From contig RECY01000023.1 of assembly GCA_007693785.1 (NCBI GenBank), positions 62,001 to 126,000 of the forward strand: a stretch of 64,000 bases of DNA, written 5' to 3'. The notes under the pieces are model-generated. The model was given only the letters and a program-made list of their open reading frames with translations, was not told where the DNA came from and did no database searches. Of the stretch, positions 1-64,000 are shown in pieces. How positions within the stretch are numbered: position 1 is the stretch's first letter; every line of letters starts with the position of its first letter. The translations under genes were made by a program, and so were the position numbers. This stretch comes from Phycisphaerales bacterium. GTDB lineage: Bacteria > Planctomycetota > Phycisphaerae > Phycisphaerales > UBA1924.

Positions 1-2119
1 CGCCCCCGAAACCGAGCCCACCCCCCAGCCGCGAACGGGCTCGACCCCTCCCGCCGCCTTCCAGGCCCGGCTCATCGACACCGACTTCCCCGACGACCTC
101 CACGAGCTCGGCGGGCTCGGGCCCGCGAGCGAGTTCCGTCTCCGCGTCCGATTCGCCCCCTACGGCGCCGGCGTCCGAGAGATCCGCCTCGCCCGCCACT
201 ACGACAACGTCCCCGCCCTTACCCGAGCCCGCACCGAGCCCGACGCGCTCACCGACGACGACTTCGTCCGCATCCAAAGCGAGATCCGCGACGACCGCAA
301 CCGAACCCTCACGCCCTTCATGGTCCTCGGGCTCGAGATCAACGGCGTCTACACCGACCTCACCGGCATCGGGCGGGGCCTCCTCTGGGAACAAACCCAA
401 CCCGGACGCTTCGTCGCCACCATCCTCGACGACCAGGACCGACCCGCCTTCCAGGTCACGCGAACCTACCGCCTCGAGGCCGGCAGCTACGACATCGCCG
501 TCCGAACCAACGTCCAAAACGTCACCAGCCAACCGGCCGAACTCGTCCTCTACCAGTTCGGCCCCGTCGAGCTCCAGCGCGAGCAGGCCAGCTACGGCGG
601 CGACATCCGACGCGTCCGCTTCGGCTACATCGTCCCAGCCGCCGACCCCGGGCGACGAACCGTTCTCAGCGACGCCTTCATCTGGAGACAGCAGAGCGGC
701 GACGTCCTCGGCAAACGAGCCCCCGAGCAAACACAATGGGGCCCCGAAGACCTCTACCCCGAGGTCCACCCCATCTGGCCCAACACACGAAGCCAGAACC
801 GCAACTTCGACCTCGTCTGGGCCGCGTTCACCGACCGATACTTCGGCGTCGCCGTCCACCCCGCGCTCCCGCCCGACCACGCCGGCCCGATCCCCAACCT
901 CCTGCCCGGGCAACGCCTCGACCGCGTCCTGCTCAACCGGCGCACCGGCGACGGCGCCGCCATGCGGCTCACCAGCGCCCCCGTCACCGCCAACCCGGGG
1001 CAGACCGCCGACTTCTCCGTCGCCGTCTACGCCGGCCCGCAAAGCTCCGGCATCATCCGCCAAGAGCCCCGCGCCGCGGCCGCCGGCATCGACGCCATCG
1101 TCCTCTACAACTTCGGCGGCCTCTGCGCCGCCTGCACCTTCCCCATCCTCACCAACGCCCTCTTCGGCGTCCTCGTCCTCCTCCACAACTACCTCGTCTT
1201 CGACTGGGCGCTCGCCATCATCCTCCTCGTCGTCATCGTCCGAACCATCCTCCACCCCGTCACACGGTGGAGCCAGGTCCGCATGCAACGCTTCGGCAAG
1301 CAGATGCAGGCGATGGCCCCCAAGCAGAAAAAGCTCCAGGAGAAGTTCAAGGACGACCCCAAACGCATGCAGCAGGAGATGCGCAAGCTCTGGGCCGAGG
1401 AAGGCGTCAACCCCGCCGGACTGCTCGGGTGCCTGCCCATGTTCCTCCAGACCCCCGTCTGGATCGCGCTCTTCGCAACCCTCTTCTTCGCCGTCGAGCT
1501 CCGCCACCAGCCCGCGTTCTTCGGCCTCTTCCAAACCTTCGGCGGCTGGACCTTCCTCGGCGACCTCGCCGCACCCGACTCATTCGTCAAGTTCGCCACC
1601 GGCATCACACTCCCCTGGAAGGGCGTCGTCGATAGCGTCAACGTCCTCCCCCTCCTCCTCGGCGTCGTCTTCTACTTCCACCAGAAATACCTCACCCCCG
1701 CCACCCCCAACATGACCCCCGAGCAGGCCCAGCAGCAAAAAATCATCAAGGTCATGACCGTCGTCATGTTCCCCATCTTCATGTACACCGCCCCCAGCGG
1801 CCTCACCATCTACTTCATCACCAACTCCGTCCTCGCCATCTTCGAAACACGCTGGATCCGAGCCTCCGCCGAAAAGAAGGGCCTCCTCGACCCCGAGCAG
1901 TACAAGCAGCGCAAGCAGGCCAAACGCGCCGGCAAGCCAGGGGGCTTCATGGCCCGCCTCCAGGCCGCCGCCGAGCAGGCCCAGGCCCTCCGCGAGCAGC
2001 AGCAGGCCGCCAAGGGACGCCCGGGCGCGACACCCCCCGGCGCCGGCAAGTCCAAGCAACTCCGCCCGAGCCGACCCGACCCGGTCGATCCCAACAAGCG
2101 TTTCAAGCGACGGAAGTAA
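1..2119 (+). CDS. yidC: YidC membrane protein insertase (5' end outside window)
   Basis: Inserts and folds inner-membrane proteins, alone or with SecYEG. The frame is open from base 2, so the gene begins before the window; about 705 residues are visible. The first 370 or so form a periplasmic P1-type domain (about bases 60-1080). The conserved insertase core follows, with hydrophobic segments near 1170-1260, 1430-1500, 1640-1690 and 1755-1850. Between the first two lies the charged cytoplasmic hairpin rich in Lys, Gln and Met, ending in the typical EEGVNPAGLLGCLPMFLQ stretch (bases 1399-1452). The tail is basic (KRFKRRK), as in YidC proteins that touch the ribosome. The stop is 4 bases before mnmE, so the two are probably co-transcribed, an old neighbourhood in bacteria. 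Identification is firm. Confidence 0.96.
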   Translation, partial: APETEPTPQPRTGSTPPAAFQARLIDTDFPDDLHELGGLGPASEFRLRVRFAPYGAGVREIRLARHYDNVPALTRARTEPDALTDDDFVRIQSEIRDDRNRTLTPFMVLGLEINGVYTDLTGIGRGLLWEQTQPGRFVATILDDQDRPAFQVTRTYRLEAGSYDIAVRTNVQNVTSQPAELVLYQFGPVELQREQASYGGDIRRVRFGYIVPAADPGRRTVLSDAFIWRQQSGDVLGKRAPEQTQWGPEDLYPEVHPIWPNTRSQNRNFDLVWAAFTDRYFGVAVHPALPPDHAGPIPNLLPGQRLDRVLLNRRTGDGAAMRLTSAPVTANPGQTADFSVAVYAGPQSSGIIRQEPRAAAAGIDAIVLYNFGGLCAACTFPILTNALFGVLVLLHNYLVFDWALAIILLVVIVRTILHPVTRWSQVRMQRFGKQMQAMAPKQKKLQEKFKDDPKRMQQEMRKLWAEEGVNPAGLLGCLPMFLQTPVWIALFATLFFAVELRHQPAFFGLFQTFGGWTFLGDLAAPDSFVKFATGITLPWKGVVDSVNVLPLLLGVVFYFHQKYLTPATPNMTPEQAQQQKIIKVMTVVMFPIFMYTAPSGLTIYFITNSVLAIFETRWIRASAEKKGLLDPEQYKQRKQAKRAGKPGGFMARLQAAAEQAQALREQQQAAKGRPGATPPGAGKSKQLRPSRPDPVDPNKRFKRRK

Positions 2120-2123
2120 CCCC

Positions 2124-3494
2124 GTGCATACCGGCGACACCATCGCCGCCCTCGCCACCGCGCCCGGGCACGCCCCGCGCGCGCTCCTCCGCCTCTCCGG
2201 CCCCGGCGCGCGCACGATCCTCGCCCCCGCGCTCCGCTTCGACGACGAGCCCAAGCCCCGCACGATCGCCCGCGCCGTCCTGCACCTGCCCGCCCCGCTC
2301 CCGGTGCTGGTCGCGTCCTTCGCCGCCCCCCACAGCTATACCGGCGAGGACACGCTCGAGATCCTCTTCCCGGGCTCGCCCGCGCTCGCCGAGCGTGTCC
2401 TGGCGTGCTGCCTCGCGCACGGTGCCCGCCTGGCTGAACCCGGCGAGTTCACCGCCCGCGCCTATCTCAACGACCGCCTGTGTCTCGACGAGGCCGAGGG
2501 CGTGCAGGCGATCATCGCCGCCGAGACCGACGCCCAGCTCCAAGCCGCCCGCGCCCTGCTCGACGGCTCCACCGGCGACCGCTGGCGCGCCCACGCCGAC
2601 ACCCTCGCCGACGCGCTCGCCCTGGTCGAAGCCGGCATCGACTTCACCGATCAGGAAGACGTCGTCGCGATCACACCGCCCGACCTGCGCGCGCGCCTGA
2701 CGCGCGTGCGCGCGTCGATCGATCGCGAACTCGAAGCCGCCGCCGGCGCGGAGCCCGAGCCCGCCGAGCCGAGCGTCGTGCTCGTCGGCCCGCCCAACGC
2801 CGGCAAGAGCACGCTCTTCAACGCGCTCCGACGAGCCGCCGCCGCCCCAACGCACGCGCCCGGCCTCCTCGCCCCCCGGGTCGTCGAGAGCGCCGAGCCC
2901 GGAAGCACGCGCGACGCGATCGCCGAGCGCCTCGACCTGTCGCGCCTGGTCCCGGGCGCGCCGCCGGTGCGCTGGACCGACCTGCCCGGGCTCGACGCCG
3001 AGCCCCGCACGCCCGCGGGCGTCGCCGCCCAGCGCAACGCTCGCGACGCGATCACCCGCGCCGCCCTGATCGTCCACTGCGACCCCGCAGCCCGCTTCGA
3101 GCCGATCCCGAGCGCCCCGCGCGCCACGCCCGTCCTCCGCGTGCGCACGAAAGCGGACCAGCTCCGCCCCGAGCCCGACGCCCCGGAGCCGCTCGCGGTC
3201 TGCGCCTTCGACGGGCACGGGCTGCCCGCCCTCGCCCGCGCGATCGCCGACGCCGCGACCCGGCGGCCCGGCGCCACCATCACCCCGCGTGCCCGGCGCG
3301 CCCTCGCCGACACGCGCGACGCGCTCGACGCGGCCCTCCGGGTCGCCCACCCGCACGCCGACCGACTCGACGAGCCGGAACTGATCGCCGGCGCACTCCG
3401 CGACGCGCTCGACCGCCTCGCCGAGCTCGTCGGGCGCATCACCCCCGACGACGTGCTCGGGCGCGTCTTCGCGAGCTTCTGCGTCGGCAAGTGA
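2124..3494 (+). CDS. mnmE: tRNA modification GTPase MnmE
   Basis: With MnmG it adds the (carboxy)aminomethyl group to U34 of some tRNAs. It starts at GTG 4 bases after the yidC stop and is 456 residues, the normal length. The order is an N-terminal folate-binding domain (DTIAALATAPG at the start, SYTGEDTLEI near residue 73), a helical domain, and an inserted G domain. The G domain has the P-loop GPPNAGKS (about 220) and EPGSTRD as switch region. The protein ends in FCVGK, matching the catalytic-Cys tail FC(I/V)GK. Two points are odd. The G3 motif reads DLPG where the family has DTAG, and G4 reads TKAD rather than NKxD. The extra alanines inside the G domain suggest a diverged but intact enzyme. 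Confidence 0.95.
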   Translation: MHTGDTIAALATAPGHAPRALLRLSGPGARTILAPALRFDDEPKPRTIARAVLHLPAPLPVLVASFAAPHSYTGEDTLEILFPGSPALAERVLACCLAHGARLAEPGEFTARAYLNDRLCLDEAEGVQAIIAAETDAQLQAARALLDGSTGDRWRAHADTLADALALVEAGIDFTDQEDVVAITPPDLRARLTRVRASIDRELEAAAGAEPEPAEPSVVLVGPPNAGKSTLFNALRRAAAAPTHAPGLLAPRVVESAEPGSTRDAIAERLDLSRLVPGAPPVRWTDLPGLDAEPRTPAGVAAQRNARDAITRAALIVHCDPAARFEPIPSAPRATPVLRVRTKADQLRPEPDAPEPLAVCAFDGHGLPALARAIADAATRRPGATITPRARRALADTRDALDAALRVAHPHADRLDEPELIAGALRDALDRLAELVGRITPDDVLGRVFASFCVGK

Positions 3495-3535
3495 GCCGCG
3501 CCCCTCGCTCGCGCGCGGGTACGCTGTCCACGCCG

Positions 3536-4567
3536 ATGCCCCGCGACCGCGAACAACCCGCCGAACCCCGAGCCCGGCGCTGGTTCGAGCCCGCCGAACT
3601 CGTCTGCGTCCTCAGCCGCTACGACCTCGGCCCGATCGACGCGATCCGCCCCTACCCGCGCGGCTCCGCGCTCGCGCCCAAAGCCGTCCTCCGCGCCGCC
3701 ACCGGTCGCTACCTGCTCAAGCGACGCGAGCCCGTGCACGCCGATCCCTACCGCGTCGCCGTCTGCCACGCCGTGCAGCTCCGCCTCGCCGACCGCGGGT
3801 TCCCCGTCGCGGCGCTTGTGGGCACCGCGGGGGCGAACAACTCCATCTGCCAGCACAGCGGAGGGGTCTACGAGCTCTTCGAGTTCATCAGCGGCAAACG
3901 CAGCGACCGCACCGCCCAGGCCGCGCGCGACGCCGGCGCCTGTCTCGCCGCGATGCACGACGCGCTCCGCGACTTCGAGCCCGAGTGGGAGCCCGCGCGC
4001 GAGACCTACCACGCCGCACCCTGGCTCGCCAAACGCTTCCTCGACGCAAGACGGCGACTCGGGCCCGACGCCGACGACACGCTCCGCACGCTCGAGGACG
4101 CCTACCGCGATGCCGCTGCACGCGTCGACGCCGCCGGCCTCGCCGAGCACCCGCCCCAGATGATCCACGGCGACTGGCACCCCGGGAACCTCATCGTCGC
4201 CCGCGGCTCTATCGCCGCCGTCGTCGACTTCGATGCCACACGCGCCGCGCCCGCGCTCGTCGACGTCGCCCGCGGCGCCGTCAACTTCGCGCTCGATCGC
4301 GACGATACCGACGGGCTCACCCTCGATGACCAACGCTTCGCCGCCTTCTGCACCGGCTACGAGCGTGCCGGCGGCGTGCTGACCCGAGCCGCCGAGGCCC
4401 TCCCCGGCCTCGTCGCCGAGAACATCGTCGCCGAAGCGATCGAGCCCGTCGCCGCGACCGGACGCTTCGGCCCGCGCGACGGGCTCGCCTTCCTCCGCAT
4501 GGTCGCCGAGCGACTCGACGCCCTCGCCGATGCCGCCCACGCCGGCGTCCGCCGGGCGGCCGGATAA
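3536..4567 (+). CDS. APH-fold phosphotransferase (homoserine kinase type II-like)
   Basis: A protein of 343 residues with the aminoglycoside phosphotransferase / choline kinase fold. The catalytic loop HGDWHPGN lies near residue 215 and the metal-binding DFD about 17 residues later. The N-terminal lobe has ATGRYLLKRRE with the probable ATP-binding Lys. Family members phosphorylate small hydroxylated molecules (homoserine, choline, ethanolamine, sugars, antibiotics); the substrate cannot be read from the sequence. The ATG at 3536 is the first good start after the mnmE stop (41 bases apart), so it may belong to the yidC-mnmE transcript. The frame is open far upstream, but that part is only the shadow of mnmE. 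Confidence 0.8.
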   Translation: MPRDREQPAEPRARRWFEPAELVCVLSRYDLGPIDAIRPYPRGSALAPKAVLRAATGRYLLKRREPVHADPYRVAVCHAVQLRLADRGFPVAALVGTAGANNSICQHSGGVYELFEFISGKRSDRTAQAARDAGACLAAMHDALRDFEPEWEPARETYHAAPWLAKRFLDARRRLGPDADDTLRTLEDAYRDAAARVDAAGLAEHPPQMIHGDWHPGNLIVARGSIAAVVDFDATRAAPALVDVARGAVNFALDRDDTDGLTLDDQRFAAFCTGYERAGGVLTRAAEALPGLVAENIVAEAIEPVAATGRFGPRDGLAFLRMVAERLDALADAAHAGVRRAAG

Positions 4568-4622
4568 CCCCACGTCCCCCGTACCACACCGCACAACCCG
4601 CCACGCGGCGCGCACGCCACGC

Positions 4623-4651
4623 TTGACACACGCGAACCCGCGCTGTATATT
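4623..4651 (+). promoter_or_regulatory. Promoter of the arsenic operon
   Basis: TTGACA at 4623-4628 and TATATT at 4646-4651 are separated by exactly 17 bases, close to the sigma-70 consensus and the best match in the window. The expected start of transcription is about 4658, on top of the paired ATG codons at 4655 and 4658. The arsR message should therefore be leaderless or nearly so. Confidence 0.8.
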
Positions 4652-4654
4652 GGC

Positions 4655-5059
4655 ATGATGACGTCAGTATCCAAGCGATCACCGGCCTCCCCCGCCGCCG
4701 CCGCCCGCCGGCGATCGCCCCTCGACCGCCGCCTCGACACCGAGCTGTTCAAGGCCCTCGCCGACCCGACCCGCGCCAAGCTCCTCGCCTGCCTCATCAA
4801 GTGCGGGCGGGCCTGCTCGGTCTCCGAGGTCGCCGAGTGCTGCGCCGTCGATTTCTCGGTCGTCGCGCGCCACCTCGGGACGCTCGCGCGGGCCGGGCTG
4901 CTCTCCGCGGACAAGCAGGGACGCACCGTCTGGTACGCCGCCCGCTCGTCGGACCTCTCCGAACGCCTCCGCGCCCTGGCCGAGGCGATCGAAGCATGGC
5001 CCACCACCTGCAACGCACCCGCCTGCCAAGACGGAAACTGCTGCGATGCCAAGCACTGA
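4655..5059 (+). CDS. arsR: ArsR-family arsenic-responsive repressor
   Basis: A winged-helix repressor that should release the ars operon promoter when As(III) binds. The body (LFKALADPTRAKLLACLI, then SVSEVAECCAVDFSVVARHL, then the wing with GRTVWYAAR) is typical of ArsR. The likely metal-binding cysteines are the Cys pair in the recognition-helix region (ECCAVDF), Cys residues just before it (CGRACS), and a Cys-rich tail (CNAPACQDGNCC). No Shine-Dalgarno sequence precedes either ATG (4655 or 4658), and the promoter's predicted start falls on them, so translation is probably leaderless. It overlaps arsC by 14 bases. Confidence 0.92.
   Translation: MMTSVSKRSPASPAAAARRRSPLDRRLDTELFKALADPTRAKLLACLIKCGRACSVSEVAECCAVDFSVVARHLGTLARAGLLSADKQGRTVWYAARSSDLSERLRALAEAIEAWPTTCNAPACQDGNCCDAKH
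4659..4666. promoter_or_regulatory. Possible ArsR operator
   Basis: TGACGTCA is a perfect 8-base palindrome at the predicted transcription start, flanked by a looser TTGG...CCAA pair (4650-4653 and 4671-4674). A repressor bound here would block the ars promoter. It is inferred from position only; ArsR sites vary too much to recognise by sequence. Confidence 0.4.
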
Positions 5060-5510
5060 CGGACGAACACGGATCCTCTTTCTCTGCACCGGCAACTCGT
5101 GCCGGAGCCAGATGGCCGAAGGCTGGGCGCGACACCTGCACGCCGAGTCGATCGACGCCTGCAGCGCTGGCACCAGCCCGCACGGGCTTAACCCGCTCGC
5201 CGTCCGCGCGATGCGCGAAACGGGCGCCGACATCAGCGCCCACACCAGCAAAACCATCGACGCCTGCGGCCCAGACACGCTCGACCTCGTGATCACCGTC
5301 TGCGCGCACGCCCACGAAACCTGCCCCGTTTTCCCCGGCAACGCCCGCGTCCTCCACCGCGGCTTCGACGACCCGCCCAAACTCGCCGCGGAAGCCGCGA
5401 GCGACGACGAGGCGATGCCCCATTACCGACGCGTGCGCGACGAGATCCGCGCCTTCATCGAAACCCTCCCCGGCGTGCTCCGCGAACACGGGATCGCGAG
5501 CGACGCGTGA
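5046..5510 (+). CDS. arsC: Arsenate reductase ArsC, LMW-phosphatase type
   Basis: Reduces arsenate to arsenite so that Acr3 can export it. The 154 residues have the low-molecular-weight protein tyrosine phosphatase fold, with the active-site loop [10 protein letters not shown] near residue 13. Cys residues of the relay type follow (Cys in IDACGPD, and [10 protein letters not shown] near 95). This is the thioredoxin-linked class rather than the glutaredoxin-linked E. coli class. The ATG lies inside the end of arsR (14-base overlap), and its stop overlaps the acr3 GTG by 4 bases, so the operon is translationally coupled. Confidence 0.94.
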
Positions 5511-6664
5511 CCCACACACCTTCAACACCCACACCGATTACCGACCCCGTCTGCGCCGTCGCCCGCCCGCGCCGCCTCTCGTTGCTCGACCGCTTCCTCA
5601 CGCTCTGGATCTTCCTCGCGATGGCCCTCGGCGTCGCGCTCGGGCGCTTCATCCCCGCCCTCCCCGACGCGCTCGACCGCGTCAGCGTCGGCACCACAAA
5701 CATCCCCATCGAGATCGGGCTCATCCTCATGATGTACCCCCCGCTCGCGAAGGTTCGCTACGAAAAACTCCCGGAGGTCTTCCGCGACTGGAAGATCCTC
5801 GTTCTCAGCCTCGTCCAAAACTGGATCGTCGGCCCGGTGCTCATGTTCGCGCTGGCCGCGATCTTTCTGCACGACCACCCCGAGTACATGGTCGGCCTCA
5901 TCCTCGTCGGGATCGCGCGGTGCATCGCGATGGTGCTCGTCTGGAACGACCTCGCCCGCGGGAGCAGCGATTACGCCGCCGGGCTCGTCGCCTTCAACAG
6001 CATCTTCCAGATTCTCTTCTTCGGCGTCTACGCCTGGGTCTTCATCACCTTCCTCCCCAGGCTCTTCGGGCTCGAAGGCGCCGTCGTCGACATCACCATC
6101 GGCGAGGTCTTCCAGAGCGTCCTGATCTACCTCGGCATCCCCTTCTTCGCCGGCATGATGACCCGTTTCATCCTCCGACCCCTCAAAGGCGAAGCCTGGT
6201 ACTCGAAGGTCTTCATCCCCCGCATCGCGCCGATCACGCTCATCGCTCTGCTGTTCACCATTGTCGTGATGTTCGGGCTCAAGGGCGACCGCATCGTTGA
6301 GCTCCCGTTCGACATCCTCCGCATCGCGGTGCCGCTGGCGATCTACTTCGTCGTGATGTTCCTGGTCAGCTTCCTGATGGCGAAGAAGGTCGGCGCCGAC
6401 TACGAGCGCGCCGCCACGCTCGCCTTCACCGCGAGCGGGAACAATTTTGAACTCGCGATCGCCGTCGCGATCGCCGTCTTCGGCATCGGCTCGGGCGTCG
6501 CCTTCGCGACCGTCGTCGGGCCGTTGGTCGAAGTGCCCGTGCTGATCGGGCTCGTGAGCGTCTCACTCTGGCTGGGGCGCAAGCTCTACGGGCGCGACCC
6601 GCGACAAGCCGTCACCGCAGATCCCCAAACCACAACCACGCCGGACGCCGGCGAAGGAGCGTGA
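5507..6664 (+). CDS. acr3: Acr3 arsenite efflux permease
   Basis: Exports arsenite from the cytoplasm. A protein of 385 residues with about ten hydrophobic segments of the BASS/ACR3 fold. It has the family's key cysteine in [18 protein letters not shown] and the [17 protein letters not shown] segment with its discontinuous helix. The GTG start overlaps the arsC stop (GTGA), which favours it over later codons. The gene stops 1 base before the arsM ATG. This is the ACR3 family, not the ArsB antiporter. Confidence 0.95.
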
Positions 6665-6665
6665 C

Positions 6666-7589
6666 ATGAGCGCAAACAACCCCACCAATCCCACCAACAA
6701 CCCCACCACCACCCCGGAAAGCACCTGGGCCAACGTCCGCGACAAGGTCCGCGAGGGCTACAGCGAGATCGCCCGCTCCGGGCAGTGGTCGAGTGTGCAG
6801 CCCGCCCCCGCGTCACAGCCCTCCGGCTGCTGCGCCGGCGGCGGGTGCTGCGGGCCCACGACGCTGACGCCGGACCAGGTCGCCCAGGCCGTGGGCTACG
6901 CGAACGATGAACTCGCCGCGATCCCCGAGGGCGCGAACATGGGCCTCTCCTGCGGCAACCCCGGCGCGATCGCCGCCCTCCGCCCCGGTGAAGTCGTCGT
7001 CGATCTCGGCGCCGGCGGCGGGTTCGACTGCTTCCTCGCCGGGCCCCGCGTCGGCGCCACCGGTCGCGTCATCGGCGTCGACATGACCCCCGACATGCTC
7101 ACCAAGGCCCGCGCCAACACCGACGCCTACCGCGCCCAGTCCGGGCTCGACAACGTCGAGTTCCGACTCGGCGAGATCGAGCACCTCCCCCTCGCCGACG
7201 CCTCGGCCGACGTGGTCATCTCCAACTGCGTCATCAACCTCAGCCCCGACAAGCCCCGCGTCTGGCGCGAGATCGCCCGCGTCCTCAAGCCCGGCGGGCG
7301 CGTCGCCGTCTCCGATCTGGCGCTCCGCAAGCCGCTCCCGCCAGCCGTCGTCGCCGACGTCGAGGCCCTCGTCGGCTGCATCGCCGGCGCGGACCTCATC
7401 GACCAGATCCGGGCCGACGCCGAGGCCGCCGGGCTGACCGGCATCACGCTGATTGAGAAGCCCGAGTACGTCAAGGCGATGACGAGCTGGCAGGACCCGC
7501 TCTACAAGAAGATCGCCGCCAGCCTCCCCGCGGGCGAGACCATCGCCGACTACGTCACCAGCCTCGACATCGCCGCCCGCAAGCCCTGA
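6666..7589 (+). CDS. arsM: Arsenite S-adenosylmethionine methyltransferase ArsM
   Basis: Methylates As(III) to methylated arsenicals using SAM. The 307 residues have a class I methyltransferase core: SAM motif [18 protein letters not shown], then [10 protein letters not shown] as motif II. The As(III)-binding Cys residues are in GLSCGNPGA before the core and ISNCVINL inside it, with a further Cys in VGCIAGA. The N terminus carries an extra Cys cluster ([11 protein letters not shown]) after an Asn/Pro/Thr-rich lead, which could be an arsenic-capturing extension. Last gene of the ars operon, 1 base after acr3. Confidence 0.95.
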
Positions 7590-7658
7590 TCGCGCATACC
7601 CGCAGCAAACGCGGTGGGGGCGGCGTCCCGCCCGTCACTCCTCAAGCTCGCGATGCCC

Positions 7659-8192
7659 TCAGCGCGTCGGCTCCACCCGAGCCGGCGCCGGCGGGGGCGG
7701 CGTCACCGCCGCCCCCGAATCCGTCGCCTGCTCACCCGTCCTGGGCCCGCCGCCCTCGTCGCCCTGCACCGGCGCCACGTCCCGGCGCTGCGGGCGGTTG
7801 TTCGGGCGCGCCACCAGTTGAAACACGATCGCGTTCCCCTCGATCGATTCACGCACGTCGAAGCTGCTCCGACCCGGACGCAGCTTCGTCCGTGTGCCGA
7901 ACGCGTCCTCGTCCGTCGCGTCCAGCTCCAGCATCACCGTGCTGAAGAACGCGTTGCTCGGGCCCAGCGTCACCACCTTGCCCGGCGGGATCCGGTCCGA
8001 ATCGATCAGCCACTCCCACCCGTCCACGTTCTGCTGCATCAGCAGCACCGACACCGGACGCTGCGTCGCGTTGCGGACCTCCACCGAGTATTTGCACCCG
8101 CCCGCCGAGGCCAGCACCGCCCCCGCCGACGCGCACGCCAACGCACAACGCCAACCCCCCCGAACGACACGCCGATCCGATCCGTTCCGCAT
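7659..8192 (-). CDS. Predicted lipoprotein of unknown function
   Basis: A protein of 177 residues. The basic N terminus is followed by a hydrophobic stretch ending in ASAGGC, a lipobox-like cleavage site, so a lipid-anchored exported protein is likely. The mature part (about residues 34-130) is rich in beta-forming residues, begins CKYSVEVRNATQRPVSVLL, and looks like a small beta-sandwich. The last 45 residues are Pro/Gly-rich and disordered. I do not recognise a family. It converges on arsM and diverges from the MarR gene. Confidence 0.7.
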   Translation of the reverse strand: MRNGSDRRVVRGGWRCALACASAGAVLASAGGCKYSVEVRNATQRPVSVLLMQQNVDGWEWLIDSDRIPPGKVVTLGPSNAFFSTVMLELDATDEDAFGTRTKLRPGRSSFDVRESIEGNAIVFQLVARPNNRPQRRDVAPVQGDEGGGPRTGEQATDSGAAVTPPPPAPARVEPTR

Positions 8193-8317
8193 GTCCCCAG
8201 CCTAGCCGAACCGCGCCACCCTCGCCCGTGCCCGATCCTCAGCCCCACAACAATCCCAAAATGCGAACAAAGCTATTGAAAACCCTCGATTTTTCGGTAT
8301 CAACCACGTACGGGAAT

Positions 8318-8327
8318 CGTTGCAACG
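8318..8327. promoter_or_regulatory. Palindrome before the MarR gene (candidate operator)
   Basis: CGTTGCAACG is a perfect 10-base palindrome 13 bases before the marR ATG. A possible promoter just upstream is TTGAAA (8276-8281), 16 bases, TATCAA (8298-8303), which would put the palindrome at about +9 to +18. This is a usual place for an autoregulating MarR dimer to bind. Confidence 0.45.
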
Positions 8328-8340
8328 GCTATTCTCCACC

Positions 8341-8952
8341 ATGAGCCATCTCCCGGACAATCATCACCAAGACGCGTACCAAATGCCCCACGCCCTCCGG
8401 GACCCCGACGCCCAGCTCAGCACCCGCCCCGCCACGCTCCACGAAGAGCTTGGCAAGGCCCATCCTTTCGAGCACCCCGAGCAGGAGGCCGCCCTCAACA
8501 TCATCCGCACCGCCGGCCTCCTCAGCGCCGAAGTGACACGCCTCACCAAGACCCACGGCCTCAGCCAGAGCGGCTACAACGTCCTCCGCATCCTCCGCGG
8601 CTCCCGCCCGCGCCCACGCGCCTGCCACGAGATCGGACGCGAGCTCGTCGTCGCCGTCCCCGACGTCACACGACTCGTCGACCGCCTCGAGCGAGACGGT
8701 CTCGTCCAACGCGCAAGATGCGAACAGGACCGACGCGTCGTCCGGATCTCCATCACCGACCGAGGCCTCGAGCTCATCGCCAAGCTCGACCAGCCCATCA
8801 TCGAACTCCACCGCAAACAACTCGCACACCTCGGGCCCGAACTCCTCCACACCCTCAACACCATTCTCGTCGCCGCGAGACACCCTCCCGATAGCCACCA
8901 CGACAACGACAACAACCACATCAACAACGGCACCGATACCGACACCATCTGA
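8341..8952 (+). CDS. MarR-family transcriptional regulator
   Basis: A protein of 203 residues with the MarR winged-helix fold. The recognition region spans SQSGYNVLRILRG and ELVVAVPDVTRLVDRLERDG, followed by the wing RRVVRISITDRG. The ATG at 8341 is preferred over an in-frame TTG at 8320, because the TTG lies inside the palindromic operator candidate. The last 20 residues are almost only His, Asp, Asn and Thr, unusual for this family. Its stop is 36 bases before the aldolase-like gene, so it probably controls that gene and itself. The effector is unknown. Confidence 0.85.
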   Translation: MSHLPDNHHQDAYQMPHALRDPDAQLSTRPATLHEELGKAHPFEHPEQEAALNIIRTAGLLSAEVTRLTKTHGLSQSGYNVLRILRGSRPRPRACHEIGRELVVAVPDVTRLVDRLERDGLVQRARCEQDRRVVRISITDRGLELIAKLDQPIIELHRKQLAHLGPELLHTLNTILVAARHPPDSHHDNDNNHINNGTDTDTI

Positions 8953-8988
8953 GCGCACCAGCCCCGCCAGCTCACCGCACCACATCAC

Positions 8989-10263
8989 ATGCCCGACGAC
9001 GACCACCACCCCCCCGGGCTCACGCCCAAGCCCGTCCACGTCTTCTACGGCGGCGCCCACCTCTACACCCCCGAAACTCCCCGCAAACTCGCCCGACTCG
9101 CCCGCCAAGCCCTCGACACCCACGCCCCGGATCCCGCAGCCTTCGCCGAAGCCTTCGCCCTCGGGCCCGATGCGCTCGAGCGTGCGTCCCGCGCCCGCGA
9201 CGCGGTCCGGCGCAAGCTCGACGCGTCGCCCATCGAGGACCACCGCATCGATTTCGAGGACGGCTTCGGCGTGCGCACGGATGCCGAAGAAGACGAAGCC
9301 GCCGAGCACGCCGGACGCGCCATCGCCGAAACCCGCCGCGCCGCACCCGCCGATGCCGACGCCCCGCGTCTGGGCATCCGCATCCGCGCCTGCCACGCAC
9401 GAACCCGCGCCCGCGCCCTGCGGACGCTCGAACGCTGCATCACCGCCCTCGTGCGCGCCGCCGATGCGCCCCCGCCCCCGGGATTCGTCGTCACGCTTCC
9501 CAAGGTCCGCACGCCGAGCGAGGTCGCGACGCTCGCCGACGAGCTCGACCGCCTTGATCGCGACCTCGCCATCCCCGCCCCGCCCGGAGGCGACGCGCCC
9601 GCGATCGCGATCGAGCTGCTGATCGAGACCCCGCCCGCGCTCGCCCGCCCCGGCGCGATCGACGCCTGGATCCGGGCCGCCCGCGGGCGCGCACGATCGC
9701 TGCACCTCGGCCCGTACGACCTGCTCGCCGCCCTCCGCGTCCCCGGCGACGAGGCCGACCTGCACCACCCGTTCTGCGACGCCGCACGCCTCGCGATGCT
9801 TGCCGAAGCCGCCGAGCACCGCCTCGACGTCATCGACGGCCCCACCAAGGCCCTCCCCGTCGGCCCGGGGCGCCCCGCGATCCATCAGGGCTGGCGCCGG
9901 CACGCCCACGACATCCGGCGATCCCGATCGCTCGGGCTGCACGCCGGGTGGGACCTGCACCCGAACCAGCTCGTCAGCCGACACGCCGCCAACTGGCTGC
10001 TCGCCGACGCGGCGTTCGACGACGCCGCCCGACGCCTCCGCGGGTTCTTCCAGCAAGCCGCGAGAGCCTCACGCGTCGGCGAACGCTTCGACGACGCCTC
10101 CAGCGCTCAGACCCTGATCACCACCGTCGCCCGAGCCCTCTGGTGCGGCGCGCGCACCGAGGACGCGATCGAGCAAGCCGTCGGCCTCCCCGCCCGCACC
10201 ATCCTGACCCAACCCTTCGAACACATCGCCCGCACCGCCACGCCCCCGAGCGACCCCGCCTGA
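8989..10263 (+). CDS. DUF6986 aldolase / citrate lyase-like protein
   Basis: The 424 residues match the HpcH/HpaI-citrate lyase-malate synthase superfamily branch called DUF6986. Signature stretches are HRIDFEDGFGVRTDAEED near residue 85, LGIRI near 123, IELLIETPPAL near 206, HLGPYDLLAAL near 240 and GWDLHPNQLVSR near 321. The acidic residues in DFEDG and IET fit divalent-metal binding in a TIM barrel that handles pyruvate-like or acyl-CoA substrates. The reaction of this branch is not established. It lies directly behind the MarR gene and is probably its main target. Confidence 0.75.
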   Translation: MPDDDHHPPGLTPKPVHVFYGGAHLYTPETPRKLARLARQALDTHAPDPAAFAEAFALGPDALERASRARDAVRRKLDASPIEDHRIDFEDGFGVRTDAEEDEAAEHAGRAIAETRRAAPADADAPRLGIRIRACHARTRARALRTLERCITALVRAADAPPPPGFVVTLPKVRTPSEVATLADELDRLDRDLAIPAPPGGDAPAIAIELLIETPPALARPGAIDAWIRAARGRARSLHLGPYDLLAALRVPGDEADLHHPFCDAARLAMLAEAAEHRLDVIDGPTKALPVGPGRPAIHQGWRRHAHDIRRSRSLGLHAGWDLHPNQLVSRHAANWLLADAAFDDAARRLRGFFQQAARASRVGERFDDASSAQTLITTVARALWCGARTEDAIEQAVGLPARTILTQPFEHIARTATPPSDPA

Positions 10264-10311
10264 GCGCCCCGGAGCCGTCCCGCGCCGCTGCCCGTGCGAA
10301 GCCGCACCTTC

Positions 10312-11052
10312 TCAGGCGCGCTCTTGCACCCGCTTGAGCACGCTCTCGGCGTGTTCGATCTGCGCCGAGGCGCGGTCCAAGCAGATCCACGCCTCGTCGC
10401 GCACGCCGTCGGCCGCCGCCGACCAGGCGCGGTTCATCGTCCGCTCCGCAGCCGCGAACGCGTCCATCACCTCCGCGTACCCCCCCAGCCCGTGACGCGC
10501 GATCAGCTCCGAACGCGTGTCCACAAAGCCCGCGGCGTACGTCGACAACGCCTCCCCCAGACGATCCACGATCGCCTCCGGCTCGGCGCGCTCGGGCGTC
10601 CGCAACGCGACCACCGCCCCGCGGAGCGACGCCAGCAACGACTCCGGCGAGCCCGCACGCTCGCCGCCGTCGCCCGACGCTCCCGCGCGCTCCGCCTGCG
10701 CCTTGGCATCCTGACGCATCAGCCCCGCGCCCAACCCCAGCACCACCGCCGCGATCAGGAACGCCCACCAGTACGCCCAGCGGCCCATCGCAAACTCGCT
10801 CACACGCACGTACCGCACGCCCGCGTCGCGCAGCGCCGCCAGGTGATCCGCGGTCAGCACCGTCGCCTCGCCGTCGGCCTCGGCGGGCACGATCGCTTCG
10901 CCTTCGTCGTCCGCGCCCGCGGACGCGCTCAACTCCAGCCCAACCAGACGGTCGTCGGGCAGCGAGAGGGGGGCCAGATACGCCGTGCTGGCGGCGAGCG
11001 CCCCCACCGCGAGCCCGACAGCGATCAACACCGACGCGATGAGCTTCAACAC
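10312..11052 (-). CDS. Small two-helix membrane protein beside the OPT transporter
   Basis: A protein of 246 residues. One hydrophobic helix lies at the N terminus (MLKLIASVLIAVGLAVGALA), then an acidic loop of about 70 residues, a second helix (WAYWWAFLIAAVVLGLGAGL, near 93-112) and a soluble helical C-terminal half rich in Ala and Glu. I recognise no family. It starts 58 bases after the stop of the OPT transporter on the same strand, so they are probably co-transcribed and it may be an accessory subunit. Confidence 0.75.
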   Translation of the reverse strand: MLKLIASVLIAVGLAVGALAASTAYLAPLSLPDDRLVGLELSASAGADDEGEAIVPAEADGEATVLTADHLAALRDAGVRYVRVSEFAMGRWAYWWAFLIAAVVLGLGAGLMRQDAKAQAERAGASGDGGERAGSPESLLASLRGAVVALRTPERAEPEAIVDRLGEALSTYAAGFVDTRSELIARHGLGGYAEVMDAFAAAERTMNRAWSAAADGVRDEAWICLDRASAQIEHAESVLKRVQERA

Positions 11053-11110
11053 CAGAAAATCTCCGCGAATGCCCGGGGCGCCACGCCCCGGGCCCGAACC
11101 CGAGGCCGCC

Positions 11111-13978
11111 TCAACCCGTGATCAGCACGATCATGTTGATCAACAGGCTGAGGATCGATTCACCCACGATCAGGCCCGCGGCGAACGGCACGCCCCAGGC
11201 CTCGCTCCACGCCTTGCCGCGCGTCTTCACCGTCACGATGTTCGCCACGCACCCGATCCCGTACGTCGCGATGTAGAAGAACGGCAGGTACACGCTCAGC
11301 CCGATCAGCACGCCCAGACCCGGGAAGCTCCCGAGCCCCAGCAGCACGCCGAGCAACGCCCCGAACCCGTACAGCGTGTACGGCATGTCCCCGCCCTGCA
11401 CGCCCGTGATCACCGCTTGCAACGCCTGCGCCTGCGGAGCGCTCGTCTCCGTCCCCGGGCCCATCGCCGGCAGCCCCTGGTTCAGGTTCACTTGCGCGAT
11501 CAGCAGGATCACGAACATCGTGATGATCGGCCCGATCCCCGTGAAGATCATCTCCACCACCTGCTGACGGCGCGGCTGCGCACCCACCAGATAGCCCGTC
11601 TTCAGGTCCGCCATCATGTCGGCCGCGCACGTGATCGCCACACAGAGCGCCGCGCCGATCAGCACCGCTCCCGTTACCGCCCCCGTCCCCGCCAGCAGCA
11701 GCACCAGCACCACCGTCAGCAGCGCCATCCCGCTGATCGGGCTCCAGTCGGTCATGCCCGTGCACTGCGCGATGATGATCCCCGCGAACCAGATCCACAG
11801 CGCCCCCACCACCGCGATGATCGCGGCCCGCAGGTGGCTGTTGATCCCGTGCAGCCAGCCCGGGCGCGCGCCGGTCGACGCCAGCCACTCGGCCCGCTGC
11901 TCGGCGCTCCACTCGTTCGTAAAGACGTCCCGCGCCTCGGGCGTCGCGAACGCCAACGCGTAGCCGCGGTAGTCCGCCGTCACCCGCTCGCCCCGGTCCT
12001 CCACCTGCTGCTCGGTCACCGGGCAGGCCTGGTTGATCGGCATATTCCCCACAAAGTCGGCCGCGAAGAACAGCAGCACCAGCGCCGTCGCCGCCGCGAT
12101 GATCAGCGTCTTCAGCCCGAGCTCGTCGCGCCCCTTCCCGCCCGCCGACGCAATCGTGCCCCCGCCCGACCGCGCGATGCTCTTGAGCGCCTCGCGGATC
12201 GCCGGCAGGCTGAACACCACGCCCATCAACGCCCCGCCCAGCAGCAGGCCGATCCCCAGCGGGCGGTTGAAGCTGTTGAACGCGAAGCCCGGCGCGTCCT
12301 CGGCCGACACCGTCGCCGGCAGCCAACCCATGTTGTAACTCACCGGGTTCAGCACGAAGTACGCCAGGATCCCACCGCCCAGCACCATCAGCCCGGCCTT
12401 GCCCGACAGAAACCCCGCCCCGATCGCGAACGGCGCGATCGCGAACACGAGCTGGAACTCGCTCGGCAAGCCCAGCACACGCCCGACGTCCACCATGTTG
12501 TCGGTCACGAAGTAATCGCCCTGACCGTCCCCCGCACGGTCGTTCCGCGCGACGATCCGGTCGTACCGCGCCCGCGCACGCTCGGCCTCCGCCACCGCGC
12601 GCTCGTGAGCCGCCAGAGCCTCCGGCCCCGACGCCTCCGCCGACGCACGCTCGCGCAACGACTCCACCGGGACGCCCTCGAGCAACGCCTGCTGCTCGAG
12701 CTGCCCTTCGTCCATCAGCCCCAGCGGCCTCGTCGGCGCCGGCGCCGGAGGCGTCGGCATCGGCAGCCGAAGCCCCAGATCCTGATACCCCACCAGCGGC
12801 ACGCGGGGCCAATACGAACGCTCGAACGCCGACCACGACAACAGCTCCAGCGTCGGCAAACCCGCCGGCAGCTCCACACCCTCCGAACCCGACGAAGCCA
12901 GCGTCCGGTCCGCTCGGTATAGGTGCCACGCGTCCAGCAAACGCGCCTCGACGAGCGCCTCGTAACGCGCGGCCGTCTCCTCCTCGGGCTCGCCCGCCAA
13001 CGCCTCCACACGCACCCCGCCCAGCCCCGCCGCGTGGAACGCCGCTGTAAACGACGCCAGATCCGTCGGCTCACCCGAGCCCGGCGGCAAACGCAACGAC
13101 TCGCCCGCCTCCGAACCCGCCAGATCCTGCAGATACACCAGGTACGCGTCGAACGCGTACGCGTCGCTCGCGCTCAGCTCGCCTGCGTGGTCGTGCAAAC
13201 GCCGCCCCGCCGCCACGCGCTCCGGGCTCGGCCTCCGCTGCGACTGCCACTGCGACAGCTCCCGAAGACGGTTCGCCTCCGCCGCCGTCATCCGGTCCCG
13301 CTGCACCAGCGACGTCCGATCATCCGGATTCGCCTTGAATCGCATGTTGGGCAGCTGCGCCGGGAGCGCGATCAACGCGCTCACCGCGATCCCCGCGATC
13401 AGCACCAGCGACTTCTTCGCCCCCGCCCCCGGGCTTTTCAAAATCGTCGCCACGCCCACCGCCGACGGGAAACGCAGGCGATCGATATCCAGCATCTGCT
13501 TCCGCAGCGGCACGATGAACGCGCACCCCAGGATCGCCCCCGCGACGCACGCCAGCGTGATCAGCCAGAAGTTCAGGCCGCCCGGGTCGAGCTTGATCCC
13601 GATCAGCAGCAGCACCGGGACGGTAAAGATCACGCCCGAGTTCGGCGTGTTCACCGCCGAGGCGATCGTCTGCCCGATGTTCGTCTCGAGGATCGTCCCC
13701 CGGCGCAGCAGCCCGCGCAGCACGCCGAAGCCCAGCACCGCCGCGATCGCCGAGCCCACGATCGTGAACCCGATCTTGAGCCCCGCATAAGTGATCGCGG
13801 CGTTCATGATCGCGCCGAAGATCACCCCGAACACGATCGCGCTGACCGTCACCTCGCGGTAGCGACGCTGGAAGATCGGACGCCCGACCGCGTCGTCGCC
13901 CAACGACGACGCGCGAACCGGACCACCCCCGCCACCCGCACCACCCTCGCCAGCCGGTCCCGTCACGTCAGACATCAT
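11111..13978 (-). CDS. OPT-family transporter with a large soluble insert
   Basis: A transporter of the oligopeptide transporter (OPT) superfamily, which moves peptides or metal-ligand complexes. The 955 residues start with VTVSAIVFGVIFGAIMNAA and YAGLKIGFTI. Late in the protein comes the signature TCAADMMADLKTGYLVGAQP. Bacterial members usually have about 550-670 residues. The excess is a charged, mostly helical insert of about 290 residues between roughly 205 and 500, after LIALPAQLPNMRF, probably on the outer face. A second short soluble loop lies near 635-715. A GGAG Shine-Dalgarno precedes the ATG at 13978 (a second ATG follows at 13975). The substrate is unknown. Confidence 0.88.
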   Translation of the reverse strand: MMSDVTGPAGEGGAGGGGGPVRASSLGDDAVGRPIFQRRYREVTVSAIVFGVIFGAIMNAAITYAGLKIGFTIVGSAIAAVLGFGVLRGLLRRGTILETNIGQTIASAVNTPNSGVIFTVPVLLLIGIKLDPGGLNFWLITLACVAGAILGCAFIVPLRKQMLDIDRLRFPSAVGVATILKSPGAGAKKSLVLIAGIAVSALIALPAQLPNMRFKANPDDRTSLVQRDRMTAAEANRLRELSQWQSQRRPSPERVAAGRRLHDHAGELSASDAYAFDAYLVYLQDLAGSEAGESLRLPPGSGEPTDLASFTAAFHAAGLGGVRVEALAGEPEEETAARYEALVEARLLDAWHLYRADRTLASSGSEGVELPAGLPTLELLSWSAFERSYWPRVPLVGYQDLGLRLPMPTPPAPAPTRPLGLMDEGQLEQQALLEGVPVESLRERASAEASGPEALAAHERAVAEAERARARYDRIVARNDRAGDGQGDYFVTDNMVDVGRVLGLPSEFQLVFAIAPFAIGAGFLSGKAGLMVLGGGILAYFVLNPVSYNMGWLPATVSAEDAPGFAFNSFNRPLGIGLLLGGALMGVVFSLPAIREALKSIARSGGGTIASAGGKGRDELGLKTLIIAAATALVLLFFAADFVGNMPINQACPVTEQQVEDRGERVTADYRGYALAFATPEARDVFTNEWSAEQRAEWLASTGARPGWLHGINSHLRAAIIAVVGALWIWFAGIIIAQCTGMTDWSPISGMALLTVVLVLLLAGTGAVTGAVLIGAALCVAITCAADMMADLKTGYLVGAQPRRQQVVEMIFTGIGPIITMFVILLIAQVNLNQGLPAMGPGTETSAPQAQALQAVITGVQGGDMPYTLYGFGALLGVLLGLGSFPGLGVLIGLSVYLPFFYIATYGIGCVANIVTVKTRGKAWSEAWGVPFAAGLIVGESILSLLINMIVLITG

Positions 13979-14098
13979 CGCTCCGGTGCAAGAACCTCAG
14001 GCCTCGACCCCCGACACCACCACCCGCCCCTCGCGAGCCGCACATGGTGCGCGATCCCGCCCCGCCGCACAAGTCCGACCCCGCACGCCCACAAACAA

Positions 14099-14127
14099 CA
14101 ACGCCCCGGCGCGTCGCCGGGGCGTTG
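14099..14127 (-). terminator. Rho-independent terminator of rpmH
   Basis: A perfect 13-bp stem (14099-14111 with 14115-14127) with a 3-base loop. On the minus strand it is followed by TTGTTTGT. The plus-strand side is A-rich, so it terminates rpmH rather than anything coming from the left. Confidence 0.85.
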
Positions 14128-14174
14128 AAAAAGTCATATGCATCGGGCCGAAACGCGCCACACGCCGAGGCGTG

Positions 14175-14321
14175 TCAGCACTTCGCGGCGTTCACCGTGC
14201 GACCGGCGCGACGGCGGTTGTTAATGATCTTCCGCCCGCTCTTGGTCCGCATCCGTGCACGGAAGCCCAGCTTCCGGAAACGCTTGATCTTGCTCGTCCG
14301 CCTCGGGTAGTGAATCGCCAT
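14175..14321 (-). CDS. rpmH: 50S ribosomal protein bL34
   Basis: A 48-residue basic protein of the large subunit. The core FRKLGFRARMRTKSGRKIIN is the bL34 signature. The start MAIHYPRR differs from the common MKRTYQPS start. The frame stays open upstream, but the ATG at 14321 gives the normal length. In many bacteria rpmH is followed by rnpA, yidD and yidC. Here it stands alone and is followed by its own terminator, 12 kb from yidC-mnmE. Confidence 0.95.
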   Translation of the reverse strand: MAIHYPRRTSKIKRFRKLGFRARMRTKSGRKIINNRRRAGRTVNAAKC

Positions 14322-14415
14322 CGCGCCGCTCCGAATCCGTGTCAGGAACCCGTCAAAGACCCGCTCCGGACCAAGACGCGGCAAGCCGGGCCCGAGTCCG
14401 AAACGGCAGGACAGA

Positions 14416-14444
14416 TTGATAGCCCCCACACCGCCCTCAAGCAA
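14416..14444 (-). promoter_or_regulatory. Probable rpmH promoter
   Basis: On the minus strand TTGCTT (14439-14444) and TATCAA (14416-14421) are 17 bases apart. Transcription would start near 14409 and leave a leader of about 90 bases before the rpmH ATG. Confidence 0.45.
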
Positions 14445-14569
14445 GCCCCCCGCCGATCACCCGCGCCCGCACGACCCGCCCCCACCCCCGTGCACGATCG
14501 ATCAAAGTCCGATAAATAAAATGACTCCGGAGCAAATCCCTCATTGAGGGCGTTGTCACGCCAAAACCC

Positions 14570-14598
14570 TTGGCACGATCCGCGGGATCTCGTACGAT
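14570..14598 (+). promoter_or_regulatory. Promoter before the rnc leader
   Basis: TTGGCA (14570-14575), 17 bases, TACGAT (14593-14598). The predicted start is 14605, which is exactly the first base of the long fold described in the next entry. No better promoter lies between here and the rnc ATG. Confidence 0.6.
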
Positions 14599-14604
14599 GC
14601 ATTC

Positions 14605-14765
14605 GGACGCAGCCGAGCCAGCTTTTTCCGAGGCGGGCGTGCTGCCGTTCGTGGACCGTCAACGCACGGGTTGCTCGGGGCGGATCCGCCCCAGCCCGTC
14701 GGGGGAGCGGTCTCCGAACAGCCGCACCCTGCAGGAACGCCCGGGGTGGGCTGAGGCGTGCGTCC
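14605..14765 (+). ncRNA. Rod-like structured RNA: rnc leader or independent small RNA
   Basis: Nine short helices nest in order: 14605-14611 with 14759-14765; 14612-14614 with 14755-14757; 14616-14619 with 14749-14752; 14634-14640 with 14737-14743; 14642-14645 with 14731-14734; 14647-14651 with 14715-14719; 14654-14658 with 14708-14712; 14666-14670 with 14695-14699; and an apical GGGGCG/CGCCCC hairpin at 14677-14692. The outermost helix begins at the predicted transcription start. I see no SRP, RNase P or tmRNA signature. No T-run follows, so read-through into rnc (ATG 14869) is likely. RNase III of E. coli cuts a stem in its own leader, so autoregulation is the leading idea. A 6S-like small RNA is the alternative. 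Confidence 0.5.
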
Positions 14766-14774
14766 CGGCCGTCC

Positions 14775-14797
14775 CGATGGCGACTTCTTCGCCCTCG
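14775..14797 (+). other. Hairpin between the rod-like RNA and rnc
   Basis: Nine bases (14775-14783) pair with 14789-14797 with one mismatch around a 5-base loop. No T-run follows, so it is not an obvious terminator. It could be part of the rnc leader structure. Confidence 0.35.
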
Positions 14798-14868
14798 GAC
14801 GCGTCTGTCGCCGCGCCCGGCGACAACGCGGGGATTCTCCACGACCGAGGCAACGGGACCCGCCCTCG

Positions 14869-15603
14869 ATGGACGACGCCACGCGCCAAGCCGCCGAACA
14901 CACCCTCGGCTACCGGTTCAAAAACCCCGAACTCCTCGCCCGCAGCCTCCGGCACGCCTCGGTGACCGACGACCGGCTCGAATCCAACGAGCGCATGGAG
15001 TTCCTCGGCGACGCCGTCCTCGGCATGGTCGCCTGCGATCTCATCTACCAGGGCTACCCCGACCACCTCGAAGGCGACATGACCAAGCTCAAGAGCACCG
15101 TCGTCTCCCGGCGCACCTGCGCCCGCATCGCCCGCCAGCTCGGGCTCGAGGACATGCTCGAACTCGGCAAAGGCATGCGCAACAACTGCGACCGGCTCCC
15201 CTGCTCGCTCAGCGCCTGCGTCCTCGAAGCCGTCATCGCGGCCGTCTACCTCGACGGCGGGATCGACGCCGCCCGAGCCTTCCTCGAGCCGCTCCTCGAG
15301 CCCTGCATCGACGAGGCCGCCAACTGCGGGCACCAGCAGAACTTCAAAAGCGTCCTCCAGCAGCACGCCACCGGCGACGGCCTCGCCCAGCCCACCTACC
15401 GCGTGCTCGACGAGCAAGGCCCCGACCACGCCAAGGCGTTCAAAGTCGCCGTCGAGATCGACACCCGACGCTTCCCGCCCTCCTGGGGCAACAATAAGAA
15501 GGCCGCCGAGCAACAGGCCGCCCTCAACGCCCTCCGCGAGCTCGGCGTCGTCGAGCCGACCGGGCGCGACGGCGAGGTCCGCGTCATCACCGACGCGAAA
15601 TAG
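14869..15603 (+). CDS. rnc: Ribonuclease III
   Basis: Cuts double-stranded RNA in rRNA precursors and structured messages. The 244 residues have the family signature NERMEFLGDAVLG near residue 42 and the second acidic metal site in ACVLEAVIAAVYLDGG. A C-terminal double-stranded RNA-binding domain begins at NFKSVLQQHA and ends with NKKAAEQQAALNALREL. The ATG at 14869 gives the usual N terminus; the frame stays open to 14758, but that part looks non-coding. The long folded leader upstream is a natural substrate for this enzyme. Confidence 0.94.
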   Translation: MDDATRQAAEHTLGYRFKNPELLARSLRHASVTDDRLESNERMEFLGDAVLGMVACDLIYQGYPDHLEGDMTKLKSTVVSRRTCARIARQLGLEDMLELGKGMRNNCDRLPCSLSACVLEAVIAAVYLDGGIDAARAFLEPLLEPCIDEAANCGHQQNFKSVLQQHATGDGLAQPTYRVLDEQGPDHAKAFKVAVEIDTRRFPPSWGNNKKAAEQQAALNALRELGVVEPTGRDGEVRVITDAK

Positions 15604-15666
15604 CCCGCCCCGCACGGGCCTTGGCGATCGCCCGGGTCCCCCCCATCGCTCGCGCCCGAGCCGCTC

Positions 15667-17241
15667 TCAATCCCGGGCCCGTAGGTCGATCACCACCGGC
15701 ACGTGGTCACTCGCCGACGAATCCGCCTCCTCCAAGCCGTGGCGCGCCAGCGTGCGCGCGCTCAGGCGGCGCGTGTCCAGCACGAACGCGTGGACCAGCT
15801 CCGCCCCGCTCTCGTTGTAGACCGCCCAGTCCAGACGCCCCGGCGCGAACCAGCTCGACGCCTCCGCCCACGTGTAGAACGACGCGTCCCCGAGCACCGG
15901 CGCCGACGCCACCGCCAGGTCCGAGCCGTCGTCATCCAGCCCCTCGACCAGGCGCTCCAGCGGCGTCCGCGTCCCCACCAGGTTGACGTCCCCGCCCAGC
16001 ACGACCAAGCTCGCCCCCGACGCCTCGAGCGCCGACGCCACCGCGTCGCGGATCGCCGCCGCCTCGTCGATCCGCGTCTGGTCCTCGCTCGAGCCCGCGC
16101 CCCCGCAGCACTTCAGGTGCATCGAGCCCACCAACGCCGAGCCCGCGGGCGTCTCGACCCGCGCCCCCACAAACCGCACCGTCGCCCCGCCCGCGCGACG
16201 CACCGGCCCCTCGAGAAACGACGACGCCGGGTGGCGGCTCACCACCGCCACGCCCCACGTCTCGTTCCGGATCACGTGCCACGGCGCCCCGTCGGGCAGC
16301 ATCGCGTTGAACCACCCGCGGATGTCGGCTTCGCTCGAGTTCGTCCATTCCTGCACCAGCACCACGTCCGGATCCAGCGCGCTGAGCTTGTTCGCAAACG
16401 GGCCCGGGTTCGACATCGGCGCCCCGCGCTCCACGTTGTAGTTCACCACCCGCAGCGCCCCCGCCGGCTTGACCGGGATCGGCGCGTCCGCACGCGGCGC
16501 CTCCGCCGAGCGCGCCGGGAGCGACACCTCGAACGGATCGCTGAAGCCCAGCAAACGGTTCCGCTCGTCGTACACCGCGACCACGCCCCGGGCGACGCCC
16601 GTCGCCTCCAGGCCCGCCAACGCCGCCACGCCGTCCAGGTGACGGCTCACCCGCGCCTCGTACCACGCGCTCGCGTATGTCGGGCTCGCCATGAAGTCGG
16701 CGTCCGCGTGCGAGATCCGCGTTGCCTCGCCCGACGCGTCGAACGCCCGCACGAGCACGCCGCTCCCCCGCCCGCCCGCCACACGCGGGCTGAACCGGAC
16801 TTCCAGGTCCGCGCCCAGTTCGACCGACCGCCCCAGCCCCTCCACCGCGCGACCCGTCGAGGCCCGCCCGTCGAGGTCCAGGTGGAGCACGACCTGCTCG
16901 GACGACGCCTGGATCGCGGCCCCCGCTTCCTCGCCGGGGCTGAACCGCAAATAGAGATAGTCCCCGTCCGCGATCGCCGCGACACCCTCGGGCCAATCGT
17001 CGAACGAGCCGTCGATCCGGATCCGCGCGCGATCGGGGGCCGAGGTCGTCGCCAGAGCGGCACGGGGGTCCTCGCTCGCCCCGCGAGACCCGCCCGCCCC
17101 CTGCGCCTCGGCCGGGCTCGAGCACCCCGCGGTCGCGAAGCACACGCCGCCCCAGATCGCCGCCAGCCACACGCCCCGCGCCCCGTCACCCCGCACCCAG
17201 TCAGACCGAAAACAGTCACGCACCGCGAATCTCCACGCCAT
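15667..17241 (-). CDS. Exported endonuclease/exonuclease/phosphatase-family lipoprotein
   Basis: The 524 residues start with a signal peptide ending ATAGCSS (lipobox). About 200 residues of beta-rich domain follow (IDGSFDDWPEGVAAIADGDYL), resembling the carbohydrate-binding-like domains of outer-surface proteins. From about residue 255 comes a DNase I-like fold: LRVVNYNVERGA, VVLVQEW, LVGSMHLKCCGG, VVLGGDVNLVG and the closing SSASDHVPVVIDL with the catalytic Asp-His. The substrate may be DNA, a phosphodiester or a sugar-phosphate. Start 17241 (MAWRF) is preferred to 17262. It converges with rnc. Confidence 0.82.
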   Translation of the reverse strand: MAWRFAVRDCFRSDWVRGDGARGVWLAAIWGGVCFATAGCSSPAEAQGAGGSRGASEDPRAALATTSAPDRARIRIDGSFDDWPEGVAAIADGDYLYLRFSPGEEAGAAIQASSEQVVLHLDLDGRASTGRAVEGLGRSVELGADLEVRFSPRVAGGRGSGVLVRAFDASGEATRISHADADFMASPTYASAWYEARVSRHLDGVAALAGLEATGVARGVVAVYDERNRLLGFSDPFEVSLPARSAEAPRADAPIPVKPAGALRVVNYNVERGAPMSNPGPFANKLSALDPDVVLVQEWTNSSEADIRGWFNAMLPDGAPWHVIRNETWGVAVVSRHPASSFLEGPVRRAGGATVRFVGARVETPAGSALVGSMHLKCCGGAGSSEDQTRIDEAAAIRDAVASALEASGASLVVLGGDVNLVGTRTPLERLVEGLDDDGSDLAVASAPVLGDASFYTWAEASSWFAPGRLDWAVYNESGAELVHAFVLDTRRLSARTLARHGLEEADSSASDHVPVVIDLRARD

Positions 17242-17339
17242 CGATCCACGCTCCTTCGTCAAAAACCGCGCGACAACGGGTCACCCGGCGCCACGACCAC
17301 CACCATACCCCCGCAGCCCGGGCCCCACCCCGCACCCGC

Positions 17340-20300
17340 TCACGCCTCCGCCCCGATCTCGATCACCCGCCCCGCGCCCAGCACGACGACCGATCGCGTC
17401 ACCCGATCGCTCTCCAGCCCGAACGCGCGCGCCACCCCGCGCCCGTACGCGCGCAGTTGGGGAGCGTGCCGAGCCGCGACGGCCGTCGCGCCCGCCCCGT
17501 CCCCACTCTCGCCCCGCACGCGATCGGTCTTGAAATCGAGCACCGCCGCCCGGACGACCCGCCCGCTCGCGTCGCGCCCCAGGACCAGGCGATCGACCTG
17601 CCCCCGGACCACCCGCGGGGGGTCGCCCGCCTCCCCGTCGCCCGCGACCACCGCCGCGAGCGCCCACTCCCGACGAACCTCGACCCGGAGCCCCTCCGCC
17701 GCCCAGTCGCGGTACGCCTCGCGCGAGAGCGCCGCCCGCACCTCCGGCGCCTCCATCGCACGCGCGTACACGCCCGAAGCGACCGCCCATGCCGAGCCCG
17801 GCGCCTCGCTCGGCGTCACGCCGACCGCGGCACCCGCCGCCGCTCGCGCCGACGCGCTCGGCTCCCCGTCCTCCAACCACTCGATCAGCCCAAGCCACGC
17901 GTGCATCAGCGTCCCGACCGATCGCCCCAGCCCCGCCTCGTCCCCGCCATGCACAAACCACCCCGCTCCGCCCGCCGCCGGGCCCGCGTTGTCATCGTCC
18001 AGCTTCGACGGGCTGACCACCGACGCCCGGCGCGTGCGCGCGCCCGGACGGAGACGTACGACTACGCGACGCGCTTTCGCCCCACCCTCGCCTTCAACCT
18101 CGTCCCCGCCGGTCGCCCCACGCGCCTCGTCCGCCCACGCGTCGCTGCCCGACTCGAACGCCAGCAGGCCGTCCGACGCCCGGTCGCTCAACCACTCCCC
18201 GTTGTCGCCCGGATCATCCATCAATGCCGCGCGCAGCACACGCGCCGGCGTCGGCGGTTTGTCGCCCACAAGCTCGAACGCCACCCCGTCCTGATCCAGC
18301 TTCATCCACGGCACCACCATCTCCAGCGCGTGCCGCGCCCGTGTCATCCCCACGTACAACCCGCTCAACCCCTCGCGCACGATCTGCGTCCTCACCCGGT
18401 CGTACACGTCCTGCAAACGCGGGTCCGCCAGACGCTCGGTCTCGTTCGGGTAGAGCGCCACCCGCGTCACCGGCCCGTCGGGCGGCTCGCGCTCCGCGAG
18501 CACCGTCCCCGCCTTCACACCCCACGCCTCGTCCAGCTGCGCCAGCACCACCGCGTCGAACTCCAGCCCCTTCGCGTGATGCACCGTCATCACCGAGACC
18601 CCGCCCCGACGCCCGTCGCTCGCTCCGCCCTCGGGCACCTGCTGCCAGCGCACCCATCGCACGAACGCCGACGGACGCAGGCGGGCCGCGATCGCCCCCG
18701 CCCCGCCCCCGGACGGGCGCGCCGACCACCGGTCCGCCAGCTCCACGAGCTGCCCGAACCGCGCGCGCTCGCGCGGGGTCATCGAGCCCGCCGAGGCGCG
18801 CCCGAGCCACGTCAGCACACCGCTCAGCCCGTCGCTCGCGAGGCGCGACCGCACCACCGCCGACGCACGACGCCGCTCGCTCGACGACGTCACGCCGACC
18901 AGCCCGAGCGCCGCGCCCATCGGGCTCGTCGAGACGTGGTACGCCGCCGTCGAGTCCTCCGGGTGCTCCGCCAGGTGCAGCACGCTCAGCGCCACGCCGC
19001 ACGGGGCGGCGTCGGTCAGCGGGTTCCCGCGCTCGCCCCGGCACGGGATCCCGAGGTTCCCCAGCGCGCGCACCAGGTCAGCGATCACGTTGTTTTTCCG
19101 AGTCAGCACCCCCACGCTCGCCCACGGCGCCCGCGCCAGCAGCCCGCGCACACGCTCGGCGATGAACACCGAGCTCGCCCAACGACGGCTCTCCGCGTCG
19201 CTTTCGCCCTCCGGCGCTTCCGACTCCACCAGCAACCGCACCGAGCCCGCCAGCTGCTTCGCCGCCTCGTGCCTGTCGAACGACGCCCCGAACGCCCGCC
19301 CCGCGACCGCCGCCGGCCCGCCGCCCGCGACGCCCGGGTCCACCAGCGCCGCGTTCGCCCCGATCCCGCGGAACACGCGGTTCACCACGTCCAGCACCAC
19401 CGGGCTCGATCGCCAGCTCACCGACAAACGCTCGGTGCACACGCCCTCCGGGTCGTACCGGGCGGGCAGACGCTCCAGCAGCCCCGGCTCCGCCCCACGC
19501 CACCCGTACAAACTCTGCTTCACGTCCCCCACCACCAGCACGCTCCGCCCCTGATCGTCCTGACTCAGCAGCTCCTCGATCACCGGGCGCAGCAGCTCAA
19601 ACTGCGTGTGGTTCGTGTCCTGAAACTCGTCCAGCAGGACGTGACGCACCCGCGCATCCAGACGGTAATACATCGCCTGCAGGTCCTGCGAGCCCGCCTC
19701 GGCCAGCAGCCGAGGCACGTCGTCGAACTGCAGCATCCCCAGCGAACGCTTCAACCCCTGGTACGACTCGTCGAACGCACGCATCAGCTCGTACGCCGCC
19801 CACAACGACGCGCCGTACGCCCGCGACACCGCCGCCGCCGCGTGCGCGCGCAGCGGTGCGCACAAACCCACCAGCGCCTCGGGCATCTCGTGACGCCCGA
19901 ACTTCGGCGGGTCCCGCATCGTCGAAGCGGTCAGCCCCTGCGTCAGCAGCTTCTTCCAGTCCCCCGCGACGGCCGCGTCCCGGACCGACCGGAGACCGTT
20001 GAGATAGCTCTTGTCCGGCGCGCCCGCCTTCGTCACCGGGACCGCCCCCTCCGGGAGCCGATCCGCATCGAGCGCCCGCACCGCCTCGAGCAACTCCACC
20101 TCGCCGAGCAGCCCCTCTACCGGCTCGAGCCGCCAGCACGACGCCTCCCCATCCGAAGCCTTGTACGCGTCGTACGCCTCCTCGAGCACGCTCAGCATCG
20201 CCCGGTGCGCCCCCATCGGGGGCTTGCCGCGTTTCTGCAAACGGATCAGCTCGCCCACGCGCCCGGCGTCCACCGCCTCCAGCGCCAGCGCCGCCCCCCG

Positions 20301-20750
20301 CTCGCGGAGCAGGTCGTCCTCGTCCTTCTCCGCGACGCGCCACCCCGGCGCGATCCCGAGGTCGAACGCCATGCCCGAAGCCACGCGGTTCAGCCACGCG
20401 TCCAGCGTCTGCACCTGGAGCGAGTGCGCATCGAGCGCCAGCGTGCGCAGCAACGCGGCGCAGCGCACCGGCGTCAGGCCCGCGTCGGCGTGCGTCCGCA
20501 GCTCCGCCAGCCCGTCGCCCGTCGCCGACCCGTTCGCCAGGCGGCGTGTCACGCGCTCCAGGATCTCCCCGGCCGCCTTGCGCGTGAACGTGGTCGCGAC
20601 GATCTCCCCCGCCGCCTCGCCGGAGGCCACCAGCGCGATAAACCGGTTCGTCAGATAAAACGTCTTGCCCGTTCCCGCCGAAGCGAGCACGAACCGGTGC
20701 CCCGGGCGTGCCGCACCCGCCGCCCTGGCCGCCGCCGAGCGCTCGCCCAT
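17340..20750 (-). CDS. addA: AddA-type helicase-nuclease
   Basis: Helicase-nuclease subunit that processes DNA double-strand ends for RecA. The 1136 residues carry UvrD-type motifs: Walker A ASAGTGKTFYLTNRF near residue 22, ATTFTRKAAGEI, Walker B VLLDEFQDTNHTQFELL, GDVKQSLYGWRGAEP, VMTVHHAKGLEFDAVVLAQ, and LYVGMTRARHALE. A C-terminal PD-(D/E)XK nuclease follows, with RGQVDRLV and AAVLDFKTDRV. The ATG at 20750 overlaps the addB stop by 4 bases (ATGA), which fixes the start and shows translational coupling. Confidence 0.9.
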   Translation of the reverse strand: MGERSAAARAAGAARPGHRFVLASAGTGKTFYLTNRFIALVASGEAAGEIVATTFTRKAAGEILERVTRRLANGSATGDGLAELRTHADAGLTPVRCAALLRTLALDAHSLQVQTLDAWLNRVASGMAFDLGIAPGWRVAEKDEDDLLRERGAALALEAVDAGRVGELIRLQKRGKPPMGAHRAMLSVLEEAYDAYKASDGEASCWRLEPVEGLLGEVELLEAVRALDADRLPEGAVPVTKAGAPDKSYLNGLRSVRDAAVAGDWKKLLTQGLTASTMRDPPKFGRHEMPEALVGLCAPLRAHAAAAVSRAYGASLWAAYELMRAFDESYQGLKRSLGMLQFDDVPRLLAEAGSQDLQAMYYRLDARVRHVLLDEFQDTNHTQFELLRPVIEELLSQDDQGRSVLVVGDVKQSLYGWRGAEPGLLERLPARYDPEGVCTERLSVSWRSSPVVLDVVNRVFRGIGANAALVDPGVAGGGPAAVAGRAFGASFDRHEAAKQLAGSVRLLVESEAPEGESDAESRRWASSVFIAERVRGLLARAPWASVGVLTRKNNVIADLVRALGNLGIPCRGERGNPLTDAAPCGVALSVLHLAEHPEDSTAAYHVSTSPMGAALGLVGVTSSSERRRASAVVRSRLASDGLSGVLTWLGRASAGSMTPRERARFGQLVELADRWSARPSGGGAGAIAARLRPSAFVRWVRWQQVPEGGASDGRRGGVSVMTVHHAKGLEFDAVVLAQLDEAWGVKAGTVLAEREPPDGPVTRVALYPNETERLADPRLQDVYDRVRTQIVREGLSGLYVGMTRARHALEMVVPWMKLDQDGVAFELVGDKPPTPARVLRAALMDDPGDNGEWLSDRASDGLLAFESGSDAWADEARGATGGDEVEGEGGAKARRVVVRLRPGARTRRASVVSPSKLDDDNAGPAAGGAGWFVHGGDEAGLGRSVGTLMHAWLGLIEWLEDGEPSASARAAAGAAVGVTPSEAPGSAWAVASGVYARAMEAPEVRAALSREAYRDWAAEGLRVEVRREWALAAVVAGDGEAGDPPRVVRGQVDRLVLGRDASGRVVRAAVLDFKTDRVRGESGDGAGATAVAARHAPQLRAYGRGVARAFGLESDRVTRSVVVLGAGRVIEIGAEA

Positions 20751-23700
20751 CACGCGCCCTCCCCCGTGCGCACGCGCACGTGGTGCTCGCCATAGCCGCA
20801 CAGCGCGCCCAACGCGCCCTCCTGCACCGGCGACTCGCCCTCTTCAAGGAACCGCCCCGCCCGCACCTTGCGCACGACGTGCTGCGCGGTCGCGTCGGCC
20901 CCCGCCAGCTCCTCGCGGCTCCAATCCGCCACCCTTTCACACACGCGCCCGCTCGAGGGCAGCCCGACATACGACAGCACCGGCGCCGCCGCGTCGGGCG
21001 ACACCCCGTGCGCCGTCACCAACCAGTTCCGCACCAGGTGCCGGTAGAGCGGGAGCTGGAGGTCCACCCACCGCTGCGTCTCACCCCGCCCGCGCGTGTG
21101 CGTCTGCCGCGGCGACTGCGCCTCCCCGTCCTTGTCGCCCGAACTCGTCTTGTAATCCAGCACCGCCCACGCGCCCGACTCGGCGTGCCGATCGATCCGG
21201 TCGATCCGCCCGCGCAGCGCCATCGGCGCTTCCCCCTCCGCCATCGGGAGCGACCCCCCGCCCCCCGGGGCCCGCCCCGCGTCCCACTCGGTCGCGACGA
21301 CTCGCCAGCCCGCGCGCGCGCGGGCCGCCTGCCAGACCGCGAACCCGCGCAGACGGCTCGACGCGATCTCGATCTGCACCCGCACCGCCACGCTCGGGCG
21401 CGTGCCGAACCGCGAACCCGCCAGCCCCGAGAGCTCGTCGAGCACGCACGAGGCGATCTCGTCTTCGTCCTCACTCTCGCCCGCCGACGAACGCGCCCAA
21501 CGCTCCAGCACGTCGTGCAGCAGCGTCCCGAACCCGCGCGGGTCCAGCTCGCGCCCGGGGGGCTCGACGTCCCGGAGCCCCAGCACGTCCTTCGCATAAA
21601 ACACATACGGCGAGCTCAGATACCGCTTGAACGACGTCACCGACATCGACGTCACCGCCTCGTGCGCCGAGCCCGGGCGCACGACAAAGCGCGCCCCCGA
21701 CGACACCACGCGCTCGCCCGAAGCCGCCCGCACCCCCGCCCCGGCGTCGCGCACCTCCCCCGTCAACCGGCGCACGCGTTCGACCAGCCCCGCGTCGTCG
21801 GCGTTCAGCAGCAAGGGGCTCGCCCACAACGGGTCGCCCGACGCGTCCCGTCGCCCGCAGATCGCGCGCACCCCCGCGGGCGCGGGCGACCCGGGCGCGC
21901 ACCGCCCCTCGCACACGGTCGCAAACAGGTACGCGTCGCGCGCGGACCGCGAGCGCGTGTGCGCCAGTTGCAGGCGCGCGCGCGCCGAGTCGGTCAGCAG
22001 CGCCCCGCCGCCGCCCCGACGCTCCGGCACGTGCTCGTTGTCCATCCCCACAAAGACCAGCCCGGGCGCGGGCTCGAAGAGCGCTTCGAGCCACCCGATC
22101 ATCTCCACGCGAGACGCGCCCGCCTCCGCGTCGGCCGCCGACCCGAGCGCTTCGAGCACGAGCCGGATCGCCTCGCTCGCGCGCACGCGCTCGCCCGCGT
22201 CCGCCGGGAGCGCCGCGACCTCGTCGATCGCCGCCCGCACCGCCGCGACCGACGCCAGCTCGAACCCGCTCCACGCCCTTTCCCCCTCGCCGCCCTGGCC
22301 CGCCTGGGCGTACACCCGTTCGAGCATCGCGCGGACCGGGGGCATCCACGCCGAAGGCGAACGCGTCGGCGTCGCCGCCTCGAGCCCCGGGCAGCCCAGC
22401 TCGCCGAGCAGCCCGCCGACGCGTTCGTGCGCGCGCCGCAGGATCGCCCGATCCCCCGGGCGTTCGGTGCGCCACCGACCGTCCAACGCCCCGGGCAGGA
22501 AATCGCTCGCGTAGCGGTCCATCGCGCCGAGCAGCTCGCCCGTCTCGTTGTCGTCGCCGAGAACCGCCAGCGCGTCCAGGTGTCGGCAGAGCGTCGCGAG
22601 CGCGCCGAACGAGCCCTCTTCCAGCAGGGCCGAGACCGCGTCGAGCAGCGTCCCGAACCGCCCCGTGCGCACCTCCCGCCCCCCACCCGGGCGCACCGGG
22701 ACGCCCGCGCGCGCGCCCTCGCGCTCGATCGCCGCCTCCAGCGACGCGTCCACGCACACCACCGCCGCATCATCCGGCCCGATCTCGACCGCCGCCCCCG
22801 CGGGCCCACCCGCGAGCGAGGCGATCGCGCCGAACACCGCGCCCGCCTGGTCGAACGGGCCGGCCTCGAACACAATCTCGTCGTCGCGCAGCACGCCCGC
22901 CCGGCGCGCCCACGCCGCCGACGGGCACCCGAAGGCGTCGAACCAAGCCCCGTCCTCGTGTTCGCCCTCGCCCGTCCCGAGCATCGCCTCGGGCGCGAAG
23001 ACCAGCGCCCGCGCCGAGACGCCCGGGAGCGTCAACGCCCGTCGGGTGAGCCCGTCGAGCTCGGCCACGCCCGCGAGGACGACCTCGATCGTCTCCCCGG
23101 GCTCGGGCGCGCGGCCCGCCAGCTCGCGCACGCGCGCCAGGTCCGCGAAGGCCGGGTCGAACAAACCCCAGGACGCGAGCGTGCGCACGTACGCGTCCGC
23201 GGCCTGCTCGATCGCGATCCAGCGTTCATGATCCGGGAACGTCGGATCGCCCGCGAGCGTCGCCCGCGCCTCGCCGACGCCCAGCCCGCCCCGCGACAGG
23301 TCGTGGACGGCGCTCGCGATCAGCCCCGCGATCGCCGACCACGCGCGCGCATCGCCGAGTTCGGGCGCGCGCGGGAGCAACGCCGCACGCGCCGCCTCGC
23401 TCAAGCCCCGGACCGCGTCCAGCCACGCCAGTCGCGAGGCCGTCGCGGACGCCTCCTGCTCCGGGGCCGTGAGGCCGCGTCGCGCGCCCAGCGTCGCGAT
23501 CAGACGCCCCGGCGTCACCACCGTCGGCGGGGAGACCGCCAGCCCGCGCTCGTCCCCCACCAACGCCAGCGCGCCGATCACCAAACGCCCCGCCCGAGCG
23601 CCCGGCGTCACCAGCACCACGGACGACAGGTCGAGCTCCCCCGAAGACACGGACGCACCGTCGAGCCCGCCGTCCCGCGCGAGGTCGCTGAGCCACCGCG

Positions 23701-23848
23701 CCACCGCCCCCGCGGGCCCGAGACGATCGCTGACCGCCGAAGCCCCGGCCCAACCCAACGCGTGCAACGACCTGATCCGAGCCAATCCGAGCCCCGTAAA
23801 AAAAGACAGTGGTTTCCATGAGGCACTTCGCCCCAGGGAGTATATCAT
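20750..23848 (-). CDS. addB: AddB-type nuclease subunit
   Basis: Partner of AddA: an inactivated helicase-like half with its own nuclease. About 1032 residues. There is no P-loop near the start (VVLVTPGARAGRLVIGAL stands in that place). The middle has LVFVGMDNEHVPERRGGG, and the C-terminal nuclease has ALRGRIDRIDRH then AVLDYKTSSGD. Classical AddB proteins have four Cys holding an Fe-S cluster around the nuclease. Here I see only isolated Cys residues, so the cluster is probably absent. The start is uncertain: ATG 23848 or GTG 23869, neither with a clear Shine-Dalgarno. Confidence 0.82.
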   Translation of the reverse strand: MIYSLGRSASWKPLSFFTGLGLARIRSLHALGWAGASAVSDRLGPAGAVARWLSDLARDGGLDGASVSSGELDLSSVVLVTPGARAGRLVIGALALVGDERGLAVSPPTVVTPGRLIATLGARRGLTAPEQEASATASRLAWLDAVRGLSEAARAALLPRAPELGDARAWSAIAGLIASAVHDLSRGGLGVGEARATLAGDPTFPDHERWIAIEQAADAYVRTLASWGLFDPAFADLARVRELAGRAPEPGETIEVVLAGVAELDGLTRRALTLPGVSARALVFAPEAMLGTGEGEHEDGAWFDAFGCPSAAWARRAGVLRDDEIVFEAGPFDQAGAVFGAIASLAGGPAGAAVEIGPDDAAVVCVDASLEAAIEREGARAGVPVRPGGGREVRTGRFGTLLDAVSALLEEGSFGALATLCRHLDALAVLGDDNETGELLGAMDRYASDFLPGALDGRWRTERPGDRAILRRAHERVGGLLGELGCPGLEAATPTRSPSAWMPPVRAMLERVYAQAGQGGEGERAWSGFELASVAAVRAAIDEVAALPADAGERVRASEAIRLVLEALGSAADAEAGASRVEMIGWLEALFEPAPGLVFVGMDNEHVPERRGGGGALLTDSARARLQLAHTRSRSARDAYLFATVCEGRCAPGSPAPAGVRAICGRRDASGDPLWASPLLLNADDAGLVERVRRLTGEVRDAGAGVRAASGERVVSSGARFVVRPGSAHEAVTSMSVTSFKRYLSSPYVFYAKDVLGLRDVEPPGRELDPRGFGTLLHDVLERWARSSAGESEDEDEIASCVLDELSGLAGSRFGTRPSVAVRVQIEIASSRLRGFAVWQAARARAGWRVVATEWDAGRAPGGGGSLPMAEGEAPMALRGRIDRIDRHAESGAWAVLDYKTSSGDKDGEAQSPRQTHTRGRGETQRWVDLQLPLYRHLVRNWLVTAHGVSPDAAAPVLSYVGLPSSGRVCERVADWSREELAGADATAQHVVRKVRAGRFLEEGESPVQEGALGALCGYGEHHVRVRTGEGA

Positions 23849-23868
23849 GTCCGAACACACACCGGACA
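23848..23868. promoter_or_regulatory. Inverted repeat between addB and birA
   Basis: TGTCCG (23848-23853) and CGGACA (23863-23868) are perfect inverted arms 15 bases apart, lying on the addB start. They could be an operator for the divergent pair. The sequence does not match a LexA box that I know. Confidence 0.3.
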
Positions 23869-23921
23869 CTTATTTAGGGTAGCAGAGACGAACCGGAGAG
23901 CGTCACTAGGGTATTAAGTAT

Positions 23922-24743
23922 ATGAATATCCGCTTTTTCGAGCACGAATCGGTGGAGTCCACGAACCAGCTGGCGTTGGATCTTTTCCAAGCCAGCGGCC
24001 TCAAGGAGCCGGTGTTCGTTTTTGCCCGCGAGCAGACCGCCGGGCGCGGGCGACACGGACGGCTCTGGGCCAGCCCGCGCGGCGGCGCGTGGTGCAGCCT
24101 CGCCTGGGCGATCCGCCCCGACGTGGATCATGCCGCCGCCTCGCTCGTCGCCGGGCTCGCGACGCGCGACGCCGTCGCCCGAGCCTGCCTCCGCATCGGG
24201 CTCGACACGTCCCGCATCAGCATCAAGTGGCCCAACGACTTGCTGCTCGACTGCGACCCCAAACGCCCCGGACGGGAGCTCCGCAAATTCGCCGGCGTCC
24301 TCTGCGAGCGCCCTGAAAAGGACACGCTGGTCATCGGTGTCGGGGTGAACGCCGACTTCGAAGTCGATGCGATCCCCGAGATCCTCAACGAGCCGCCCCG
24401 GACCCCCAGCACCACCCTCCGCACCGCCTTCAAGAAAAGCGTGGACCCTGAGCAGATCGCGCGCGAGCTGGCCGAGGCGCTCCCGGCGTCCCTCCGGGCG
24501 TTCGAGCGCGGGGGGTTCGCGCCCTTCGCCCCCGAGCTCCGCGCCGCCCTCGCCCACCTGGGCGAGCCGGTCGCGTGGGAAACCCCCTCCGGGCGCGTCT
24601 TCGGGCGCATCTCGGGCGTCGACGACGCCGGGCGGCTGCTCCTGGACGTGGGCACGCCCGAGCTCGCGGTGCTCAGCTCGGGCGAGGTCTCCCGCGTGCC
24701 CGACTCGGGCGGGCCCCAATGGCCCGGGCCCGATAAGCCGTAA
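23922..24743 (+). CDS. birA: Biotin--[acetyl-CoA-carboxylase] ligase
   Basis: Attaches biotin to the carboxyl-carrier protein of acetyl-CoA carboxylase. The 273 residues begin directly with the catalytic domain (HESVESTNQLAL), followed by QTAGRGRHGRLWASPRGGAW and SIKWPNDLLL, the biotinyl-AMP binding elements. A short C-terminal SH3-like domain ends the protein. There is no N-terminal helix-turn-helix, so this is the non-repressor class of BirA. It is divergent from addB; AT-rich TATTAA-like sequence lies just before the ATG. Confidence 0.94.
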   Translation: MNIRFFEHESVESTNQLALDLFQASGLKEPVFVFAREQTAGRGRHGRLWASPRGGAWCSLAWAIRPDVDHAAASLVAGLATRDAVARACLRIGLDTSRISIKWPNDLLLDCDPKRPGRELRKFAGVLCERPEKDTLVIGVGVNADFEVDAIPEILNEPPRTPSTTLRTAFKKSVDPEQIARELAEALPASLRAFERGGFAPFAPELRAALAHLGEPVAWETPSGRVFGRISGVDDAGRLLLDVGTPELAVLSSGEVSRVPDSGGPQWPGPDKP

Positions 24744-24954
24744 CGCCTTCGCCTTGAGGCACTTCCACACTTTCGCCCGCCCTGCACGTGTGCAGAACCC
24801 GAATATCCCGCGGATTCATGCGGGGCTCGGGTTCGGGCCGATGTGAAACACGCCACGGGGTGCGGCCGCGTGGCGAGATTGGTGTTATGGTGCGTCCCGA
24901 TTGACGGCGCCGACCCTGCTCGATCCTCCCTTCGCGATCGGACCACCCGACCCG

Positions 24955-25335
24955 ATGAGCTCGATTTCGCCCACCAACTCGGCCGCGTCCTACGGCGCGC
25001 TCCGTCTCGCGCAGGCGTACGGCGGCGCTCGCTCGCCGGCGCACGCGTCCGCGACGCCGACCGCCGACCGCGCCGCGAGCGTGCGGGACGTCGCGAGCGT
25101 GCGCCCATCGGCGAACGCGGAGGCCGTGGGACGCATCCAGCCCGCGCCCTCGCACAGTTCGAGCGGCTCGCTTCGGAACCTGGTGGCGGGGCTGGTCCCG
25201 GGCCGGATCGATTTTTCGGGTGACGAGCCCGTGCCGACGCGTCCGGAGGCGATGCCGATCTACCGCCACCCGGCCGACAAGAACGCCGCCGCGACGGGCG
25301 TGCACGCCGGGCGACTGATCGACACCGAAGCCTGA
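24955..25335 (+). CDS. Small protein of unknown function
   Basis: A protein of 126 residues starting MSSISPTNSAASYG. It is rich in Ala, Ser and Pro and probably partly disordered. The more ordered end reads LRNLVAGLVPGRIDFSG and then AMPIYRHPADKNAAATG. No gene lies on the opposite strand and the third-position GC is as high as in neighbours, which supports coding. I recognise no domain. The 211 bases between birA and this gene hold GC-rich hairpins near 24797-24837 but no clear terminator. Confidence 0.5.
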   Translation: MSSISPTNSAASYGALRLAQAYGGARSPAHASATPTADRAASVRDVASVRPSANAEAVGRIQPAPSHSSSGSLRNLVAGLVPGRIDFSGDEPVPTRPEAMPIYRHPADKNAAATGVHAGRLIDTEA

Positions 25336-25581
25336 CGCCGACGGCGGGCCTCGCTCTCGCGTCCGACACCGATTCGCACACGACGCACCGCCTCGCGGGG
25401 GAAACACCCGCGCGGGAAGGTCGCCCCGTGCGAGCTGGCGTGCCGATGATGAATGTGCCGCGACCGTCCGCCCTTCGGGGTGGACAGTGGTCAACAGTGG
25501 TAGACAATGCAAGCGTTCCCCCGGCGACGGAGCCCGGGGGGCGATCGTTCCGAATGCCGGATCACACCGAAGGATCGACCC

Positions 25582-26874
25582 GTGATCACCCGCCCCCCCG
25601 CGTTCCATCCCGCCAGCACCGCCGCCGCGCCCGAGGCCGACGCCCGCGCGGCCGATCGCCCCGCCGGCTTCCCCGCGCCGAGCGCCTTCGCCAAGCACTG
25701 GCGCCTCGACCCCGAGACCGTCTTCCTGAACCACGGCTCCTACGGCGCCTGCCCCGCGCCCGTGCTCGAAGCGCAGCGGCGCATCCGCGACCGCATGGAG
25801 GCCGAGCCGGTCCGGTTCTTCATGATCGACCTGGAAAAGCTCGCCGACGCGGCGCGCGCACGGATCGCGCGGTTCATCGGCGTCCGCGACCCGCAGTCGC
25901 TCGCGCTCACGCCCAACGCGACCATCGCGGTCGCGACCGTCATCCGCAACACCCACCTGCAGCCCGGCGACGAGGTGCTCGTCAACGACCACGAGTACAT
26001 GAGCTGCATCAGCGAGTTCCACCGGCACGCGGGCGGGCAGGGGTACGACGTGAAGTGCGCCGAGGTGCCCTTCCCGGTCGCTTCGCCGGATGAGATCTTC
26101 GAGGCCGTGATGGCGCAGGTGACGGCGCGCACGAAGCTGGCGCTGCTCAGCGAGATCACCAGCCCGACGGCGATCGTCTTCCCGATCCCCCGCCTCGTGC
26201 GCGCGCTCAAAGACCGCGGCGTCACCGTCCTCGTCGACGGCGCGCACACGCCCGGGCAGCGGTCGCTCGACATCGAGAGCCTCGGGGCCGACTACTACGC
26301 GGGGAACCTGCACAAGTGGGTCAGCGCGCCCAAGGGGAGCGCGTTCCTCTGGGTCGCGCCGGAGCACCAGAAAGGCTTCGAGCCGCTGGCGCTTTCCAGC
26401 CGTGCGCACATCGAGCGGGCCGACCGCTCGCGTTTCAACGCGCTGTTCGACTACGTCGGCACCAACGACTATTCCCCGGTGCTTGCCGCCCCGGAGGCGA
26501 TCGACTTCCTCGCCTCCCTCCTCCCCGGCGGGTGGGACGAGCTCACCGCGCGCAACCACGAGCTCGTCATCGAAGGGCGCAACCTCATCTGCGACGCGCT
26601 CGGCGTCGAGCCGCCCGCGCCCGACGACATGCTCGCCAGCATGGCCTCGATCATTATCCCCGGGCTCGGCCTCACCTCCGGCGGCATCAAGCCCGGCGGC
26701 TACGAAGACCCCCTCCAAGCCCGACTCGTCGAGCACCACCGCGTCCAGGTCCCCGTCTGGAGCCTCCCCAGCAAGGGACACCGCATCCTGCGCATCAGCG
26801 CCCAGCTCTACAACAGCCGCGAGCAGTACGCGTACCTCGCCGAGGCGCTGAAGCGGGAGCTGGCGGCGGAGTAA
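25582..26874 (+). CDS. Class V aminotransferase-like PLP enzyme (isopenicillin N epimerase type)
   Basis: The 430 residues have the class V aminotransferase fold: FLNHGSYGACPAPV near residue 45, LTPNATIAVATVI, VLVDGAHTPGQ with the PLP-binding Asp, and YYAGNLHKWVSAPKGSAFLW with the PLP Lys. This branch includes isopenicillin N epimerase, cysteine desulfurase-like and ergothioneine-type lyases. The substrate is not clear. The GTG at 25582 is chosen because GAAGGA lies 7 bases before it; the ATG at 25507 has no such site. Two bases after its stop an AT-rich gene begins. Confidence 0.82.
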   Translation: MITRPPAFHPASTAAAPEADARAADRPAGFPAPSAFAKHWRLDPETVFLNHGSYGACPAPVLEAQRRIRDRMEAEPVRFFMIDLEKLADAARARIARFIGVRDPQSLALTPNATIAVATVIRNTHLQPGDEVLVNDHEYMSCISEFHRHAGGQGYDVKCAEVPFPVASPDEIFEAVMAQVTARTKLALLSEITSPTAIVFPIPRLVRALKDRGVTVLVDGAHTPGQRSLDIESLGADYYAGNLHKWVSAPKGSAFLWVAPEHQKGFEPLALSSRAHIERADRSRFNALFDYVGTNDYSPVLAAPEAIDFLASLLPGGWDELTARNHELVIEGRNLICDALGVEPPAPDDMLASMASIIIPGLGLTSGGIKPGGYEDPLQARLVEHHRVQVPVWSLPSKGHRILRISAQLYNSREQYAYLAEALKRELAAE

Positions 26875-26876
26875 AG

Positions 26877-27557
26877 ATGGATTTATTTATTGCGATTACA
26901 GCCTTTCTCGGATGTACAACTGGTATATTATCATTTCTTTGGCATATTAAAACATATAATGATAATAAAAGAATCAATTATCGTTATCATGCAGCGTTTG
27001 CCGGGACTGTTCACCCGCCAGCGAGACATGAAGGTCTAGCTTTTCCAATGCCACGCGGCGGCTATGAATGTATTATACTAGTTATCGTGAACCATGGAAC
27101 GCACGACCTGCGAATCTCGGGCATCGGAATTTTCGGATCGGCTACAGTCGATAGCGATCATGATATGTATGACATCGAAGCCGAACGACAGCGACGCGGG
27201 AAGAAATACAAAGACCTCAGCAAGTCATTTCCTCGCCCTACTGACAATCCATATATTGTACACTCCGGCGATTCGCTTGAACATAGCATATATATGAATT
27301 GGACAACACTTAATAAATTTGATCGCCGGAATTGGGGTATATGCTTCACTACGGGAACCGGCGATCGTGTACGCATCGATGGACATGAACTAAATCGTGA
27401 CTACAGAATTAAACCATTATGGTTGAGACAAAAGTTTCCCTATTTATTTACGCTACGAGATGACGCTAGGCGTGACGCAAGAAACCGCTTGAAGAAATAC
27501 GATTCTGTGCTCAATAAAAAGCTGCCCAGGCCGCCCACATGGTCGGGGTACATTTAA
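26877..27557 (+). CDS. AT-rich passenger gene 1: single-helix membrane protein
   Basis: A protein of 226 residues, unrecognised. An N-terminal membrane helix (MDLFIAITAFLGCTTGILSFLWHI) is followed by a cytoplasmic or exposed domain with a beta-rich middle (ECIILVIVNHGTHDLRISGIGIFGS) and a basic C terminus. Codons such as ATA, TTA, AAT and TAT are common here and nearly absent in all neighbours, so it is recently acquired DNA. The ATG lies 2 bases after the aminotransferase stop, giving stop-start coupling with that GC-rich gene. The AT-rich composition stops at about 27600, before the next gene. Confidence 0.75.
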   Translation: MDLFIAITAFLGCTTGILSFLWHIKTYNDNKRINYRYHAAFAGTVHPPARHEGLAFPMPRGGYECIILVIVNHGTHDLRISGIGIFGSATVDSDHDMYDIEAERQRRGKKYKDLSKSFPRPTDNPYIVHSGDSLEHSIYMNWTTLNKFDRRNWGICFTTGTGDRVRIDGHELNRDYRIKPLWLRQKFPYLFTLRDDARRDARNRLKKYDSVLNKKLPRPPTWSGYI

Positions 27558-27620
27558 CCAATTATTTGCCGATCCTACGATATCCGTAGATAGTTGTTGG
27601 TGCCCGGTAAACGCGATACC

Positions 27621-29189
27621 TCACGCCAAGCCGTACATCGGCTTCAGCTTGCCTTCCAAATGGCGCAGCAACGGCTCGGCGCTCAGCGGCTCGCCGGTGA
27701 CGCGTTCGCACAGCTCGCCCGCGCGGTAGCGCTTGCCGTGCTTGTGGACGTTCGTGCGGAGCCAGGTGAGGATCTCGCCGAACTCGCCGCGGGCCATCTG
27801 GGTTTCGATGTCCGGGATCGCCTTGTTCATCATCTCCCAGAGCTGGGCGCAATAAAGGTTCCCGAGCGTGTACGTCGGGAAATAGCCCATGAGCCCGAAC
27901 GACCAGTGGACGTCCTGCAGGCAGCCGCGACGGTCGTCCGGCACCGGCACGCCGAGCATCTTCTCGAACCGCTCGTTCCACGCCCCCGGCAGGTCACGCA
28001 CGCTCAGATCGCCACGGATGAGCGCGCGCTCGATGCCGAAACGCAGCATGACGTGCAGGTTGTACGTCGCCTCGTCCGCCTCCACGCGGATGTAGCTCCG
28101 GCTCACGGTGTTCACCGCGCGGCAGATCGCGTCCGCATCATGGCGCTCCAGCCCGCTGCCCAGCATCGCGTGCGCGTGCGGCGCGAGCCACTGCCAGAAC
28201 GACGCGCTCCGCCCGACAAAGTTCTCCCACATGCGGCTCTGGCTCTCGTGAATCCCCAGCGAGATCGACTCGCCCAGCGGCTCCCCGAAGTGCGACGCCG
28301 GCACGTCCTCGTACTGCCCCGCGAGCTTCGGCAGGCCCTGCTCGTACAGCCCGTGCCCCATCTCGTGCATGGTGCCGAAGAAGGCGTCGGTCCAGCGCTC
28401 CTCGCGGTAGCGCGTCGTCAGGCGCGTGTCGCCCGGCGCGAGCCCCTCGCAGAACGGGTGCGTCGTCGTGTCGAGCCGCCCGCGCTCGAGGTCGAACCCG
28501 CACCGCTCGATCACCATCAGCCCGAACGCGTGCTGACGATCGGCCGGCACCTCCGCCCGCGTTAACGCATCATCCGGCCCGCGCCCGCTGTCGAGCAGCT
28601 CGCTCACCAGAACGCTCAGGCGCTTCTCCAGCGGCGTGAACACCGCCTCCACCTCGTGCGCGGTCATGCCTGGCTCGTACTTATCCAGCAGGGCGTCGTA
28701 CAGTTCCCCGCCCTCGCTAAACCCCAGGCACTCGGCCTTCTGCCGCGCCAGCCCCACCATCCGCGTCAGCGACCCCTCGAATTGCTTGAAATCGCTCTCC
28801 GCCCGCGCCTTCTTCCACACCTGCTGGCTCTCGCTCCCGGCCCGGGCCAGCTCCTGCACGAGCGCGCGGGGGAGGCGGATCGCTTTGTCGTAGTCGCGCC
28901 GCATCTCGCGCAGGTTGGCGGCCGTCGAGGTGCCGGGCGCGTTCAGGTTCGCGTCCGCCTCGCACTCGGCAATCAGCTCGCCCAGTCGCGGATCCGTCGC
29001 GCGGTCGTGCGACAGCCCCGCGAGCAGCGACTGCTGCTCGGCCCGTGCCGCCGCACCGCCATTGGGCATGTACGTTTCCTGATCCCACCCGAGCAGGCGC
29101 GAGACGGAAGCGAGCGTGCCTGCCTCGCGCTGGAGCGCGCGGAGCCGGTCGTACGCTTTGGTGGAAGCGGGCGTGGCGATTTCGGGCAT
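27621..29189 (-). CDS. Carboxypeptidase Taq (M32 family)
   Basis: A cytoplasmic zinc carboxypeptidase of 522 residues that removes C-terminal residues from peptides. The zinc site is HEMGHGLYEQ near residue 267 (HEXXH), with the third ligand Glu in IHESQSRMWEN about 30 residues on, as in M32. LLGWDQETYMPNGG at the start and YFPTYTLGNLYCAQLW near the end are also family stretches. The ATG at 29189 has AGGAG 6 bases upstream, so the longer open frame is not used. Confidence 0.93.
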   Translation of the reverse strand: MPEIATPASTKAYDRLRALQREAGTLASVSRLLGWDQETYMPNGGAAARAEQQSLLAGLSHDRATDPRLGELIAECEADANLNAPGTSTAANLREMRRDYDKAIRLPRALVQELARAGSESQQVWKKARAESDFKQFEGSLTRMVGLARQKAECLGFSEGGELYDALLDKYEPGMTAHEVEAVFTPLEKRLSVLVSELLDSGRGPDDALTRAEVPADRQHAFGLMVIERCGFDLERGRLDTTTHPFCEGLAPGDTRLTTRYREERWTDAFFGTMHEMGHGLYEQGLPKLAGQYEDVPASHFGEPLGESISLGIHESQSRMWENFVGRSASFWQWLAPHAHAMLGSGLERHDADAICRAVNTVSRSYIRVEADEATYNLHVMLRFGIERALIRGDLSVRDLPGAWNERFEKMLGVPVPDDRRGCLQDVHWSFGLMGYFPTYTLGNLYCAQLWEMMNKAIPDIETQMARGEFGEILTWLRTNVHKHGKRYRAGELCERVTGEPLSAEPLLRHLEGKLKPMYGLA

Positions 29190-29308
29190 GGTGACTCCTG
29201 CGTTCAAAACCAGCGGGCGACGGCCCGAATAAGGGTAGGGCTTGAAGAAACGGCCCCCCACCCGATGCCCAAAGCGGCGGCACGTCCCGAGCGGGGCGTC
29301 GCTCGCGA

Positions 29309-30568
29309 TCAATCCCGCAGCGCGTGCTGGAGCGCGATCAGGCTGTACGCGGTGATGAGCACCGGGTCGCCCTCCATCCATCGCTGGTCGACCGGGCGGA
29401 AGCTCCCGTCCTCGTTCTGCAACTCGGCGAGGCGTTCGATGAGGTCACGCCGCCAGGGGCGCGCCTCGGTGCTGCCGTCGGGGTGGCGGATCTCGAGGCG
29501 GTCCTCGCCCAAGGCCGCCAGGGCGTTTGCGAAGGTGACGTAGTAGTAGTACAGCCCGTCGTTGCCGACGCCGGGGTTCTCCGCGAGCGTGTAGTTCTGC
29601 CGGATCCAGCCCAGCGCGGCCTCGACACGCGGGTCGTCGCGTTCGAGCTGCGCGTAGATATAGGTTCGGAACCCGGCGTAGGTCATGGAGCCGTAGGCAC
29701 GCAGGCGGCTGACCCGCTCGCCGTCCGGCGTGATCTCCTCGATCTCGCCCGCCTTGCTCTCGCCGATGCCGAGCTGGTCGCCCGAAGGGCTCGTCGCGTA
29801 GATGAACCCGCCCTGGGTCGAGCCCTCGGCGTAAGGCATGTCGTTGATGTCTTCGTGCATCTGCGTGCGCGCGAGAAAGACCAACGCCCGCTGCACGGCC
29901 GGGTCTTCGCAGTCCACGCCCGCGTCGATGAAGGCGTTGATGAAGAAGTGCAGGTTGCTGCTATCCGGGCGGCTGCTCCCGCCGTAGCCGATCCCGCCGT
30001 AGAACGGGTGCTCCCCGGTCACGCGCCCCGTCTCGGCGTCGGCCCCGCTCCCGACGCCCGCCGCCTCGTGCCATTGGATGCTGCGGAGGAACTCGAGCGC
30101 CGGCTCGATCGCCTCGCTCGCCTCGGGCGTGCCGAGGCGCGCCAGCGCGCTCACGCAGATCGACGTGTTGTAGCTCGCGAGGATCCGGTCGTAGATCCCC
30201 CCGTCCGCCTGGCGGTGCTCGAGGATGAACGACGCGCCGCGACGCACGTGCCCGTCGCGCGCGTCGATCCCCGGTTGCATCAGCATCCCGCGGAGCACCA
30301 GCCCCGTGACGGCCGGCAGGCGCGGCCCGCCGGGTCGTACGCCCCACCCGCCCGTCACCTCGTCCTGCTGCGTCCGCAGGAAGGCGATCGCGCGCTCGGC
30401 GATCCGCTCCCCCTGCGCGCGCACGTCGGCGTCGGTCGCCCGCTCGCTGGTCACCGCCCGCGAGGGACGCTCCGCCTGCGACTGCGCCCAGGCCGCCCCG
30501 GAGCACGCCCCGCCCGCGACCATCGCCACCGAACCGACCCACCACCCCATCCGACGACGAAGACGCAT
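29309..30568 (-). CDS. Exported squalene cyclase / prenyltransferase-repeat protein
   Basis: The 419 residues have a signal peptide (MRLRRRMGWWVGSVAMVAGGACSGAAWAQ, cleaved near 32). The body is an alpha/alpha toroid of repeats such as ERAIAFLRTQQDEVTGGWG, ASFILEHRQADGGIYD, ALGWIRQNYTL and LAELQNEDGSFRP, the prenyltransferase and squalene oxidase repeat pattern. The cyclase DxDD motif is not visible, so catalysis is doubtful; a structural or binding role is possible. AAGGAG lies 7 bases before the ATG. It precedes the carboxypeptidase on the same strand. Confidence 0.78.
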   Translation of the reverse strand: MRLRRRMGWWVGSVAMVAGGACSGAAWAQSQAERPSRAVTSERATDADVRAQGERIAERAIAFLRTQQDEVTGGWGVRPGGPRLPAVTGLVLRGMLMQPGIDARDGHVRRGASFILEHRQADGGIYDRILASYNTSICVSALARLGTPEASEAIEPALEFLRSIQWHEAAGVGSGADAETGRVTGEHPFYGGIGYGGSSRPDSSNLHFFINAFIDAGVDCEDPAVQRALVFLARTQMHEDINDMPYAEGSTQGGFIYATSPSGDQLGIGESKAGEIEEITPDGERVSRLRAYGSMTYAGFRTYIYAQLERDDPRVEAALGWIRQNYTLAENPGVGNDGLYYYYVTFANALAALGEDRLEIRHPDGSTEARPWRRDLIERLAELQNEDGSFRPVDQRWMEGDPVLITAYSLIALQHALRD

Positions 30569-30708
30569 AACCGCACTCCTTGGATCTCGCACCCGCCTGC
30601 GATGCTACAGACACCCCCAGCGAGGCGTTGCCCAGAGGCAGGCTCGCGCCCGTCCGGCGACCCAGGATCGCCCCTGCTCTCGGGTTTTTTGAATGCCGGA
30701 GGGCGGGT

Positions 30709-31452
30709 TCACGCGCCGGTCGCGGCCCGAACCAGCGCCGCCGCGACCACGGCGGCGGTCTCGGTTCGGAGCACGTGCGGGCCGAGCCCCACCGCGGTCG
30801 CCCCGCCCGCGATCGCGAGGGCGCGCTCCTCGTCGGTCCAGCCCCCCTCGGGGCCGACGAGCACGCGGACCGAGCCCCCCGGCTCGCCCGCGAGGGCCTT
30901 CGAGATCGGGGCGCCCCCGGCGTCCGCGATCAGCACCCGTGCCTTGGCGCCGTCCTCGTCGGGAGCCGCGAGGGCTCGGGCGAGCGTCATCCGGCCCCCG
31001 ATCGCCATCAGATAGGCCCGCCCGCACTGCTTGGCGGCCTCTTTCGCGACCCGCCCCATCCGGTCCAGCTTGCCCTCCCGAGGATCGACGACGACCCGAT
31101 CGCTCGCGAGCGGCCGCCACGACGACGCGCCCGCCTGGCTGAGCTGGTCGATCATCCCCTCGAGCCGAGGGCCCTTCGGGGCGGCGGCCACGATCTCGAG
31201 CCACGGACGCACCGGTTCGGCCTGCTCGACCTCGCCGACCGCGAGGCGGAGCCGCCAATCGCCCTTGCCAGCTTTTTCGACCCCCTCGATCCGGGCTGTG
31301 GCGACCCGTCCCCGCCCGTCGAGCAGCCCGACGCTGTCCCCGGCCGCGAGCCGCTTGGACTTGACGGCGTGGTGCGCCTCCTCGCCCCCCACCTCAATCA
31401 AGAGGCCGGGGGTGAGGTCGAAGGTCTCGTCGAGGATGCGGTGCGAGGACAT
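30709..31452 (-). CDS. rsmE: 16S rRNA m3U1498 methyltransferase RsmE
   Basis: Methylates N3 of U1498 in 16S rRNA. The 247 residues have an N-terminal PUA-like domain (EEAHHAVKSKRLAAGDSVGLLDGRG) and a SPOUT knot with VRVLVGPEGGWTDEERALA and LGPHVLRTETAAVVA. Both SPOUT motifs are intact. The ATG at 31452 has GGAG 8 bases upstream. The frame remains open for another 1.5 kb upstream, but that is antisense to the next gene. Confidence 0.93.
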   Translation of the reverse strand: MSSHRILDETFDLTPGLLIEVGGEEAHHAVKSKRLAAGDSVGLLDGRGRVATARIEGVEKAGKGDWRLRLAVGEVEQAEPVRPWLEIVAAAPKGPRLEGMIDQLSQAGASSWRPLASDRVVVDPREGKLDRMGRVAKEAAKQCGRAYLMAIGGRMTLARALAAPDEDGAKARVLIADAGGAPISKALAGEPGGSVRVLVGPEGGWTDEERALAIAGGATAVGLGPHVLRTETAAVVAAALVRAATGA

Positions 31453-31701
31453 GGGAACTCCGGGAGCAGGCACGAGGCATTGGTCACTAGGCACTAGGGG
31501 GGAGGGAGGGGCGAGGGGGGGGGGTTGCTTCGGGTGTCTCTTGGGCGTGGTCGCCGTTGGTGGGGTGTCGCCGGGCCGAGATACGCGCCCGCCGGATCTC
31601 ATGCCGAACGCCTCGTGCCTGCCCTCGTGCCTTCTGCCCCAAGTCCGGAAACTGCTTGAGTTCCGGGGGCTTAGGGCCGATGATCGAGGCGGAAGCTTTT
31701 T

Positions 31702-32871
31702 ATGCCAGACGCGAAGACGAGCCCGCAGGATACTCCGGACCTGGACGCCCAGATCGAGGCGTTGCTGGCCGACATGGCGTCGGCGTGCGATCGCGTGGCC
31801 CAGCAGCTCGAAGACCGCCCGCCCCCGGAGGGCGCAGGGAAGGCCGGTGGAGCGGTTGATGACCGCGGGCAGCGGGTCCCGCCGACGCCCGCGAGCGAGC
31901 CCGGGGCGGCCGAGGCGACGGGCACGGACGATGCCGACGACGCGGCACCCGAAACGGACGCGGACGCGAGCACGGACCCGGAAGAAGAAGAAGCGCACGC
32001 GGACGCCTCCGAGTTCGACCTCGGCCCAGAGCCGAGCGCGGGGGGCGAGAGCGATGAGGCGGCTGAGACGGCTCAGGCGGTCGCGCTGGACGCGCAGGTC
32101 GGGGATCTGATCGACGCGGCTTCGGGGGTGGAAACGCCGGAGTCGGCGGGCGACGCTCCTGTGGACGGTGCGTCGGCTGCGCCTGAGAGCGAGAGCCTGG
32201 ACGCGGCCGAGCAGCTCGGGGACCTGGACGCCGAGCTGGCGGCGCTCGCGGGCGAGATGATGGCCGAGAGCGAGCCTTTCGAGGCATCGTCCGAACCCGT
32301 GGCCCCGACGCCCGACGACACGACGCCCGCCACGGGCGATCCGGACCCGGATACCGAGACCAGCGAGGACGTGAACGCCGGGATGGTGGGCGAAGCGCGC
32401 GGTGGGCCGTCGCCCGCGGCCGCCGGGACCGCCGGGGGCGTGGGTTCGGCGTCGGGTTCGGCGCCTCGCGCTCGCGGGTCTCGTCCGTCGTTGCCGGCCC
32501 GTCCGGCGACAGCGCCGGGGAGCAAGCCGTGGGTCGTGGCTTGGGCCTACGCGAAGGTGTACGTGCCTTGGCTGGGCTCGGTCGTGTTCGCGCAGGCGAT
32601 GCGTCTGTTCATCTGGGCGATGCCGCGTCTGGGCGACCTGGCGGAGCGGAGCAACAAGCCGATCGAGGGCAAGTCGCGGATCGTGCGTCAGAGCGTGGGC
32701 TGGTTCGCGGTGACGACGGCGTTTTACGCGCTGCTGGCGTGGGTGTTCGTGCTGTTCATCCGCGAACCCCCGCAGCCGACCGCCCCGCGGACGCCGGCGG
32801 TCGAGGTGCGCGACCCGAACGCGCCGGTGCCGGTGCGCCCGACGCCGAGCGCCGAGACCCCGCCGCGGTGA
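31702..32871 (+). CDS. Acidic protein with two membrane helices, unknown function
   Basis: A protein of 389 residues. The first 255 or so are very acidic and low complexity (Asp, Glu, Ala, Pro), with short helical pieces such as DAQIEALLADMASACDRVAQQLED and LGDLDAELAALAGEMMAE. Two hydrophobic helices follow: WAYAKVYVPWLGSVVFAQAM near 270-290 and WFAVTTAFYALLAWVFVLFI near 335-355. The tail is Pro-rich. Nothing in it identifies a function. The 249 bases before it contain a run of G and no convincing promoter. Confidence 0.7.
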   Translation: MPDAKTSPQDTPDLDAQIEALLADMASACDRVAQQLEDRPPPEGAGKAGGAVDDRGQRVPPTPASEPGAAEATGTDDADDAAPETDADASTDPEEEEAHADASEFDLGPEPSAGGESDEAAETAQAVALDAQVGDLIDAASGVETPESAGDAPVDGASAAPESESLDAAEQLGDLDAELAALAGEMMAESEPFEASSEPVAPTPDDTTPATGDPDPDTETSEDVNAGMVGEARGGPSPAAAGTAGGVGSASGSAPRARGSRPSLPARPATAPGSKPWVVAWAYAKVYVPWLGSVVFAQAMRLFIWAMPRLGDLAERSNKPIEGKSRIVRQSVGWFAVTTAFYALLAWVFVLFIREPPQPTAPRTPAVEVRDPNAPVPVRPTPSAETPPR

Positions 32872-33085
32872 GCCTGTCGGACCGAGCGAAATCCGGTGCC
32901 ATGGAAACGCGCAGCCCGTCCGCGGGCGAAGCTTTTCCATGACGGGCGTTGGACGGCACCGAACGCCTCAGCGTGCGAACAAAGAACGAGAACGAAGAGG
33001 TGAGATCCGGAAAAGCTGCGCCGCGGCGGCTTCGCGTTTCCGGGGCACCGAGGGCGAGGAAGCGAGGTAGGCGGCGTCGCGGCGT

Positions 33086-34498
<1,413 letters not shown>

Positions 34499-34645
34499 TG
34501 CGCCGAACCTCCGAGAGCGTGCGGATCCGAAAACGGGCGGGATCCTACGCCCATAGGCGGCAGCCCCTCAGCGGCCCGGCGCAAGGACGGGCCGCTGGGG
34601 GCGGTCAAACCACGCTCCGGCGAGGATTGTTTTGGTGGACTCGGG

Positions 34646-35056
34646 CTATTCGCGTCGTCGGACGTCGAGAAGCGGGAAGGCCGGGAGGGCGAGCGGGCGG
34701 AGCGCCAGGGCGAGCAGGGCCAGTTCGTCGTCGTCGCCGGCGACGCGGTTCAGGTTGATCTTGGCGCAGGCGGTGCAGCGGTGGACGATCGCCCATTCGC
34801 CGTCGTCGCGCGCCGCGACGGCGACGGGCTCCATCGGTGATCGGCAGACCGCCGCCCGGTCCCCCGGGTGCTCGTCAACGTGGCGGGACCAGAGGCAACG
34901 CGGGCAATGGTTGCGGTGCTTGGTTCCGAAGCTGGTGCCGGAGACGGGGGCGCGGCAGTGGACACATGTGAAATCATTGCGCTCGTGTCGGCGCCCGGGG
35001 CGCCGGCGCGGGGTGTGCGAGAGATCCCCGTCGGGATCGCGGAACGTGTGAGCCAT
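34646..35056 (-). CDS. RNHCP-domain zinc-ribbon protein
   Basis: A 136-residue protein with the RNHCP domain of unknown function. A CxxC pair (FTCVHCRAPV) is followed by RNHCPRCLWSRHVDEHPGDR, then ICRSPM-like and HRCTACAKINLNRVAGDDDE. The three Cys pairs suggest two zinc sites and nucleic-acid or ribosome binding, but this is inference. The structured region at 35166-35277 lies directly upstream on the same strand. Confidence 0.8.
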   Translation of the reverse strand: MAHTFRDPDGDLSHTPRRRPGRRHERNDFTCVHCRAPVSGTSFGTKHRNHCPRCLWSRHVDEHPGDRAAVCRSPMEPVAVAARDDGEWAIVHRCTACAKINLNRVAGDDDELALLALALRPLALPAFPLLDVRRRE

Positions 35057-35378
35057 GGGTGTGGAGCCTGACCAAGGGCAGCGGGGTGGCCGCGAGCGGC
35101 GCGGGGCTGCCGACCGGGAACGGAACGAGCCCAGTTCTGGAGCACCCCCGTGCGCGCAGCGTGCGCACTGCCTGCGGACGCCCGCTGGGAAGGTGCGGGC
35201 GGCTCAGGCCGAGCCCAAACCTCGCGTGCGCGGCACGCGGGCGGGCGACAGGGGTTGGTCAGGCAGTGGCCGGCATCCGCTGAATGATAGCGCACGCCGG
35301 CAGGCGGAAAAGGAGCGAGGCAGGGGCAGGAGGAGACCGAGCCCGCTGCGGCGTGGCGGCCGGGGAACGCGGCGACCC
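35057..35378. other. Gene-free stretch between the RNHCP gene and hpf
   Basis: About 320 bases with no supported gene. It holds the upstream region of the RNHCP gene and the end of the hpf transcript. Apart from the folded block at 35166-35277 and a short GTGCGC hairpin near 35149-35167, I see no terminator with a T-run and no tRNA. Confidence 0.5.
35166..35277 (-). ncRNA. Candidate structured RNA or leader upstream of the RNHCP gene
   Basis: CACTGCCTG (35166-35174) and CAGGCAGTG (35260-35268) form a perfect 9-bp closing helix. They enclose three perfect hairpins: 35179-35185 with 35195-35201 (7 bp), 35201-35205 with 35211-35215 (5 bp) and 35223-35229 with 35233-35239 (7 bp). A minus-strand TATCAT at 35284-35289 would start RNA near 35277. 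GC-rich DNA pairs easily, so this may be chance. Confidence 0.35.
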
Positions 35379-35717
35379 TCAGAAAGCGTCGGCCTTCTCG
35401 AAGCGGGTGGTGAGGATGCGGCGGAGCTTGCCGGCCGCGTCGCTGATCGCCTTGTACATGTCTTCGTCTTTCGCCTCAACGACGAGCGGGTCCATCCCCC
35501 GCGGGCGGGCCTCGAACATCACCCGCTTGTCGTCCGGCCCGCTCTTGCCGGCGTTCTCGTCCGACAGGTGCACCTCCACCCGCGTCAAACGATCGGCAAA
35601 CCGCCCGATCGCGGCCTCGAGCTCCTGCTCGATGTGCGCGTTGATGGCGTCGGTCTTGTCCATGTTCCGGTAATTGATTTCGATCTGCACAAACATCTCC
35701 CTGTGTTGGATCGGCAT
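35379..35717 (-). CDS. hpf: Ribosome hibernation promoting factor, short form
   Basis: A 112-residue protein of the HPF/RaiA family that binds the 30S subunit and keeps ribosomes inactive. The signature is VQIEINYRNMDKTDAINAHIEQELEAAIGRF, then VEVHLSD and VVEAKDEDMYKAISDAAGKLRRIL. It is the short form without the dimerising C-terminal domain. The start is either MPIQHRE (35717) or MFVQIEI (35696); the second has GGGAG only just before it. It lies 50 bases after thiC on the same strand, so the TPP riboswitch may also influence it. Confidence 0.88.
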   Translation of the reverse strand: MPIQHREMFVQIEINYRNMDKTDAINAHIEQELEAAIGRFADRLTRVEVHLSDENAGKSGPDDKRVMFEARPRGMDPLVVEAKDEDMYKAISDAAGKLRRILTTRFEKADAF

Positions 35718-35767
35718 CGATTCGGTGCGCGTCTGCAGGTTACGAACCCGGCTCGTGTGGGGTTCAT

Positions 35768-37777
35768 TCAGATCAACCGATCGTCCTTCGCGATCCCGTG
35801 GGCTGGGAGGGTGTTGACCTGAACGAGTTGGGTGCCTTGGAGCTGCTGGGCTTGGTCGGCGTCGACGTAGTCGCTGTGGCAGGCGGCTTTGCCCTGGTCG
35901 TCGGCCGGGACGGTTTTCTTGGTCTTGCTGGCGAGCTTGTGGATCTCTTCGGGCTTGAGGTAGCCGCGTTGTTCGAGGATGCGTTGCTGCTCTTCGGTGA
36001 GGGCGGCGCTCTTGACGGGGGCGCCCATCTTGCCGCCGGCGCCGACGCGTTCGAAGCCGTCGGCCTTGCCGCTGGCGAACTCCTGGATCTCCTTGCTGAT
36101 GCGGACCGAGCACCAGTCGTGCCCGCACATGGCGCAGAAATCCGTATCGACGTCGAGGTCCTCGTCGTGGAAGGCGCGGGCGGTGTCGGTGTCGAAGGCG
36201 AGCTCGAGGTGCTTTTCCCAGTTCAGCGCGGCCCGGGCGCGGGTGAGGTCGTCGTCCCACGCGCGGGAGCCGGGGATGCCGAGGGCGACGTCGGCGGCGT
36301 GGGCGGCGATCTTGTAGGCGACGCAGCCTTGCTTGACATCCTCGCGCTTGGGCAGGCCGAGGTGTTCTTTGGGGGTGACGTAGCAGAGCATGCTGGCGCC
36401 GTGGTAGGCGGCGTTGGTCGCGCCGATGGCGCTGGTGATGTGGTCGTAGCCGGGGAAGGTGTCGGTGACGAGCGGGCCGAGGACGTAGAAGGGTGCGCCG
36501 TGGCAGAGTCGGCGTTGGAGCTTCATGTTGAACTCGATCTGATCGAGCGGGACGTGCCCGGGGCCTTCGACCATGACCTGGACGCCGTGGCGCCAGGCGC
36601 GCTCGGTGAGCTCGCCGATGGTTTCGAGTTCGGCGAGCTGCGCGTCGTCGGTGGCGTCGGCGAGCCCGCCGGGGCGGAGGCCGTCGCCGATGGAGAAGGT
36701 GATGTCGTAGCGGCGCATGAGTTGGCAGATGTCATCCCACATGTCGTACATGAGGTTGTCGCGGTTGTGGGTGAGCATCCACTTGGCGAGGAGGCTGCCG
36801 CCGCGGGAGACGATGCCGATGAGGCGGCTCTTGACGTACTTCAGGTGGGCGCGGCGCACGCCGGCGTGGATCGTGAAGTAGTCCACGCCCTGCTCGGCCT
36901 GCTTGAGCAGGGTTTCCATGACGGTCGCCTCGTCGAGGTCTTCGAGGCGTTTGCCGATGATCATGGAGTAGATCGGGACGGTGCCGATGGGGGCGGTGGA
37001 GTGCTGGCAGAAGGCCTCGCGGCAGGCGTCGAGATCGCCGCCGGTGGAGAGGTCCATGATGGTGTCCGCGCCCCAGCGGATGGCCCAGTCGAGCTTTTCG
37101 AGCTCTTCGTCGGTGCCGCTGGAGACGGGGCTCGCGCCCATGTTGGCGTTGATCTTGGTCTTGCTGGCGCGCCCGATGCACATGGGGTCGAGCTTGTGGG
37201 CGAGGTGGCGTTTGTTGGCGGGGATGACCATGCGCCCGGCCGCGATCTCGTCGCGGACCTGCTCGGGCGACAGGTGGGGCTCGCGCTCGGCGACGCGGCG
37301 CATCTCCGATGTGATGATGCCGAGGCGGGCGGACTCGAGCTGTGTGATGGGCTCGAAGGCTTCGGGGTAGGTGACGCGCCGGGTGAGGCCGCGGGCGTCG
37401 GTGAAAGTCGCCTGACGCTTGCCGGGGATGCAGCAGGCGTCGTCTTCGCGCCCGTTCGCGTGCGCGTCGGGCGTGTCATTCGCGGGAAGCGTCGCGACGC
37501 TCCAGCCGTCGGGGAGGAAGTCCCACGCGGTGTATGGGGAGGGGGCGGGCGTGCCTGGGGTGTCGGGGCTGGAGTATGTGAGGGGGCCGCCGAGGTCGGG
37601 GCGGTTGGCGAAGGAGCCGGGGGTGGTGGCTTCGGGCGTATTGCCGGGGTCACCCGCGCCGCGTGTCGGGGCGGCGAATCGCTCGGTGGGCGTGCTCGCG
37701 CCGGGGTTGGCGGCGAGGGCGTAGACCTTGTGCTGGTGGGCGTCAGTGGTGTTGGTGCTGGACGGTGTGCTGGTCAT
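35768..37777 (-). CDS. thiC: Phosphomethylpyrimidine synthase ThiC
   Basis: A radical-SAM enzyme converting aminoimidazole ribotide to HMP phosphate in thiamine synthesis. The 669 residues contain RASKTKINANMGASPVSSG, the TIM barrel with VDYFTIHAGVR and MVEGPGHVPLDQI, and the Fe-S motif FCAMCGHDWCSVRISKEI near the C terminus (CX2CX4C, with the SAM-binding cluster). The first 100 residues are a variable Pro/Thr-rich lead. Start ATG 37777 has GGAG 9 bases upstream. A TPP riboswitch precedes it. Confidence 0.96.
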   Translation of the reverse strand: MTSTPSSTNTTDAHQHKVYALAANPGASTPTERFAAPTRGAGDPGNTPEATTPGSFANRPDLGGPLTYSSPDTPGTPAPSPYTAWDFLPDGWSVATLPANDTPDAHANGREDDACCIPGKRQATFTDARGLTRRVTYPEAFEPITQLESARLGIITSEMRRVAEREPHLSPEQVRDEIAAGRMVIPANKRHLAHKLDPMCIGRASKTKINANMGASPVSSGTDEELEKLDWAIRWGADTIMDLSTGGDLDACREAFCQHSTAPIGTVPIYSMIIGKRLEDLDEATVMETLLKQAEQGVDYFTIHAGVRRAHLKYVKSRLIGIVSRGGSLLAKWMLTHNRDNLMYDMWDDICQLMRRYDITFSIGDGLRPGGLADATDDAQLAELETIGELTERAWRHGVQVMVEGPGHVPLDQIEFNMKLQRRLCHGAPFYVLGPLVTDTFPGYDHITSAIGATNAAYHGASMLCYVTPKEHLGLPKREDVKQGCVAYKIAAHAADVALGIPGSRAWDDDLTRARAALNWEKHLELAFDTDTARAFHDEDLDVDTDFCAMCGHDWCSVRISKEIQEFASGKADGFERVGAGGKMGAPVKSAALTEEQQRILEQRGYLKPEEIHKLASKTKKTVPADDQGKAACHSDYVDADQAQQLQGTQLVQVNTLPAHGIAKDDRLI

Positions 37778-37876
37778 GTGGCGTGCTCCGTGTGTGCCGC
37801 TGCGTGCGGTTGACGGGCTCGCCGACGAAAGTCCGTGACGGGCGGGTGGTGGGCGAAGAGAACGCCGGCGCACTCG

Positions 37877-37950
37877 CTCGTTCGCGTTCCCTCCGCCGGT
37901 GCGAACCGGTTCAGGTTCAACGGGTGCGTCTCAGCCGCACGGCTCACGAG
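37877..37950 (-). promoter_or_regulatory. TPP riboswitch of thiC
   Basis: On the minus strand, GCGGCTGAGACGC is followed by CCCGTTGAACCTGAACCGG and later GGCGGAGGGAACG, the conserved blocks of the thiamine pyrophosphate aptamer in the right order. The closing helix pairs 37946-37950 with 37877-37881. About 100 bases separate it from the thiC ATG and can form GC-rich hairpins. No T-run is obvious, so control of translation start is likelier than termination. Confidence 0.93.
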
Positions 37951-38004
37951 TGGCCGGCGGCGCCCCGAGCGAACTGTGGAATGGTAGCGTCGCGAGCGAG
38001 GCGA

Positions 38005-38676
38005 TCACCCCGCCCGGGTCGTGCGTTGCCAGACCTTGGGCTCGGTGCCGGCGAGGGTGCGGGTGATATTGCCCCGGTGCCGAGCGATGACGATCGCCGC
38101 GAGCAGGCCCGTGACGACGACAAAGGGAAGGAGCCCGCCCACGCTCGGCTCGGGCGCGAGGGCCCACCCGCCGATCGCGACCAGCACCGGCACGCTTGCG
38201 GCCGCGACGACGCTCGCGACGCCGACGTATCGAAACGCCGCGACGAGCACGAACCAGAACGCAAACGCGACGGCCGCGGGGAGGGTCACGAGCGGATAGA
38301 CGCCCAGGAGCGCCCCGAGCCCGGTCGCGACGCCCTTACCCCCCTTGAACCCGACCCACGGGCAGAAGACGTGCCCCGCGACGCTTGCGAGGACGACCGC
38401 GAGCCACGCCCAGGCCAACCCGGGCGCGGGGGACCAGTCGCCCAGCACGCCCGCGAGCCAGCCGGCGACGAGCACGGGGACGAGGCCCTTGGCGACGTCG
38501 AGGAGGAAACAGAGGAGACCGATTTTTTTGCCGAGGACGCGCCCGACGTTGGTCGCGCCGATGTTGCCGGAGCCGTGCTGGCGGATGTCGATCCCGCGGG
38601 CGCGTCCGATCCAGAAGCCGAAGGGGATCGAGCCGACGAGGAAGGCGACCGGGATAGCCAGGAGCAGCACGCTCAC
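38005..38676 (-). CDS. plsY: Acyl-phosphate:glycerol-3-phosphate acyltransferase PlsY
   Basis: Makes lysophosphatidic acid from acyl phosphate and glycerol-3-phosphate in the inner membrane. The 223 residues have five hydrophobic segments and three conserved motifs: RQHGSGNIGATNVGRVLG, WVGFKGGKGVATGLG and ARHRGNI near the end. The ATG overlaps the tmk stop by 4 bases, so it is coupled to tmk. Confidence 0.95.
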   Translation of the reverse strand: MSVLLLAIPVAFLVGSIPFGFWIGRARGIDIRQHGSGNIGATNVGRVLGKKIGLLCFLLDVAKGLVPVLVAGWLAGVLGDWSPAPGLAWAWLAVVLASVAGHVFCPWVGFKGGKGVATGLGALLGVYPLVTLPAAVAFAFWFVLVAAFRYVGVASVVAAASVPVLVAIGGWALAPEPSVGGLLPFVVVTGLLAAIVIARHRGNITRTLAGTEPKVWQRTTRAG

Positions 38677-39383
38677 GGCGCGGCTCGCCCCGTGCCGAGG
38701 GGCGACGCGTGGAGGCCGGTGACGAACCGCTCGCGGAGCGTGGCGAGCAGGCGCGCGTAGACCTCGTCCTCGCTCCCGCGCGCGTCGAGGACGCGGAACA
38801 TGTGCGGGTCGCTCTCGGCCTGCGCGTGGTAGCCCTCGCGCACGCGACGGTGGAACTCAGCGCCCTTCGCCTCCATGCGGTCCATCAGCGGGTTGAGACG
38901 TTTCGCGGCCGTCGGCTCGTCGACGTCGAAGACGATGACGAGGTCCGCCCCGGTGCCGTGGGTTGCGATGCGCGCGACCGCCTCGATCTCGTCCAGCGGG
39001 AGCCCGCCGGCGTGCCCCTGGTAGCTCACGGTGGATTGCACGAAGCGATCGGCGAAGACGGCCTCGGCGCGCTCGAGGGCCGGGCCGATGACCTGCTCGC
39101 AAAGCTGAGCGCGGCTCGCCATGTAGAGCAGCATCTCGCACCGGACGCTCATCGCCTCGTCGGAGTGCTCGAGCAGGGCCTTGCGGATCTTCTCCCCGAC
39201 GTCGGTCCCGCCGGGCTCGCGAACCTCGACCACCGCCTGCCCGCGGGCGCGGACATCGCGGGCGAGGCGTCGGAACTGGGTCGTCTTCCCGGAGCCGTCG
39301 GGCCCTTCGAAGACGAGAAAACGCCCTGCCAGTGAGGCGGCGAGGGCGTCATCGGGCTGGTGCGGGGCGGTGCCGCGGGTCAT
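38673..39383 (-). CDS. tmk: Thymidylate kinase
   Basis: Phosphorylates dTMP to dTDP. The 236 residues have the P-loop FEGPDGSGKTTQF near residue 26, VREPGGTDVGEKIR, ADRFVQSTVSYQG (DR(Y/F/H) motif) and VIVFDVDEPTAAKRL. The N terminus has about 20 extra residues before the core. A 4-base overlap links it to plsY. Confidence 0.94.
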   Translation of the reverse strand: MTRGTAPHQPDDALAASLAGRFLVFEGPDGSGKTTQFRRLARDVRARGQAVVEVREPGGTDVGEKIRKALLEHSDEAMSVRCEMLLYMASRAQLCEQVIGPALERAEAVFADRFVQSTVSYQGHAGGLPLDEIEAVARIATHGTGADLVIVFDVDEPTAAKRLNPLMDRMEAKGAEFHRRVREGYHAQAESDPHMFRVLDARGSEDEVYARLLATLRERFVTGLHASPLGTGRAAP

Positions 39384-39438
39384 CGGAGCCGAGTGTAGCC
39401 GCCCTCGCGCACGGCGTGCGTGCCTCCGACCGCGTTCG

Positions 39439-39945
39439 TCAGGACGTAGCGGCCGACGCGAGCGCCCGCTCGTTCACCACGGTCAGCGCGATGCTGTTGA
39501 GCTTCTCGTCGGCGGCGGATTCCTCGTCGAGAGTCTCCTGCAGGAGGCTTACCACGGTGTCGAGCCCGAGCAACTCGGCGAAGGCCCGCGCCGAGCCGTA
39601 CGCCGCGATCTCGTAGTGCTCGACACGCTGGGCCGCGGAGATCAGGGCGGCGTCGCGGACGGCGTCGTTCCCGTCGCTGTCCACGCGTTCCTGCCCCTCT
39701 TCGATGAGCCCGAGCATCGCCTCGCACTTTTCGCCGCGTGCCGCGATACCGAGCTCCTCACAGACGCGTTCCAAGCGGCTCACCTGCCCCTTGGTCTCTT
39801 CCAGGTGGCTCTCGAACGCCTCGCGCAGCGCCTCGTTGCTGGCGGCTTCGGCCATCTTCGGCAGCGCTTTGACCAGCTGCTTTTCGGCATAGAGCAGGTC
39901 GCGGACCTCGTGCGTGAGCAGCGAGCGGAAGTCGTTGAGTTTCAT
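39439..39945 (-). CDS. DUF892 (YciE/YciF) ferritin-like stress protein
   Basis: A 168-residue four-helix ferritin-like protein. Signature stretches are FRSLLTHEVRDLLYAEKQLVKALPKMAEAA at the start, FESHLEETKGQVSRLERV and QRVEHYEIAAYGSARAFAELLG. The conserved Glu and His positions (E, EH, E) fit a dinuclear metal site. Members of this family are induced in stress, but the reaction is not known. GGAGGG lies 9 bases before the ATG; the longer open frame upstream is not supported. Confidence 0.9.
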   Translation of the reverse strand: MKLNDFRSLLTHEVRDLLYAEKQLVKALPKMAEAASNEALREAFESHLEETKGQVSRLERVCEELGIAARGEKCEAMLGLIEEGQERVDSDGNDAVRDAALISAAQRVEHYEIAAYGSARAFAELLGLDTVVSLLQETLDEESAADEKLNSIALTVVNERALASAATS

Positions 39946-40085
39946 ACGGGGACCCTCCAGTTTCTGTCGTCGCGTGCCGCAGGAGGTCCCGCCCCACGCG
40001 GGACGCATCTGAGCCGTGCGAGTCACGCGACGCACCGGGCAACCGCACGTCGGAGGCGAGTTATTTCCGCCGATGTTGCGGGGCG

Positions 40086-40111
40086 AACGCGTGCGCTGAG
40101 CACGCGTTTTT
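40086..40111 (+). terminator. Plus-strand terminator-like hairpin with no known upstream gene
   Basis: A perfect 9-bp stem (40086-40094 with 40100-40108), a 5-base loop and T-run 40107-40111. No plus-strand gene ends here, so it would end an unidentified transcript or an antisense RNA. Confidence 0.45.
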
Positions 40112-40271
40112 GGGCGCGGATTGTGGGAACGGTGAAGGCCCCACGGGCCTTCATGGGTGCGGGCGCGGGATGTTCCCGGCTCGGGCGGGGTCCGCATGGC
40201 GAACAGGTCGCGTGCGCGGCGAAGGGCACGGCGCCTCGGGGTGACGGAGGTGGGCGGCGGGCGTGAAAAGA

Positions 40272-40302
40272 CAACCGGCCGCCCCGAGGGGGCGGCCGGT
40301 TG
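40272..40302 (-). terminator. Rho-independent terminator of the porin gene
   Basis: A perfect 14-bp stem (40272-40285 with 40289-40302) with a 3-base loop, followed on the minus strand by TCTTTTC. It lies 50 bases after the porin stop. Confidence 0.85.
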
Positions 40303-40351
40303 ATGGATTCAAGCGTTTCGGATCGTCCGCGTCGCGTGGACGCGGGTTGGA

Positions 40352-41623
40352 TCAGAAGGCGAGCTGCATCTGGAGGCGGACACCGACTTCGCCGGTGTTG
40401 TCGCCGTTGCCGAGCAGGCCGCTGTCGGCCGAGACGAGGCCGTCGTAGTTCTTGTTGATGCCGATGACGACGTCACCGGTGAACTTGGCGGCGTGGCTGC
40501 CGGCGATGAAGTAGTAGTTGGCGCCGACGGTGAGGAAGTTGAGGGTGTCCTCTTCGTAGATGTCGTCGTCGAGGAGGAGGAGGTCCCAGCGGCCGAAGAG
40601 CTCGATCTGGTCGGTCACGAAGATGCCGCCCTGAGCGACGATGCCGAAGTCATCGAAGCTGCTGCCGCCCTCGGGGTCGACGTTGCGCCCGACGAACGCG
40701 GCGAAGGCGTTCCAGCCGTCACCCTTGTAGGCGAAGTCGACGGTGTAGATGAAGGCGTCCACGTCGGCGGTGCCGAGGGTGTTGCCACCGCTCTGGTAGT
40801 GGACGGCGCCGCCGACGACGCCGCCGGTCTCGGAGCCTTGGAAGCTGGTGAACTCGTTGAACTGGTCCCACTGGCCGGCGAACTTCCAGTCACCGCGGAC
40901 GGTGATGGCGAAGTCGGCGCTGTTGCCGGGCTCGAGGCCGTCGCCGAAGTCGACGAAATCGACGTACGGGCTGTTGGCGGCGCCGGCGCCGTCGGTGAGG
41001 GCGACCTTGACCCCGAAGTCCTCGCCGCGGAAGCCACCAAAGATACCCTGGGTGTAGCCGGGGGCGAAGAAGTTGTTGACGAAGCCACGGCCAGCGGCGA
41101 GCTGGTACTGGTCATCGACGCGGAACTCCTCGGCGAGAACGGGAGCGCGGAACTGGCCCCAGCCGACGTAGAAGTCGTTGTCGAAGCGGTACATGCCCCA
41201 GGCGTCCTGGAGGCTGATGTCGCCGGCGTTATCGAAAGCGAACTGGATCTTGTAGCTGAGGTCCTGGTTGATGACGTTGCCGTGGAAGGTGAAGCGGGTG
41301 AGCTGGTTCTCGAACCCGTTGGCGAAGTCGGCGTTGTCGATGCCGCCGAAGCGGTCGTTGTCACCGAAGTTGAGGTAGTAGCGGAACTGCTGGAGGGCAC
41401 GGATGTTGAGGGTGTTGTTGCCGTCGGTGCTCCCGAAGAAGAAGCCCCGGTCGGCGTTGTAGCCGCTGGAGCCACCGGCCTGGAGGAGGCTGGTGCGGCT
41501 GTCGGCGTCGGCCATGAGGTCCATGGTGTACGCGCGGTTCTGGTCGGCGTTCTGGGCCACGGCGGCGCCCGCGAAGCAGGCCGCCACGCCCGCCACCGTC
41601 ACGAGCTTGCTGGTGCGGATCAT
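40352..41623 (-). CDS. OprO/OprP-type outer-membrane porin
   Basis: A beta-barrel channel of 423 residues. The signal peptide (MIRTSKLVTVAGVAACFAGAAVAQ) is cleaved near residue 24. Alternating aromatic strands follow, for example TRFTFHGNVINQDLSYKIQF, FYVGWGQFRAPVLAEEF and FGVKVALTDGAG. The last strand ends in Phe (VGVRLQMQLAF), the usual recognition end for barrel assembly. Related porins transport phosphate or polyphosphate; that role is not proved here. AAGGAG lies 7 bases before the ATG. It stands opposite an OmpR-type regulator gene. Confidence 0.88.
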   Translation of the reverse strand: MIRTSKLVTVAGVAACFAGAAVAQNADQNRAYTMDLMADADSRTSLLQAGGSSGYNADRGFFFGSTDGNNTLNIRALQQFRYYLNFGDNDRFGGIDNADFANGFENQLTRFTFHGNVINQDLSYKIQFAFDNAGDISLQDAWGMYRFDNDFYVGWGQFRAPVLAEEFRVDDQYQLAAGRGFVNNFFAPGYTQGIFGGFRGEDFGVKVALTDGAGAANSPYVDFVDFGDGLEPGNSADFAITVRGDWKFAGQWDQFNEFTSFQGSETGGVVGGAVHYQSGGNTLGTADVDAFIYTVDFAYKGDGWNAFAAFVGRNVDPEGGSSFDDFGIVAQGGIFVTDQIELFGRWDLLLLDDDIYEEDTLNFLTVGANYYFIAGSHAAKFTGDVVIGINKNYDGLVSADSGLLGNGDNTGEVGVRLQMQLAF

Positions 41624-42397
41624 CTGAGACTCCTTCAAATGGGACGCGCCCGCGCCCCGGTCCTGAACTGGCTTGGCCGTTTCGAGCCGCCCGCGCCGAA
41701 TCACCTCGGCAACCATCTCTGCGACACGGCCCACACACTCGATACGACGGGCGAACGCCCGAAGAAACGATCGACTGTTTACATCCCCGACACCCGAGCG
41801 GAACCGCCCGGGACGGCCGCTCTCCGAGCAGCCCCACATCCCCATCGCTCCACACCGGCGATCCCCGCCGGCCTCTCTCTCCTCCAACCGGCCTCTCCTG
41901 CCGGTCGATCTCTCGCTCGCTCCCGAGCCCTGGGGGACTCGACCCAATCGGACGGAGCTAGTGAGTATTCACTTCGCCCCGCTTGGTCCGAATGCTACCC
42001 AGCCTCCCATGCCCTTGTCCTGCCCTCGCAGAAAAAATTTAGCGGGCACAAACTCCACTTCAAGCTTTCGGCCGCAGGCGTCGACACCCAACACATTTAT
42101 TCCCGGACCTGACGCCCCCAGCGACCCACTCCATCGACCCAGAATCCCCTTTTCTGCCACATTTCCAACCGGAAAAGACGGCCAATACCCTCCCAGAATC
42201 CGTTCAAAACAACCCTGAACAGGGCGACGGACCGAAAATGAGATTGCGCAACCTGAATCAATTCTGAGCGCGTTGCCGGTGGTGTGCGCGCGGGGTCGGC
42301 TCGTACATTCCTGCACCTCGTTTCGGGCGCGTGCGTTGGGCGAGGAAGACCTTGCGGGCACGACCCTTGCAGTGCACCAGAAGGAGCACCGGGCGAC
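41624..42397. other. Long intergenic region between the porin and the response regulator
   Basis: About 770 bases without a supported gene, the largest gap in the window. It holds the porin promoter candidate (42036-42063) and about 400 bases of probable porin leader with hairpins: a CGGGCG-AA-CGCCCG palindrome near 41752-41765, and ACCGGC/GCCGGT pairs near 41880-41910. Toward the regulator lies a TTGCGCAA palindrome at 42244-42251. Frames open here have no codon pattern of genes. Confidence 0.55.
42036..42063 (-). promoter_or_regulatory. Possible porin promoter
   Basis: On the minus strand TTGAAG (42058-42063) and TAAATT (42036-42041) are 16 bases apart in an AT-rich island of the intergenic region. 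It would give the porin a leader of about 400 bases. Confidence 0.35.
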
Positions 42398-43111
42398 ATG
42401 GCCGACGCGAAGCACATCCTCATCGTGGACGACGAGCCGGACCTTGCGGAGCTGGTCGAGCTCAACCTCCAGCGGGCGGGGTACGACACGACGGTCGCCC
42501 ACGATGGGCGCTCGGCGCTGGCGGCGGCTCAGAAACGGCGCCCGGACCTGGTCGTCCTCGACGTCATGATGCCCGAGCTGAGCGGGACCGAGGTCGCCAG
42601 CCGCCTCCGCTCCAACCCCGCGACGAGCGCGGTCCCGATCGTGATGCTGACCGCGAAAGCGGAGGAGGTCGACGAGCTCGTCGGGCTCACGGTGGGGGCG
42701 GACGACTACATCACCAAGCCGTTCAGCGTGAAGGTGCTGGTGGCCCGGATCGAGGCGGTGCTCCGCCGGGCGTCCGGCAAGGGGATGGAGCAGGACAGCG
42801 AGGGGCTGCTGCGCCTCGGGCCGATCCAGGTCAACCTCGAAACCCACGACGTCGCGGTGGACGGGAAGATCATCAAGCTCACGCTGACCGAGTTCCGCCT
42901 GCTCTCCTCGCTGCTGTCGGCGGAGGGGAAAGTCCTCAACCGCAACGTGCTCATGAACCACGCGATGGGCCCGGGCGTCACCGTCACCGAGCGCACGATT
43001 GACGTCCATGTCACCAGCATCCGCAAGAAGCTGGGCGACCACGCCCACATGCTCCAGACCGTCCGCGGCGTCGGCTACCGCGCCACGCTCAGCGAGCCGA
43101 CCGAAGCCTGA
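42398..43111 (+). CDS. OmpR/PhoB-family response regulator
   Basis: A two-component regulator of 237 residues. The receiver domain has the acidic pocket VDDEPD, the phospho-acceptor Asp in LVVLDVMMPELSG, Thr in VMLTAKA and Lys in YITKPFS. The C-terminal winged helix has TEFRLLSSLLSAEGKV and ERTIDVHVTSIRKKLGDH ending in VRGVGYR, a PhoB-like pattern. AAGGAG lies 11 bases before the ATG. No histidine kinase is in the window, so it is an orphan here. The porin facing it across 774 bases is a reasonable target. Confidence 0.92.
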   Translation: MADAKHILIVDDEPDLAELVELNLQRAGYDTTVAHDGRSALAAAQKRRPDLVVLDVMMPELSGTEVASRLRSNPATSAVPIVMLTAKAEEVDELVGLTVGADDYITKPFSVKVLVARIEAVLRRASGKGMEQDSEGLLRLGPIQVNLETHDVAVDGKIIKLTLTEFRLLSSLLSAEGKVLNRNVLMNHAMGPGVTVTERTIDVHVTSIRKKLGDHAHMLQTVRGVGYRATLSEPTEA

Positions 43112-43346
43112 CGACTCGCGAGACGCCGACTGCCCCCGCACGCCTCCGATTCGAATCGCCCGCCGGCTCGTCGGTCCGGATGGACGCCCCGCCTGCCGGA
43201 GGGGGGCGAATTTTGGCTGCGCGCCGTCGGGTTCGGCCGATGCTCATGGTGACGGGTGTTGACCCGGCGTCTCGGCTTTGTGGCGAGCGACCGGATCCGC
43301 ACCCCGCCCGCGGGAGGCGCGGGCGCACGTGCGCAGGAGGCGCTGC

Positions 43347-44669
43347 ATGCAACGACGGCTCGGACAACGCCCCGCCCACGGGCGGGTGGACGCGGCAGAT
43401 GCCCGAACGCGGCGAGCAGGGATGGCGCGGGGCGGCTCGTCCGGGCTGCTCGTCGCCGGGCTGCTCCTGATCGCGGGGTGCGCCTCGGGCGGCTCATCGA
43501 AAGCCGAGCGGGGCCCGGCGAACACCGGGCTGGAGCGCCTGGCCGGGCAGGGCCTCGGAAACGACGGAGGCCTCGCCTCGCGAGATCAGGGCGGCGCAGG
43601 CGGGCGGGACCCTTCGGCGATCCCCGGGCTTGAGGACCTGCTCCGCCGCCAGTACGGGGCGGCTCTGGATATCGAGTCGGCGTTGCGGGAGCGGGAGACG
43701 GCTTCGGCGGCCCCGACGCCGCGACGCGAGCCGCCGCCGGTCTGGGGCGAGCGCCCGACCATCCCCCAGGCGCCCGCCGAGGCGCAGACGCCCCAGCCCG
43801 AGTCCGAACCCGAAGCTGAATCGGAGCCCGAGTCGGCGTTTGGGGATTCGGAGCCCGAGGAGACCGCGGCCGAGCGCCGGTGGCGATTGGTGGACGAGCT
43901 GAGCGCCCACCTGCTCCGCGAGGCGGGAGACGCCGAGGAGCCGTTCGAGGCCCTCGCGGGGATCGCGGCATTGGAAGCGGTCGCCCCCGGCGCGATCGAG
44001 CGGGCGCGTGTTCGGGACGAGACGGGCTTCAGCCTGCTGTTCCCCTCGCAGGAAGCGATGCTGGGGGCGATGTCGGACCTGGCCCGGGCGTGGCGGGGCG
44101 GGGACCCGGATGAGGCGGCGGGGGAGGCGCAGCGCGTGGCGGATCGGCTCCGCGCGGGCGCCGGGCTGCGCCTCCCGACGGTGAAGCTGTGCCGACGCGT
44201 GGACGGGTACGGGCGGTACGAGGCGTTCTCGAAGGCGACGTTCCTCGCGGGGCGCGCCAACGAGATGATCCTGTACGTGGAAGTCGATGATTTTGCGCAC
44301 GCGCCGGCGCTCTGGAGCGAGCGGGACGAGCGTTCGGGTCGGCCCTCCCGCACGACCCGCGAGACCGAGCGCGAGGCGGTGGACGAGCGTCACGCCGACG
44401 CGTTCGCGGTCGAGCTGACCCAGAGCGTGCAACTGTGGCGGGACCGGGACAACCTGCTGGTCTGGTCGCAGCCTGTGCAGCGGGACCGGTGGGTGAGCCG
44501 CAACCGTGTGCGGGATTTTTACCTGGTGAACCGGATCATCCTGCCTTCGACGGTTTCGACGGGGCGGTACACGCTGAAGGTGGTGATGCGGGACGCGAAC
44601 CAGCCGGGGGGCGTGGCGGAGGCCGCGATCCCGATCGAGGTCGTCAGCGACCCGCGCCTGCTCGAATAG
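43347..44669 (+). CDS. Predicted lipoprotein of unknown function
   Basis: A protein of 440 residues if it starts at 43347, where AGGAGG (43335-43340) stands 6 bases before the ATG. An in-frame ATG at 43422 would give a more usual signal peptide (MARGGSSGLLVAGLLLIAGCASGG) but has a poorer ribosome site. The lipobox LIAGC predicts a lipid-anchored, exported protein. A disordered Glu/Pro/Ser-rich stretch follows (about 145-195). The folded C-terminal half ends DFYLVNRIILPSTVSTGRYTLKVVMRD, which reads as a beta-sandwich. I recognise no family. Confidence 0.72.
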   Translation: MQRRLGQRPAHGRVDAADARTRRAGMARGGSSGLLVAGLLLIAGCASGGSSKAERGPANTGLERLAGQGLGNDGGLASRDQGGAGGRDPSAIPGLEDLLRRQYGAALDIESALRERETASAAPTPRREPPPVWGERPTIPQAPAEAQTPQPESEPEAESEPESAFGDSEPEETAAERRWRLVDELSAHLLREAGDAEEPFEALAGIAALEAVAPGAIERARVRDETGFSLLFPSQEAMLGAMSDLARAWRGGDPDEAAGEAQRVADRLRAGAGLRLPTVKLCRRVDGYGRYEAFSKATFLAGRANEMILYVEVDDFAHAPALWSERDERSGRPSRTTRETEREAVDERHADAFAVELTQSVQLWRDRDNLLVWSQPVQRDRWVSRNRVRDFYLVNRIILPSTVSTGRYTLKVVMRDANQPGGVAEAAIPIEVVSDPRLLE

Positions 44670-44698
44670 CCCGCGGCACGATCGAATACGATGCCCCG

Positions 44699-45511
44699 AT
44701 GCGCGACGCGGGCGAAACGGGCGAGGCCGACATCTACACGCTGCCGGTGTGGTACGACGTGCTGCATCAGCAAGGCACGGCCCGCGAGGCGGCGGGGTTG
44801 GCGCGACTCGCGAGAGAGGCCGCGGGGGTGCGTGAGCGGGACGTGCACCCCTGGCTCGAACCGGCCTGCGGCACCGGGCGGTATCTGCGGGCGCTCGGGG
44901 CGAAGGGGCGTCGCCTCATCGGCTTTGATCTGGAGCCCGCGATGGTCGGCTACGCCCGGGCCTCGCTGGCGCGCCGAGGGCTGGGGCGGCGGGTGCGGGT
45001 CGAGCTGGGGGACATGACCGACGTCGTGCGCGCGGCCGGGCGCGACGCCGGGCGGTGCGCGTTCGCGTTCAACCTCGTCAACACCATCCGCCACCTGATG
45101 ACCGACGCGGACCTGCACGCCCACCTGCGCGGCGTCTACGAGTCGCTGGCACCCGGCGGCGTGTACGCGGTCGGCATCAACACGAGCCTGCCGGGCGTCG
45201 AGCACCCGTCGGAGGACGTCTGGACGGGCACGCGCGGGCGACTGCGCGTGCGCCAGGTGATCCAATACCTCCCGGCCGAGCGCGGCGGGCGGACGGAGAC
45301 GGTCATCAGCCACATGACGATCACGACGCCGACGCGAGAGCGGGAGGTGAACTCGACGTACGCGCTGCGGTGCTACACGCCGAGCCAGTGGCTGGCGGCG
45401 GTGCGCGGCGCGGGGTTCACACCGTTCGGCACGGCCGACGAGGACGGTGAGCCGTGGGTGCCGGGGGAGACGATGTATGCGATTCATGTGCTGCGGAAGG
45501 CGGGGAAGTAA
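44699..45511 (+). CDS. Class I SAM-dependent methyltransferase
   Basis: The 270 residues have a Rossmann methyltransferase core: WLEPACGTGRYLRALGA (motif I), RLIGFDLEPAMVGYA (motif II), AFAFNLVNTIRHL (motif IV position) and LAPGGVYAVGIN (motif V/VI). No substrate domain is recognised. The ATG at 44699 is 29 bases after the lipoprotein stop, so they may share a transcript. The end borders the REP-like hairpins at 45533-45685. Confidence 0.8.
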   Translation: MRDAGETGEADIYTLPVWYDVLHQQGTAREAAGLARLAREAAGVRERDVHPWLEPACGTGRYLRALGAKGRRLIGFDLEPAMVGYARASLARRGLGRRVRVELGDMTDVVRAAGRDAGRCAFAFNLVNTIRHLMTDADLHAHLRGVYESLAPGGVYAVGINTSLPGVEHPSEDVWTGTRGRLRVRQVIQYLPAERGGRTETVISHMTITTPTREREVNSTYALRCYTPSQWLAAVRGAGFTPFGTADEDGEPWVPGETMYAIHVLRKAGK

Positions 45512-45532
45512 AGGGGGCGGGCTGCACAGCTC

Positions 45533-45685
45533 GGCCTGTGCCACTGACCTTGCCGCAAGGTCAGTGCTCTGGGCCGCCCTTCCCGCTGCTCTGCGGCTCT
45601 TTACTGCCAAAACCGACTGGAGAAGTACTGGACCACCAAAAGAGGCGGAGCACTGACCTCTCAGAAGAGGTTCGTGGCACAAGCC
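45533..45685. repeat. Pair of REP-like hairpins with imperfect outer inverted repeats
   Basis: The outer arms (45533-45550 and 45668-45685) match in inverted form at 15 of 18 positions, with the core GTGCCAC/GTGGCAC. Inside, the left arm continues into a perfect 11-bp hairpin (45542-45552 with 45556-45566, loop CCG). The right arm belongs to a second hairpin starting at the repeated CACTGACCT (45651). It looks like two REP-type units or a miniature non-coding element. The AT-rich passenger gene 2 begins immediately after it. Confidence 0.55.
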
Positions 45686-45715
45686 AACTCGGGCCACCAA
45701 TCAATAAGTCTAAAA

Positions 45716-46279
45716 TCATTTTTTTTCAAAGCATCTACACTGTTTTTTGTTAATTACAAGATATATATATGTAATTTCTGCACGAGCATACCGAAGCCGA
45801 CACGCATTAACGGGTGACAGTCGCACTCGTTGCTGAAAGAGCGGGACAAGAAGAAACCAGTTTAGCGACCGCTTCGGCGAAGACCACTTGCTTCTAAAGT
45901 GTACTTTGCCATATTTATGCACCATCATCTCGCAGCCGACCACGTTCTGATCGATATATTCTATTTTAATATTGTCTGTCCTTGAACTAATAGACATGAA
46001 AAAATATCCGATAATACCCCAAATCGAAAGCGTGGATATAACAAAAAAATATTGAAAAAATCCTTTTGCAATACCTGTGCTCGATGCCAGTGATTGGAAA
46101 ACGTAGTGGCCCAAACTCCCCCAACTAAGGATCATAAGCAACCCGCTAAATATCATAAAATATGCTACAGATCGCCTTCCCCGCACATGCCGGACCCCAT
46201 TGATATGTGTCTCGCCGAGATCGCGTACATAAAAATTTTGATCCGCGCCTATATTTGTAAATTTTCCATATGCAATCAT
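45716..46279 (-). CDS. AT-rich passenger gene 2: two-helix membrane protein
   Basis: A protein of 187 residues, unrecognised. Two membrane helices (about residues 40-63, YFMIFSGLLMILSWGSLGHYVF, and 75-96, YFFVISTLSIWGIIGYFFM) are followed by a soluble C-terminal half with a basic segment (FRSKWSSPKRSLNWF). The base composition is very AT-rich against GC-rich neighbours on both sides. It starts 74 bases after the stop of the big secreted gene on the same strand; no clear Shine-Dalgarno. The ATG at 46279 is the only good start. Confidence 0.65.
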   Translation of the reverse strand: MIAYGKFTNIGADQNFYVRDLGETHINGVRHVRGRRSVAYFMIFSGLLMILSWGSLGHYVFQSLASSTGIAKGFFQYFFVISTLSIWGIIGYFFMSISSRTDNIKIEYIDQNVVGCEMMVHKYGKVHFRSKWSSPKRSLNWFLLVPLFQQRVRLSPVNACRLRYARAEITYIYLVINKKQCRCFEKK

Positions 46280-46353
46280 GTATTTTATCTTGATCTACAG
46301 ATAACCACATCGATATATGCCTATCCGAATGCTGTAATACACCCCAGGCCAAC

Positions 46354-49300
46354 TCAGTGCACAGGGATGCTCTTATTGAGCCTCGCATTGGAGTCGAGGT
46401 CCGAGACTCGGACGGCGACGCGTTGGCCTCGGAGGGTGGCGGCGCCGCCGGGGTATTGGAAGCGGACGACGGTGCGTTCGCCCGGGGGGAGGTCGGGGAT
46501 GGTGGCGCGTTGCTGGGGGAAGCCGGGGGCGAAGGCGACGACTTCGAGGACGGCCGGCTCGTCACCGAGGTTGGTCACGGTCGCCTCCACCAGCACGTCC
46601 GGGCCGACCTGGGTGGGGATGGGGCGGTAGCTGAGCAGGAGCTCGAGCGTGTCGAGCCCGACCTCGACGGGGACGTCGAGGCGCATGCGCGGGTATTGCA
46701 CGCTCCCGGCGAGCAGGTCGAACTCGAAGGTGAACGGGAGCGGGCCGGCCTCCTGCGCGGGGCTGAGGACGATCGTCATCGGGACGCTGGCGTCCTCGCC
46801 CGGGGCGAGGGCGAAGCCCATACGCCGGGGATTGACGTCCCACGAGCGATCGGGCGGGCGGTTGGGCGCGGGACGCCCGCCGGGCTGGATCAGCGACCAG
46901 CTCCCGCTCATGGGGGCGGGCCAGGGGTTGCTGAGCACGATGTCGCGCTGGTGCAGCTCGCTGGCGGCGGGGAGGAGCGGGGGTTCGAGGCGGAAGCCGG
47001 CGAGGAAGCGGAGCAGCGGGACGTCGACGCCTTCCAGGAACAGCGGCTCGGCGGTCGCCTGCACGAGGTGGACCGGGCGGGGCGGGAGGTCGGGCTCGTC
47101 GGCTTCGGTGATCATCCGCGGGCGGAGGTCGCGGGCGTTGCCGAAGATGTCGTAGGCGCGGACGTCGGCGTGCCCGAGGAAGAGCTCGAAAGCGGCGTTG
47201 TCGGCGGGGAGGTGGTTGGTCCAGACGACCAGCGCCCCGCCGCGTCCGAGCGGGGCGTTGGGCGTGGGGGCGAGGATCCAGCACTCGACGCCGGGGACAA
47301 GGGGGAGCTCCCCCACCACGCGCCGGTAGGCGAGGCGTTCGACCATGTTGCGCCAGAGGGCGTACTCGGGCGTGGGCATGGGCTGCGGGCGTCGGGCCTC
47401 GACCCACGCCCAGGGGGCGGGGATCGCGAGGCGTGCGGGCGGCGCGCCGGGGGGTGTCGGGGCGACGGCTTTCCAGGCCTGGATGATGCGCTGGGCAAAG
47501 GTGGCGGCGGCGCGGCGCGGGCCGAGCTGGTCGGCGTCGGTCGGCTCGAGGACGAGGGTCAGCTCGGCGCGTTCGCCGGTGACGCCGGACTCGCGGAACC
47601 GGGCGACGGCGTCGCCGACACCCTGGGCGGGGAAGGCGTCGGGCCAGACCATGGAGACCGCGCCGACGCCGGCGGTCGGGGTGGCGGCGGGCGAGTGCTC
47701 GCGGGCGGGGCTGGTGGGGGGCGTTTGGCGCGTGTTGCGGGCGCGGGTGAAGGGGTCGAGGCTGAGCTCGGCGGGCCAGCCGATGGAGACGGTCGGGCCC
47801 GGGACGAGGGCCGCGAGTCGGGCGTGGGCTTCGGCGACGGCGCGGGCGAGGTCGCCGCCCATCGCGTCGGCGCGGGCGCTCCCGGATCGCCCGATCTGCC
47901 ATCGCCCGATGCGCTGCCCGTAGCGGTCCAGCAGGGGGTCGAGATAGGGGGTGAGGGCGGCGCCGTCGTCGGCGAACTGGCGCAGCACGCCCTCGGGCTC
48001 CACACGCTGACGCTCGATGATCGGCGGCGGGAGGCGCGTCAACGCGATCGTCACGTTCAGCCAATCGCCCAGCAGCGACTCCAGCATCGGCTCCAGTAGC
48101 GCGAGCTGCTCGGCGACGGTCCGCCCCTCGGCCCACCCGCCCCAGACCGGCAGCAGCACGCTCCCCACCCCCAGGCGACGGGTCAGCATCGGCAGCTCGG
48201 CGATCACGCCCTCGGGAAGCTCGGCGAGGTCGACCCCGAAGCGGTTGCGCTCGCGCTCGGCGTTCGCGTCCACGCCCGCGAGGTCGCGCGTGCGCCGGCG
48301 CGGGGCGGTGACCGGCGAGGGGGCGGGCGTCCAGACGAAATCGCAGTAGGACGAGCCCACGCGCCGCCCGCCGGCCTCGACCTCCACCACCGCGCGGTAC
48401 CACCCGAGGCGTTCGAGCCTGGGCTGCCAGCTCGTCGCGGCGCGCCCGCCGGCGATGCGCGTGGACCAGCGGTCGATCTCGACGCCGTCGATGTCGAGGA
48501 CGCGCACCGCGATCGCGAGGGCTTCGCCGGTGAGGTCGCGGACGAGCAGGGTGAGCTCGGGCGTTTCGTCGCTGGTGACGACGTTGCCGGGGCTGGTCGT
48601 CGCGAGCTCGATCCGCGGGAGCTGGACGACGGCGACGTCGTCGAACCACGCGGCGCCGTCGTAGTCCTGCGGCCAGATCTCGCGCGGGCCGAGCAGGCTC
48701 CGGGCGAACTGCGCGGGCTGGAGGAGTTCCAGGTCGATCTGGATGAAGGCGGCGCCCTCGTCGTCGCCGCGGAGGTCGATGTAGACGCGCGACCACTCGC
48801 CGCGGGAGTCGACCAGGACGGAGCGGGCCTCGCTCCCGGGGATCGGGGTGTTGTCGGCGTCGAGGAACCGGGCGGCGAGTCGCGCTCGGGCGTGGTCGAG
48901 CGCCTCGGTGCGAACGAGCGCGGAGATGCGGTAGTCGGCGTTGGGAAAAACGGGGATCACGCCGGGGCGGAGGCGGAGGGCGGCGCTCCCGCCGCGGGTG
49001 CGCATGAGGACGGCGTCGCCGCGTGCCTCGTCGCCGGTGGGCGTGAGGCGGGCGAGGTTGTAGATCGGGAAGCCCGGACGCTCGCGATGGGGCGGGTCGT
49101 GCTGGGCCCGGAACCAGGCCTCGGGCAGGTCGGTCGGGTTGGTCGCGCGCTCGTCGAAATCGAAGAGGCGGACGAGGCGGTTGGCGGCCCCCGGGCGGCT
49201 CGCCAGCCCGAGCGGGAGTTGCGGACGCTCGGCGGCCGCGGGCTCGAAACGCTCGGAAGGGCGTTCGTCCGGCTCCTCGTCGAAATCCTGGGCGCGGGCG

Positions 49301-49371
49301 ACGCCATCGGGCCAGCCGCCCGCGACCACGAACGCCGCTCCGACGATCAGGATGGGGCAAAAACGGCGCAC
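46354..49371 (-). CDS. Very large exported protein of unknown function
   Basis: About 1005 residues from a GTG at 49371 (no clear Shine-Dalgarno), chosen because it opens a signal peptide (VRRFCPILIVGAAFVVAGGW, cleaved near VARAQ). The first domain (about residues 55-260) is a jelly-roll-like carbohydrate-binding type with DGAAWFDDVAVVQL. Immunoglobulin-like strands follow (LTLLVRDLTGEALAIAVRVLD), then a probable TIM-barrel-like middle beginning FGVDLAELPEGVIAELPML, and beta-rich C-terminal domains of the CARDB type (VLVEATVTNLGDEPAVLEVVAF). This is probably a surface protein, possibly acting on polysaccharide. No catalytic motif is certain. Confidence 0.75.
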   Translation of the reverse strand: MRRFCPILIVGAAFVVAGGWPDGVARAQDFDEEPDERPSERFEPAAAERPQLPLGLASRPGAANRLVRLFDFDERATNPTDLPEAWFRAQHDPPHRERPGFPIYNLARLTPTGDEARGDAVLMRTRGGSAALRLRPGVIPVFPNADYRISALVRTEALDHARARLAARFLDADNTPIPGSEARSVLVDSRGEWSRVYIDLRGDDEGAAFIQIDLELLQPAQFARSLLGPREIWPQDYDGAAWFDDVAVVQLPRIELATTSPGNVVTSDETPELTLLVRDLTGEALAIAVRVLDIDGVEIDRWSTRIAGGRAATSWQPRLERLGWYRAVVEVEAGGRRVGSSYCDFVWTPAPSPVTAPRRRTRDLAGVDANAERERNRFGVDLAELPEGVIAELPMLTRRLGVGSVLLPVWGGWAEGRTVAEQLALLEPMLESLLGDWLNVTIALTRLPPPIIERQRVEPEGVLRQFADDGAALTPYLDPLLDRYGQRIGRWQIGRSGSARADAMGGDLARAVAEAHARLAALVPGPTVSIGWPAELSLDPFTRARNTRQTPPTSPAREHSPAATPTAGVGAVSMVWPDAFPAQGVGDAVARFRESGVTGERAELTLVLEPTDADQLGPRRAAATFAQRIIQAWKAVAPTPPGAPPARLAIPAPWAWVEARRPQPMPTPEYALWRNMVERLAYRRVVGELPLVPGVECWILAPTPNAPLGRGGALVVWTNHLPADNAAFELFLGHADVRAYDIFGNARDLRPRMITEADEPDLPPRPVHLVQATAEPLFLEGVDVPLLRFLAGFRLEPPLLPAASELHQRDIVLSNPWPAPMSGSWSLIQPGGRPAPNRPPDRSWDVNPRRMGFALAPGEDASVPMTIVLSPAQEAGPLPFTFEFDLLAGSVQYPRMRLDVPVEVGLDTLELLLSYRPIPTQVGPDVLVEATVTNLGDEPAVLEVVAFAPGFPQQRATIPDLPPGERTVVRFQYPGGAATLRGQRVAVRVSDLDSNARLNKSIPVH

Positions 49372-49456
49372 CGGAGGGCTTATCGGCTCGGCGCGGGGTG
49401 GGCCTTGCGGAAGGCTCGCCTTTGGGCGAGGTGCACCGGTTCGGCTCGGGATCGGG

Positions 49457-50596
49457 TCAGCGAGGCGGAAGGGCCGGGCGAGTGCGGCCCGTCGCGGCGT
49501 CGCCTTCGGCGGGCTGGTCCGCCACTCGGCGGAGCGCCTCGTGAGCGCTGGCGGCGACTTCGCTTGACCGCTCGATTCCGCGCGCGATCTGATCGACCGA
49601 AGCCGACAGGATCCGGGCCAACTGCCCGAACGCGCCCGCTTCAACGAGATCCTCCATCGCCGCCCCGCGGTCGGCGTCCGGACGCGCCAGCACCGCCTCG
49701 GCAGCTTCGTAGTAGCGGGCGAGCTTGGCGAGATCGTCCTGACGTTCCTGGGCGTTCATCCGCGCGAGCATCGCGTACGGCTGCTGGGCGTGCTCGCTCA
49801 TCTCCGCGAGGATTTGCAGGCTCTGCGCGTCCTCCGCGGCTTGCCCGAAGAGGCGGTGGCACTCCGCGAGACAGAAGGCGTTCTCGCGTATGAAGGCCGC
49901 CTGGAGATTCAACGGATCCGACGCGGGGAAGCGGTCGAGTTCGGCCATGAGGAGATCGCGCGCCTCGGGGGTGAGGGCGTTGGCCTCGCTCATCCGCTCG
50001 ACCTCGGCGCTGGCGAGGGCGAAGATCGCCACGCCGACGAGCGTCTCGATCAGCAGCGTGGATTCGACCTCACTCAGGTGATGCGCGAGACGGAATGTCG
50101 CGGCGATTCGCTCGGCGGCCGCGTCGTGATCCCCCTCGTGCTCAAGCCGGCGCGTATCGGCGATGAACAGACGAGCCGTGGAACGCAGCGAGCGGAGGTG
50201 GGGGAGCATGATTTCAAAGCCGAGCTCGCGTTCAACGCCGAAGTCCGCGCGCTCGAGCCGCGTGGCTCGGAGCAGGCCCGCGATCTCGGTGCTCTCGCGC
50301 AGCCACGCCGAGGCTTGCTCGTTCGGGCGCCACGCCGGGTCCGAGATCGCAAAATCGACCTGGAGCTCGCCGATCTGGGCCTCGTCCCACATCAGCCAGT
50401 ATCGGTTGTAGAGCAGCGCGGCGTTCTCGACCGAGCGGATGACGAGCGAGGCGTCGGCGGCCGCACTGTAGCGAGCGGGCGCCTCGCTTGGTCCATCGCT
50501 CCCGCGCGTATCCCCGGCGGCGTTGTGCGTGATCCATCCCGCGCAGACGCCCGCGCACGCGACGCATGTCCAGCGACGAATCCCTACACGTGTCAT
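49457..50596 (-). CDS. Exported helical protein of unknown function
   Basis: The 379 residues start with a signal peptide (MTRVGIRRWTCVACAGVCAGWITHNAAG). The rest is nearly all alpha-helix, with long amphipathic stretches and many Ala, Glu and Arg residues (ATFRLAHHLSEVESTLLIETLVGVAIFALAS). I recognise no family. GGAAGGGAAA lies just before the ATG at 50596. It is divergent from the nitroreductase and probably co-transcribed with the larger exported protein 86 bases on. Confidence 0.72.
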   Translation of the reverse strand: MTRVGIRRWTCVACAGVCAGWITHNAAGDTRGSDGPSEAPARYSAAADASLVIRSVENAALLYNRYWLMWDEAQIGELQVDFAISDPAWRPNEQASAWLRESTEIAGLLRATRLERADFGVERELGFEIMLPHLRSLRSTARLFIADTRRLEHEGDHDAAAERIAATFRLAHHLSEVESTLLIETLVGVAIFALASAEVERMSEANALTPEARDLLMAELDRFPASDPLNLQAAFIRENAFCLAECHRLFGQAAEDAQSLQILAEMSEHAQQPYAMLARMNAQERQDDLAKLARYYEAAEAVLARPDADRGAAMEDLVEAGAFGQLARILSASVDQIARGIERSSEVAASAHEALRRVADQPAEGDAATGRTRPALPPR

Positions 50597-50796
50597 TGGT
50601 TTCCCTTCCGTTCGAAGCGGGCCGAGTTGGACACCGATGGCTCCTGCAAACCCCACGCGGGCGTCTGGCGCGCCTTCGGCGGTAAGGTTTGGATGCGCAC
50701 CGGGCGAGTCGGTTCCGCAAAATGAAAACGGTCCCGTGCGAGGCCGGTGATCCTGTGGAAACCCCGGGTGACGCCCCGGGACGTTGGAGATCGATC

Positions 50797-51513
50797 ATGG
50801 CGAACGAGACGGGCGGAGGGCGCGGAGCGGACGGTGCGGCGGCATCGGGTTTTGTGCCGCTGGAGCGGTACGACCCCGGGACAGCCCCCGAGGAGGCGGC
50901 GGCCCGGTTCTACGAGATCATGCGTCGGCGTCGGACCGTACGCGACTTCTCGGACCGCCCGGTGCCGGAAGCGGCGATCCGCTCGGTGGTGGCGGCGGCG
51001 GCGACCGCGCCCAGCGGTGCGCACAAGCAGCCCTGGCGTTTTGTCGCGGTCGGGGATCGTGCGATGAAGCGGCGCATCCGCGAGGCGGCCGAGGCGGAGG
51101 AGCGGGCGTTCTACGACCGCCGTGCGAGCGAGCGATGGCTCCAGGACCTTGCCCCGCTGGGCACCAATGCCGACAAGGCGTACTTGGAGACCGCGCCGTG
51201 GCTGATCGTCGTCTTCGCGTTGCGCCAGACCGACGACGGCGGGCAGGTGTACTACCTGAACGAATCGGTCGGGATCGCGTGCGGGATGCTTCTGGCGGCC
51301 TGTCACCACGCGGGGCTCGCGACGCTCACGCACACGCCGAGCCCGATGGGGTTCCTGAAAGACGTGCTCGAGCGACCGGATCACGAGCGTCCGTATCTGC
51401 TTGTGCCCGTGGGCTACCCGGCCGCGGGGTGCACGGTGCCGAAGCTGGAGCGCAAGGCGCTGGACGAGGTGCTGGTGATGCGCGCGGGGACGACTGATCA
51501 GAACTCGCGGTAG
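50797..51513 (+). CDS. Nitroreductase-family oxidoreductase
   Basis: An FMN-dependent NAD(P)H reductase of 238 residues. Signature stretches are FYEIMRRRRTVRDFSDRPVP near residue 38, ATAPSGAHKQPWRFVAVGD near 67, and the later GIACGMLLAACHHAGLATLTHTPSPMGF. The substrate may be a quinone, nitro or iodotyrosine-type compound; this cannot be decided. GGAG stands 7 bases before the ATG at 50797. The 3' end overlaps the ABC permease end by 16 bases, tail to tail. Confidence 0.88.
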   Translation: MANETGGGRGADGAAASGFVPLERYDPGTAPEEAAARFYEIMRRRRTVRDFSDRPVPEAAIRSVVAAAATAPSGAHKQPWRFVAVGDRAMKRRIREAAEAEERAFYDRRASERWLQDLAPLGTNADKAYLETAPWLIVVFALRQTDDGGQVYYLNESVGIACGMLLAACHHAGLATLTHTPSPMGFLKDVLERPDHERPYLLVPVGYPAAGCTVPKLERKALDEVLVMRAGTTDQNSR

Positions 51514-53480
51514 GCGTAGCGGTTGAAGATGCGGACGCCGATCGCGAGGACGCCAGCGGCGAAGAGTGTCCACGCGGTGCCGACGCCGGCGAGGATCGCG
51601 GTGAATGCGCCAGCGCCGACACGCCCGTCACCGGGGATGGAGTACCGCGCTCGCCCGACGGCGCCCACGGGCTCGACGGCTACGCCGAGGGCGTAAAAGG
51701 GGTTGGTCGCGAGCAGCAGCCGCGCGAAGAAGTCATCGACCGATCCGGTTGTGTACCGCTCAACGAGCCCGAAGATCGACACCAGCAGGATGGGCGCACC
51801 GGCCCAGAGCGCGATCGCGAGCAGAAGGTTTACCGCGGCGGCCGCGGTGGACTTGCGCATGATCAGGCTCAGCACCACGCCGGTGGAAGCGAGGAAGAGC
51901 ACGACGGGCGCGAAGATCATCGCGGCGTGGAGGACCGTGATAGGGCGGGCGGCGCCGGCGAGGCACGCGACGAGCCAGGTCGCCGCGATGATGACGAGGA
52001 TGAAGCCCTGTCGCCGGACGACGCCGAGCGTTTTGCTGAAGAGGATCTCGGTGCGGGAGAGCCGCGTGGTGAGCAGGACGCCCCAGGTCCGCGCCTCGCG
52101 CTCGCCCGCGATGGAGGCGCCCCCGCCGCCGGCGGCTGTCGCGATGATGACGACCAGCGCGATGAAGCTGATGGAAATGAACGTCTCGGGCTCGGCGAGC
52201 AGGTCGTAGCGGTGGAGCCCGTAGGCGCTGACGATAAAGGCAACGCCGGTCACGAACTTGACCATGAACGAAGCCGAGCCGGGCTGTCGCAGCTCTCGCC
52301 AGAAGACGGGGTAGTCGCCGACGGTGCGCGTGGCGCGATCCTGCGCCGGGGCGGGGGAGGCGGATGCTTCAGGTGCGGGTGCGTCATCGGTGGCGGCGGC
52401 GGGCGGCAGCGAGGCGGGCTTGGCTTTGGCGGGGCGGGCGGGGGCTCGCCGTGCGCGACGGTTGGCGCGTTTCTCGGCGGCGCGGGCGGCTTTGGCGACC
52501 AGTCGCTCGCTCAGCGCCGCCGGGCGGAACCGCCACGCGGCGAGCATCGCGATCGCGACGCTCATCGCGAGGTTGGTGAGGATCGAGCCGATCCAGAAGT
52601 TGGGCGAGATCGTGAAGCCGAGCCCGGCGAGCCCCACCCCGCCGTAGAGGCGGCTGGTGAGCTCGCCGAGCGCGAACGGGTGGGCGAGCCACCAGAACCA
52701 CCCGGGGGGCGGGGGCCACCCGCGGGTGATCGCGAGGACGTTCCAGATCAAGGGCAGGAACGCGAGGATCGCGAGCAGCCCCATAGTCGAGTTGGCGGCG
52801 CTGGTGGTGCGCGCGGTCGAGAGGCTCTTCCAGACGCCGAGCGTGACGGCGAGGATGACGGTGGAGAGGATGACCGCGCCGGCGGCGGCGACGAGCCCGC
52901 CCTCGACGCCGCCGAACACGCGGACCGCGAGCAGCACCGGGATCGCGAGCAGGACGATGAGGACGATCTGCGTCGCGCGGGCCGCGATGTGCCCGAAGAC
53001 GACCTCCGCGCCGCTGAGCGTGGTGCCGACGACGGCATCGAGCGTGCGCGTGCGCCGCTCGTGCGCGATCGCGGGGGCGCCGGTGATCGCGCCCATGAGC
53101 ACCGCGCAAAGGTACACCACCCACAGCCCCGTCCCGATGAGCGAGGGGGCGATGGTCTGGAGGCTCTGGAGCTGAGCCGCGGCCTGCCCGACACCCGAAC
53201 TCGCCGAGATGCCGATCTCCGTCGATCGCCCGATCGCGGCCGTCGCGTACGCCATCCCGACGATCAGCAGGAGCAGCAGCAGCAGCGAGGCGCGCTGCCA
53301 ATAGACCGCGCGCTGACGACCGCTGACGCGCATCTCACGCTGGAAGATCGCCCCGAAGCAGAGCTGCACCGGGTTGACCCAGCGGGCCACGCGCCGCCAC
53401 GCGGGCGTTCTCGCACGTGCCGGCGCGGGCGCCGGGGGCGGCGCAGGAGCCGGTGCGGCCTGGGCGGCGGCTTCGCTCAT
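51498..53480 (-). CDS. ABC-2-type transporter permease
   Basis: A 660-residue membrane protein with about twelve hydrophobic helices in two sets of six. They are separated by a basic and Ala/Pro-rich loop (about 330-405, with RANRRARRAPARPAKAKPASLPP). Each half contains an ABC-2-like element (IAHERRTRTLDAVVGTTLSGAEVVFGH; IAGEREARTWGVLLTTRLSRTEILFSK). The start overlaps the stop of the ATPase gene (ATGA). The order ATPase, then permease, ends a long operon with moxR and DUF58; the transported substrate is unknown. Confidence 0.88.
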   Translation of the reverse strand: MSEAAAQAAPAPAPPPAPAPARARTPAWRRVARWVNPVQLCFGAIFQREMRVSGRQRAVYWQRASLLLLLLLIVGMAYATAAIGRSTEIGISASSGVGQAAAQLQSLQTIAPSLIGTGLWVVYLCAVLMGAITGAPAIAHERRTRTLDAVVGTTLSGAEVVFGHIAARATQIVLIVLLAIPVLLAVRVFGGVEGGLVAAAGAVILSTVILAVTLGVWKSLSTARTTSAANSTMGLLAILAFLPLIWNVLAITRGWPPPPGWFWWLAHPFALGELTSRLYGGVGLAGLGFTISPNFWIGSILTNLAMSVAIAMLAAWRFRPAALSERLVAKAARAAEKRANRRARRAPARPAKAKPASLPPAAATDDAPAPEASASPAPAQDRATRTVGDYPVFWRELRQPGSASFMVKFVTGVAFIVSAYGLHRYDLLAEPETFISISFIALVVIIATAAGGGGASIAGEREARTWGVLLTTRLSRTEILFSKTLGVVRRQGFILVIIAATWLVACLAGAARPITVLHAAMIFAPVVLFLASTGVVLSLIMRKSTAAAAVNLLLAIALWAGAPILLVSIFGLVERYTTGSVDDFFARLLLATNPFYALGVAVEPVGAVGRARYSIPGDGRVGAGAFTAILAGVGTAWTLFAAGVLAIGVRIFNRYAYREF

Positions 53481-54412
53481 TGCACCGCGCCCTTGGTCAG
53501 CGTCAGGAACGCGTCCTCCAGCTTCACCTCCAGCGGCGTGAACGACGCGATCCGCGCCCCCTCGCGCAGCAGGATCTCCAGAAGAAAATGGTGCCCGTGC
53601 GCGCCCGGGCGCAGCGTCACGACCAGACGACCCTTGTCGTCCGGCTTCACGCCCGCGACACGCTCGTCGCCCTCCAGCGCGCGCACGGCCCGGGGGGCGG
53701 CGGCCTCGTCCTCCAGGCGAACCGCGACACGCTCGCCCGCGCTCACCCGGCTGTACGCGTCCGTGATCGACCCGGCGTACATCAGCTTCCCGCGCTCGAT
53801 GATCCCGATCGACGTGCACATCTCCGCAAGCTCGCTCAAGATGTGGCTCGAGACCATCAGGCTCTTGCCCATCCGCCCGAGCTCGGTCAGCAACGCGCGC
53901 ATCTCGATCCGCGCCCGCGGGTCGAGACCGCTCGCCGGCTCGTCCAGCAGTAGCACCTTCGGCTCGTGGATCAGCACCCGCGCCACGCCCAGACGCTGCT
54001 GCATCCCGCGGCTCAGCCCGCTGACCATCGACCGGCGCTTCTCGGTCAGGTCCGTCAGCTCCAGCACCGAGCCGATGATCGCCCCCCGCTTCTTCCGCGG
54101 CACCCGCATCGCGCTGGCGAAGAACTGAAGGTACTCATCGACCGTCAGGTCGTCGTACACACCCAGAAAATCCGGCATGTAGCCGAGCATCGTCCGGATC
54201 TCGTCGGCGTGCGTGCGCACGTCGAGCCCGGCGACCTTTGCCGAGCCCTCGAACTTGCGCAACAGGCACGCGAGGACCTTCATCGTCGTGCTCTTGCCCG
54301 CGCCGTTGGGCCCGATGAAGCCGAAGATCTCGCCCTGGCCGATGGTGAGATCGAGCCCGTCGACGGCCGTCAGCGAACCGTAACGCTTGGTCAAGCCGCG
54401 GATCTCGATCAT
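53477..54412 (-). CDS. ABC transporter ATP-binding protein
   Basis: The 311 residues have an N-terminal ATPase with Walker A IGPNGAGKSTTMKVL, Q-loop YMPDFLGVYDDLTVDEYL, signature GLSRGMQQRLGVARVL (LSGGQ equivalent), Walker B VLLLDEPASGLDPRARIE and the H-loop SSHILSE. A C-terminal 90-residue extension has a regulatory-type fold. The ATG overlaps the upstream stop by 4 bases, so expression is coupled along the operon. Confidence 0.94.
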   Translation of the reverse strand: MIEIRGLTKRYGSLTAVDGLDLTIGQGEIFGFIGPNGAGKSTTMKVLACLLRKFEGSAKVAGLDVRTHADEIRTMLGYMPDFLGVYDDLTVDEYLQFFASAMRVPRKKRGAIIGSVLELTDLTEKRRSMVSGLSRGMQQRLGVARVLIHEPKVLLLDEPASGLDPRARIEMRALLTELGRMGKSLMVSSHILSELAEMCTSIGIIERGKLMYAGSITDAYSRVSAGERVAVRLEDEAAAPRAVRALEGDERVAGVKPDDKGRLVVTLRPGAHGHHFLLEILLREGARIASFTPLEVKLEDAFLTLTKGAVQ

Positions 54413-56940
54413 CGCTCGTCCTCCTCGCGGGTTTCCCGCAGCACGCGCGCCCAGGGCGCCTCGGTGGGGTGGGCGCGCTCGACGCGGTCGATCGTCGCCA
54501 GCGGCACGAGCACGCGGCAGAGCGTCCAACGCGAGTCCCACCGCGACGCGACGCCCGACGCGCCCGGCTCGTCTTCGATCAGTTCCAGATACACCGCGCC
54601 CCACGCGCCGGTCGCGACGCGCTCGTCGATGCCGCCCGCCCGACGCGACGGGCCCGCCATCCCCAGCGAGAGCGCGATCTCGTTCCCACCCCGGACGGCG
54701 GAGTTCCACCAGCCGTACCCGGTCGCGAGGTCCGCCGGAGAGGTGAACACCTGTTCGATGCCATCCGCTTCAGGCGAGGATCGCAGCGTTGCCGTGCCCG
54801 GCGTGCGCCCGGTCCCGTCCTGAACCGACGCGAGCGGGAACCATCGCTCCCCGACGCGCAGGGCCGCCTCGCCGATGCGTGCGCCCGGGGGCAGGGCGCG
54901 GAGATCGACGCGCCACGCGTCGCCCTCGGTCTGTCGGAGCTCGGCTCTCGGCGCGGGGCGGCCCTCGGGGTCGAAGCCGGGCCCGTGGTCGCTCGCGGTG
55001 CGGAAGCTCCAGATCGAGACGGGCATGGGCGCGGGGGTGAGCGCATCGCCTTCCTGAAGGATGCGGATCGTGCGTGCGCTCGCGCCGAGCGCCTCGGAGT
55101 ATGCGGAAAGGCTGGAGACGCCGCGCCACACGCGGGCGCCGTCGCGCCGATCGCTCGGCGCGAGCTCGATCACGTCCCGCCGCCCGGCGAACACGCCGAC
55201 GACCCCCTGCGACCAGACGATCGGGCCCGCGTCGTCCGCGCTGTCGAGTTGAACCACGTCGACGATCGACGCGCGATCGAGGCGGGTCTCCCCGGCGCGG
55301 AGCAGGTCCGGCAGCCACCACGCCACGACGCCCGCGACGCCGGCCCAGATCAGCGCGGAGGCCCACGCGAGGTGTCGGCGCTTCAGCTTCTTGAGCACGA
55401 TCGCGTCGACCGGGCCGACCAGCAGCGCGAGCAGCAGCAGCCCCGCGCCGAGCCAGGCCGCCACCCGCCAGGTCACCGGCTCCACGCGCGCGGTCCGGTT
55501 CAGCATCGACGCGGTCGCGATGCGTTCGCCGGTGTCGAGCCCTGAGGGCGTGACCGCGGGTCGCCATGACTGGACGCCCTCGATCGGGTGCGTGAGCCAC
55601 TCGGCGAGCAACCCGGTGAGCACGACGCGCCAGATCTCGCCCTCGCCGTCGTGGTCCACCCGCGCCGGCAGCGAGCCCGGGCTCACGCCGAGCACGAGCA
55701 ATCGCCCGAAGCCGATCGGCCCGCTCGCGCCGAGACCCGCCGGCGTCGCCCCACCCGCCCCGGGCGCGCCGCCCGCGGGATCGTCGGGCGAGTCGTCATC
55801 CGGCGCGCCGAGCGCCCAGAAGACGCGCCACCCGTCGCGGGCCAGGTCCTCGCGGACCGTGACCGGGCGGGCCGGGGCGTGCGCGACAAGGGGGGGGCGT
55901 GCGCGCTCGATCGCCTCTCGCATCTCTCGGATCGCGTCGCGCGTCCGCGGGTGGTCGAACTCGGCATAGACGGCTCGCACCGCGTCGACGTGTCGGAGGC
56001 CGGCGACGTCGCGCGCGATCTCGCCGGGCAATCGCACCTCGCCGAGCGTGCCGACGCTCACGCCGCTCGGCACGAATCGCTGCCATCCTGCGCCCGGACC
56101 GGCGGCGACGACCGCGAGCCGCCCGCCGGCGCGAGCGTAGGCGAGCAGCGCGTCGATCTGCTCGTCGGTCAGGTCGGCTTCGGCGTCGACGACAACGCCC
56201 TCGACGCCGTCGTACGCCGCCCAGTGACGCGCCATCGCTGCCGGCTCAACGGGCGCGGTGCGGAGGCGATCCCACCGCCTCGCGACGGTGCCCGTCGCCT
56301 CGGGCTGCGAGCGACCGGTGCGGGCGGCCCCGGGCTGACCCACGTCGTCCATGCGCATGTACGGCTCGGCGTCGGACGTCGGGGCGGCGTGGCGCACGCC
56401 GTCGGCCGGCGACCGCAAGCCGCCCCCGCGCCCGACGTGCAGGACCAAGCCACCCCCGGGCATCGCGTCCTGCGCCATCGGCACCGTCCGCTCGCTCAGC
56501 CCGGCGCGATCGAAACGCACGCGCCCCACCGTCCGCCCGCGCGCGGTCGAGAAGTCGATCAGCTCCAGGATCATCTCCGACGCGTTCTCCGGCAAGGCCG
56601 CGAGCACCGTCACCGTGCTCGCCCGCCCCGGGGTCGCGGCGGCGGGGGCGATCACCTCCGCCCACTGGCTCCCGTCCTGCGGGAACCGGAGCACGACCGC
56701 GCCGCTGAACGCGCGCTCCGCGCCGGAGAGCGTCACAAAGATCGGCGCGAACCGCTCCGGACGCACGAGCCCGTCCCACCCGAACCGGACCGAGACCTCC
56801 GGCGCCCCTTCCTCCATCAAGACGCGATCGCTCAGCGGCAGCCCCTGCGCGCGTGCCGACGGCGCGCCGAGCCAGCACGCCAGCAGCAGCAGCGCCACAG
56901 CCGCGAGCGACGATCGCGGGCGCACCCGCGCCGGGTTCAT
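54409..56940 (-). CDS. Exported two-helix membrane protein of the MoxR operon
   Basis: 843 residues with a signal peptide (MNPARVRPRSSLAAVALLLLACWLGAPSARAQ). A beta-rich extracytoplasmic domain comes first (VSVRFGWDGLVRPERFAPIFVTL), then an alpha/beta section (DEQIDALLAYARAGGRLAVVAAGPG). Two membrane helices near 485-535 follow (VAAWLGAGLLLLALLVGPVDAIV; ALIWAGVAGVVAWWLPDLL), then a large C-terminal domain. This layout is typical of the unnamed membrane partner in planctomycete MoxR/ABC operons; it is not a recognised enzyme. Coupled to both neighbours by ATGA overlaps. Confidence 0.8.
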   Translation of the reverse strand: MNPARVRPRSSLAAVALLLLACWLGAPSARAQGLPLSDRVLMEEGAPEVSVRFGWDGLVRPERFAPIFVTLSGAERAFSGAVVLRFPQDGSQWAEVIAPAAATPGRASTVTVLAALPENASEMILELIDFSTARGRTVGRVRFDRAGLSERTVPMAQDAMPGGGLVLHVGRGGGLRSPADGVRHAAPTSDAEPYMRMDDVGQPGAARTGRSQPEATGTVARRWDRLRTAPVEPAAMARHWAAYDGVEGVVVDAEADLTDEQIDALLAYARAGGRLAVVAAGPGAGWQRFVPSGVSVGTLGEVRLPGEIARDVAGLRHVDAVRAVYAEFDHPRTRDAIREMREAIERARPPLVAHAPARPVTVREDLARDGWRVFWALGAPDDDSPDDPAGGAPGAGGATPAGLGASGPIGFGRLLVLGVSPGSLPARVDHDGEGEIWRVVLTGLLAEWLTHPIEGVQSWRPAVTPSGLDTGERIATASMLNRTARVEPVTWRVAAWLGAGLLLLALLVGPVDAIVLKKLKRRHLAWASALIWAGVAGVVAWWLPDLLRAGETRLDRASIVDVVQLDSADDAGPIVWSQGVVGVFAGRRDVIELAPSDRRDGARVWRGVSSLSAYSEALGASARTIRILQEGDALTPAPMPVSIWSFRTASDHGPGFDPEGRPAPRAELRQTEGDAWRVDLRALPPGARIGEAALRVGERWFPLASVQDGTGRTPGTATLRSSPEADGIEQVFTSPADLATGYGWWNSAVRGGNEIALSLGMAGPSRRAGGIDERVATGAWGAVYLELIEDEPGASGVASRWDSRWTLCRVLVPLATIDRVERAHPTEAPWARVLRETREEDER

Positions 56941-59084
56941 AGCTGGACCTTTCGGTTGTAGACGTACCACTCGAGCGTGAGCAGGGCGATCGCCGCCAGG
57001 ACGAGCCAGGGCCAGAGGCGGCGCGTCGAGGACGCGAGCCCGCCCTCGGCGGCGCGGACCTGCTCGGTTGCGAGCTCCACGACGTCGGCCGCGCCGATGT
57101 CGCTCTCGATCGGATCGGCGAGGTTGGCGACGTAGACGCGCGTGTGGCGTCCGCCGGAGCGTCCGTCGGTCGGCGCGGACGGGCCGTCCCAGAACGCCTG
57201 ATAGACACCCGCGGTGCGCACGGGGCCGAACGCGATGCGCCCGTCGGGCCCGGGGGTAAGACGGGCGCGGTCGCCCCCGGGGAGGCGGAGCTCGACGTCG
57301 CGCGCCCCGGCGGGGAGGCGATCGGTCAGCACGCGACCGGGGCGGAGCACGTCCTCCCCCGCACCGGAAGCGGGTGCGCCCCCGCCCAGAAACTCCGCAG
57401 CCGAGGCGAGGAAGACGACAAAACTGACGTCGAAGGGCCAGTTGGTTCGCGCGACGTCGAACGGGACGACCACCGAGCGCACGCCGCCGACGGTGAGGTC
57501 CAGGATCGCGGGCCCGACGTCGGTTTCCGCCAGCACCTGCGCCGCCGAGTTCTCCGGGAGCGCGACGCGTCGGCTCTCGGCGATGACCAGCGGCTCCAGC
57601 GTCAGCTCCCGCAAGAGCGGGTGATCGCGCGACCAGTCGAGCACAACGGTCGCCGGGCCCTCGCCGCGATCCACCAGCCCCGCCGCCCCCGCGGGGACGG
57701 CGTCAAAAATCAGATAACGCCCGGGCGGGAACGCCTCGATCTCGGGCGCCGGGAGCCAGCCGTCGAGCACGATCACGTCGTATGAAGCCGCCCGACCGGA
57801 GGCGAGCTCCTCCTCGAACGCCTCGGGCGTGAACCGGTCGAGGCGTCGGAGGGGCAGGCCCTCCATCGCCGCGGCGAGGAAGAAGTTCCCGCGCGTCACC
57901 ACCGCCGCCGAGAGCTGGCGCGCCGGCGGGAGCGCGACCCACGCGCGATCATCGGTCGCGAACGGGTCGCCCGCATCGACCCGGGCCGCCACGAGCCCGG
58001 CCTGCTCGCGATCAAGGTTAAAAACCACGGCCGTCGTCGCGGGCGTGCGCCGCGTCCGCACGATCGGGCCCACGTCGCGCTCCCCCGCGAGCCCCGTGCG
58101 CCGCGCGCCCCCGGTGCCCGTGGTGGCCTCGCTCGCGCCCGGGATCGTCACCGAGCGGACGCCCGTGCGCACGCCGTCGATCAGCAGCTCAACATCGACC
58201 GTCTTCGCCTCGGTCGCCGTCGATTGCAGCCCGACGAAGATCCGCGCCCGCGTCGGCGTCTCGAAATCTCGCTCGGCACGGATGCCCGTGATCCCCACGT
58301 TCCACGTCTCGGGCTGGCCGATGCGGTGGAACACGATCTCGTCGCCCTGGCGCGGGAGCGCCCGCTGCGCGTCGGCCAGGCCGCCGTCGCTAATCAGGTG
58401 GACCGTCGCCGGCTCCCCGCCCGCGAGCCCCGTGTCGAAGATCTCGCCGGACCGTTCGTCGAAGTACGTCCGCGTCGGCGCGTGCGCCAGCGCGAGGCGC
58501 ATCGCTTCCTCCAGGCTCCCCGGCGCGTCGGTCGGCTCGATCGCCTCGATCGCGCGGCGCAGGGCCGCCTTGTCGCCCGTGAAGGCCGCCCGCACCTCGG
58601 CCGTCGTGTCGAACGCGATCACCATCGCCTCGTCCGGCGAGCGCTGCGCGAGCAGCCGCCCGCCGAAGCCGCCGAACGCGCCGCCGTCGCGCAGCCCGTC
58701 CACGATCTCCAGCGCCCTCGCCTTCGCGGCCTCGAACCGCGCGACCGGGTCGCGCCCCTCCCCCGCGTCCACGGTGCGCATGCTGGCCGAGCGGTCGATC
58801 AGGATGATGTGCCGACTCGAGGCCGCCCCCTCGCCCTCCAGCATTGGCTGCGCCAGCGCCAGCAGCACGCCGCCCATCACCAGCAGCTGCAACAACAGCA
58901 AAATGTTCCGGCGCAGCTTCTGGAACGGCGCGTTCGCCTGCAGATCCTGGATGCTCTTGCGCCACAGGAGCGTCGACGACACCTCCTGATCCCGCCGGCG
59001 CAGCTTCAGGAAGTACAGGATCACCAGCGACGGCACGGCCACCATCGCCGCCACCCCGCCCAGCCACGGCGTCAGCCAGCTCAC
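56937..59084 (-). CDS. BatA-like protein with a von Willebrand A domain
   Basis: 715 residues with two N-terminal membrane helices (WLGGVAAMVAVPSLVILYFL and NILLLLQLLVMGGVLLALAQPM) of the BatA type. A vWA domain follows with an intact MIDAS start IILIDRSASM near residue 95. The C-terminal domain has probable beta sandwiches, with a last helix (LWPWLVLAAIALLTLEWYVYN). vWA domains beside MoxR ATPases act in assembly or quality control of envelope complexes; the client is not known. The order after moxR and DUF58 is the usual one. Confidence 0.88.
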   Translation of the reverse strand: MSWLTPWLGGVAAMVAVPSLVILYFLKLRRRDQEVSSTLLWRKSIQDLQANAPFQKLRRNILLLLQLLVMGGVLLALAQPMLEGEGAASSRHIILIDRSASMRTVDAGEGRDPVARFEAAKARALEIVDGLRDGGAFGGFGGRLLAQRSPDEAMVIAFDTTAEVRAAFTGDKAALRRAIEAIEPTDAPGSLEEAMRLALAHAPTRTYFDERSGEIFDTGLAGGEPATVHLISDGGLADAQRALPRQGDEIVFHRIGQPETWNVGITGIRAERDFETPTRARIFVGLQSTATEAKTVDVELLIDGVRTGVRSVTIPGASEATTGTGGARRTGLAGERDVGPIVRTRRTPATTAVVFNLDREQAGLVAARVDAGDPFATDDRAWVALPPARQLSAAVVTRGNFFLAAAMEGLPLRRLDRFTPEAFEEELASGRAASYDVIVLDGWLPAPEIEAFPPGRYLIFDAVPAGAAGLVDRGEGPATVVLDWSRDHPLLRELTLEPLVIAESRRVALPENSAAQVLAETDVGPAILDLTVGGVRSVVVPFDVARTNWPFDVSFVVFLASAAEFLGGGAPASGAGEDVLRPGRVLTDRLPAGARDVELRLPGGDRARLTPGPDGRIAFGPVRTAGVYQAFWDGPSAPTDGRSGGRHTRVYVANLADPIESDIGAADVVELATEQVRAAEGGLASSTRRLWPWLVLAAIALLTLEWYVYNRKVQL

Positions 59085-60097
59085 CGCACCACCCCCCTCG
59101 ACCGCAGGTATTCCAGCAGCAGCGTATCGATCGGCGTGTCGCTCGTCACCAAGAGGTGCGTCATCTCACGGCGCGCGCAGAACTGGCGGAGCCCGTCGCA
59201 ATAGGCCGCGAGCGTGCGCTCGTACCGCTTCAAGAGCGGTGCGCTGATCGTCACCTCCGCCCGGTCGCCGTCCTCGATATCGCGCAGGCGCAGGTCGCCC
59301 GCCAGCGTCTCCCGCGGCTTCACCTCCTGCGGGCTCAACACCTGCAACGCGATCACGTCGTACCCGCGCCCGACCAGCAGGCGCAGCGCGTTCTCGTACC
59401 CTTCCTTCATCAGAAAATCGCTCATCACGACCATCACGCCCTTGCCGCGACGCGCCAGCGCGATCCGCTTGGACGCCTCGGCAAAGTCGGCGTCCCCGCC
59501 CGGGCGGAGCGCGCAGAGGAATCGGGACGCGTCGTGCACGCGACGCCTGCCGCGCAGGTCGCGCACAAAGTGCAGCGCCGTCCCGGTGGCACGGCTCTCC
59601 GAGCCGTGTCCGTCTCCCAGCAGATCGCCCGTATGTCCCCCACGCTCCTCCTCCTTCTCCCCGCCCGTCTCCACCGCCCCCCCCACGGCCGTGATCGCCA
59701 CGCGGTTCAGGTTCACCAGCCCGACGTACGCGAGCGCCATCGCCGCCTTCTGCATGAACAGAAACTTGCCCGGCTGCCCGCAGTCCGTGCTCCCCGTCGC
59801 GTCGAGCACCAGGTGCAGCGACAGGTCCTCCTCTTCCAGAAACAGCTTCAAAAACAGGCGATCCAGACGCCCGAAGATGTTCCAGTCGATGTGCCGGATG
59901 TCGTCGCCGAGCGCGTACGGGCGGTGATCGGCGAACTCAACACTCTCGCCCCGCTTCTTGCTCCGACGCTCACCCTTGAGCTTGCCGGCAAAGATCCGAC
60001 GGCTCGAGATATCCAGCCGCCCGATCTGCGCGACCAGACGCGGATCGAGCAGCTCGTCGGCGTTGCGGGGTCGGGTTGGGTTGGGGGTACGGAGCAT
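59081..60097 (-). CDS. DUF58 protein with a repeat-derived insert
   Basis: 338 residues of the DUF58 family, usually next to MoxR. Family stretches are GERRSKKRGESVEFADHRPY, GDDIRHIDWNIFGRLDRLFLKLF, LHLVLDATGSTDCG in the vWA-like place, and MALAYVGLVNLNRVAITAVGG. Between about residues 140 and 175 lies an extra hydrophilic stretch (GGAVETGGEKEEERGGHTGD and SESRATG), not found in ordinary DUF58. It contains the palindrome at 59590-59608. The ATG is only 3 bases after the stop of the AT-rich HEPN gene. Confidence 0.9.
   Translation of the reverse strand: MLRTPNPTRPRNADELLDPRLVAQIGRLDISSRRIFAGKLKGERRSKKRGESVEFADHRPYALGDDIRHIDWNIFGRLDRLFLKLFLEEEDLSLHLVLDATGSTDCGQPGKFLFMQKAAMALAYVGLVNLNRVAITAVGGAVETGGEKEEERGGHTGDLLGDGHGSESRATGTALHFVRDLRGRRRVHDASRFLCALRPGGDADFAEASKRIALARRGKGVMVVMSDFLMKEGYENALRLLVGRGYDVIALQVLSPQEVKPRETLAGDLRLRDIEDGDRAEVTISAPLLKRYERTLAAYCDGLRQFCARREMTHLLVTSDTPIDTLLLEYLRSRGVVR
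59590..59608. repeat. GTGGCAC-core palindrome inside the DUF58 gene
   Basis: CACGGCTC and GAGCCGTG form a perfect 8-bp hairpin around TCC. Preceded by GTGG, it shares the GTGGCAC core with the hairpins at 45533-45685. It encodes part of an insertion in DUF58 without breaking the frame, so it looks like a REP-type unit absorbed into a gene. Confidence 0.5.
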
Positions 60098-60100
60098 GAT

Positions 60101-60806
60101 TTAATCCGATCTTGGACGATAACCCATCCGCTCCATTTCGAGAATCAGCGGCTTGATCTTTGCCTCATCATGCGATAGATAATCTGCTTGTTGATATTTG
60201 ATTTTATTCACTAAATTAATTATTGAGTAGCCAGACACTCCGAGTTCCAAACAACTGATCACGAGTTCACCACTTCTGGGATCGATCGGATCGTCAAATT
60301 GAATCTCACCATTTCCTGAATATAAACTATAAATGTTTGCAATACGGTAAAGTGTATATATTACGGATTCAATTTCTTGGAAATTTATACTTGGAAGCTG
60401 CACAGGATCATGCACGGAGGAAAGATCTGCATGTGCAATGCGCTTATCTCTGTGCGCTTTGATTTTTTTGGATTGTTTTATCTGCCTCCATGACTAATTC
60501 ATTGATTTTTTGATGGCGTGCATGATCAATGCATTCGCTGGTATTTTTTAGTATGTACTTTAGTGAAAAATTTGCATATTTTCCGGTATAATCTGGGTCG
60601 AATAGTCGCATAATTGACAGTATCAAGTCGTCGATGAGGATTCTCTGTACATGTGCAAACCAGTTACTGTGTGTCTGCTTAATTATCTCAATCCCTTTTT
60701 CGCTATACACATCCTTAATCAGCTTTCGTTTTAATGAAATCCGGATTACGCTGTCCAAAAAGGACCGCCACATTTCATGCCCATCTTGCGAAACGTCCTT
60801 GCTCAC
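60101..60806 (-). pseudogene. AT-rich passenger gene 3: AbiU2-like HEPN protein split by a frameshift
   Basis: Two frames abut here: 60444-60806 (120 residues) and 60101-60415 (104 residues). If one T is removed from the run 60463-60469 (A7 on the coding strand), they join into one protein reading ADKTIQKIKAHRDKRIAHAD and onward. RDKRIAH is an R-x5-H HEPN ribonuclease motif. The rest (WFAHVQRILIDDLILSIMRLFDP near the start) has the layout of the HEPN_AbiU2 abortive-infection family. As written, neither frame encodes the motif, so the gene is broken, slips at the A run, or holds a sequencing error. The GTG start overlaps the moxR stop (GTGA); ATG 60773 is an alternative. It is AT-rich, unlike both neighbours. 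Confidence 0.7.
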
Positions 60807-61840
60807 ACCCCCACCCCCACCGGCTCCGTCGGCGTCAGTTCCACGACCTGCTTCACCAGCTTGTCCGCGTCCACGCGGTCCGCCTCGGCTTCAAAGTTCA
60901 GCAGCACGCGGTGGCGCAGCGCCTGCAGCGCCACGCGCTTCACGTCCTCGTGGCTCGCGTGGAACCGCCCGTCCACCAGCGCCCGCACCTTCGCGCCCAG
61001 CACCAGCGCCTGCGCCCCGCGCGGGCTGGCGCCGCACCGGACGTAGCGGTTCACGTCCCCGCCCGCGAAGCGTCCCTCCGGGTGCGTCGCGAGGACGAGG
61101 CGGGCCGCGAACTGCTTCACGTGCGGCGCGATCACGCACGCGCGTACCAGCTGCTGCATCTCCAGGATCTGCGGGGCGTCCAGCACGGGCTTCACCGTCG
61201 GCGTCTCGGCCCCCGTCGTCCGGTCCAAAATCGTCAACAGGTCGTCGAGCTGCGCGTATCCCACCGTCAGCTTGAACAGGAAACGGTCGAGCTGGGCCTC
61301 CGGGAGCGGGTACGTCCCCTCCTGCTCGATCGGGTTCTGCGTCGCGAGCACCAGGAACGGCTTGGTCAACTGCCGCGTCTGCCCCGCGACCGTCACCGCC
61401 TTCTCCTGCATCGCCTCCAGCAGCGCGCTCTGCGTCTTCGGCGTCGCCCGGTTGATCTCGTCGGCCAGCACCACCTGCGCAAAGATCGGCCCCGGCTGGA
61501 ACTCGAACTTCCGGCGCCCCGTCTCCGGGTCCTCCATCACGATGTTCGTCCCGATGACGTCGGCCGGCATCAGGTCCGGCGTGAACTGGATGCGGCTGAA
61601 CGGCAGGTGCAGCGTCTCCGCCAGCGTGCGCACCAGCAGCGTCTTGCCCAGCCCCGGCACGCCCTCCAGCAGCACGTTCCCGCCGGCGAAGAGCGCCGTG
61701 AGCACGCCGTCGACGACGTCCTCCGCGCCGACCATCACCTTCCCGATCTCGCCCTTGAGCACCTGGAAGGTCGTGCGGAACTGCGCGCACGACTCGCGGA
61801 CGTGCTCGGGGGTCTCCGGGTTGCTGTTGAACGTGCTCAT
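60803..61840 (-). CDS. MoxR-family AAA ATPase
   Basis: 345 residues with Walker A LLEGVPGLGKTLLVRTLAE near residue 58, Walker B VVLADEINRATPKTQSALLEAM and sensor-type LVLATQNPIEQEGTYPLPEAQLDRF. A C-terminal lid with VRCGASPRGAQALVLGAKV follows. MoxR ATPases work as chaperones with vWA-domain partners, here the proteins encoded around it. The first 20 residues are polar. In the usual order DUF58 follows directly; here the AT-rich HEPN gene stands between. Confidence 0.94.
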   Translation of the reverse strand: MSTFNSNPETPEHVRESCAQFRTTFQVLKGEIGKVMVGAEDVVDGVLTALFAGGNVLLEGVPGLGKTLLVRTLAETLHLPFSRIQFTPDLMPADVIGTNIVMEDPETGRRKFEFQPGPIFAQVVLADEINRATPKTQSALLEAMQEKAVTVAGQTRQLTKPFLVLATQNPIEQEGTYPLPEAQLDRFLFKLTVGYAQLDDLLTILDRTTGAETPTVKPVLDAPQILEMQQLVRACVIAPHVKQFAARLVLATHPEGRFAGGDVNRYVRCGASPRGAQALVLGAKVRALVDGRFHASHEDVKRVALQALRHRVLLNFEAEADRVDADKLVKQVVELTPTEPVGVGV

Positions 61841-61921
61841 GGTGCCGCTCCGTCTCTGGTTGGATCCGCGGGCGAGCCCCGCGGGTTGCTTCGGATTCGA
61901 TGGCGTGTCGTGTCGCGCCGG

Positions 61922-64000
61922 TTAGTGGTCCTGCTTGCCGCCTGTGCTGTCGATGTCGTCGCGCGTGCGCTGCTTCGCCTTGAGCAGACGCCCGAGCCCC
62001 TCTTCGGGTTCGCCGGGCGGGTCGCCGGGCTTGGCGGGGGGCTTGACGCCCGGCTTTTCGCCCGAGGTCGCCTTCGGCCCGGCGCCGATCTGCAGTTCTG
62101 GCCCCGGGCCCGCGCGCTCGCCCACCTCCGGCGGCGGGGCGACGCGCTGCTTCTGGATGCGTTCTTTCGCCTTCGCGCGGGCCGCCCCGAGCGCGTCCAT
62201 CTGGGCCCCGGGCTTCTGCTTCGCGGGCGAGGCCGCCCGGCGCACGAGCCCGACCAGCACCGCCGGATCCAGGCGCACACGCCGGATCGCAACGTCGATG
62301 AGCAGCAGCACCAGTGCCGCGAGGGCCAGCGGGATCCAGATCGCGCGCGTCGTCACGGGCATCTCCAGCCCGTCGCGCCGCCACAGGTCCGCCTGTCGGG
62401 CGTCGGGCGGGAGCAGGCGCCCGCCCGTCGCGTCGGCGACCTGGCGCAGCAGCGCCAGGTTCGGCTCCAGCGAGCGGAACTCGTCGCTGAACGGTCGCGT
62501 GATCGCGGCCTGGGCCGAGCCGCGCACCGGCGGGCCGCCCTCGGGCCCCGGGGCGCTGTACTGCAACGCGACCAAATAGCTCCCGGCGTCCCGCGTCTCG
62601 ACGCTCGTCTCCCACCGCCCCGGCCCGACCTGGCGCAGCGTCACGTCGCGCCCCTCGCCCTCCGGCGTGCTCAGTCGGCCTTGAAAATCGGCGAAGGGCA
62701 GACGCTCGCCCTCGGGCGTGAAGGCTTCGACGATCAGGCGGGTCTCGTCGCCGCGGGTTTCGGTCACGATGCGGACGTCGGCCGAGCCGCTCGGGCGCAT
62801 CGCCCATCGCACGTGCTGGGACCAGAACGCGCGGTACGCCTCCCAGTTCTGCCACGCGGCCGCCCACCGCCCGCCGGCGTCGGTCGTGAGCGCGAACACG
62901 CGCCCGAGCCCGTACTGCCACTGGGCCGCGAGCGGGTCGTCCTCCACGGGCGATCGGAGCGTGACGAGCGCGAGGCCTTCGCGCGGCGCGGTGACGACGT
63001 AGCCGCCGATGGAGGGGACGCCGCCGATCCCGCGGAGCGCCTCGCTGGGCGCGCCGGTGCGGATGGGCGCGATCGGCTCGCCCTCCCAGATCAGCGAGCG
63101 TCGGACCGTCTGCGCTTCTTTGACGAAGATCTGCGGGATCGTCGCTTCCTGCCCGGCGGGGATGTTGTAAAACCGCCCGTTGGTCGCGGCCGCGAGGCGC
63201 TGCATCCGCGTCTGGTCCATGACGCCGTGGCTGGCGATGACAACGATGGAGACGGTGATCTGCGCCTGCTGGAGGGCGCGGACGATCGCGGGCGAGGGCC
63301 CCGAGGGGTCGCCGTCGGTGATGACGATGATGTGTCGCTGCCCGGCGTCGACGCCGCCGAGCCCGTTGACCGCGAGCTGGAACGACGGGTCGAAGTTCTT
63401 CATGTCGCCGAAGGTCAGGTTGTTGATCGACCGCTTCACCGCCGACCCGTCGCCCACAACGCTCATCGGGTGGACCCACGACGTCCCCCCGGTCCACTGA
63501 TACTCGATGATCCCGACCAGGTCGAGGCGGCTGAGCGCGTCGACCGCGGCGTTGGCCGTCTGCTTCCCGAAATAGACGCCCTGGGCCATCTCGACCGAGT
63601 GGATGATCAGCGCCAGCGCGCCCCGCGGCATGTTCCGGCGCTGCGGCGGGTCGAGCTGCACCGGCAACGCGTCCTCGAGCGGCGAACCGATCCACCCCCC
63701 CGCGCCGTACGACCGATCCCCGCCGGTCATGATGAGCCCGCCGCCGGAGTCGTGGACGTAGCTCCGCATCGCCTCCTGCTGGCGCTGGCTGAAGGGGTAG
63801 GACTCCTGGTTGACCATGATGACCGCGTCGTAGCGGTTGAGCTCGGTCAGCGTGGTCGGGGCGTTGCTGCTGAGGCGCGCGTCCACGTTGAGCCCGCTGA
63901 CGCGGAGCACGTCCTCCAGCGACGCCGACTCGCGCGGGTCGTCGCTGAGCACCAGCACGCGTCCCTCGCCCGCAACAAACGTGACCGCCAGCGCCCGGTT
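61922..64000 (-). CDS. Large vWA / glutamine-amidotransferase-like membrane protein (5' end outside window)
   Basis: The frame is open to the right edge, so the start lies beyond 64000; 692 residues are visible. The first part is class I glutamine-amidotransferase-like (VLVLSDDPRESASLEDVLRVSG; GGGLIMTGGDRSYGAGGW). A vWA-like domain then begins ALALIIHSVEMAQGVYFGKQ, where the MIDAS DxSxS is missing. IIVITDGDPSGPS and ATNGRFYNIPAGQE follow. A membrane helix lies near the C-terminal quarter (AIWIPLALAALVLLLIDVAI), then a basic, Pro-rich tail. It stands 81 bases before moxR and is probably the operon's upstream member. Confidence 0.85.
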   Translation of the reverse strand, partial: NRALAVTFVAGEGRVLVLSDDPRESASLEDVLRVSGLNVDARLSSNAPTTLTELNRYDAVIMVNQESYPFSQRQQEAMRSYVHDSGGGLIMTGGDRSYGAGGWIGSPLEDALPVQLDPPQRRNMPRGALALIIHSVEMAQGVYFGKQTANAAVDALSRLDLVGIIEYQWTGGTSWVHPMSVVGDGSAVKRSINNLTFGDMKNFDPSFQLAVNGLGGVDAGQRHIIVITDGDPSGPSPAIVRALQQAQITVSIVVIASHGVMDQTRMQRLAAATNGRFYNIPAGQEATIPQIFVKEAQTVRRSLIWEGEPIAPIRTGAPSEALRGIGGVPSIGGYVVTAPREGLALVTLRSPVEDDPLAAQWQYGLGRVFALTTDAGGRWAAAWQNWEAYRAFWSQHVRWAMRPSGSADVRIVTETRGDETRLIVEAFTPEGERLPFADFQGRLSTPEGEGRDVTLRQVGPGRWETSVETRDAGSYLVALQYSAPGPEGGPPVRGSAQAAITRPFSDEFRSLEPNLALLRQVADATGGRLLPPDARQADLWRRDGLEMPVTTRAIWIPLALAALVLLLIDVAIRRVRLDPAVLVGLVRRAASPAKQKPGAQMDALGAARAKAKERIQKQRVAPPPEVGERAGPGPELQIGAGPKATSGEKPGVKPPAKPGDPPGEPEEGLGRLLKAKQRTRDDIDSTGGKQDH

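Follow-up and report, generated by a model that had tools for sequence, protein, structure and literature searches.

Does the messenger of ribonuclease III (rnc) in a planctomycete begin with a structure through which the enzyme could limit its own expression? The question arises in a 64,000-nucleotide stretch of the genome of a Phycisphaerales bacterium (hereafter, the window), where a reading made from the sequence alone had described a rod-like folded leader starting at a promoter before rnc. The window's rnc is a true RNase III by its TIGR02191 score, and its start ATG (MDD/MDE-like) is conserved in alignments with relatives. The gene diverges from rpmH, and among 140 distinct gaps between these two genes only one exceeds the window's 547 nt. 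The window's genome (G000) is the sole member of its genus among 163 genomes of its family, the nearest rnc proteins are 66% identical or less, and an rnc tree of 38 rows did not settle the sister genus. The features discussed are collected in Table 1.

Table 1. Positions of the features discussed, numbered within the window
Feature	Positions	Strand	Evidence
rpmH (ribosomal protein L34), divergent from rnc	14175-14321	-	TIGR01030, 39.6 bits
Promoter-like site TTGGCA-17 nt-TACGAT, toward rnc	14570-14598	+	9/12 matches; shuffles, mean 0.0
Terminator-like hairpin	14602-14617	+	
Rod-like fold: one unbranched stem with its apical loop near 14684-14688	14605-14765	+	MFE fold of 14600-14770
Weak match to lower stem of family hairpin, GGACGCG//CGCGCCC, no second stem	14795-14820	+	R2 12.2 bits, R3 12.9 bits; not significant
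rnc (ribonuclease III), ATG at first position	14869-15603	+	TIGR02191, 202.3 bits (cut-off 166.25)
Strongly folded stretch with long inverted arms	about 32896-33066		z -4.16; stem score 71.8
TPP riboswitch	37870-37977	-	59.2 bits (gathering score 54.3)
Strongly folded stretch	57801-57971		z -4.68

A scan of positions 14200-15000 identified a single promoter-like site, which faces rnc and predicts a transcription start at about 14604-14606. The outermost pair of the rod (14605/14765) lies 7 nt past this site, and the rod ends 103 nt before the rnc ATG. The earlier placing of the outermost helix at the transcription start therefore agrees with the position of the promoter-like site, for a start that is predicted and not mapped. 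A terminator-like hairpin followed by CCAGCTTTTT occupies the extreme 5' end of the predicted rnc transcript; terminator-like sites in the scan were near chance (2 found versus 0.9 expected), though this one might conceivably serve as a leader attenuator.

The fold of 14600-14770 has a minimum free energy (MFE) of -95.1, compared with -83.9 (sd 4.4) in shuffles (z -2.54), and 2 of 200 shuffles fold as well. The rod-containing leader is 73% G+C. When the 64 kb were scanned in a 171-nt frame (752 stretches, 20 shuffles each), the rod had a z of -2.15, which made it 54th of 752, with 53 other stretches lower; its MFE was the 19th lowest (18 stretches lower), and 51 stretches had a higher stem score. 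Taken alone, the rod thus falls within about the top 2-7% of stretches in this G+C-rich window and is moderately unusual. What had been read as a rod leader at a promoter before rnc is borne out in shape and place, by a single rod behind the only promoter-like site, and is moderate in strength. DNA homologues of the rod amounted to pieces of 24-57 nt in 12 of 100 relatives searched. Elsewhere in the window, the stretch at about 32896-33066 is among the most strongly folded, with the highest stem score among those listed and, by eye, long inverted arms (GGAAACGCGCAGCC.. and ..GGCUUCGCGUUUCC), and the stretch at 57801-57971 has the lowest z of all 752.

We then compared rnc leaders as a class with leaders of other genes. 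A divergent rpmH was found at 156 of the 192 planctomycete loci read; the 36 loci without one within 1.2 kb were dropped, removal of identical gaps left 140, and 20 non-planctomycete loci (L104-L123) were not used. Controls were 127 leaders from the window and 19 further stretches, where genes were assigned by a crude longest-ORF rule; full length was reached by 46. The last 260 nt before rnc had a median z of -1.72 (140 leaders), versus -0.83 in the 127 controls. Among leaders with the full 260 nt, the medians were -1.99 for 116 rnc leaders and -0.69 for 46 controls (p = 3e-6). A z below -2 was found in 58/116 rnc leaders versus 7/46 controls, and a z below -4 in 20/116 versus 1/46. Best-stem scores were also higher before rnc (44.3 versus 33.5, p = 3e-8). 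Energy z and best-stem score were the measures used with the controls because the longest rod of the MFE fold, taken by raw length, did not differ (26.8 pairs in the 140 leaders, 25.8 in shuffles). Counted by 84 genus-level groups, the excess shrinks (median z -1.41 versus -0.83, p = 0.001), and leaders of groups without the conserved hairpin described below, the window's included, are weakly above controls (p = 0.07 for z, p = 0.001 for stem score). Two individual rnc leaders, L168 and L058, have very long MFE rods of 70 and 69 pairs, versus 24-26 in shuffles.

A covariation check on the rnc leaders of relatives, which the sequence-only reading had proposed, did uncover a conserved and co-varying hairpin, one other than the window's rod. 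This family hairpin has 24 layers, GGnCGCG-nnn-GCUCG on the 5' side and CGAGC-nnn-CGCGUCC on the 3' side, around a variable apex. In genera g59 and g17, a hairpin with 21 pairs in 23 layers is common to 20 leaders (alignment A1). A1 holds 33 cells with two-sided changes versus 10.5 in shuffles (0/500 shuffles), and 89% of its cells are paired (34-42% when the pairing is slid); further pair types are no more numerous than in shuffles. Alignment A4 (23 leaders, 12 genera), from which the window was excluded, comprises 23 of 24 hairpins, cut and chosen by motif and eye (L019 left out). Two-sided changes occur at 16 of its 24 pairs, in 59 cells versus 26.1 in shuffles (0/500), and its covariation score is 0.282 versus 0.119 in shuffles (0/500) and at most 0.123 in slid versions. 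The broadest alignment, A6 (41 leaders, 27 genera), was made from 41 matches on the rnc strand, with antisense, weak, and three other-strand matches (L026, L193, and L218) omitted. It has 98 two-sided cells versus 42.7 in shuffles (0/500) and a score of 0.293 versus 0.139; its pair counts lean toward structure, because most rows came from model R2 (below).

The pairs of A6 are not equally constant. Columns 7-8/118-119 and 15-17/110-112 are nearly always paired, and columns 5/121, 10-11/115-116, 19/108, and 23/104, where helix defects recur at fixed layers, lack a pair in roughly half or more of the sequences. In helix columns, G-U cells outnumber A-C cells by 47 to 13 (p = 1e-5) with five weak columns left out and by 71 to 45 (p = 0.02) with all columns, an excess that fits selection on the RNA of the rnc strand. 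In 12 of 38 carriers, versus 1.8 expected, a promoter-like site matching at 8/12 positions or better precedes the hairpin by 15-58 nt.

To follow the hairpin across genomes, we used covariance searches with a model of the g59 and g17 hairpins (R1), a model of A4 (R2), and a third model, R3; R2 and R3 were built without the window. At E < 1e-5, R1 matched 23 of the 163 family genomes, of which 20 belong to g59 and 3 to g17; the match is just upstream of rnc in 22 of them, and for the other, G174, the place of rnc is not listed. R2 matched 35 of 163 at E ≤ 0.001, every one directly upstream of rnc and on its strand. At E ≤ 0.1, 46 of the 48 genomes with a match had it in the leader of rnc and on the same strand as the gene, including 26 genomes and 13 genera outside the training set. 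Away from rnc, R2 gave four matches at E ≤ 0.1, and six more are listed between 0.1 and 1. Open reading frames tested beside the four places were a decarboxylase, an aminotransferase, and a UvrB-like helicase or had no Pfam match, and because these neighbors are unrelated or without a Pfam match, the four matches look like chance. The R2 genome search overlooks known copies, since its first look scores few candidates per genome; training genomes G032, G115, and G182 gave no match. In the order as a whole (301 genomes), 35 genomes had a match at E ≤ 0.1; 34 belong to the window's family, and one, G327 (E = 0.07), does not. The hairpin also precedes rnc at two loci, L039 and L177, with no rpmH found in the fetched flank. 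Overall, 27 or more genera carry it immediately before rnc.

Known RNA families did not account for these structures. An Rfam search of the whole window returned no family at the rod, its sole match being the TPP riboswitch in Table 1, and a search of 14300-15000 gave only a 12.8-bit match, below its 56-bit gathering score. At 14 relatives' loci, nothing scored above gathering (three sub-threshold matches, E values 0.24-0.74), and none of 17 loci that carry the family hairpin had a match reaching the gathering score. The E. coli rncO model (RF00552) had no match in G000 and did match E. coli among 14 control genomes. The 6S model (RF00013) likewise had none in G000, while 5 of 14 control genomes matched, so the suggestion that the rod might be 6S or another independent structured RNA found no footing in RF00013 or in any Rfam family at threshold over the rod.

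The window itself gave no significant match to the family hairpin. In its leader, R2 and R3 found the lower stem only, at the + strand scores in Table 1 and at 16.0 and 16.2 bits on the - strand; R1 reached 6.3 bits in the window, and whole-genome searches of G000 gave no R1 or R2 match. The score of the two-arm motif in the window was no better than in shuffles, either of all leaders (p = 0.27) or of the window's own (p = 0.53). We considered whether the rod might itself be the family hairpin, from the GGACGC//GCGUCC at its ends, and rejected this on R2, R3, and the two-arm score; the likeness of the rod ends to the family lower stem, seen by eye, is a lead. The short stem at 14795-14820 is a possible relic of the family hairpin. 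The proposal of a separate planctomycete rnc-leader stem, unrelated in sequence to that of E. coli, is well supported at the level of the family, with its widespread covarying hairpin; its extension to the window's rod, which has no match to that hairpin, stays tentative.

Other lineages also lack it. Genus g23 (7 leaders) has instead a different hairpin of 19 pairs, with 93% of cells paired; covariation there was no better than in shuffles (43/500 and 208/500), because this hairpin hardly varies. Among the remaining groups without the family hairpin, g57 has near-identical sequences, and g55, g28, g56, and g3 mostly show 42-80% pairing in relatives. In genus g51 (L186, L189, L191, L206, and L178), a second conserved hairpin, CUGGGC..GCCCGG, shows compensatory changes in the last 60 nt before rnc and directly precedes a GGAG and an in-frame upstream ATG; it could act on rnc translation.

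The reading that we favor, and to which we give an even chance, is that the window holds the 5' leader of the rnc mRNA, that the rnc leader in this family is selected as a long hairpin for feedback by RNase III, and that the window's rod is the counterpart of that hairpin. It builds on the promoter-like site, the fold, the structure above controls, the covariation, the linkage to rnc, and the G-U excess on the rnc strand. The leader would be transcribed from the promoter-like site; in the family, it appears to be under selection for a long hairpin, for the most part the 24-layer stem, whose helix defects are fixed. This double-stranded leader is most likely a target that RNase III binds or cuts, which would hasten the decay of the enzyme's own message in a negative feedback like that of rncO. 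Near the 5' end of the rnc mRNA, a stem of some two helical turns whose internal loops are fixed fits a site where RNase III would bind or cut, with feedback through mRNA decay. In the window, the 160-nt rod probably does the same job as a lineage-specific counterpart. The data are most consistent with a long stem before rnc being kept in the family while its sequence can be replaced, and for the window we infer the same. The more specific proposal is put forward tentatively, at somewhat under an even chance: an RNase III operator peculiar to the family, in the form of a 24-layer hairpin with fixed internal loops, unrelated in sequence to rncO, without an Rfam match in the tested loci and replaced in some lineages (the window and g23) by other long stems, such that the double-stranded target persists before rnc as its sequence changes.

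Either the window's rod is such a counterpart, specific to its lineage, or a G+C-rich leader folds this way by chance, in a lineage where the real family hairpin was lost or reduced, perhaps to the stem at 14795-14820. We regard a chance fold as unlikely, though as a reading to be taken seriously: 53 of the 751 other stretches have a lower z, the window has no R2 or R3 match, and leaders of non-carriers are near controls in z. Against this, the rod is unbranched and spans the leader from the predicted start, and its energy is reached by so few shuffles and by so few stretches of the window. A leader stem could also act on rnc by a route that does not involve RNase III: by shielding the 5' end, by controlling translation or transcription, or by binding another protein. 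Neither covariation nor linkage to rnc names the ligand; however, a stem of about two turns before the gene for a nuclease of double-stranded RNA fits RNase III best, and feedback on rnc is described in three other groups (below), which leaves action without RNase III improbable.

An independent small RNA such as 6S, with its own promoter and an end before rnc, is very improbable. It would suit the promoter-like site and the rod shape, but beyond the 6S and Rfam results given above, the hairpin stays with rnc in relatives, and the scan showed no terminator-like site on the + strand between rod and rnc, its only + strand site overlapping the 5' end of the rod. Least credible is a palindrome acting as DNA, an operator between divergent promoters. 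The divergence of rpmH and rnc suits such an operator, yet the two-sided changes preserve pairing and not sequence, G-U cells outnumber A-C cells on the strand of rnc, and L039 and L177 carry the hairpin with no rpmH found in the fetched flank.

If feedback through the leader hairpin is correct, it would be a further case of RNase III acting on rnc, with its own ordered structure, in a family of planctomycetes. The many sequenced genera would provide a natural series for RNase III recognition, in which fixed helix defects can be set against free pairs, in uncultured planctomycetes for which there is little experimental RNA biology. In open-licence PMC literature, judged partly by title and start of abstract, we found no paper on RNase III in Phycisphaer- taxa or on the rnc leader of planctomycetes.

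Feedback of RNase III on rnc has been described in three distant groups, E. coli, Streptomyces, and Staphylococcus aureus, with the target differently placed in each, according to the portions of the published accounts on which we draw here and below. As with E. coli rncO, the predicted stems of the window and its relatives belong to the 5' leader immediately before rnc, and RNase III feedback is proposed for them here; the planctomycete hairpin is not a member of RF00552, and its sequence is unrelated. 6S RNA shares the rod shape, whereas the RNA predicted here runs on into rnc. In Streptomyces coelicolor, rnc (absB) similarly has one cut site upstream of the gene in a stem-loop, but its transcript is polycistronic and a second site lies inside rnc; RNase III of this species also cuts at the [4/4] internal loop of the rpsO-pnp hairpin. 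The S. aureus enzyme likewise has its own mRNA as a target, where it cuts a long and irregular helix, although there the cut site is inside the coding region, and in the planctomycetes the stem stands before it.
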